DNA of 28,646 nucleotides from a virus: IMG/VR virus record IMGVR_UViG_3300025674_000275, positions 1-28,646 of that record; one strand, 5' to 3'. Position numbers and translations under genes: made by a program. The stretch's first letter is position 1. The number at the start of each line of letters is the position of its first letter. This document shows positions 1 through 28,646 of this stretch, one piece after another. Under the pieces are notes generated by a model. The model worked only from the letters and a program-made list of their open reading frames with translations, ran no database searches and had not been told where the DNA came from.

Positions 1-68
1 TTTCTATTCTTTTGAGAGTAGAAAGAAGATAAAGGTTTATATTCAGAACATTTAGAGCACTGCCTCAT
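1..68 (-). CDS. Zinc-ribbon/HNH endonuclease-like protein, N-terminal fragment cut by window edge
   Basis: Only the first 22 codons are inside the window; the gene continues beyond base 1. The visible start reads MRQCSKCSEYKPLSSFYSQK, with a C-x2-C knuckle at residues 4-7 followed by a K-x-L-S-x-F-Y pattern. This pattern is common at the N-terminus of small phage HNH and endonuclease VII-like proteins, and it resembles the start of the endonuclease at 28077-28445 (MKVCSKCNQE). A late promoter lies at 95-102, about 27 nt upstream of the ATG at 68. No clear Shine-Dalgarno is visible. The nuclease assignment is inference from the zinc knuckle alone; any zinc-ribbon protein could start this way. 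Confidence 0.55.
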   Translation of the reverse strand, partial: MRQCSKCSEYKPLSSFYSQKNR

Positions 69-74
69 TATCTG

Positions 75-86
75 ATGGGATGAACG
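75..86. repeat. 12-bp direct repeat, copy 1 (second copy 287-298)
   Basis: ATGGGATGAACG occurs exactly at 75-86 and 287-298, bracketing the 53-aa gene. The core GATGAACG also occurs at 923-930. Confidence 0.6.
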
Positions 87-87
87 T

Positions 88-109
88 ACACTTTTATTTA
101 TAAAAGTGT
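88..109 (-). promoter_or_regulatory. T4-type late promoter inside a perfect inverted repeat
   Basis: The minus strand carries TATAAATA at 102-95, the late promoter box of T4-like phages. It sits in an exact 10-bp inverted repeat (88-97 with 100-109, two-base centre). It would drive the edge gene at 1-68. The dyad could also act as a weak transcription end for the 53-aa gene that stops at 127. Confidence 0.6.
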
Positions 110-126
110 TTCCTTCAGTCGTTCCT

Positions 127-288
127 TTAGTCGTTTGCGTCCCAATAACATTCAGGATTTGACTCCTTCATTGTCTCAACCAACTCAACCCTAAAGGCAT
201 TACTAATGTTCTCATTTTTCTGCATACGCAGGATGATAGCATCAGTTTGCTGACAGGTGAGGGTTGTGTAGAATAATAGTTCTAACAT
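127..288 (-). CDS. Conserved small cyanophage protein, 53 aa
   Basis: A complete 53-residue reading frame starting MLELLFYTTLTCQQTDAIIL and ending CYWDAND. From memory, very similar short proteins (L-LLYTTLTC-Q-D start, ELVETxKE middle, WDAND end) are widespread in T4-like cyanophages; their function is unknown. The predicted structure is mostly helical, with an N-terminal hydrophobic stretch that could be a short membrane segment. No Shine-Dalgarno is visible before the ATG. The bases just upstream (291-300) are one copy of a 10-bp repeat that recurs at 923-932 on the other side of the homing endonuclease, so the native leader of this gene may have been separated from its promoter by that insertion. 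Confidence 0.78.
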   Translation of the reverse strand: MLELLFYTTLTCQQTDAIILRMQKNENISNAFRVELVETMKESNPECYWDAND

Positions 289-290
289 GG

Positions 291-300
291 GATGAACGAT
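291..300. repeat. 10-bp direct repeat flanking the GIY-YIG gene (second copy 923-932)
   Basis: GATGAACGAT is present exactly at 291-300 and 923-932. The two copies bracket the homing endonuclease gene, and its stop codon overlaps the left copy. Confidence 0.55.
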
Positions 301-878
301 TAGAGTGATTTTTTCCAGCGACGAATAGAAGTATGAGATGTTTGATAAACTTCTGCAAGTTTTCTATCGGATACAGATAAAATAGATTTATCTTCACTTA
401 CATCTTTTAGAAAGTCATCATACATTTTACCTCTGTTATATGTTATGGATTTAGTATTAGTGTATTCTTGTGGATTACGACTTCTACCTTTCCACCAACC
501 AGAAGGAATGTCATTCTCATAAACTACTCGTTCATTTTTACCGTCAGTAACACGAACTTTACCAAAACAAGGATGTTTTTCTCCAGATCTCTCTCCTTTT
601 GGAGCAGAGTAAGAGAATAAAACAGATGTTTGCCTTGCTTTATTAGCAAAGTGAGGATTAGTATCAACTTGGTAAAACTTATGGAGTTTTACTTCTGCTT
701 CAACTGCTTCCTCTCTCGTAGTATGTTCGGTAAGAATGATTTTACAGGAAGGATTAAATGTTTTGTCTCCGTAGGAACCAAAATAATTATCCTCCTCCAC
801 TGAATTACACTCACATCCTCTACTACCAATGTAGCCTCTCCCAAAGGGTTCGTAAGAGTAGTAAGTGTAGTAAATCAT
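300..878 (-). CDS. GIY-YIG homing endonuclease, free-standing
   Basis: A 192-aa protein. Residues 3-20 form the GIY-YIG core: an aromatic YYTYY strand in place of GIY, then GYIGSR at 15-20. A Glu-rich helix follows at about 54-66 (REEAVEAEVKLH), where the catalytic glutamate of this fold is expected. Residues 98-107 (SGEKHPCFGK) match the NUMOD3-type DNA-binding motif of homing enzymes, and residues 163-191 (ILSVSDRKLAEVYQTSHTSI region) look like a helix-turn-helix. Such enzymes cut a specific site in related phages and spread their own gene. The ATG at 878 has GGAG seven bases upstream. The gene sits between a strong promoter (939-967) and the 53-aa gene and is flanked by 10-bp repeats, consistent with insertion into a leader region. 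I see no intron. Confidence 0.88.
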   Translation of the reverse strand: MIYYTYYSYEPFGRGYIGSRGCECNSVEEDNYFGSYGDKTFNPSCKIILTEHTTREEAVEAEVKLHKFYQVDTNPHFANKARQTSVLFSYSAPKGERSGEKHPCFGKVRVTDGKNERVVYENDIPSGWWKGRSRNPQEYTNTKSITYNRGKMYDDFLKDVSEDKSILSVSDRKLAEVYQTSHTSIRRWKKSL

Positions 879-933
879 TCCAATTCTCCGTTCCGCGACT
901 TACTTGCGTCAGAGTTTCCTCTGATGAACGATA

Positions 934-967
934 GGTCTATTATAGACCCTATACCTTATTTAGTCAA
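934..967 (-). promoter_or_regulatory. Sigma70-type promoter with palindromic -10 region
   Basis: On the minus strand TTGACT (967-962) and TATAAT (944-939) are separated by exactly 17 bases. The -10 box lies in the centre of a perfect odd dyad, GGTCTATAATAGACC (934-948), a plausible operator. The -35 box overlaps the last codons of the gene at 960-1526. Confidence 0.65.
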
Positions 968-1526
968 CCCCACACTCAAATTTGTCAAAAATGACGGATG
1001 TTGTCATTTTATTCAATGCTTCATCACCATAATTATCAAGCATATATTCACACATTTCAGAAAAAATTTTTTCGGATTTTTGCTTATTAAACAAAATATT
1101 AACTTCAGATTTAATAGAACTCATAAAAAATTTAAGTTCTTCTCTATTCGTATATTTGCCGGAAAGTAAATCATACCTTTTAAAAAGACGAAAGTATTTT
1201 TCTCTTTCAATCTCAGTCATAAATCTTTTTACAATAATCATTTTTTTTACAATTTTTCTGAGTTGTACATAATCATCATGATACTCAGGCAAATCTAAAG
1301 ATTCAAAGTAATCTTTTTTAACTTTAAGTGTCAAATACAATAACCAAATTTCTTCATCCACAAGAGAAAATTCATCATCTGATAATGCAGAAATACTTTC
1401 GGAATTTAAAGGTAAAATATCATTAATACAAGACAAAAAAAGTTTAAATTTACAATCTACTAAAGACGAAATTCTTTTTGGTCTCTGAAGATCAGATGGA
1501 GTGAGAGGAATCATTTCAAGTGTCAT
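960..1526 (-). CDS. Hypothetical protein, 188 aa
   Basis: I do not recognise the family. The frame is open from a GTG at 1559, but that region contains a TATAAT promoter box (1556-1551), so translation more likely starts at the ATG at 1526 (MTLEMIPLTPSD) or the ATG at 1514; neither has a clear Shine-Dalgarno. The product is rich in Lys, Phe, Glu and Asp, with charged helical segments (e.g. EIEREKYFRLFKRY around residues 100-113) and no signal peptide or clear membrane span. Codon use is very AT-rich. It is preceded by the terminator/promoter module at 1551-1586, suggesting an early gene expressed on its own. Confidence 0.65.
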   Translation of the reverse strand: MTLEMIPLTPSDLQRPKRISSLVDCKFKLFLSCINDILPLNSESISALSDDEFSLVDEEIWLLYLTLKVKKDYFESLDLPEYHDDYVQLRKIVKKMIIVKRFMTEIEREKYFRLFKRYDLLSGKYTNREELKFFMSSIKSEVNILFNKQKSEKIFSEMCEYMLDNYGDEALNKMTTSVIFDKFECGVD

Positions 1527-1550
1527 GTCATTGTGATTGACTACCCCCGT

Positions 1551-1578
1551 ATTATACACGAAAAACCACCCCTATGAA
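1551..1578 (-). promoter_or_regulatory. Early promoter fused to terminator (module 1)
   Basis: TATAAT at 1556-1551, with TTCATA at 1578-1573 as a weak -35, spacing 16. The -35 lies in the loop of the terminator hairpin at 1565-1586. Confidence 0.6.
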
Positions 1579-1586
1579 GAGGTGGT
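1561..1586 (-). terminator. Rho-independent terminator after the 119-aa gene
   Basis: Minus strand ACCACC/GGTGGT 6-bp stem (1586-1581 with 1570-1565), 10-base loop, followed by a run of T (1565-1561). It ends transcription of the gene at 1655-2014. Confidence 0.75.
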
Positions 1587-1654
1587 GTGACAATTTTATA
1601 ATCGACCCTACAGACCAAAAAATTGCTGGAGATTTTTTCTCGACTTTTTTGGAA

Positions 1655-2014
1655 TTATTTCCGCTTTTTGGTTGGGGGTGGTGGTTCCAGTCCCCATAGT
1701 TTTGGATTGGTTCTTCCCATACCAAAACCAATGCCCTTTAGATTGTCACGAAACTTATCCCAGTACATATTAAAGATCCGAACTTCTTTTTGACTGCGAG
1801 TCAAATCATATCTCGTTTCTCCATCAACCACATAGGTGATTATCATGGCATCATAAGGATAATCTTTAGTAGATACTTGTTCCCAAGTCCCATTCTCTAT
1901 CAGTATATCACAACCGTATACGGATTTAGAGTTTTCTTTTTCTGATGATGTCCATGAGGTCATAGACTGTTCCTCTTCTGTTTTAGTGGGAGCATCTCCC
2001 AATTGATTTGCCAT
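1655..2014 (-). CDS. Conserved phage hypothetical protein, 119 aa
   Basis: I take the ATG at 2014 (MANQLGDAPTKTEEEQ), two bases after the stop of the upstream gene; an in-frame ATG at 2035 exists but lies inside that gene. The protein is soluble, with an acidic N-terminus, a beta-rich middle (YDAMIITYVVDGETRYDLTR at about 59-78) and a proline/lysine tail (PPPPTKKRK). No enzyme motif is seen. The layout, two bases behind the 2017-2598 gene and followed by a strong terminator, indicates a two-gene late operon driven by the promoter at 2693-2700. Confidence 0.72.
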   Translation of the reverse strand: MANQLGDAPTKTEEEQSMTSWTSSEKENSKSVYGCDILIENGTWEQVSTKDYPYDAMIITYVVDGETRYDLTRSQKEVRIFNMYWDKFRDNLKGIGFGMGRTNPKLWGLEPPPPTKKRK

Positions 2015-2016
2015 AA

Positions 2017-2598
2017 TTATGAACGATTTCCCCAAGTAATGTCTGGATATGCTTCACTTACAATTTCTTTTGTGATCTTATATCTATCGGAAAGTTTTTT
2101 ATCCTTACAAAGACAAACAATCTCTGCTTCTAATGGGTGAAGTCCCTCAAGAATATTAATGAACATCGTTTCACGACGAACACCACTCATAGAATCATTA
2201 CCACCCTTAAGAAAGTGATAGAAGTTTTTAAACTCTCTACGAATTGTGGTGTGTCCGTTCTTATCACTCGAACCCATTGAGAATGAATCCATTTCATGCA
2301 TTCTACGAACTTCTTCTGTGATTTTAGTGCTCAGAGTTCCATTTGATGATGCCTGATCCTCAAATCCAGAATAAGGAACCTCACCTTCAGGAAGCATAGA
2401 AATTATACTTTCATCAAAGTTCCAAATTAATGTTGCCTTCAAAGAAACGTGTTCATACTTCTTCAGAACTTCAATCTTCTTTGCCTTGCTTCTCTGTTTG
2501 GATACGAGATCTAAAACTTCAAAGACAAATGGATTTTTTGGAAGTTCTAATGATACTGCCTTAGTCGTTGTCGTTTTCTTCTTCGTTGCTGTCGTCAT
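2017..2598 (-). CDS. DUF6433-like conserved T4-family protein, 193 aa
   Basis: The diagnostic stretch is near residues 130-165: FYHFLKGGNDSMSGVRRETM followed by an LEGLHPLEAE block. From memory this matches a conserved family in T4-like phages, annotated DUF6433, with the pattern FxKGGN...VRRExLFxxLLEGLHPxEAE; its function is unestablished. The N-terminus is a Thr/Lys-rich tail (ATKKKTTTTK) followed by a helical domain containing LLKKYEHVSLKATLIWNFD-like features. I choose the ATG at 2598; the frame extends three codons to a TTG. No clear Shine-Dalgarno is visible. A late promoter lies about 95 nt upstream. Confidence 0.75.
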   Translation of the reverse strand: MTTATKKKTTTTKAVSLELPKNPFVFEVLDLVSKQRSKAKKIEVLKKYEHVSLKATLIWNFDESIISMLPEGEVPYSGFEDQASSNGTLSTKITEEVRRMHEMDSFSMGSSDKNGHTTIRREFKNFYHFLKGGNDSMSGVRRETMFINILEGLHPLEAEIVCLCKDKKLSDRYKITKEIVSEAYPDITWGNRS

Positions 2599-2692
2599 AA
2601 TATTCAAAATCTAAAATGATTATACCCTATTTAGTTTTTAGAGTCAATAATCGTAAGTGTAATACATTCTACTCTGTTGTGATCCGCAATAA

Positions 2693-2700
2693 TATTTATA
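2693..2700 (-). promoter_or_regulatory. T4-type late promoter
   Basis: TATAAATA on the minus strand, immediately after the terminator at 2705-2723 and upstream of the 193-aa and 119-aa genes. Confidence 0.7.
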
Positions 2701-2704
2701 CAAG

Positions 2705-2723
2705 AAAAGGTGCCGAAGCACCT
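2705..2723 (-). terminator. Rho-independent terminator with TTCG loop
   Basis: Minus strand AGGTGC-TTCG-GCACCT hairpin (2723-2708) followed by TTTTC. The UUCG-type tetraloop makes this a strong terminator for the membrane protein gene at 2763-2996. Confidence 0.85.
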
Positions 2724-2762
2724 CCTCTACCTGATAGTTGCGAATCACACAGGTATTGTTAT

Positions 2763-2996
2763 TTAGTCCTCCTCTTCATCATCACACTCTTTATCGTCAA
2801 AATAATCGGGATTAAAAGATACTGCTAAAACTTCATCTGGAATAACATTACCATCTTGATCGTAGAATTCTGGATGCAACTTGGGAATTTCCCGATAGTT
2901 CATCATGTATTCTCTGGCAGTCCAACCAATCATCAGACCCATCATGAGAAATAAAATGGTTAGAAATGAACCAAATACTAAACTAGTTGCTAACAT
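2763..2996 (-). CDS. Small single-pass membrane protein, 77 aa
   Basis: Residues 4-26 (TSLVFGSFLTILFLMMGLMI region) form one clear transmembrane helix, followed by a Trp/Arg interface (GWTARE) and a soluble tail with a strongly acidic end (DDKECDDEEED). From memory, proteins with this LVFxSFLTILFL start and an LHPExxDxxGxxIxDEVLAV middle are conserved in T4-like cyanophages, function unknown. GGAG lies 8 bases before the ATG. It is followed by the terminator at 2705-2723. Confidence 0.8.
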   Translation of the reverse strand: MLATSLVFGSFLTILFLMMGLMIGWTAREYMMNYREIPKLHPEFYDQDGNVIPDEVLAVSFNPDYFDDKECDDEEED

Positions 2997-3216
2997 TTTT
3001 CTTACTCCGGGATGTCTTTATAGAAAATTCAAAATGAATATTTACTTTCCATATTAGAAAGCAAACCATCTTTTCAAACATAATGTGAAATGGTCCTGTT
3101 TGCTTTCTCTTACCTCCATTAAGCAAGAATTCAATACCACGATTTCTGTGGTCTTCTGATTTATTTATGTTAGGACTTGATGACTTGTTGTTCTCTGAGG
3201 AATTTGATTGTGTCAA
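2983..3216 (-). CDS. Possible small protein overlapping glutaredoxin end (doubtful)
   Basis: This open frame fills the otherwise empty 173 bases between glutaredoxin and the membrane protein gene. The part downstream of glutaredoxin reads like coding sequence (GPFHIMFEKMVCFL then WKVNIHFEFSIK, alternating hydrophobic and charged). The only start outside an ATG deep in the frame is a TTG at 3216 inside glutaredoxin; an internal ATG lies near 3082. Its 3' end overlaps the next gene by 14 nt. An 11-bp inverted repeat lies inside it. It may be a degraded gene or a structured leader. Confidence 0.35.
   Translation of the reverse strand: MTQSNSSENNKSSSPNINKSEDHRNRGIEFLLNGGKRKQTGPFHIMFEKMVCFLIWKVNIHFEFSIKTSRSKKNVSN
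3056..3108. repeat. 11-bp perfect inverted repeat
   Basis: AGAAAGCAAAC (3056-3066) pairs exactly with 3098-3108, with a 31-base loop. It lacks a T-run, so it is not a standard terminator. Confidence 0.5.
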
Positions 3217-3412
3217 TACATCCTCCTAATTTTTTATTGTCACATACTACCTGCGGAAAAGTAGAACCCCTACCAAATTTAGCATAGAATTCTTCTCGTG
3301 TAAAGTCCTCTCCAAGATTATAAGTATCAAATTCTGTTCCTGTGAGTTCTAATACTTGTTTAATCTTATAGCAATAGGGACAATTTTCTTTTGTATATAC
3401 TTTAAAATTCAT
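3170..3412 (-). CDS. Glutaredoxin, 80 aa
   Basis: A thioredoxin-fold redox protein of normal phage glutaredoxin length. CPYC at residues 11-14 is the dithiol active site, TFPQV at 51-55 holds the cis-proline, and GGC at 63-65 is the glutathione-binding end. It would reduce disulfides using glutathione and, in T4-like phages, typically serves as electron donor for phage ribonucleotide reductase. The ATG at 3412 is three bases behind the stop of the carbamoyltransferase, so it is co-transcribed with the modification cassette, which is probably positional rather than functional. Confidence 0.92.
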   Translation of the reverse strand: MNFKVYTKENCPYCYKIKQVLELTGTEFDTYNLGEDFTREEFYAKFGRGSTFPQVVCDNKKLGGCIDTIKFLREQQVIKS

Positions 3413-3415
3413 AAA

Positions 3416-5098
3416 TTAATTTCTGATTAAAAAATAATTTCCAATTACAAGACAATCTATATCAATACTTTCAAAAGTTTTGATCGCATCCTTTGGATTC
3501 TCTACAATTGGTTGACCATTATCATTGAAAGAAGTATTTAAAAGAACCGGACAATCAGTTTCTTTATTATATTTTTGAAGAAGTGTTGCAACTTCTGGAT
3601 GCAACTTTTCATTTACAGTTTGAATTCTACATGAGAAATCTTTATGTGTGATCGCACCAAGTTTCTTTCTTTGATGTGGTTTTACTACCAGAGAGTATAG
3701 CATATATTCATTTGGATATACATCTATAAAGTATTCTTCTTGATATTCTTCAAGCATAATACCCGCAAATGGACGCCACTCTTCTCTATGTTTAATGCGA
3801 GTATTGATTGTCTTTTTATTTTCTTTTATTGATGGGTTCATCAGAATTGAACGAGAACCAAGTGCTCTAGGTCCAAACTCTGAACGATTTTGAAACCACC
3901 CAACAATTTTATTATCAGCAAGAAGTTTAGCAACCTTCTCACACAGTTCTTCAAAGTTATCAAACTTCTTATAGTTTTTCCCTTTAAGTGCTTCCTCAAT
4001 CTCTTCTTCACTATAAGTGCGTCCAAGAAGTGAAATATTGTGTGGGAGAGTTACTTTTTCTTTTGCCTTAAAAACACCATAACATGCAGCACCAAATGAT
4101 AATCCAGTATCATCAGGAAATGGTGGGATGTGCATATTCTTTACAATTTCATTCTTACGAATGACAGAGTTTGTGAGAATATTCAGAAACACGCCACCAG
4201 CAAGGCAAAGATTTTCATCAATATATCCTTGTTCTTTGAGTGTCTTCATATAAACAAGCATTCCCTGTTCAAAATTATGTTGAAGAGTTCTTGCTTTGTT
4301 TTCTGGACTCATGTTTCCATAAACATAATCCTGTCCAGGAAAAGAGTTGAATGTAACTGAAGGAATACCTTCAAAAGTTTGTCGATAATCTTTTTCAAAC
4401 TCTTTTACATTACCATATGCCGAAAGACCCATGACCTTGCCACAGAATGTCTCACGATACTTTGGATCAGTAATATTAATTTGTTTCTGAACCATCTCAA
4501 TATAAATTTGATATGCCCATATCCAATAATAGTTTCCGAAGTTATTCAGTTCAGGAATACCGGGATGATACCTAAAAATACCTTTTTCTTTATTAAAGTG
4601 TCCTATAGAATGATTCTCTGTAGAAAAAGCATTGCCAGTAGAATTGAATAAAATAGATCCAGCATTATCCATCGTAATAAATGTCCCTTCATTGTAATCT
4701 GAAGAGAACACTGATGAATATGCATGACACATATGATGTGATACTATCTCAACTTTTGCTTTTGGGAAATATCTTTTAAGTTTAGATTGAAGAGTTTGAT
4801 TAATATAATTCTTATAGAAGTTTATATTTGCCATCGATGGAACGACAACTACATCAATATCTTCTTTAGAAAGATTCCCTGTCGATAAACAATAGTCTAT
4901 CGATTTTCGTGGGAAGTTTCCATCATATTTAATACCAGTAAGTCTTTCTTCACTGATACTAGTTACATGATTTCCATTAGAAAATAAAGACACACTTGCA
5001 CCATGTGTCCAACTTTCATTCATTTGTTCCCTCAAACTAGGATTATTAGAAATTAAAACATTCCATCCAATCGCACCATAAAGTCCAATAACATTCAT
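3416..5098 (-). CDS. Carbamoyltransferase, NodU/CmcH family
   Basis: A 560-aa protein of usual length for the family. The N-terminal Kae1-like domain shows the EER motif (50-52) and the metal-binding cluster SHHMCHAYSSVFSSD (120-134), then MDNAG (143-147). GGVFLN lies near residue 302. The C-terminal domain has NRSEFGPRALGSRSIL near 405-420, the phosphate-binding signature of the family, and LLNTSFN near 519. The enzyme makes carbamoyl-adenylate from carbamoyl phosphate and ATP and transfers the carbamoyl group to a hydroxyl, usually of a sugar. Its ATG overlaps the stop of the glycosyltransferase by 4 nt (ATGA), implying translational coupling. With the neighbouring glycosyltransferase and sulfotransferase it probably decorates a glycan; the acceptor is unknown. 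Confidence 0.93.
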   Translation of the reverse strand: MNVIGLYGAIGWNVLISNNPSLREQMNESWTHGASVSLFSNGNHVTSISEERLTGIKYDGNFPRKSIDYCLSTGNLSKEDIDVVVVPSMANINFYKNYINQTLQSKLKRYFPKAKVEIVSHHMCHAYSSVFSSDYNEGTFITMDNAGSILFNSTGNAFSTENHSIGHFNKEKGIFRYHPGIPELNNFGNYYWIWAYQIYIEMVQKQINITDPKYRETFCGKVMGLSAYGNVKEFEKDYRQTFEGIPSVTFNSFPGQDYVYGNMSPENKARTLQHNFEQGMLVYMKTLKEQGYIDENLCLAGGVFLNILTNSVIRKNEIVKNMHIPPFPDDTGLSFGAACYGVFKAKEKVTLPHNISLLGRTYSEEEIEEALKGKNYKKFDNFEELCEKVAKLLADNKIVGWFQNRSEFGPRALGSRSILMNPSIKENKKTINTRIKHREEWRPFAGIMLEEYQEEYFIDVYPNEYMLYSLVVKPHQRKKLGAITHKDFSCRIQTVNEKLHPEVATLLQKYNKETDCPVLLNTSFNDNGQPIVENPKDAIKTFESIDIDCLVIGNYFLIRN

Positions 5099-5994
5099 TT
5101 ATCAACTGCTTCTATAATTTTATCAAAGTTAAAGATTTCTTCATCCTCATCCACATAAGGATACTCTGCTTCTACTCCAGTAAAATCAAAGTCAAACAAA
5201 TAACTATTTGGAAGTTTAAAGTTGGCAGGTTTCTCTGCTTGAATATTGGTATGTATATCCCATCCAAAGACCTTTGGACTAGTTCCATTCCATAATACCA
5301 CAGAAGGCAATTTCAATGCTGTTGCTGCGTGTTGTAGGCAACTATCAATAAGTATTCTCTTCTCACTATTCAGTAAGATACTTACAAGTTCCATATTACT
5401 CATTGGATCTTGAACCACTTCCACACCATTTAATGCTTCAGAAGAAGGTTTTTTGACTTGAAAAATATGATACTTATCAGAATAATGATCTACAAGTTTT
5501 TGTGCAAGTGCCACAGGCATATCTCTTGCCCATAGATATGGTCTCTGTTCATTATACATTCCACCATTAGTTTGAAGAACCATAATAGGTTTTTCGTTTG
5601 CACGACTTTCCCAAAATTCTTTTGCAATCTTTTTCTGTAAAGGATTAAATTTAATATCTGGCATTTCACCTCGATATTCTAATCCATACATCTTAGACCA
5701 AGTTTGAATCAGAGGCAGTTTTTTATGAATATGATCAGTAGTGAAATAAGGTTCATTATGGAAAATTATTGAATCCTCATTTTCAATATAACTTTGATAA
5801 AAATAACTTGTATTGCCAAGTTGATATACTCTATCTACAAATGGAAGATTTTGAAATATTTCAGACCAGACAGAAACAACAATAAGTTGTCTGCCTGGAT
5901 GATTGTTTTTAATACATTTAGCTACTGCTGTTGCTGCAATATGTTTACCAAATCCACCTTGGCAATGAAATATAGAATACTTAATTTTTGCCAT
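5095..5994 (-). CDS. Glycosyltransferase, GT9/heptosyltransferase-like
   Basis: A 299-aa protein with a two-Rossmann (GT-B) layout. The N-terminal half begins with a strand and glycine-rich loop (HCQGGFGKHIAATAVAKCIK, residues 9-28). The C-terminal half carries the donor-site pattern DSCLQHAATALKLPSVVLWN (about 217-236) followed by GTSP, very like the D-[ST]-x-x-x-H-x-A-x-A-L-x-x-P-x-V-x-L-x-G-x-T element of heptosyltransferases. The tail is acidic. It presumably transfers a sugar from a nucleotide donor; donor and acceptor cannot be read from sequence. It lies between a small DUF7936-like gene and the carbamoyltransferase it overlaps. Confidence 0.8.
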   Translation of the reverse strand: MAKIKYSIFHCQGGFGKHIAATAVAKCIKNNHPGRQLIVVSVWSEIFQNLPFVDRVYQLGNTSYFYQSYIENEDSIIFHNEPYFTTDHIHKKLPLIQTWSKMYGLEYRGEMPDIKFNPLQKKIAKEFWESRANEKPIMVLQTNGGMYNEQRPYLWARDMPVALAQKLVDHYSDKYHIFQVKKPSSEALNGVEVVQDPMSNMELVSILLNSEKRILIDSCLQHAATALKLPSVVLWNGTSPKVFGWDIHTNIQAEKPANFKLPNSYLFDFDFTGVEAEYPYVDEDEEIFNFDKIIEAVDK

Positions 5995-5998
5995 AAAA

Positions 5999-6337
5999 TT
6001 ACCAAGGAGTTTCTTTGTTTACTGTAACAGGTGCTGGGGGATTAAGAACAGAATTGATCCAAGAAGTGTGTTGTGCAGTGACTCTTTCTTCTGCAAGTTC
6101 ATCTGCAATCCAACCCAATACAATCTCTTCAGTCAAGTCTGCAAATGCAACAAATCCTTCAGAATCTGGAGTAACATCTTCAGAATTAACTTGATAAGTT
6201 TCAGAACCTTCAATTGTAGTTCTTTCTACATCAGAATCATCAGAGGATACCCATTTAACTTGAATATCACAAACTATATTGTTTCCATCATTTCTGACTT
6301 CAAGATTTTCAATTGTTCTTGTGTGTGTAATTGCCAT
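5999..6337 (-). CDS. DUF7936-like small cyanophage protein, 112 aa
   Basis: A beta-rich N-terminal half (AITHTRTIENLEV, then VCDIQVKWVSSDD) and a helical middle (FADLTEEIVLGWIADELAEE, about residues 65-84) ending in a short Pro-rich tail with PW at the C-terminus. From memory this arrangement, especially the YADLTEEQVIGW-like helix and the terminal PW, matches the DUF7936 family common in marine phages near tail fibre genes. Its function is not established; position next to the fibre suggests a virion or fibre-associated role. The ATG at 6337 has no strong Shine-Dalgarno. Confidence 0.75.
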   Translation of the reverse strand: MAITHTRTIENLEVRNDGNNIVCDIQVKWVSSDDSDVERTTIEGSETYQVNSEDVTPDSEGFVAFADLTEEIVLGWIADELAEERVTAQHTSWINSVLNPPAPVTVNKETPW

Positions 6338-6362
6338 TTTATTTTAGTTAAATCTCTATTAT

Positions 6363-7262
6363 TTATTTAAAGATAATATTATTATCCTTTGTAGGTGGTG
6401 CCTTTACCTTAGGGGTTACCGTAACAATATCAGGTGTTCCCCAAAACTCAAGTCGTCTTTTGTTTTTTTCATAAAGATCAAGAATTTCTTCTGGAAGAAT
6501 TGATGCTGGTGGAGAAGAAGTTTTCTTGACCTCAGAACGAACCTGATGCATATCACTTAGTCCATAAGTTATCAAATCATCTTCCCTATGAATATTTGAG
6601 ATTGATCCAAAGTCATGATCATAAAACTCTTCCCCAAGAAAATCATAGATGTCTTCCATTATTTTTTCAGGATTATCTACAAGATCATTATAGTCCACAA
6701 AATGCATTTTGTCACTTACATTTTGTTGGAATCCCATCATAATTGCATTCAGTGACTCATAAACAATACCACCATCATTTAGAAGATACATACATCTATT
6801 CAAATCATTAATAGGTATATCAGTTTTGATTAATTGTTCATCTACAAAATTAATTCTTGGTTGGCCTTCCTGAAAAGGATTTCGATGAATCATTGTCAGA
6901 ATAGAAGTTAGAATCTCATCTATTCTACGAACTGGAACAAGAATCTTTGCCTGTTGTCCAATGTACCCTTCAATATAAGGAACTCTTGCAGTCCATGCAC
7001 GATTTTTATCAAAGACAACTGGTTTTTGAACATCACTATAAAAATGATGTGGAATGCTACCAATGATCTCTCTGACTTGATCTGGTTTTGGATATCCATG
7101 GTACAACTCATTACCCATAAAGTTTTGCTCTACGGCAAACATTGCACCAAGAACTGGACTTGATGGTCCAGAATAAAATCTTGGATTTTGATTTAAGATT
7201 GAAGAAAGCAAAGTGCTTCCCGAACGGGGAAGCCCTGCCATAAAATAAAAAGTTTTATCCAT
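6363..7262 (-). CDS. Sulfotransferase
   Basis: A 299-aa protein. Residues 5-21 (FYFMAGLPRSGSTLLSSIL region) contain the 5'-phosphosulfate loop G-L-P-R-S-G-S-T-L that binds PAPS. A second element near residues 108-120 (ILVPVRRIDEILTSIL) matches the R-x-x-x-x-x-x-S 3'-phosphate site. The rest is helical, as usual for this family. The enzyme would move sulfate from PAPS to a hydroxyl or amine on a glycan, protein or small molecule. It is the first gene behind the giant fibre and precedes the glycosyl- and carbamoyl-transferases, so fibre or host-glycan modification is a reasonable inference. It has its own promoter at 7282-7294. Confidence 0.9.
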   Translation of the reverse strand: MDKTFYFMAGLPRSGSTLLSSILNQNPRFYSGPSSPVLGAMFAVEQNFMGNELYHGYPKPDQVREIIGSIPHHFYSDVQKPVVFDKNRAWTARVPYIEGYIGQQAKILVPVRRIDEILTSILTMIHRNPFQEGQPRINFVDEQLIKTDIPINDLNRCMYLLNDGGIVYESLNAIMMGFQQNVSDKMHFVDYNDLVDNPEKIMEDIYDFLGEEFYDHDFGSISNIHREDDLITYGLSDMHQVRSEVKKTSSPPASILPEEILDLYEKNKRRLEFWGTPDIVTVTPKVKAPPTKDNNIIFK

Positions 7263-7281
7263 TCATTTATCATTCAATACT

Positions 7282-7294
7282 ATTATATATTATA
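7282..7294 (-). promoter_or_regulatory. Promoter with extended -10, for the modification cassette
   Basis: The minus strand reads TGGTATAATATATAATAG: an extended -10 (TG-N-TATAAT, 7294-7289) followed by a second TATAAT (7287-7282). No good -35 is present. It lies between the fibre stop and the sulfotransferase start. Confidence 0.55.
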
Positions 7295-7302
7295 CCATAA
7301 AA

Positions 7303-10300
7303 TCAATTATTCAGTAAAGAATTAACTTTTTCTTCCAGTGAAGATAATCTTTCTTTGAGTTCTTGGTTTTCGACATCAAGTTCTTTGATTGCATTAACAA
7401 GAACAGGAAGTAAGTACTCATGAGTAACACCCCACTTATCTATGTTAGATTTTGATGCAATGATTGTTTCATCACCTTCAAGTTCTGCAACCTCTTGAGC
7501 ACTGAATCCATATCTGACTCTTTCATCAGTAACCTCATTCGTTTCTCTATTCTTAAATGAATATTTGATAGGATTAATATTCTGTAAGAATCCTCTTCCA
7601 TGAGGTACATCACCATAAACACACTTATCTCTAATATCAGAAATAACTGTCCATGCTACTTGTATTGCGGCACATGAATGATCTGCATTACCCATAACAA
7701 TACAATTGCTACTTGTCGTCAGATTAATCAATCCTGATGGAAAAAATCCACCAAATCCAGATGTTTGTCCAGCATTATAACCAAACGCAATATTATTACT
7801 ACCTGTTGAATTATTGCATCCTGCACTCTTACCTAAGAAGGTATTATAATTTCCAGTGGTGTTGTTCCATCCTGCACTAGAACCAATGAAGTTATTAAAC
7901 AATCCAGTGCAGTTGGAGAGTCCTGCCTGAAAACCAAGGAAGTTATTACTACTTCCAGTGGTGTTGTTGGATCCTGCACTAGCACCAAAGAAGTTATTAA
8001 AAGTTCCAGTGGTGTTGCATTTTCCTGCACTATTACCTAAGAAGTTATTATTATTTCCAGTGGTGTTGTTTCTTCCTGCACAATTACCAAGGAAGTTATT
8101 ATTAAATCCAGTGGTGTTGAATCTTCCTGCATAATTACCAAGGAAGTTATTATAATCACCTTCAGTAATGCTATTACCAGCATTACATCCCATAAAGATA
8201 TTAAAGCAGGCAGTTCCAGTAGAAGGATCATAAGAACCACCAGCACCACCACCGGCAATTAGGTTTCCATCTGCATCCTGCTCAAATCCAGAAGTAGGTA
8301 AGTTTATTAGATTAGATCCATCACCATAATAGAAATTAGCGGTTACAATACCGGCATTAACGATTTGAGTATTACCAGGATCAGCAGCACCTGACGGAAC
8401 AGTAGTTCCAAATCCGACATTAAAACTTGAATCTCCATTGATCCAAGTATTGGCAATAACACCAATTGCTAACTGATTACTTCCTGTGGTGTTTGGAAGT
8501 TGGACATCATAACCAAGTACAATATTACAACCTCCAGTGGTGCTGTTTCGTCCTGCATAAGTTCCTAAGAAGGTATTATTACATCCAGTGGTGTTGGAGG
8601 ATCCTGCTCTATAACCAAAGAAGTTATTACCATTTCCAATGGTGTTGTTTTGTCCTGCTCTACCACCTAAGAAATTATTACGATACCCAGTGGTGTTTGC
8701 ACATCCTGTTTGATCACCAAAGAAGTTATTATTAAATCCAGTGGTGTTGAATCTTCCTGCCAAATATCCACTGAAGTTATTAAAACTTCCAGTGGTGTTG
8801 AATTGTCCTGCACCATTACCAATGAAGTTATTTTGACTTCCAGTGGTGTTGCAGTATCCTGCATTAAGACCTAAGAAGTTATTATTACCTCCAGTGGTGT
8901 TGAGTCTTCCTGCATTAAGACCTAAGAAGTTATTATTAATTCCAGTGGTGTTGGCGAATCCTGCACAATTACCAAAGAAGTTATTATTACCTCCAGTGGT
9001 GTTATTGACTCCTGCCCTATTACCTAAGAAGTTATTACAACTTCCAGTGGTGTTGGAGAATCCTGCACATAAACCAAAGAAGTTATTATAAGTTCCAGAA
9101 CCAGAAGCACACTTACCAGCATAAGTTCCTAAGAAGTTATTATGTTCTCCAGTGACCGTTGCACAACGACCGGCACCACGACCAATCATATTGTTAGATG
9201 ATCCAGTGCCGTTGGCGAATCCTGCATAAGTTCCTAAGAAGACATTACAAGAACCAGTGGTGTTGGATCTTCCTGCTAGATCACCAAAGAAGTTATTGCG
9301 ATTTCCAGTGGTGTTGGCTCTTCCTGCATGACGACCAAAGAAGTTATTACAACTTCCAGTGGTGTTAGATGTTCCTGTATAAGAACCAAAGAAGTTATTT
9401 TCATTTCCAGTGGTGTTGCGGTATCCTGCGGAATAACCAAAGAAGTTGTTACAAGATCCAGTAGTGTTGTCTCTTCCTGCAGCAGGACCAAAGAAGTTAT
9501 TAATAGATCCAGTGGTGTTGAAGCATCCTGCACAATATCCTATGAAGTTATTATGAACTCCAGTGGTGTTGTTTCTTCCTGCACTAAAACCAAAGAAGTT
9601 ATTAAAAGTTCCAGTGGTATTGTAGTATCCTGCACATAAACCAATGAAGATATTAGAACAACCAGAACCAGAAGCACACTTACCAGCATAAGTTCCTAAG
9701 AAGTTATTATGTTCTCCAGTGACCGTTGCACAACGACCGGCACCAACACCGATCATATTGTTACAAGATCCAGTGCCGTTGGCGAATCCTGCATAAGTTC
9801 CTAAGAAGACATTACAAGAACCAGTGGTGTTGGATCTTCCTGCTAGATCACCAAAGAAGTTATTGCGATTTCCAGTGGTGTTGGCTCTTCCTGCATGACG
9901 ACCAAAGAAGTTATTACAACTTCCAGTGGTGTTAGATGTTCCTGTATAAGAACCAAAGAAGTTATTTTCATTTCCAGTGGTGTTGAGGTATCCTGCGGAA
10001 TAACCAAAAAAGTTGTTATAAGATCCAGTAGTGTTGTCTCTTCCTGCAGCAGAACCAAAGAAGTTATTAACAGATCCAGTGGTGTTGGAGCATCCTGCAC
10101 AATATCCTAAGAAGTTATTGTTACTTCCAGTGGTGTTGTTTCTTCCTGCAGTAAAACCTAAGAAGTTATTGTAACTTCCAGTGGTGTTGAGTTGTCCTGC
10201 ACAGAGACCTATGAAGTTATTGAAACCTCCAGAACCAGAAGCACACTTACCGGCATAAGTTCCTAAGAAGGTATTATGTTGTCCAGTGACCGTTGCACAA

Positions 10301-13300
10301 CGACCGGCACCAACACCGATCATATTGTTACAGGATCCAGTGGTGTTAGATAATCCTGCATTACGACCAATGAAGTTATTATTAGTTCCAGTGGTGTTGA
10401 ATCTTCCTGCTTCATTACCTAATAAGGTATTATGACTTCCAGTGGTGTTGCATCTTCCAGTTTGTTCTCCCCCAATAAAAACATTATTGGAACCATCTGT
10501 ATTAAAACTACCAGCTTCAGGACCAATAAATGTATTATTACTTCCAGTGGTGTTGCGGTATCCTGCATTACAACCAAAGAAGTTATTATTAGCACCAGAA
10601 CCAGAAGCACACTTACCGGCATAAGTTCCTAAGAAGGTATTATGTTGTCCAGTGACCGTTGCACATTGACCGGCACCACGACCGATCATATTGTTACAGG
10701 ATCCAGTGGTGTTGAAGAATCCTGCACCATTACCTAAGAAGTTATTATTACCTCCAGTGGTGTTGGATCTTCCTGCCAAATATCCACTGAAGTTATTAAA
10801 ACTTCCAGTGGTGTTGTTGGATCCTGCATAAAAACCTAAGAAGGTATTACAACTTCCAGTGGTGTTGGAGTATCCTGCTCGATGACCAAAGAAGTTATTA
10901 CCACTTCCAGTGGTGTTGTTTTGTCCTGCTGTACCACCTAAGAAATTATTATAATATCCAGTGGTGTTTGCACATCCTGTTTGATCACCAAAGAAGTTAT
11001 TATTACCTCCAGTGGTGTTGGATCTTCCTGCCAAATATCCACTGAAGTTATTAAAACTTCCAGTGGTGTTGTTGGATCCTGCAGCAGTACCTAAGAAGTT
11101 ATTATGAGATCCAGTGGTGTTGGAGAATCCTGCACCAGTACCAAAGAAGTTATTTTGACCTCCAGTGGTGTTGAAGTATCCTGCACCACAACCAATGAAG
11201 TTATTATAACCTCCAGTGGTGTTGTTTCTTCCTGCATAAGCACCTAAGAAGTTATTACAAGATCCAGTGGTGTTGTTGAATCCTGCACATAAACCAAAGA
11301 AGTTATTATTAGTACCAGAACCAGAAGCACACTTACCGGCATAAGTTCCTAAGAAGGTATTATGTTGTCCAGTGACCGTTGCAAAACGACCGGCACCAAC
11401 ACCGATCATATTGTTACAGGATCCAATGGTGTTGAATCTTCCTGCATTATTACCTAAGAAGTTATTCTGACTTCCAGTGGTGTTGCATTTTCCTGCATTA
11501 TTACCAAAGAAGTTATTATAACCTCCAGTGGTGTTTTTGAGTCCTGCACAAAGACCAAAGAAGTTATTAAAACCTCCAGTGGTGTTGTTGAATCCTGTAT
11601 AACGACCAAAGAAGTTATTATAACCTCCAGAACCAGAAGCACACTTACCGGCATAAGTTCCTAAGAAGTTATTATGTTCTCCAGTGACCGTTGCACATTG
11701 ACCGGCACCACGACCGATCATATTGTTACAGGATCCGGTGGTGTTGGAGAGTCCTGCATTAGTACCAAAGAAGTTATTATTACCTCCAGTGGTGTTGAAT
11801 CTTCCTGCTTCACGACCTAAGAAGTTATTATAAGTTCCAGTGGTGTTGTTGTATCCTGCATTACAACCAAAGAAGTTATTATGAGCACCAGAACCAGAAG
11901 CACACTTACCGGCATAAGTTCCTAAGAAGTTATTATGTTCTCCAGTGACCGTTGCACATTGACCGGCACCAACACCGATCATATTGTTACAGGATCCAGT
12001 GGTGTTGTTGAATCCTGCACATAAACCAATGAAGTTATTATTACCTCCAGAACCAGAAGCACACTTTCCAGCAAAAGTTCCTAAGAAGGTATTATGAAGT
12101 CCAGTGACCGTTGCACAACGACCGGCACCAAAACCAATCATATTGTTACAGGATCCAGTGGTGTTAGAGAGTCCTGCATTAGTACCAAAGAAGTTATTAT
12201 TACCTCCAGTGGTGTTGAGTTGTCCTGCAGCATTACCAAAGAAGTTATTCTGACTTCCAGTGGTGTTGGAGAATCCTGCGTAAGTTCCTAAGAAGTTATT
12301 ACAATTTCCGGTGGTGTTTCTGTGTCCTGTACATTTACCAATAAAAGTATTTTTAGATCCAGTGGTGTTCTCTCTTCCCGCAAAAACACCGATAAAGTTA
12401 TTATCGATTCCAGTGGTGGTGCATTGTCCTGCATAAGTTCCTAAGAAGTTATTATTACTTCCAGTGGTGTTGCATCTTCCTGCACAATTACCAAAGAAGT
12501 TATTAGAAGTTCCAGTGGTGTTGTCGAATCCTGCAAAAGCACCAAAGAAGTTATTATTAGTTCCAGTGGTGTTGGAGAATCCTGCAAAAGCACCAAAGAA
12601 GTTATTAGAAGTTCCAGTGGTGTTGCATTTTCCTGCACCATTACCTAAGAAGTTATTACAACCTCCAGTGGTGTTGCAGTATCCTGCAGCATAACCAAAG
12701 AAGTTATTAAAACCTCCAGTGGTGTTGGAGAATCCTGCACCATTACCTAAGAAGTTATTATAACCTCCAGTGGTGTTGCATTTTCCTGCACTATTACCTA
12801 AGAAGTTATTATAATCACCTTCAGTAATACTATTACCAGCATTACATCCCATAAAGATGTTAAAGCAGGCAGATCCTGTTGAAGGATCATACCCACCACC
12901 AGTCGTGGAATCACCGGCAAATATATTTCCGTCTGCGTCTTGTCTAAGTTCTTTTGCAAATGAATTAATACCAATTATATTGGAACCATCACCAACAAAT
13001 GATGCTGCTGTTACAACACCCGTTACTGTTACTCCATCGAAAGTAGGATCATCAGTTAGTGTAATAGTAGCACCAACACCAGATGAAGTTACCGTTAAAT
13101 TAGAACTGACAAAATTAATATCCCCAACACTACCTGCAGAACCAACTACAGAACCTTCTTCTCTTATAGAAATTCCAGCCAAAGCACCTACATTACCAGC
13201 AGTAAGACCAGTTATATTGGAACCATCACCAAAAAATGATGCTGCTGTTATAATTCCTGAAGCATTAATATTTCTTACAGACGTAATATCATCAAAGTTG

Positions 13301-14775
13301 GTCTCAATATTACCAACGGCAAATTTAGTTCCTGCCGACAATGATGTTGTTCCAACACCAAATGCATAGTTTGTTAACCAGGCATCAGTAGCAAGTCCAG
13401 TAAAAGAACCGGACTGAAACCACATAATCTTTTTATATGTGGTAGGAAGAGTTTCACCAGCACCGATAAGACTAATTAAAGGAGATCCTTCTGTCGATGC
13501 AACAGCAATACCACCATGATTTGCTGTGGTATCATTTGAAACATCATTTCCAACAGCATCAGTTCTAAATCCAAGAACAATATCAGAATCCGATACCTTT
13601 AATGTTTCAGTAAATAATGTAGCAGAAGTACCACCAACAGTTATGTTTCCATCAACATTTAGATCACGATTAACTTGCAAATCATTGGCAATAGTAACTG
13701 TTGTTCCAGGAAGTGTTGGATTATTTGGAAGTCCAATCGTAAGAGTTTGTCCAGAACCTACCGTTTCTATTTCATTTGCAGTTCCGGCAATCGTAAATGT
13801 TTCACTACTAAGTTCAATAGAACCAGATCCACTATCACCAGCAAAATCTAAATCTTGTTCCCTAGTTTGATCATCGACATAAGCCTTAATAGACTGTTGT
13901 GTAGCAAGAGCGTCATCACGATCTGATACTAAATCATCTTCATCAAGAATTGCAGTAATAGCAACTCCAACATTCGCAAGAGTTAAATTTGCAATTGTTG
14001 CTGCAATAGAAACATTTAAAGAATCTAAATCAGTTTGTCCATCAACATCAATGTCACCGTTAAAGTCAACATTAGAAGCAAAGGTTGAGACACCAGATAC
14101 ATTAAGATCATCTAAATCAGTTTGTCCATCAACATTTAGATCACGATTAACTTGCAAATCATTGGCAATAGTAACTGTTGTTCCAGGAAGTGTTGGATTA
14201 TTTGGAAGTCCAATCGTAAGAGTTTGTCCAGAACCTACCGTTTCTATTTCATTTGCAGTTCCGGCAATCGTAAATGTTTCACTACTAAGTTCAATAGAAC
14301 CAGATCCACTATCACCAGCAAAATCTAAATCTTGTTCCCTAGTTTGATCATCGACATAAGCCTTAATAGACTGTTGTGTAGCAAGAGCGTCATCACGATC
14401 TGATACTAAATCATCTTCATCAAGAATTGCAGTAATAGCAACTCCAACATTCGCAAGAGTTAAATTTGCAATTGTTGCTGCAATAGAAACATTTAAAGAA
14501 TCTAAATCAGTTTGTCCATCAACATCAATGTCACCGTTAAAGTCAACATTAGAAGCAAAGGTTGAGACACCAGATACATTAAGATCATCTACAATTAAAG
14601 GACCTTCAATACTTACATCACCTCTTACATCTAAATTATAATCAGCATCAAAAATTGTAGTACCAATACCGACTCTACCAACAACCTCTAATACCTTTTG
14701 GTTTTCGGTACTTCCTTCTATACCTATTTTTTGCTGATTCTGTCTACCAGAAAGAAAACGAATTTGAGATACCAT
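7303..14775 (-). CDS. Giant tail fibre with 17-aa repeat arrays and S74 chaperone domain
   Basis: A 2490-aa fibre. Residues 1-60 are a short head (VSQIRFLSGRQNQQKIGIE). Two perfect 159-aa repeats follow (about 62-376), built of LNVSGVSTFASNVDFNGDID-type segments, then GDGSNI-type shaft modules. About residues 635-2100 hold some 85 copies of a 17-aa unit NNFFGxxAGxxNTTGxx; a break at about 2100-2180 (AGIVTANFYYGDGSNLINLP) is followed by about 8 more copies to 2330. The C-terminus from about 2375 is an intramolecular chaperone of the Peptidase S74 type: SDIRDK (conserved S-D-x-R-x-K, expected autocleavage site), RYGFSAQEVAEL, LLPVLVNAIKELD and a terminal coiled coil. The chaperone trimerises the fibre and is normally cut off. 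It is probably the receptor-binding or side fibre. The repeat region is unusually long. Confidence 0.9.
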   Translation of the reverse strand: MVSQIRFLSGRQNQQKIGIEGSTENQKVLEVVGRVGIGTTIFDADYNLDVRGDVSIEGPLIVDDLNVSGVSTFASNVDFNGDIDVDGQTDLDSLNVSIAATIANLTLANVGVAITAILDEDDLVSDRDDALATQQSIKAYVDDQTREQDLDFAGDSGSGSIELSSETFTIAGTANEIETVGSGQTLTIGLPNNPTLPGTTVTIANDLQVNRDLNVDGQTDLDDLNVSGVSTFASNVDFNGDIDVDGQTDLDSLNVSIAATIANLTLANVGVAITAILDEDDLVSDRDDALATQQSIKAYVDDQTREQDLDFAGDSGSGSIELSSETFTIAGTANEIETVGSGQTLTIGLPNNPTLPGTTVTIANDLQVNRDLNVDGNITVGGTSATLFTETLKVSDSDIVLGFRTDAVGNDVSNDTTANHGGIAVASTEGSPLISLIGAGETLPTTYKKIMWFQSGSFTGLATDAWLTNYAFGVGTTSLSAGTKFAVGNIETNFDDITSVRNINASGIITAASFFGDGSNITGLTAGNVGALAGISIREEGSVVGSAGSVGDINFVSSNLTVTSSGVGATITLTDDPTFDGVTVTGVVTAASFVGDGSNIIGINSFAKELRQDADGNIFAGDSTTGGGYDPSTGSACFNIFMGCNAGNSITEGDYNNFLGNSAGKCNTTGGYNNFLGNGAGFSNTTGGFNNFFGYAAGYCNTTGGCNNFLGNGAGKCNTTGTSNNFFGAFAGFSNTTGTNNNFFGAFAGFDNTTGTSNNFFGNCAGRCNTTGSNNNFLGTYAGQCTTTGIDNNFIGVFAGRENTTGSKNTFIGKCTGHRNTTGNCNNFLGTYAGFSNTTGSQNNFFGNAAGQLNTTGGNNNFFGTNAGLSNTTGSCNNMIGFGAGRCATVTGLHNTFLGTFAGKCASGSGGNNNFIGLCAGFNNTTGSCNNMIGVGAGQCATVTGEHNNFLGTYAGKCASGSGAHNNFFGCNAGYNNTTGTYNNFLGREAGRFNTTGGNNNFFGTNAGLSNTTGSCNNMIGRGAGQCATVTGEHNNFLGTYAGKCASGSGGYNNFFGRYTGFNNTTGGFNNFFGLCAGLKNTTGGYNNFFGNNAGKCNTTGSQNNFLGNNAGRFNTIGSCNNMIGVGAGRFATVTGQHNTFLGTYAGKCASGSGTNNNFFGLCAGFNNTTGSCNNFLGAYAGRNNTTGGYNNFIGCGAGYFNTTGGQNNFFGTGAGFSNTTGSHNNFLGTAAGSNNTTGSFNNFSGYLAGRSNTTGGNNNFFGDQTGCANTTGYYNNFLGGTAGQNNTTGSGNNFFGHRAGYSNTTGSCNTFLGFYAGSNNTTGSFNNFSGYLAGRSNTTGGNNNFLGNGAGFFNTTGSCNNMIGRGAGQCATVTGQHNTFLGTYAGKCASGSGANNNFFGCNAGYRNTTGSNNTFIGPEAGSFNTDGSNNVFIGGEQTGRCNTTGSHNTLLGNEAGRFNTTGTNNNFIGRNAGLSNTTGSCNNMIGVGAGRCATVTGQHNTFLGTYAGKCASGSGGFNNFIGLCAGQLNTTGSYNNFLGFTAGRNNTTGSNNNFLGYCAGCSNTTGSVNNFFGSAAGRDNTTGSYNNFFGYSAGYLNTTGNENNFFGSYTGTSNTTGSCNNFFGRHAGRANTTGNRNNFFGDLAGRSNTTGSCNVFLGTYAGFANGTGSCNNMIGVGAGRCATVTGEHNNFLGTYAGKCASGSGCSNIFIGLCAGYYNTTGTFNNFFGFSAGRNNTTGVHNNFIGYCAGCFNTTGSINNFFGPAAGRDNTTGSCNNFFGYSAGYRNTTGNENNFFGSYTGTSNTTGSCNNFFGRHAGRANTTGNRNNFFGDLAGRSNTTGSCNVFLGTYAGFANGTGSSNNMIGRGAGRCATVTGEHNNFLGTYAGKCASGSGTYNNFFGLCAGFSNTTGSCNNFLGNRAGVNNTTGGNNNFFGNCAGFANTTGINNNFLGLNAGRLNTTGGNNNFLGLNAGYCNTTGSQNNFIGNGAGQFNTTGSFNNFSGYLAGRFNTTGFNNNFFGDQTGCANTTGYRNNFLGGRAGQNNTIGNGNNFFGYRAGSSNTTGCNNTFLGTYAGRNSTTGGCNIVLGYDVQLPNTTGSNQLAIGVIANTWINGDSSFNVGFGTTVPSGAADPGNTQIVNAGIVTANFYYGDGSNLINLPTSGFEQDADGNLIAGGGAGGSYDPSTGTACFNIFMGCNAGNSITEGDYNNFLGNYAGRFNTTGFNNNFLGNCAGRNNTTGNNNNFLGNSAGKCNTTGTFNNFFGASAGSNNTTGSSNNFLGFQAGLSNCTGLFNNFIGSSAGWNNTTGNYNTFLGKSAGCNNSTGSNNIAFGYNAGQTSGFGGFFPSGLINLTTSSNCIVMGNADHSCAAIQVAWTVISDIRDKCVYGDVPHGRGFLQNINPIKYSFKNRETNEVTDERVRYGFSAQEVAELEGDETIIASKSNIDKWGVTHEYLLPVLVNAIKELDVENQELKERLSSLEEKVNSLLNN
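7760..8210 (-). repeat. Short second array of the 51-bp fibre repeat
   Basis: About eight 51-bp units, each with the framework CCAGTGGTGTTG ... CCTGCA ... AAGAAGTTATT on the plus strand. It is headed by the same cap module as the main array (ACFNIFMGCNAGNSITEGDY). Confidence 0.85.
8480..12840 (-). repeat. Main array of about 85 fibre repeats, 51 bp each
   Basis: Uninterrupted 51-bp units (54 bp for two variant types) coding NNFFGxxAGxxNTTGxx. Eight times a paired variant appears: NNMIGxGAGxCATVTG followed by NFLGTYAGKCASGSG. Framework bases are almost invariant even at third codon positions, while three dinucleotide-codon slots vary. Confidence 0.9.
9200..9985 (-). repeat. Internal block duplication, 567-bp period
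   Basis: Bases 9200-9418 are identical to 9767-9985 (219 bp), and similarity extends on both sides from about 9100/9667 to 9530/10097. The period of 567 bp equals 189 residues (eleven repeat units). Confidence 0.85.
13648..14591 (-). repeat. Perfect tandem duplication, 467 bp in a 477-bp period
   Basis: Bases 13648-14114 and 14125-14591 are identical by eye along their whole length. The period is 159 codons, so the reading frame is kept. Confidence 0.9.
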
Positions 14776-14798
14776 TTTACTAGTTTAAGATATTTTTA

Positions 14799-15140
14799 TT
14801 ATAGATTTGATGTTTCTAGAATACTACATATAAATTTAAGATTGGTTGCACTACTCCCAACCAATGTCAATGAATTATTAGTTTCTACAACTAATTTTCC
14901 TGTAAGAAGGTTTGCAGTATCATTAGAAGGAATTGATAATCCCTCAGTGATAGGAGTATCAACTCCATTTCTGCGATAACCAAAACTAATTGTTTCTGTC
15001 AAATCTCCTGTATTTGTAGCCTGTGCTAATAATACAACTCCAGTGTATGCGACTGGAGCAGTATAAATTCCTACTGTACTTGTTCCTACGGTTTCCGTTA
15101 TTGTTCTGAATACATTAACGGATGCTGCTGCGACTGCCAT
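14799..15140 (-). CDS. Small virion structural protein, 113 aa (probable)
   Basis: A beta-strand-rich, low-charge protein: VGTSTVGIYTAPVAYTGVVL at residues 18-37, then ISFGYRRNGVDTPI and LLTGKLVVETNNSLTL at about 78-93. From memory, this TVYTAPxGYxAVVLxAQ pattern is common in short cyanophage structural proteins located between large fibre genes. The ATG at 15140 has AGGAG seven bases upstream, inside the final codons of the 1207-aa fibre gene whose stop is two bases away, so the two are translationally linked. A role as a fibre-associated or capsid-decorating protein is inference. Confidence 0.72.
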   Translation of the reverse strand: MAVAAASVNVFRTITETVGTSTVGIYTAPVAYTGVVLLAQATNTGDLTETISFGYRRNGVDTPITEGLSIPSNDTANLLTGKLVVETNNSLTLVGSSATNLKFICSILETSNL

Positions 15141-15142
15141 GA

Positions 15143-18100
15143 TTAATCTCCTAAAGCAAGAATGAATGGTGTAACTTGTGTAAATAAACTCTGAATATAA
15201 ATGTTTCCACTTATTTTTCCTGTTGCCTGATTAATTTCAATACCATCACCAATTCTAAAATTACCAGCCTGGTCAGTACTTGTATATGTAATTTCACCAC
15301 CATCAAGTTTTATAACTTCATTTTCTGGAATTGTTACACCACCTCTCGAAGGATATGCATCTGAAATTGTATTTCCAGAACCAATATATTGGAAAGAATG
15401 AGAACTAACAATTTGAAAACTCTGTCTTGCGAAGTATACAGTAGATCCAATACCAACTTCATTATTTAGATTTTGAATCAAACTAATTGTTGAAATTCCA
15501 CCGACAGGTTCTGTTGCTTCAAGTACACCATAATAAATTGCCTCAATCTCTGCTTCTGCTGTTGCCTGGACACCACTTGGAGGTGGAGAAATTGTGACAT
15601 TAGGAATCTCTTCAAACTGTGATCCTACACCAAACACTAAAATTTCAGTTACAGAACCATCTTCAACTGATGCAATAGCCTGAACAGGAATCGCAAGTCC
15701 AGGACCCGTTGGTTCATCAACTGTTACTACAGGCGGACTTACATATCCAGATCCTCCGTTTGTAACTTTAATATCACTTACAAAAAAATACTTTTTATCA
15801 AAATAAAGTGCCTGACCTTGATAAGGACGTTTATTTCCTACTCCAGAAACAGTAACGATATTCTGTGCTTCTGCACCAGTAACACTTACTTCACCAGTAT
15901 ACCTATCAATACACTTAGTTGTTTGATCACCAATACCTTCTGCAACTAATCCTCTAGTTCCAAAAGAAGAGTTGGAGTTTGTCAAATCGCATTGTCCTCC
16001 ATTACCAGTATAAATCGCAATATCATCACAAATGGTGAAGATTGAAACTAACTGACAATACGCACCGTTAGTTACTGATACACCAATACCACCTTGATTA
16101 AATTGAGTGTAAGAGTCAACATTAAAAGAACCTTGAACACCAATAGTGTTTATCTTATCTCCTTCATCAGCATTAAATCCATCAATTTTTGCACCAATAC
16201 TATTTGGAACAAAATTAGTACAGTTTCTTATATATGGACCTTTTGTAATAACACCAGTTCCTCTGGAGAATGGTGGTTTGACTGTTCCACCACTCACATA
16301 AGTATGAGAAATTGTGCTCATACCAACATTAACTACAAATGTAGTTCCAGATCCAACAACATCAGTTACCTTAAAATTATACCCATTTGTTCCATCGGGG
16401 AATAGTGTTGTTGTAATTCCACTTCCACCAGAACAACTAAATTCAATATCTCTCAGAGTTACAAAGTCACCTTCTCTTACAATGGCACCAGGAGCAGTAA
16501 CAGTCGTAACTCCTGTGGTTTCATTATAATTTACATTTGTGATATCAATAAATCTATTAACAATAAAACCACCAGAAACATAAGTATGCTCTAATGTTGA
16601 AATTCCAACCGCAACATCATATGTTCCGTCTGCATTCACTCTATCAATATAGAAATCATATCCATATCTTCCAGATGGAAACTTTTGTTCTGTTGTTCCA
16701 ATACCAGCACCAGAATCACAAGAGAATGTAAGATCAAGAAGTTCAATTAAATCACCCTTTTTACCATTAAAATTTGGAACTGTTAATCTTACAATTCCAC
16801 TTTCTTTATCATAAGAAGCATTTGTAACGCTGATTGTGCTTGAAATTCCAGATCCAGAATTTCCTGGATATGTTTTTTTAAATTGTGATCCAACAATACT
16901 CGGAGTATTTTTTAAAATATTAGTAACAATTCCAACACAAGTGAAGATTGCCGAATTAACATTTGCACAAGAAGGAATTACATTATTATATCCAGTGATT
17001 GGATCTTCCTGAATGGATAAATCTCTAACTTGTGTATATTGATTTTGGAAGGTTTGATATTTTTGAACTGTCCCTCCACTTGAATAGGTATGAACAATTG
17101 TAGAAATTCCTACAAAAACTTCAAAAGTATTGACTCCAACAACATTATGAACAGGGAAAATTGTTCCATATGTTCCATCTGGGAATATTGTTGTTGTAAT
17201 ACCAGAACCACCAGGACAACTAAATTCAAGACCTTTTAATTTTACTGGATCATTTTTAGACAGACCGTGAGAAGCAGAAGTTAATGTGATAATACCAACA
17301 GTATTATCATAAACTGCTCCGGTAATATTAGTTGCTAATCCAACATAAGTAGCACCCCATACAGCATTGTTAATAACTGCTCTTGCAACTTCTTTCGAAT
17401 GCTCAAGTGCAACGATAGTTTGTGTGACTTCTTCCGGATTCTTTAAAATTGCGTCAATTAAAGTATTATCATCAGTATAATATTTTTCTCCTGCTTCAAC
17501 ACACTTTGAGTTTCCACCTCTGGTTATATCGTGACATACTGCCCTATAAATGTCTTTAATATCATCAATACAATCTGATTTGGTATCATAATCTATTCCA
17601 TAGATAGTCGTAATTCCTGCAGCATTGTCAAAATCATCAACAATACTAGTTACAATTCCTGCTAGTGTTTCTATAGTTTGAAAAGTATCGGTGCAACCAC
17701 CAGCAACCAGAATTGGGGAATAACTACTTGTATCTTGTGTGAGAGATGTATATACTTTTGGATATGTTTCGTTGTTTATAACATAAGTAACAATTCCAAC
17801 TACATGTCCAATTGCATCAATGGTTGCAGTTCTGACACTGTATCCATTTGGATCAAGTGTATCAATATGATCTAAGACACCACTATTATAATATGATAAA
17901 CCTGCACCAATTGATTTTCTATTACTTCCTGCCTTTAAATCAAATGAAATTGCTCCAAGAATATCTTTAATATCATCTTCACAGTTTGAAGGAGTTGTTA
18001 AAATTCCATTACCATCAACTACTTGAAATGCTGGATTTTTATAAGCAGTGGATGTTAAAAATCCAATTGTTTCTGATGCAATAAAATCAACATTCAAATC

Positions 18101-18766
18101 AATCAATCTTGATGCATCTTGTTCTCTATTATTCCCGGCAACTCCACTATAACCACTTGTTAAAAATCCTACAGTTTCATGTGCAATAAAATCTAAATTC
18201 TGACGAATTAATCTTGCACCATCAAAAAATCTATCTACTTCAGTTCCAAGTAACTCACGAAATGCTATAATTGCAGATCCGTCTGTTGATGGACTACCTA
18301 TAAAACTCAAATCTGTAATATGAGATCCATCACTTACATAGAATAAATCTTGTCCAACATTGCCTGGTGTTACAAGACAACGACGAAGTTCTGTTCCCTC
18401 TACAGATACATTATCTGCTAAATTAATTGGATTATCTTCTACATAAGTTCCGGGAAAAACCTTAATGGTATCACCAGGTAAAGCAACTGCTGCCGCAGAT
18501 TTAATCGTTGCTTTTGAATTCTGTTCGTTCAATCCACTGTTAAGATCATCACCATTATTTGAAACATATATTGTTCTTCCAACTATAGATACACTACCAG
18601 CAGAAATTTGTACAACTCTGGAACCGACACCTACATTTCCTTGTTCTTGTTTGAAGAATATATTACCATCATAAAAGTTTACAGCTAATTCACCTAACTG
18701 TAACTGCTCATTCGTTGGTTTTTTATTAGGTACAGCAGACCTTTTAATCCTAATCGGAGTGGACAT
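15143..18766 (-). CDS. Large structural fibre protein with beta-helix module, 1207 aa
   Basis: The N-terminus has the fibre signature KRSAVPNKKPTNEQLQLGEL followed by AVNFYDGNIFFKQ (about residues 8-40). Residues 65-135 (IYVSNNGDDLNSG ... GDTIKVFPGTYVED) match a pectin-lyase-like right-handed beta-helix start (DUF1565-like). Two related helical segments follow (CEDDIKDILGAISFDLKAG and CIDDIKDIYRAVCHDITRGG). Between about 500 and 800 there are three copies of a beta module, each with FSC-x-GxGIxTT-x-FPxGxxG, then VGxSTxxHTYxSGG. The C-terminal third is Gly/Val-rich, ending FTQVTPFILALGD. No enzymatic residues are evident, so it is most likely an adsorption or baseplate-attached fibre. A late promoter lies 56 nt upstream of the ATG. 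Confidence 0.82.
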   Translation of the reverse strand: MSTPIRIKRSAVPNKKPTNEQLQLGELAVNFYDGNIFFKQEQGNVGVGSRVVQISAGSVSIVGRTIYVSNNGDDLNSGLNEQNSKATIKSAAAVALPGDTIKVFPGTYVEDNPINLADNVSVEGTELRRCLVTPGNVGQDLFYVSDGSHITDLSFIGSPSTDGSAIIAFRELLGTEVDRFFDGARLIRQNLDFIAHETVGFLTSGYSGVAGNNREQDASRLIDLNVDFIASETIGFLTSTAYKNPAFQVVDGNGILTTPSNCEDDIKDILGAISFDLKAGSNRKSIGAGLSYYNSGVLDHIDTLDPNGYSVRTATIDAIGHVVGIVTYVINNETYPKVYTSLTQDTSSYSPILVAGGCTDTFQTIETLAGIVTSIVDDFDNAAGITTIYGIDYDTKSDCIDDIKDIYRAVCHDITRGGNSKCVEAGEKYYTDDNTLIDAILKNPEEVTQTIVALEHSKEVARAVINNAVWGATYVGLATNITGAVYDNTVGIITLTSASHGLSKNDPVKLKGLEFSCPGGSGITTTIFPDGTYGTIFPVHNVVGVNTFEVFVGISTIVHTYSSGGTVQKYQTFQNQYTQVRDLSIQEDPITGYNNVIPSCANVNSAIFTCVGIVTNILKNTPSIVGSQFKKTYPGNSGSGISSTISVTNASYDKESGIVRLTVPNFNGKKGDLIELLDLTFSCDSGAGIGTTEQKFPSGRYGYDFYIDRVNADGTYDVAVGISTLEHTYVSGGFIVNRFIDITNVNYNETTGVTTVTAPGAIVREGDFVTLRDIEFSCSGGSGITTTLFPDGTNGYNFKVTDVVGSGTTFVVNVGMSTISHTYVSGGTVKPPFSRGTGVITKGPYIRNCTNFVPNSIGAKIDGFNADEGDKINTIGVQGSFNVDSYTQFNQGGIGVSVTNGAYCQLVSIFTICDDIAIYTGNGGQCDLTNSNSSFGTRGLVAEGIGDQTTKCIDRYTGEVSVTGAEAQNIVTVSGVGNKRPYQGQALYFDKKYFFVSDIKVTNGGSGYVSPPVVTVDEPTGPGLAIPVQAIASVEDGSVTEILVFGVGSQFEEIPNVTISPPPSGVQATAEAEIEAIYYGVLEATEPVGGISTISLIQNLNNEVGIGSTVYFARQSFQIVSSHSFQYIGSGNTISDAYPSRGGVTIPENEVIKLDGGEITYTSTDQAGNFRIGDGIEINQATGKISGNIYIQSLFTQVTPFILALGD

Positions 18767-18797
18767 CTATTCTTTATCGGTATTTACCGTTTCAGGT

Positions 18798-18809
18798 CAG
18801 TATATACTG
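18798..18809. promoter_or_regulatory. 12-bp perfect palindrome in the fibre leader
   Basis: CAGTATATACTG lies between the late promoter and the start of the 1207-aa gene, about 13 bases downstream of the promoter box and so near the expected transcription start. It could bind a regulator or form a leader hairpin. A second small dyad (CGGTA/TACCG, 18779-18790) follows. Confidence 0.35.
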
Positions 18810-18821
18810 TTCCCTTTCATT

Positions 18822-18829
18822 TATTTATA
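18822..18829 (-). promoter_or_regulatory. T4-type late promoter for the fibre operon
   Basis: TATAAATA on the minus strand, overlapping the stop codon of the HNH gene (18825-18827). It is placed to drive the 1207-aa, 113-aa and 2490-aa structural genes. Confidence 0.75.
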
Positions 18830-19196
18830 ATACAATATTCTTTCTTGAACCATACCTATAAAGATCCAATACTTCTTCTGGTTCCATCCACTTCTTTATT
18901 TTCTCATATCGATCAACATTAAAAAACTCCTGCGAAAGATACCAATCTTCCATAGGAGAATATGCTTTATCTTGATTACAATCATGGCAGGCACATAAAA
19001 GATTTTTTGTAAAATCTGAACCACCCTTTGCCTTTGGAACAATATGGTCTATCGTAAGTTTATCTTGTGATCCACAATACGCACACTCATAATCCCACTC
19101 TTCCTTTATTTTCGACCTCCATAACCTTTTTGCTTCTGCAGAACTTGTTGTTTGGAGGTTGAAGACATAAGATTGAAAGGTATTATAGAGAGGCAT
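18825..19196 (-). CDS. HNH endonuclease, 123 aa
   Basis: A classical HNH nuclease: C-x2-C at residues 38-41 (ECAYCG), the catalytic block TIDHIVPKAKGGSDFTKNLL (48-67), then C70-H71-x-C73-N-Q-D-K. Asp50-His51, Asn65 and His71 form the expected betabeta-alpha metal site with a structural zinc. The N-terminal helix region (YNTFQSYVFNLQTTSSAEAKR) resembles a version that I recall at several places in T4-like cyanophages. It would nick or cleave DNA; a free-standing homing role is likely but not shown. The stop codon overlaps the late promoter of the fibre operon. Confidence 0.88.
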   Translation of the reverse strand: MPLYNTFQSYVFNLQTTSSAEAKRLWRSKIKEEWDYECAYCGSQDKLTIDHIVPKAKGGSDFTKNLLCACHDCNQDKAYSPMEDWYLSQEFFNVDRYEKIKKWMEPEEVLDLYRYGSRKNIVL

Positions 19197-19219
19197 AAAA
19201 GATTGCGTCTTATCATTAT

Positions 19220-19711
19220 TTAGATAAACTCACCCATATCATAGATATACATTCTTCCCATCATAATCCAATAAGAAGTGAATAAATCCTCAAAGTGCTC
19301 TGCTAAAAATCTAAACTTCTCATCAATAAGTTCACGACCTAATACTTGGAAGTGTGCCTTAGACAGTGCAAAGAATTCTTCGAGTGCTTCTTCATCTCCT
19401 TGCTTAAATCCACGAACATATAAATCCCTTGCAGTATTCATAATCTCATGACATTCTTCTGGAAGTATCACCTTCGTTCTTCCATCAGGCAATGGCAATA
19501 CTTTATTTTTAATTGTTCCCATCGAAAGTTTCATACACTCTCGACTCTGTTCGACAGACAATGCTCTCTCATCACCATCCCTAAATGCATGTTGTATACA
19601 TCCATTCGTGCATTCCACAACACGAATAAGTGCAGTCGCATCTAATACTTCTTCAGATTGAGAACTCCAAATGTCCTTCCAATACTTATAATACTGTTGA
19701 TTAACTTCCAT
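19220..19711 (-). CDS. Hypothetical protein, 163 aa
   Basis: I do not recognise it with confidence. I take the ATG at 19711 (MEVNQQYYKYWKDIWSSQ), which has GAGTG a few bases upstream; a GTG directly after the purM stop (19720) is the alternative. The protein is soluble and helical, with acidic stretches (GDEEALEEFFALSKAHF near 118-135), a Tyr/Trp-rich N-terminus and a Met-rich C-terminus (SYWIMMGRMYIYDMGEF). No metal or nucleotide motif is evident. It is the last gene before the HNH gene in the purC-purM run. Confidence 0.68.
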   Translation of the reverse strand: MEVNQQYYKYWKDIWSSQSEEVLDATALIRVVECTNGCIQHAFRDGDERALSVEQSRECMKLSMGTIKNKVLPLPDGRTKVILPEECHEIMNTARDLYVRGFKQGDEEALEEFFALSKAHFQVLGRELIDEKFRFLAEHFEDLFTSYWIMMGRMYIYDMGEFI

Positions 19712-19720
19712 AATATTCAC

Positions 19721-20656
19721 TCATTTAGATTTAATAGTTCCAATGACCCATGATCTCATACCATAAGGTGTGTCAGCAATCAAGCTTTGAGTCAAGGTTG
19801 ATACTTCTCGTGGCACCACTAAACAGAATCCAATACCACAGTTAAATACATTTCTCATCTCTTCCTCAGCAATGTCTCCTGCCTCCTGTATCTTGTTGAA
19901 GAGTTCTGGTCTCTCCCAAGCATTATAGTCAACATCAACTGTAAGACCCATTGGAAGGCATCGTGGGAGATTCTCAGGCAATCCTCCTCCAGTGATGTGT
20001 GCCATTCCTAAGATAGGAACTTCGTCCAACAGGTGCTGAATTAAACGGGCATAGATGGTGGTAGGTCTCAGCAACTCAGGCATGTCCTTATAGAAGATCT
20101 TATGTCTCCACAACATATCATTGATGAGTGTGTATCCATTACTATGAAGACCATTACTCTCAATACCAATGACTACATCACCTGCTCGAATATTACCACC
20201 ATCAACAATATCATTTTTCTCTACAACACCAGTACAAAAACCAGCAAGGTCATAATCAGTTGCCCTGTAATGTTCGGCAGTTTCTCCACCTAACAATTCC
20301 ATTCCTGCCATTGCACAACCAGTAGCAATTCCATTCACAATGTCAGTGACATTATCATCAATTTTTTTAGTAGAGATATAATCTAGAAAATATAATGGTT
20401 TAGCACCAGAACATATAACGTCATTGACGCACATAGCAACGAGATCCTGACCAATAGTGGTGTAATCATCAGCAATCCTACAGATATTAATTTTAGTTCC
20501 GACACCATCGGCACCAGATACTAATACAGGTTTCTCATATCCTGATGGAATTTCCATCATTCCACTGAACCCACCAATATTAGGTGCCAGTGCTTTGATA
20601 TACTCTACAAAAGATCTACCCTTGATAATGTCAACACCAGAAGTTTTGTAGTCCAT
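19721..20656 (-). CDS. purM: Phosphoribosylformylglycinamidine cyclo-ligase (AIR synthetase)
   Basis: A 311-aa enzyme that closes the imidazole ring (FGAM + ATP to AIR) in purine synthesis. The N-terminal SGADGVGTK (47-55) is the ATP/phosphate-binding loop, VAMCVNDVICSGAKPLYFLD (about 73-92) is the family core, GGETAEHY (about 122-129) follows, and HITGGGLPENLPR (about 221-233) is the C-terminal domain signature. It is slightly shorter than bacterial PurM (about 345 aa), as is usual for phage copies. Its ATG shares one base with the stop of the 89-aa gene (TAATG) and has GGAG ten bases upstream. Purine genes are standard auxiliary metabolic genes of T4-like cyanophages and probably feed nucleotide supply for replication. 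Confidence 0.96.
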   Translation of the reverse strand: MDYKTSGVDIIKGRSFVEYIKALAPNIGGFSGMMEIPSGYEKPVLVSGADGVGTKINICRIADDYTTIGQDLVAMCVNDVICSGAKPLYFLDYISTKKIDDNVTDIVNGIATGCAMAGMELLGGETAEHYRATDYDLAGFCTGVVEKNDIVDGGNIRAGDVVIGIESNGLHSNGYTLINDMLWRHKIFYKDMPELLRPTTIYARLIQHLLDEVPILGMAHITGGGLPENLPRCLPMGLTVDVDYNAWERPELFNKIQEAGDIAEEEMRNVFNCGIGFCLVVPREVSTLTQSLIADTPYGMRSWVIGTIKSK

Positions 20657-20925
20657 TAATAAATTTCTCCTTTGATAATACCTTCACGGTTTTTTAGTTT
20701 CCATACTATGTAATCCATTGTTGGAATACACATAGGATTCCAACCAACAAAGGTTGTTGACTCTCCACTTGGTATCTTCCAACACTCAGCATCATCATTA
20801 TCAAGGTCTAATGATTTACGATACTCATCCTCACCAAACATAACAACTGCTCTCTCAGCAGCATTCAAACTCTTGAAACAATCAAAGCAGTTCTTTCTAA
20901 TCTCATCAGGGATTTGATGTTTCAT
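20656..20925 (-). CDS. Hypothetical protein between purC and purM, 89 aa
   Basis: A small protein with helical N-terminal part (IPDEIRKNCFDCFKSLNAAE) containing a C-x2-C pair at residues 13-16, an acidic middle (SLDLDNDDAECW) and a WNPMCIPTMDYIVWKL segment near 62-77. No known domain is recognised. It overlaps purC by 4 nt (ATGA) and purM by 1 nt (TAATG), so it is translated in a coupled run with both enzymes. That position hints at an accessory role in purine synthesis or nucleotide supply, but this is inference only. Confidence 0.75.
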   Translation of the reverse strand: MKHQIPDEIRKNCFDCFKSLNAAERAVVMFGEDEYRKSLDLDNDDAECWKIPSGESTTFVGWNPMCIPTMDYIVWKLKNREGIIKGEIY

Positions 20926-21620
20926 TGGATTGCTAAAGGTTGTAGTCGGTCAAGGATCTGACGATAGGCAGGAATAATGTCACCTTCATCGTTTCTGAAT
21001 AGATCTTTATCAAATCTTTCATCACTACCAATCTTCCATAGTCTCATACTATCAGGACTAATCTCATCGGCAAGTAGCAACTCACCATGAGCAGTGTATC
21101 CATACTCAATCTTAAAGTCAATCAAATCAACACCCATAATATAAAACATCTGACGAAGATGATCATTAATTCTTAGTGTCATATCAATAAAAGGTTCAGG
21201 ATCATATCCCATCAGACGCACACGATCTGGTGTCAGTAAAGGATCATGCTTCGTATCATCCTTCAGAAAGAACTCAACAATTGGTTGTGGGAGTGGTTGT
21301 CCTTCTTTAAGAGTTGTTTCTCTTACAATAGATCCGGCAGCACGATTCCTACAAATCACTTCCAGTGGAACAATTTCTACCTTAGTACAAATCATTTTGT
21401 TTGCGCCAACCATACAATCATAGTGAGTCGGAATACCTGCTTCAGCAAGTTTCTCAAAGATGAGAGATGAGATACTACAACAGAGAGATCCTTTTCCTAA
21501 AGGGTAATCTTCCTTTTTTCCATTACCAGCAGTCACCTTATCATGATACTCAATGATGACACGGCTACTGTCATCACCTTGATATACCGTCTTCACCTTT
21601 CCTTCGGTAATTATTTCCAT
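20922..21620 (-). CDS. purC: SAICAR synthetase
   Basis: A 232-aa enzyme joining CAIR and aspartate with ATP in purine synthesis. The start ITEGKVKTVYQGDDSSRV is the typical K-x-K-x-V-Y nucleotide-binding loop. VEIVPLEVICRNRAAGSIVR (about 83-102) is the first PurC signature, and LIDFKIEYG (about 171-179) followed by LLLADEISPDSMRLW (about 186-200) is the second. Length is normal (about 235 aa in bacteria). It is the first gene of the run purC, 89-aa gene, purM, 163-aa gene, and is driven by the promoter at 21646-21674. The ATG is preceded by a long T-run on the coding strand with no visible Shine-Dalgarno. Confidence 0.97.
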   Translation of the reverse strand: MEIITEGKVKTVYQGDDSSRVIIEYHDKVTAGNGKKEDYPLGKGSLCCSISSLIFEKLAEAGIPTHYDCMVGANKMICTKVEIVPLEVICRNRAAGSIVRETTLKEGQPLPQPIVEFFLKDDTKHDPLLTPDRVRLMGYDPEPFIDMTLRINDHLRQMFYIMGVDLIDFKIEYGYTAHGELLLADEISPDSMRLWKIGSDERFDKDLFRNDEGDIIPAYRQILDRLQPLAIQ

Positions 21621-21645
21621 AAAAAAAAAGGGTTTTAATTTTTAT

Positions 21646-21674
21646 AGTATACAATAAAAAACCACCCCAGTCAA
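21646..21674 (-). promoter_or_regulatory. Early promoter fused to terminator (module 2), before purC
   Basis: TTGACT (21674-21669), 17-base spacer, TATACT (21651-21646). The spacer contains the 3' arm and T-run of the terminator of the previous gene. Confidence 0.72.
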
Positions 21675-21702
21675 GGAGTGCTGTGACGGTTGTGGAAGTG
21701 GT
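21656..21702 (-). terminator. Terminator after the 87-aa gene
   Basis: Outer stem ACCAC/GTGGT (21702-21698 with 21665-21661), extended by wobble pairs, inner stem GTCA/TGAC, then a run of six T. It overlaps the purC promoter. Confidence 0.6.
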
Positions 21703-21965
21703 CAGTCATTCATTTTCCCGTTAATAATTTCGTAATAATCTGGGGAAGGACGTTTACCATTCTTCCATACAGATTGTGTTGGATCTCTTCCAGTTAGATT
21801 ATAAGGGTCAACACCTTCGGGCATTGGTTTATCCCAGTCATCTATCTCACTGATAGATTTGACAAGATCAATAATAGTTGCATTCTTATCTTTGTTATTT
21901 ACAAACACATCGTCCCACCAATCTGCAATTACATCGTAAAGTTTTTGTTCGTATTCAGTCATCAT
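21702..21965 (-). CDS. Hypothetical protein, 87 aa
   Basis: A small acidic protein: YEQKLYDVIADWWDDVFVNN near the N-terminus, then a loop-rich C-terminal half with DPYNLTGRDPTQSVWKNGKR. No family is recognised. Two consecutive ATG codons are possible starts (21965 and 21962); GGAG lies four and seven bases upstream respectively, favouring the second slightly. Both overlap the end of the 137-aa gene, so the pair is coupled. The stop is at the base of the terminator hairpin. Confidence 0.7.
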   Translation of the reverse strand: MMTEYEQKLYDVIADWWDDVFVNNKDKNATIIDLVKSISEIDDWDKPMPEGVDPYNLTGRDPTQSVWKNGKRPSPDYYEIINGKMND

Positions 21966-22375
21966 ACTACTCCATTAGCACTATCTTCAACTGTACCCAT
22001 AGTACCTTTTTTACTATTCATCAGACGCTCAACCTCAGCATCACGAATCTTCCATTCCTCAAACTTCTTGTCAAGGTCTTCATCCATGGTGAGTTCATAC
22101 TCTTTACAGATCTTACGCTGCTCTTCTTCACTTATCCAGTCATTGAAGACTAATGACATAGCACCAGTATAAATGCTCTTGGGAGACATGCCCACACAGA
22201 GCATGAACTTCTCAAATAATTTGAAGTATTGATTGGCATTGAGATCACCAGCAGGAGCAGTGATCAGGTAATGCTCTTCGGGGATGGAATCACTATCAAC
22301 AGTAGAACCAAACCCACTATCATAGGTGGGCGTGTAGGTAGCGTCGAATTTGAACTGGACGGTGGCTTCGTACAT
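21962..22375 (-). CDS. Conserved phage hypothetical protein, 137 aa
   Basis: Starts MYEATVQFKFDATYTPTYDS and contains a well-structured middle (HYLITAPAGDLNANQYFKLF, about 35-54), then a charged helix (SEEEQRKICKEYELTMDEDL, about 83-102). From memory, a protein with this ITAPAGDLNxxQYFxLFxKFxLCxG pattern is conserved in T4-like cyanophages, function unknown. It follows the consensus promoter at 22403-22431, whose expected start point lies just before the ATG, giving a leader of roughly 20 nt with no strong Shine-Dalgarno. Confidence 0.75.
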   Translation of the reverse strand: MYEATVQFKFDATYTPTYDSGFGSTVDSDSIPEEHYLITAPAGDLNANQYFKLFEKFMLCVGMSPKSIYTGAMSLVFNDWISEEEQRKICKEYELTMDEDLDKKFEEWKIRDAEVERLMNSKKGTMGTVEDSANGVV

Positions 22376-22377
22376 TG

Positions 22378-22476
22378 TCAGAGATTTGAATCAATGAGAG
22401 TATTATACAATAAAAAAGTACCCCTGTCAAGGAGTGCTGTGACAGTTGTGGAAGTGGATGGATACATATAAGTCAT
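22378..22476 (-). pseudogene. Truncated eighth copy of the Gly/Tyr-rich gene
   Basis: It begins exactly like the complete copies (MTYMYP, with the same Shine-Dalgarno and TAA-A-ATG junction at 22474-22480), but after six codons runs directly into the intergenic terminator/promoter sequence and reads a 32-aa frame ending DSNL. The fusion point is near 22458. It is probably a remnant left when the tandem array expanded or contracted; expression as a 32-aa peptide is possible. Confidence 0.7.
22403..22431 (-). promoter_or_regulatory. Consensus sigma70 promoter (module 3)
   Basis: A perfect TTGACA (22431-22426), 17-base spacer, TATAAT (22408-22403) on the minus strand, upstream of the 137-aa and 87-aa genes. 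The -35 forms one arm of a CTGTCA/TGACAG stem. Confidence 0.85.
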
Positions 22477-22477
22477 T

Positions 22478-22747
22478 TTATCGTCTCCTGGTTCTTGTGG
22501 TGATTGTACCATGACCATTACCGGAATCAGAACCGTAACCGAAACCGGAACCGTAACCGTAACCGTAACCGCCACCGGAACCGTAACCGAAACCGTAACC
22601 GTCACCATAACCGTCACCGTTACCATCACCGTAACCGCAACCGTAACCGTAACCGGAACCGTAACCGAAAACGTCACCGAAACCGAAACCGTAACCGTCA
22701 CCGTAACCGCAACCGTCACTGTAACCTACTGGATACATATAAGTCAT
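22478..22747 (-). CDS. Gly/Tyr-rich repeat protein, tandem copy 7 (89 aa)
   Basis: Fixed head MTYMYPVG and fixed tail GTITTRTRRR flank about 70 residues of alternating Gly and Tyr/Ser/Asp/Phe/Asn/Cys, coded by GGT-NNC hexamers. This copy is the only one with two in-line Cys (GCGYG twice) and carries one break from strict alternation (GDVFG, GGT changed to GTT). It is translated one base after the stop of copy 6 from an AGGAG site inside that gene's last codons. The protein is probably disordered or forms an extended glycine-rich structure; function unknown. Confidence 0.75.
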   Translation of the reverse strand: MTYMYPVGYSDGCGYGDGYGFGFGDVFGYGSGYGYGCGYGDGNGDGYGDGYGFGYGSGGGYGYGYGSGFGYGSDSGNGHGTITTRTRRR

Positions 22748-22748
22748 T

Positions 22749-23054
22749 TTATCGTCTCCTGGTTCTTGTGGTGATTGTACCATAACCGTAACCGGAACCG
22801 TCACCGTCACTGTAACCGTTACCGTAACCGTAACCGGAACCGTAACCGGAACCAGAACCGTAACCGTGACCATAACCGTAACCGGAACCGTCACCGTAAA
22901 CGTAACCGTAACCGTGACCATAACCGTTACCGGAACCGTCACCGAAACCGTCACTGTAACCGTAACCGTAACCGTCACCGAAACCGTCACCGTAACCGTA
23001 ACCGTAACCGGAACCGGAACCGGAACCGTTACCTACTGGATACATATAAGTCAT
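22749..23054 (-). CDS. Gly/Tyr-rich repeat protein, tandem copy 6 (101 aa)
   Basis: Same head and tail as its neighbours. The repeat core starts with a Ser run (GNGSGSGSGYG) and includes His (YGHGYG twice) and one GGT-to-GTT change (GYVYG). Start at 23054, one base after the stop of copy 5, with AGGAG eight bases upstream. Core composition differs from every other copy although the ends are nearly identical in DNA. Confidence 0.75.
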   Translation of the reverse strand: MTYMYPVGNGSGSGSGYGYGYGDGFGDGYGYGYSDGFGDGSGNGYGHGYGYVYGDGSGYGYGHGYGSGSGYGSGYGYGNGYSDGDGSGYGYGTITTRTRRR

Positions 23055-23055
23055 T

Positions 23056-23343
23056 TTATCGTCTCCTGGTTCTTGTGGTGATTGTACCATAACCGTAACC
23101 GGAACCGTCACCGTCACCGTAACCGTCACCGGAACCGTCACCGTCACTGTAACCGTAACCGTTACCGTAACCGGAACCGTTACCGTAACCGGAACCGTAA
23201 CCGTAACCGGAACCGTCACCGTAACCGTAACCGTAACAGGAACCGTCACCGTAACCGTAACCGTAACCGGAACCGTCACGGTAACCGTCACCGAAACCGT
23301 CACCGTCACCGTAACCGGAACCTACTGGATACATATAAGTCAT
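23056..23343 (-). CDS. Gly/Tyr-rich repeat protein, tandem copy 5 (95 aa)
   Basis: Head MTYMYPVG, tail GTITTRTRRR. The core is Asp-rich (GDGDGFGDG and GDGSGDGYGDGDG) with a single Arg (GYRDG, GGT changed to CGT) and a single Cys. Coupled to copy 4 by a one-base gap. The codon pattern is GGT alternating with a codon ending in C almost throughout. Confidence 0.75.
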   Translation of the reverse strand: MTYMYPVGSGYGDGDGFGDGYRDGSGYGYGYGDGSCYGYGYGDGSGYGYGSGYGNGSGYGNGYGYSDGDGSGDGYGDGDGSGYGYGTITTRTRRR

Positions 23344-23344
23344 T

Positions 23345-23704
23345 TTATCGTCTCCTGGTTCTTGTGGTGATTGTTCCTGAACCGGAACCGTAACCGGAAC
23401 CGTCACCGTAACCGGAACCGTAACCGTAACCGTAACCGCCACCGTTACCGTTACCGTAACCGGAACCGTCACCGTAACCGGAACCGTAACCGTAACCGTA
23501 ACCGCCACCGTAACCGTAACCGCCACCGTTACCGTTACCGTCACCGAAACCGGAACCGTCACCGAAACCGGAACCGTAACCGTAACCGTAACCGCCACCG
23601 GAACTGTAACCGGAACTGTAACCGCCACCGGAACCGTAACCGTCACCGTAACCGAAACCGTGACCGTAACCGTAACCGGAACCTACTGGATACTGATGAG
23701 TCAT
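23345..23704 (-). CDS. Gly/Tyr-rich repeat protein, tandem copy 4 (119 aa, longest)
   Basis: Head reads MTHQYPVG rather than MTYMYPVG. The core contains GGGY and SSGYSSGGGY segments and two near-identical internal blocks (GGGYGYGYGSG followed by FGDGSG or YGDGSG), showing expansion by block duplication. Tail GSGTITTRTRRR. Start at 23704, one base after the stop of copy 3. Confidence 0.75.
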   Translation of the reverse strand: MTHQYPVGSGYGYGHGFGYGDGYGSGGGYSSGYSSGGGYGYGYGSGFGDGSGFGDGNGNGGGYGYGGGYGYGYGSGYGDGSGYGNGNGGGYGYGYGSGYGDGSGYGSGSGTITTRTRRR

Positions 23705-23705
23705 C

Positions 23706-23987
23706 TTATCGTCTCCTGGTTCTTGTGGTGATTGTACCATAACCGGAACCGGAACCGTAACCGTAACCGTCACCGAAACCGAAACCGGAACCGTAACCGT
23801 CACCGTAACCGTAACCGGAACCGTCATCGTAACCGGAACCGTCACCGAAACCGTCACCGGAACCGTAACCGTAACCGTAACCGTCACCGTAACCGTAACC
23901 GGAACCGTCATCGTAACCGGAACCGTCACCGAAACCGTCACCGGAACCGTAACCGTAACCGTTACCTACTGGGTACATAAAAGTCAT
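23706..23987 (-). CDS. Gly/Tyr-rich repeat protein, tandem copy 3 (93 aa)
   Basis: Head MTFMYPVG. The core holds a clear internal tandem duplication of about 28 residues (GYGSGDGFGDGSGYDDGSGY present twice). The upstream junction uses AGGAGG as its ribosome site. Tail GTITTRTRRR. Confidence 0.75.
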   Translation of the reverse strand: MTFMYPVGNGYGYGSGDGFGDGSGYDDGSGYGYGDGYGYGYGSGDGFGDGSGYDDGSGYGYGDGYGSGFGFGDGYGYGSGSGYGTITTRTRRR

Positions 23988-23988
23988 T

Positions 23989-24222
23989 TTATCTCCTCCT
24001 GGTTCTTGTGGTGATTGTATCGTAACCTTCACCGGAACCGTAACCGCCACCGTAACCGTAACCGCCACCGGAACCGTAACCGTCACCGAAACCGTAACCG
24101 TCACCGTCACTGTAACCGTAACCGGAACCGTAACCGTAACCGGAACCTTTACCGTCACCGAAACCGTCACCGAAACCGTAACCGGAACCGTAACCGGAAC
24201 CTACTGGATACATAAAAGTCAT
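23989..24222 (-). CDS. Gly/Tyr-rich repeat protein, tandem copy 2 (77 aa)
   Basis: Head MTFMYPVG, tail YDTITTRTRRR. The core contains one Lys (DGKGSG) and ends GGGYGYGGGYGSGEGYD, identical in wording to the end of copy 1, so copies 1 and 2 are the closest pair. AGGAGG lies eight to nine bases before the ATG, within copy 1's terminal Arg codons. Confidence 0.75.
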   Translation of the reverse strand: MTFMYPVGSGYGSGYGFGDGFGDGKGSGYGYGSGYGYSDGDGYGFGDGYGSGGGYGYGGGYGSGEGYDTITTRTRRR

Positions 24223-24223
24223 T

Positions 24224-24451
24224 TTATCTCCTCCTGGTTCTTGTGGTGATTGTATCGTAACCTTCACCGGAACCGTAACCGCCACCGTAACCGTAACCGC
24301 CACCGGAACCGGAACCGTCACCGTAACCGTAACCGTCACCATCACCGTCACCGGAACCGGAACCGTCACCGAAACCGTAACCGTAACCGTTACCGGAACC
24401 GTAACCGAAACCGTAACCGGAACCGGAACCTACTGGGTAGGTATAGTTCAT
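24224..24451 (-). CDS. Gly/Tyr-rich repeat protein, tandem copy 1 (75 aa)
   Basis: First gene of the array. Its ATG overlaps the stop of the 113-aa gene (TGATG), so the whole array is coupled to that gene and its promoter. The head is MNYTYPVG, the most different of the set. The core is rich in GSG/GDG; the tail YDTITTRTRRR is shared with copy 2. No known domain; I recall short GYG/GDG/GSG-repeat proteins in other phages next to similar partner genes, but their role is not established. Confidence 0.75.
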   Translation of the reverse strand: MNYTYPVGSGSGYGFGYGSGNGYGYGFGDGSGSGDGDGDGYGYGDGSGSGGGYGYGGGYGSGEGYDTITTRTRRR

Positions 24452-24792
24452 CACTTACCCCAAGATTCAGTCACAGGGACAGTGAAAATAACAGATCCAG
24501 AAGGAACTTTGACTGGATAATCACACTCCTTAAGGGTCACTTTATTTGACGTTGGATCCTTGAGAACTCCAGTGAAACCAATGCTTTCCCAACGGAAAAC
24601 ATGGACGGCATTGGAAATAGTCAGTTCACCAGTAACTTCACATGTAGTAACGTTACCAGCAAAGATCCATCCTCGGTCAATCACCACAACGGCACGATTG
24701 CCAACTGGAGTACTACTAATTCCAACTGAATCAGCAGGGACATAGGTAATACCATTCACTTCAATGGAACCAAGGTTAGCAGAGATAGACAT
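24451..24792 (-). CDS. Conserved phage protein with RGWIFAG core, 113 aa
   Basis: The protein starts MSISANLGSIEVNGITYVPA and contains VVVIDRGWIFAGNV (about 35-48) followed by LTISNAVHVFRWESIGFTGV (about 57-76). The motif RGWIFAGD followed by a short linker and AxxVxxWxxxG is common in small proteins of unrelated phages (I think annotated DUF6948); the fold is probably a small beta domain and the function unknown. It has its own promoter (24820-24848) and leads the Gly/Tyr-rich array, which begins by stop/start overlap. This suggests that it and the array work together or are simply co-expressed. Confidence 0.75.
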   Translation of the reverse strand: MSISANLGSIEVNGITYVPADSVGISSTPVGNRAVVVIDRGWIFAGNVTTCEVTGELTISNAVHVFRWESIGFTGVLKDPTSNKVTLKECDYPVKVPSGSVIFTVPVTESWGK

Positions 24793-24819
24793 AATGTTTG
24801 TTTGGTTGTTTACTTTATA

Positions 24820-24848
24820 AGTATAGGATGAAATGGCGAGACCGTCAA
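24820..24848 (-). promoter_or_regulatory. Early promoter (module 4) for the array operon
   Basis: TTGACG (24848-24843), 17-base spacer, TATACT (24825-24820). It retains the shared upstream block found in modules 2 and 3 but has lost the terminator T-run. Confidence 0.72.
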
Positions 24849-24876
24849 GGAGTGCTGTGACAGTTGTGGAAGTGGT

Positions 24877-25137
24877 TTACTCTCCCCCAAAATGACTTGT
24901 TGGTTTTCCATCTGGATCACGGGATACACTTTCAACCCACTCCTTACCATCATATACTACAGGAAAATAAACTCTCGTTTTAGTCCATAGAGTAAATGGT
25001 TTTCCTTCACTACCACCGTAACCATCATCAAACTGTTCACAAAGTTCTTCTTCGGTGAGAGTGCATGAAACAACACTATCCCATGAATCATCACGGTTAT
25101 TCATTTCTTGTGTGATAAGAGATTTCCAATCAGTCAT
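24877..25137 (-). CDS. Conserved small phage protein, 86 aa
   Basis: Starts MTDWKSLITQEMNNRDDSWD and ends PDGKPTSHFGGE, with GKPFTLWTKTRVYFPVVYDG in the middle (about 45-64). From memory, proteins with this EMxxxxDSWDxxxxxTLxExELxxxF...PFTLWTxxRVYFPxxYDG...V.RxPxxxxxxHxG pattern occur in many phages and some bacteria; the function is unknown. AGGAG lies seven bases before the ATG. Confidence 0.8.
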   Translation of the reverse strand: MTDWKSLITQEMNNRDDSWDSVVSCTLTEEELCEQFDDGYGGSEGKPFTLWTKTRVYFPVVYDGKEWVESVSRDPDGKPTSHFGGE

Positions 25138-25173
25138 CTGTCAACTCCTTAGTCCTTTGTGTGTATGAAGTCA

Positions 25174-25500
25174 TTAGAGTGCCTCCACATCATAAGAAAG
25201 TTCTTTGATTTCTTCTACATTCAAAATTTTAGTATAACCAGAAGGATAATCATTCATACCAGCATCAAAGATAAACACAGGAATGTTTCGTTCTTTACAG
25301 AGTTCTTTGAACTTTTCTTCGTCAAGTTCAAACTTACCAACATACTTAACATTTGGATACCTGTCCCAAGATGTTACAAGTCCTCCTGGATAATAACTCC
25401 ACTCAAACTTATCAAGTTCTTGAATGATGTTTTCTGCCTCTTGAATATGCTCTGGATTAGTGTAGATGCGTCCGTATCCTTTGTAAGTGAAGGCAGTCAT
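25174..25500 (-). CDS. Hypothetical protein, 108 aa
   Basis: No family recognised. A mixed alpha/beta soluble protein: YKGYGRIYTNPEHIQEAENI near the N-terminus, a Trp/Tyr-rich middle (FEWSYYPGGLVTSWDRYP, about 32-49), then FDAGMNDYPSGYTKIL near 78-93. The promoter at 25524-25552 lies directly upstream, giving a very short leader. It is followed 36 nt later by the 86-aa gene, probably in one transcript. Confidence 0.68.
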   Translation of the reverse strand: MTAFTYKGYGRIYTNPEHIQEAENIIQELDKFEWSYYPGGLVTSWDRYPNVKYVGKFELDEEKFKELCKERNIPVFIFDAGMNDYPSGYTKILNVEEIKELSYDVEAL

Positions 25501-25523
25501 TTCAGTTCTTTGTGTATGAGAGT

Positions 25524-25552
25524 ATTATACAATAAAAAACCACCCCTGTGAA
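25524..25552 (-). promoter_or_regulatory. Early promoter fused to terminator (module 5)
   Basis: TTCACA (25552-25547), 17-base spacer, TATAAT (25529-25524). Confidence 0.7.
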
Positions 25553-25560
25553 GAGGTGGT
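25534..25560 (-). terminator. Terminator after the 103-aa gene
   Basis: ACCACC/GGTGGT stem (25560-25555 with 25544-25539) followed by a run of T. It shares bases with promoter module 5. Confidence 0.75.
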
Positions 25561-25567
25561 AGACAGT

Positions 25568-25879
25568 TCAAGATTTTTCCTCCATAATATCTTTTACTTT
25601 ATAAAAAACTTCGTCTATTGGATAAGTTTTTACTTTACGAGTTTCAATATCATCTACCATTTGTGTTAGATACTCAAGAAATTCTTTAGAATAAACATCG
25701 TCTTCACCAAGAGTTTGCCAAAACCATTCTCTACATTCTGTGTATGGGTCATCATAATCAAGCACAGTGTATCCATCATAATTTGATGTCATAAGATCTG
25801 CCCAGATGTCGAATGCAGATCTAATAGTTTGCCATCCAGTCATCCAACAATGACCTATCCAATACTGATACCAGTTCAT
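25568..25879 (-). CDS. Hypothetical Trp-rich protein, 103 aa
   Basis: No family recognised. The first 35 residues are unusually rich in Trp (MNWYQYWIGHCWMTGWQTIR then FDIWADLM), the rest acidic and helical (FLEYLTQMVDDIETRKVKTY, YKVKDIMEEKS). No signal peptide. The gene is a single transcription unit between promoter module 6 (25908-25936) and the terminator at 25534-25560. The Shine-Dalgarno is weak. Confidence 0.68.
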   Translation of the reverse strand: MNWYQYWIGHCWMTGWQTIRSAFDIWADLMTSNYDGYTVLDYDDPYTECREWFWQTLGEDDVYSKEFLEYLTQMVDDIETRKVKTYPIDEVFYKVKDIMEEKS

Positions 25880-25907
25880 ACTTCATGGGTCTGATGTCTA
25901 TAAGAGT

Positions 25908-25936
25908 ATTATACAATAAAAAACCACCCCAGTCAA
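25908..25936 (-). promoter_or_regulatory. Early promoter (module 6)
   Basis: TTGACT (25936-25931), 17-base spacer identical to modules 2 and 5, TATAAT (25913-25908). The T-run is present, but the matching upstream hairpin arm is not clear. Confidence 0.72.
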
Positions 25937-26058
25937 TGAGAAGTTATACCTACTTTTTGTTTTCGATAGAGTTGAGGCCAAGTGTCACGAATAATCTCTG
26001 CCAACTTATCAGGAGTTTCTGATGTAATCCCTATTAAATTGCTCCAAACCTTGATCCG
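25933..26058 (-). other. Coding-like open stretch after talC without a start codon
   Basis: In a frame shifted from talC, 41 codons are open and the part past the talC stop reads ETPDKLAEIIRDTWPQLYRK, an amphipathic helix-like sequence. No ATG, GTG or TTG begins it. It may be the remnant of a small gene or of a longer protein joined by a lost frame. Confidence 0.3.
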
Positions 26059-26653
26059 TTAGAACATGATTATACATTCCCCAGAATACTTTAGGTGGAA
26101 TTGTACAGATTTCTGCACCAGCATCAAAGCATCTTCCTACCTGATGAACATCACGAACTGATGCGGCAAGAATTTTAGTAGTGCTGAAGTGACGATCATA
26201 AACACCGGCAATTGCCTGCACAAGTGCAATTCCAGAAACAGAATTATCATTCAGTCTTCCCACAAAAGGAGAAACATATGCAGCACCTGCACGACGAGCA
26301 AGAATTGCCTGTGCTACAGAGAAGATAAGAGTTACATTAACCTTTCTTCCCACAGAAGCAAGTGCCGTACATGCCTTTAATCCTTCTACAGTACAAGGAA
26401 CTTTGATTGTGACATTCCATAGTCCTTCAAATTCCATTGCCTGATCAATCATTTCTTCGGCAGTATCGGCAACAACTTCTGCCGATACAGATTGAAATTG
26501 ATTACTCATAGAAGAAATCTCTTTGATAACTTCTACAGGTTCACGACCACTTCTTTTAATCAAAGTAGGATTGGTTGTGATACCCTCAATCATTCCTGTT
26601 GTGTTTGCCTTACTGATTTCATCAATATCAGCAGTGTCTAAAAATATTTTCAT
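26009..26653 (-). CDS. talC: Transaldolase-like enzyme (TalC/FSA type)
   Basis: A 214-aa (beta/alpha)8 aldolase of the short TalC/fructose-6-phosphate aldolase type. MKIFLDTADIDEI is the classic start, TTNPTLIKR (26-34) follows, and Lys84 in VTIKVPCT (82-88) is the Schiff-base lysine; NVTLIFSVAQAILARRAGAA (106-125) and SPFVGRLND (128-136) complete the signature. In cyanophages TalC diverts host carbon through the pentose phosphate pathway during infection, supporting NADPH and nucleotide production. Its ATG shares a base with the petE stop (TAATG). Confidence 0.96.
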   Translation of the reverse strand: MKIFLDTADIDEISKANTTGMIEGITTNPTLIKRSGREPVEVIKEISSMSNQFQSVSAEVVADTAEEMIDQAMEFEGLWNVTIKVPCTVEGLKACTALASVGRKVNVTLIFSVAQAILARRAGAAYVSPFVGRLNDNSVSGIALVQAIAGVYDRHFSTTKILAASVRDVHQVGRCFDAGAEICTIPPKVFWGMYNHVLTDQGLEQFNRDYIRNS

Positions 26654-26976
26654 TAGTTAACGTGAATAGTTCCTGTCATTCCGGCACCCTGATGAGGACC
26701 ACAGAAGAAAGTATAATCTCCAGCATCGGCAAAAAGAATATCTTGTGATTCTCCAGGATTAAACATCAGTGATTCTCTTGAGAGATCGGCACGTCCCTCA
26801 ACAATAATGTTATGGGGCGGGAGCATATTATTCACAAAGTGAATCGTGTCTCCAGCATTAATTGTAACATCTGACGGATCAAAAATCAAGTTCCCACCAG
26901 AACCCATTGTGACATCAATAGCCCATGCGGGTGCGGCAAGAAAGAGTGTAGCAAGAAGTGCAAAAAGAAATTTCAT
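26653..26976 (-). CDS. petE: Plastocyanin
   Basis: A 107-aa type I copper protein. Residues 1-19 (MKFLFALLATLFLAAPAWA) are a Sec signal peptide with an AWA cleavage site, sending it to the thylakoid lumen. The mature domain has the copper ligands His55 (PPHN), Cys92 and His95 (FFCGPHQGAGM) and Met100. It would carry electrons from cytochrome b6f to photosystem I or the terminal oxidase, sustaining light reactions in the infected cell. At about 88 mature residues it is slightly shorter than host plastocyanin, as usual for phage copies. It overlaps talC by one base, so both are expressed together. Confidence 0.96.
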   Translation of the reverse strand: MKFLFALLATLFLAAPAWAIDVTMGSGGNLIFDPSDVTINAGDTIHFVNNMLPPHNIIVEGRADLSRESLMFNPGESQDILFADAGDYTFFCGPHQGAGMTGTIHVN

Positions 26977-27001
26977 TGAGTATTTGCAATTACTCTATCT
27001 A

Positions 27002-27241
27002 TCACATTCTTATGTCCGGGTACTTTGGATGTGTTGTGAAACCCTGATTAGAAAATTCATTATCATTCCAATGTCTTACTGCATTCGAAACGATTGCAAT
27101 ATTAGTAATGAGATATGTAAGAAAAATAAATGTTCGGATGGTAGCAACAATATCAGATTCTTTATCATTATCTGATGCTTTCTGTCCAAGTGCTTTACAC
27201 CACAATCTCCAAAATGATTTACTCTTTTTCTTTTTACTCAT
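27002..27241 (-). CDS. Small membrane protein with basic N-terminus, 79 aa
   Basis: A Lys-rich start (MSKKKKSKSFWRLWCKALGQ), an acidic linker (KASDNDKESD), one hydrophobic helix (about 31-52, VATIRTFIFLTYLITNIAIV) and a short soluble tail. From memory, this KSFWxxWCxxLGQKASDxDxESDIVAxIRTFIFLTYxITN pattern is conserved in T4-like cyanophages near petE/talC, with unknown function. The gene starts just after a terminator hairpin. Confidence 0.8.
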   Translation of the reverse strand: MSKKKKSKSFWRLWCKALGQKASDNDKESDIVATIRTFIFLTYLITNIAIVSNAVRHWNDNEFSNQGFTTHPKYPDIRM

Positions 27242-27252
27242 ATTCGACCATT

Positions 27253-27276
27253 AAAAAAGGACTCATCAGAGTCCTT
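27253..27276 (-). terminator. Rho-independent terminator
   Basis: AAGGACTC-TGAT-GAGTCCTT hairpin (27276-27257) followed by TTTT on the minus strand, ending the gene at 27309-27494. Confidence 0.85.
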
Positions 27277-27308
27277 ATTACATCAGTATTTAGATAAGAC
27301 CATATGCA

Positions 27309-27494
27309 TTATTCTCTAAGAACCTCCCGACATATACGTTTGCATGATGACTGATTATCATCACACTCAATTAGACAATTGTAATAATCATTAATTAGAT
27401 CCGATTCCTCTATACTTTTATCTAGGGTTTTACCAAATCTTTTAAAACTTTCTTTCCATCCTGCTAATTGATTATAGGATATAAGATTATGCAC
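27309..27494 (-). CDS. Small cysteine-motif protein, 61 aa, GTG start
   Basis: I take the GTG at 27494, which has GGAGG five bases upstream; the frame stays open to 27506. The C-terminal half holds CLIEC-DDNQSS-CKRIC, a twin C-x3-C arrangement that could form a disulfide- or metal-linked helical hairpin. No known family is recognised. An 11-codon frame (MSKFICGGYCA) ends on the start of this gene (GTGCATAA) and may be a coupled leader peptide. The terminator at 27253-27276 follows. Confidence 0.62.
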   Translation of the reverse strand: MHNLISYNQLAGWKESFKRFGKTLDKSIEESDLINDYYNCLIECDDNQSSCKRICREVLRE

Positions 27495-27643
27495 AATAAC
27501 CTCCACAAATAAATTTACTCATAATAAAAATCGACTTAGTTACACTTTGCTCAACTCTCCAATTCTACCACTATATAGATGATTTGTGTGTAAATCAATA
27601 CAATTCAGAAACAAAAATTTATGCCTACGAGTTTATACTTAGA

Positions 27644-28066
27644 TTATTTTTTCTTTCTACGGATGATTGGTTCTGTTTTACGAATCATTCTCTTATTTGC
27701 ATAATTAGCATCCATAGCAACATGACCAGTCCTTGTGTTTCTTACAACTGGTTTCTTTGGTGTCGTTTTCTTTTGTGATGTAAGTCCTTTTGGAATAGTA
27801 TCCGTCTTAGAGATTGAGTTCTTCGGCACTCTATAAGATACTACTGCTGGTTTCTTCTTTCTTGATTTGGAAGTAAACTCAGCATATTTTTCTGCTTTCT
27901 TTCTATCTGGTGTTACATAATGTCCTGGTCCTTCACTTCCCTTAGGAGAAGGTCTAGGACCACTTTTTTTGATCGATGCCACTGAGTCCGTATCAGATCC
28001 ATGATGAAGTCTTATCATTTTTATTCTTTTCTCTGCTTCAGTTATGAACTCTGCGTAAGATTTCAT
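27644..28066 (-). CDS. Possible capsid-targeted ADP-ribosyltransferase-like protein, 140 aa
   Basis: The N-terminus MKSYAEFITEAEKR closely resembles the capsid-targeting sequence of T4 internal proteins (MKTYQEFIAEA). Residues 18-64 then look like the start of an H-Y class ADP-ribosyltransferase or PARP-like fold: LHHGS (20-24, the NAD-binding His-Gly), a helix SVASIKKSGP, then GHYVTPD (48-54) and AEKYAEF (58-64). PARPs show L-x-H-G-S, GxxIxxxG, GxGIYF and a following A-x-x-Y in the same order. The second half is very basic (SRKKKPAVVSYRV, ending IRRKKK), suitable for DNA or RNA contact. No clear third catalytic Glu is seen, so activity is uncertain. If correct, the protein is packaged in the head and injected. 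It could instead be an inactive relative or a DNA-packing protein. Confidence 0.55.
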   Translation of the reverse strand: MKSYAEFITEAEKRIKMIRLHHGSDTDSVASIKKSGPRPSPKGSEGPGHYVTPDRKKAEKYAEFTSKSRKKKPAVVSYRVPKNSISKTDTIPKGLTSQKKTTPKKPVVRNTRTGHVAMDANYANKRMIRKTEPIIRRKKK

Positions 28067-28076
28067 CTTCTTTTTT

Positions 28077-28445
28077 TTAAGTATTTAGATAATCTATCAT
28101 ACTTTGGAGAGTTTGGGTGTTGTCTCCCAACAGACCCAGTGCGGTGTTGCAGTTGTTGCAGAGAACACCCCGTATCTTGTTTGTAGAGTGGCAGTGGTCA
28201 ATACATTTCTTGGTTAGTTCTGCATCACATATTTGGCAGTTTGTATTAGACATCAAGTTATTATATTGGTCTTCTGTGAGCCTAAACTTTCGTCTCATAA
28301 ATTCGTGTGGTTTGTAATATTGCTTACGCACTTTTGTAGAGCACTTTTTACATTTTGGTTGAAGACCTACATTTCCTGTTGGATATGTTCTCTTATAGAA
28401 TGCAGTATCAGGAAGTTCTTGATTGCATTTAGAACAAACTTTCAT
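28077..28445 (-). CDS. Endonuclease VII-like (HNH-fold) nuclease, 122 aa
   Basis: Two zinc knuckles at the N-terminus (C4-x2-C7, C32-x2-C35), then C70-x2-C73 and the core IDHCHSTNKIRGVLCNNCNT (82-101) with GLLGDN (104-109). D83-H84, the C-x2-C at 96-99 and N100 are the endonuclease VII signature, as in T4 gp49, which resolves branched DNA. At 122 aa it is a short, probably free-standing, homing-type member rather than the packaging resolvase (about 157 aa in T4). It is preceded by late and early promoter boxes at 28471-28485. Confidence 0.88.
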   Translation of the reverse strand: MKVCSKCNQELPDTAFYKRTYPTGNVGLQPKCKKCSTKVRKQYYKPHEFMRRKFRLTEDQYNNLMSNTNCQICDAELTKKCIDHCHSTNKIRGVLCNNCNTALGLLGDNTQTLQSMIDYLNT

Positions 28446-28470
28446 TTTCGTAATGCGTATTTTCTATACT

Positions 28471-28485
28471 TATTTATACATTATA
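28471..28485 (-). promoter_or_regulatory. Overlapping early -10 and late promoter boxes
   Basis: The minus strand reads TATAATGTATAAATA: a TATAAT box (28485-28480) directly before a TATAAATA late box (28478-28471), upstream of the endonuclease VII-like gene. Confidence 0.6.
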
Positions 28486-28489
28486 ACAT

Positions 28490-28515
28490 AAAAAAAGAGA
28501 CCCGAAGGTCTCTTT
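28490..28515 (-). terminator. Rho-independent terminator with TTCG loop
   Basis: AAAGAGACC-TTCG-GGTCTCTTT hairpin (28515-28494) followed by a T-run on the minus strand, ending the RimK-like gene. Confidence 0.9.
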
Positions 28516-28529
28516 CTTGTTATTCATTA

Positions 28530-28646
28530 TTATCCTCCACATCTAAGTTTAACATAGTCAAAAACTTTTTGAGGAACATTAATATCTAATGCTTTTTCAA
28601 ATCCTTCAAATCCTGGTGCGGAGTTTGCTTCACAGATTCGGTATCC
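28530..28646 (-). CDS. RimK-like ATP-grasp ligase, C-terminal fragment
   Basis: The last 38 residues of a gene that enters from the right edge: GYRICEANSAPGFEGFEKAL then DINVPQKVFDYVKLRCGG. The C-E-A-N-S-x-P-G-F-E-G-x-E block is the C-terminal, metal- and ATP-binding signature of RimK-type alpha-L-glutamate ligases (ATP-grasp). Such genes are known in cyanophages; RimK adds glutamate to proteins such as ribosomal protein S6, but the phage target is not established. It is followed by the terminator at 28490-28515. Confidence 0.85.
   Translation of the reverse strand, partial: GYRICEANSAPGFEGFEKALDINVPQKVFDYVKLRCGG

Follow-up and report, generated by a model that had tools for sequence, protein, structure and literature searches.

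What seven tandem genes for small, repetitive glycine-rich proteins (GX) do for a phage, and whether they do it alone, is the question raised by the locus studied here. The window, i.e., the whole 28.6-kb stretch that was analysed (28,646 nucleotides), is a virus record with the gene content of a T4-type Synechococcus phage, including purM, purC, transaldolase, plastocyanin-like and tail-fibre genes. Metabolic genes lie near the GX array and the tail-fibre genes are a few kb off. The array is absent from the syntenic place in Llyrvirus S-SKS1, the closest named relative of the window phage, and an Rfam scan of the window gave no match. As the comparisons below show, the array is one half of a larger unit, the other half being the adjoining gene NB.

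The minus strand from 24451 to 22378 is taken up by seven complete GX genes in head-to-tail order, followed by one head remnant. In order, the genes encode proteins of 75 (24224..24451), 77 (23989..24222), 93 (23706..23987), 119 (23345..23704), 95 (23056..23343), 101 (22749..23054) and 89 (22478..22747) amino acids. Their ends are nearly fixed: the head follows the pattern M[TN][YFH][MTQ]YPVG and the tail TITTRTRRR is identical in 7/7 genes. The cores alternate Gly with Tyr, Ser, Asp, Phe or Asn, and 235 of the 265 hexamers have the form GGT-NNC. Gly/non-Gly alternation holds in 480 of 530 steps, as compared to a mean of 267 and a maximum of 306 in 2000 within-gene codon shuffles. In genes 2-7 and the remnant, the ATG is located one base past the preceding stop (TAA-A/G-ATG), while the start of gene 1 overlaps the NB stop by one base (TGATG). 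An earlier reading of the window, made from its letters and hereafter called the sequence-only reading, had described the seven genes and the remnant, the nearly fixed ends, the alternating cores and the restarts one base past the preceding stop, and these were borne out.

The tail codons (ACC-AGG-AGG-AGA or ACC-AGG-AGA-CGA) place AGGAGG(AGA) or AGGAGA(CGA) just 5′ of the next ATG and therefore double as the Shine-Dalgarno site of the following gene. The arginines are not a mere by-product of this embedded site, since some lineages keep Arg via CGN codons. Junctions at which a tail is followed by a restart occur seven times in the window (22472-22501, 22743-22772, 23050-23079, 23339-23368, 23700-23729, 23983-24012 and 24218-24247, all on the minus strand) and in none of 100 shuffles. 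The remnant (22378..22476, minus strand) retains only a GX head (MTYMYP, 22459-22476) that runs straight into a promoter-like element. This junction is the same in the related contigs L006 and L007, which indicates that it is old. Gene 3 contains an internal duplication, and genes 1 and 2 have in common an exact core block of 58 nt, the longest shared between window GX genes (hexamer-shuffle maximum, 46). Because shared blocks only partly exceed those in hexamer shuffles, gene conversion within the array can be claimed for genes 1 and 2 only.

NB is encoded directly upstream (24451..24792, minus strand; 113 amino acids); the sequence-only reading had overlooked it as the obligate partner of GX. 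Just 5′ of its start lies a putative promoter of the NB-GX operon, TTGACG-17 bp-TATACT (24820..24848, minus strand), recognized as a sequence match only. A similar element, TTGACA-17 bp-TATAAT, follows the array (22402..22430, minus strand) and precedes the next gene (21962-22375). Both promoter-like elements are sigma-70-like. An upstream box, CACTTCCACAACTGTCACAGCACTCC, is joined to the -35 element of the NB promoter (24844..24874, minus strand); with further copies at 21670-21700 and 22426-22456 the window contains three, where none is expected from 100 shuffles.

The association of NB with GX extends well beyond this phage. The databases searched were IMG/VR, GTDB (one genome per species) and INPHARED. 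The first NB search returned eleven viral contigs, ranging in GC content from 0.40 to 0.55, and GX adjoined NB in all of them. Among 75 fetched NB-only loci with enough DNA, GX lies directly downstream of NB in 74 on reading the sequences (69 by automatic scoring), the only locus lacking it being L075. For loci retrieved through the Pfam family DUF6948, to which NB is remotely related (see below), GX was found within 200 nt in 75 of 80 fetched. In contrast, control ORFs of similar size from the same loci have GX as the next gene in 16 of 4170 cases. Conversely, when 64 GX ORFs were retrieved by DNA pattern, the gene immediately 5′ was NB in 50 cases and another GX in 5, and NB lay a little further off in several of the other nine. 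In one natural fusion, NB and GX form a single ORF (L145, 4963-5622). That the pairing is real is near certain.

Named phages carrying the pair are Rheinheimera phage Barba, Eggerthella phage PMBT5, Iodobacter phage PhiPLPE, Pectobacterium phage Ymer, Rhodobacter phage RcapNL and Chlorobiaceae phage CV-1-33. Pseudomonas phage Ka3 was rejected as a carrier, as its weak match covers an unrelated protein without GX. Four loci came from GTDB genomes: GX is clear in three, all from bacterial MAGs, and the contig of the fourth, a Coriobacteriaceae MAG, stops just past NB. GX is easily overlooked, being masked by BLAST filters and missed, misframed or misnamed by annotators: in the named isolates it is unannotated, labelled 'adsorption protein' (PMBT5) or apparently annotated in another frame, and in a metagenome-assembled phage it is called 'lamprin'. 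Similarly, tblastn of phage records with GX or NB from the window gave no match, as the low-complexity filter masks GX and the NB sequence is divergent, whereas a more distant NB (L023) worked as query. No description of the pair was found in open PMC papers, and those searched did not mention DUF6948. NB-GX is thus a widespread two-gene phage module, present on hundreds of contigs and apparently undescribed.

The family relationship of NB was established by profile iteration. NB itself, a member of the WIFAGNV/WESIGF subfamily, does not match the Pfam DUF6948 model (PF22253). Iteration joined 192 ORFs at E<=1e-4 and linked NB to three further subfamilies, two of which match DUF6948; scores against the model are 110, 82 and 57 bits for subfamilies iii and iv (cut-off 27). 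This recruitment, together with the shared GX partner, makes NB a remote member of the DUF6948 superfamily. A profile scan with NB found 343 relatives and a separate scan with DUF6948 proper found 532. DUF6948 proteins also resemble NB in being directly 5′ of a (Gly-X)n gene, and BFVD fold matches tie the NB model to proteins named DUF6948. The partners differ in residue choice, X being Ser/Tyr/Asp with DUF6948 and Tyr/Asn/Asp with the window NB.

The AlphaFold2 model of NB (pLDDT 86.5, pTM 0.70; monomer, 49 homologues) suggests a Sm/LSm-like barrel. Sm/LSm chains make up nearly all of the 50 best matches listed by Foldseek against the PDB; the best match has an E-value of 1.2e-3 at probability 1.00, with TM to target up to 0.75, and all E-values are above 0.001. 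Two parts of NB, VVVIDRGWIFAGNV...ISNAV and the terminal PSGSVIFTVPV, resemble the Sm1 and Sm2 motifs, and hhalign aligns both in register. The profile scores are not significant, with E 0.039 against archaeal Sm and 0.2 against Hfq as compared to 0.23 for an unrelated control; with these thin profiles, even a true Sm versus Hfq comparison reaches no better than 0.003. Neither Pfam LSM (PF01423) nor Hfq (PF17209) matched in the window, and NB shows no evident counterpart of the canonical RNA-binding residues of Sm proteins. Since the fold matches point to Sm/LSm proteins while no sequence score is significant, we call NB Sm-like by predicted fold and not a member by sequence. The Sm-like protein PDB 3by7, from a marine metagenome, has the same predicted fold class (a modest match, E 6e-3 to 8e-3) but, unlike NB, no known GX partner. 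A cyanophage origin has been proposed for 3by7.

For GX, AlphaFold2 gave no structure (pLDDT 30 for gene 4), and the protein is predicted to be disordered, in agreement with the sequence-only reading. It is acidic on average, with a median net charge of -6, which makes it less likely that GX itself binds RNA directly. The best explanation, put forward tentatively as somewhat short of probable, is a coupled pair of a Sm-like NB and a disordered GX, acting early, inside the cell and on nucleic acid, with the window array as the amplified GX half. NB, a protein of about 100 amino acids of the DUF6948 superfamily, would bind nucleic acid, most likely RNA, or a nucleoprotein by means of a Sm-type ring or surface. 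Translationally coupled and probably made early, NB and GX would act together in the cell, GX contacting NB as its low-complexity tail in trans and either adjusting binding or building a sticky condensate. In the cyanophage, amplification to seven GX genes may raise the dose and variety of tails, and hexamer slippage and recombination would keep altering GX length.

A related arrangement is found in Acinetobacter baumannii Hfq, which has a tail of GGFGGQ repeats; shortening the tail or changing the repeat number changes RNA affinity (PMC11617691). Like the NB-GX pair, this Hfq combines a Sm-type domain with a disordered, Gly-rich low-complexity part of acidic character. Whereas Hfq is one polypeptide, NB and GX are normally encoded by separate coupled genes, the L145 fusion excepted. 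Furthermore, the GX repeat is a strict (G-X)n, unlike the Hfq tail, and NB has no detectable sequence homology to Hfq. A broader proposal is that phages commonly carry a split Sm-like RNP system in which a Sm-type protein is provided with separate, tunable (Gly-X)n tails, forms an early nucleic-acid condensate and has its tails arrayed in some cyanophages; taken as a whole, we consider this unlikely. If the Sm-like reading is true, phages would encode a Sm-type protein paired with a low-complexity one, an arrangement comparable to that of cellular systems assembling RNA granules. DUF6948, so far no more than a Pfam domain without assigned function, gains a concrete and testable partner; the predicted NB fold offers a lead to nucleic-acid biology, and GX a natural length series for studying low-complexity protein evolution.

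The genomic neighbours of related modules bear on where the pair would act. The 85 neighbour ORFs that were scanned include helicases, primases, DNA polymerases, RecE, Erf and DNA methyltransferases, and in the named phages the pair lies beside SSB, Erf, RecE, DnaC or a CI-like repressor. This setting and the promoter-like sequences argue for an early, intracellular role, the timing being deduced from neighbours and promoter resemblance. An early position would also suit counter-defence, the main rival to a Sm-like module: early in infection, NB or NB-GX might block or sequester a signal, nuclease or effector of host defence, with GX variation serving to evade recognition or tune dose. Small, widespread, fast-diverging early phage proteins are typical of counter-defence, and genes of anti-restriction type are indeed close by, namely the DNA methyltransferases and, in L033, the CBASS inhibitor Acb3. 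However, helicases, polymerases, primases and recombinases are common neighbours as well, so the location is not specific to anti-defence, and the Foldseek matches listed are Sm/LSm chains with no counter-defence protein among them. We regard this alternative as unlikely.

The copy number and variability of GX relate to another proposal, namely that selection favours repeat change itself; the sequence-only reading had taken the array for a diversity-generating store. Length and order do change in frame by whole hexamers, as that reading anticipated. In Rheinheimera phage isolates from one host strain in the Baltic Sea, GX alleles of 69, 71, 79 and 83 amino acids occur, with length differences of +6, +30 and +42 nt. 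Two +6 alleles with insertions at different places and one rearranged allele show 0 substitutions in 1,191 flanking bases, and hexamer indels outnumber point changes. The observed GX changes are hexamer indels and swaps. As in contingency microsatellite loci, repeat-unit indels within a coding sequence thus distinguish near-isogenic isolates; unlike in such loci, the gene is never turned off, its repeat unit being 6 nt, and heads, tails and residue types are conserved. Contig L007 matches the window at 98.3% identity over 4.2 kb and shares its gene 6 core, but has a 23-aa gene where the window has the 89-aa gene 7. L015/L008, partly syntenic with the window, carries at least four complete GX genes with other cores.

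Arrays were also found in L016 (6 copies), L168 (at least 4), L126 (3) and L156 (2), each array having a distinct head and tail, which indicates that amplification happened more than once. On the other hand, GX is present as one copy in 68 of 75 loci, in line with the expectation of the sequence-only reading that the family exists elsewhere as single copies. Eight contigs with identical flanks contain six complete GX copies that show no differences where complete, which argues against general hypervariability, and the variation may merely reflect slippage under weak length constraint. Hexamer variation thus stands, whereas its being the purpose of the locus does not follow from it. Although compatible with the coupled Sm-like pair, a store of diversity is improbable as the explanation.

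The sequence-only reading further considered that GX might be adhesive. Gly/Tyr-rich repeats resemble those of structural and adhesive proteins, and the labels 'adsorption protein' and 'lamprin' seem to agree with this, yet both look like low-complexity matches. A virion-associated adhesive or coat protein is very unlikely in view of the setting: the replication, recombination and methylase neighbours, whose 25 most frequent families in the 85 scanned ORFs include none of virion proteins, and the sigma-70-like promoter elements argue against GX as a virion protein. In PMBT5, mass spectrometry identified six virion proteins, GX not among them (PMC9394477), a weak test because of the low titre and a GX core without Lys or Arg.

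A neutral or selfish microsatellite, in which hexamer slippage sustains GX without function, would account for the very low complexity, the excess of hexamer indels in Rheinheimera and a frame-slipped core in L261, but is already disfavoured and has a very slim chance of being right in view of the near-universal NB pairing across subfamilies, the conserved heads and tails with Arg kept in some lineages, and the composition and phase of the cores. Across 103 GX genes, X is Tyr in 43%, Asp in 23%, Asn in 14.5% and Ser in 14% of cases, with Lys, Glu, Gln and Arg nearly absent. His, one transition away from Tyr, accounts for 0.8% of X (28 of 2746 NAY codons, with 11 NAR), and the alternation is broken in 308 of 7278 steps. 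Some database hits of GX were rejected as composition matches, namely TrAA12 (PF22807), at 20.4 bits for window GX 5 (cut-off 30.9; GX relatives 18.5-23.6 bits), NF033849 and phrog_18306.

The choice of X also tracks the NB subfamily, even inside one GC band. With DUF6948 proper, Ser makes up 40-43% and Asn 1-2% of X, as compared to 6-8% Ser and 18-23% Asn with subfamilies i and ii. This fits co-adaptation of the two partners, and shared ancestry could also explain it. Lineages use GGT-NNC, GGC-NAC or GGC-NAT hexamers for the same residue pattern, which disfavours a DNA-level role of the repeat and indicates selection on the protein.

Among the six contigs recovered by the tail pattern, the contig end falls within the array of (Gly-X)n genes (GX) in four (L006, L009, L010 and L011). 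This indicates that assemblies break there and that GX copy numbers are therefore under-reported. Annotation of the genes varies. In Chlorobiaceae phage CV-1-33 (L240, 2798-3043), the annotated CDS consists of MAMAMALA repeats and appears to be a GX gene read in a different frame. The labels 'lamprin' (L241, 2749-3063) and 'adsorption protein' (Eggerthella PMBT5, L024, 2800-3126) given to other GX genes are apparently low-complexity misannotations.

In L145 (4963-5622) one natural ORF joins a DUF6948-type domain in frame to a (Gly-X)n tail. In the GX ORFs of L197, L135 and L142 the repeat is preceded by an additional domain, 50-60 residues long, at the N-terminus. L168 holds, from 1681 to 2727 and beyond, an independent GX array in which the heads are LRSSMGLKAFLKF and the tails EPNLTSAGATVVEE; an inserted gene separates this array from its NB gene, the partner with a predicted Sm/LSm-like fold. 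The GX core in L261 contains an other-frame stretch (RVRVRV) flanked by normal Gly-X parts, possibly a natural frame slip or a sequencing error. In L033, a homologue of the CBASS inhibitor Acb3 (245-1066) lies about 2 kb upstream of a GX module.

By sequence match, the promoter-like element TTGACN-17-TATANT is present repeatedly in the window. A conserved 26-nt box, CACTTCCACAACTGTCACAGCACTCC, which may be bound by an activator, lies upstream of three minus-strand elements (box and element at 21646-21700, 22402-22456 and 24820-24874); the element at 25908-25936 (TTGACT-17-TATAAT) lacks it. The same window holds a further repeat-driven gene (7303-14775, minus strand), encoding a 2490-residue virion/tail protein with a duplicated N-terminal block and roughly 100 copies of a unit of about 15 residues, NTTGxxNNFxGxxAG.
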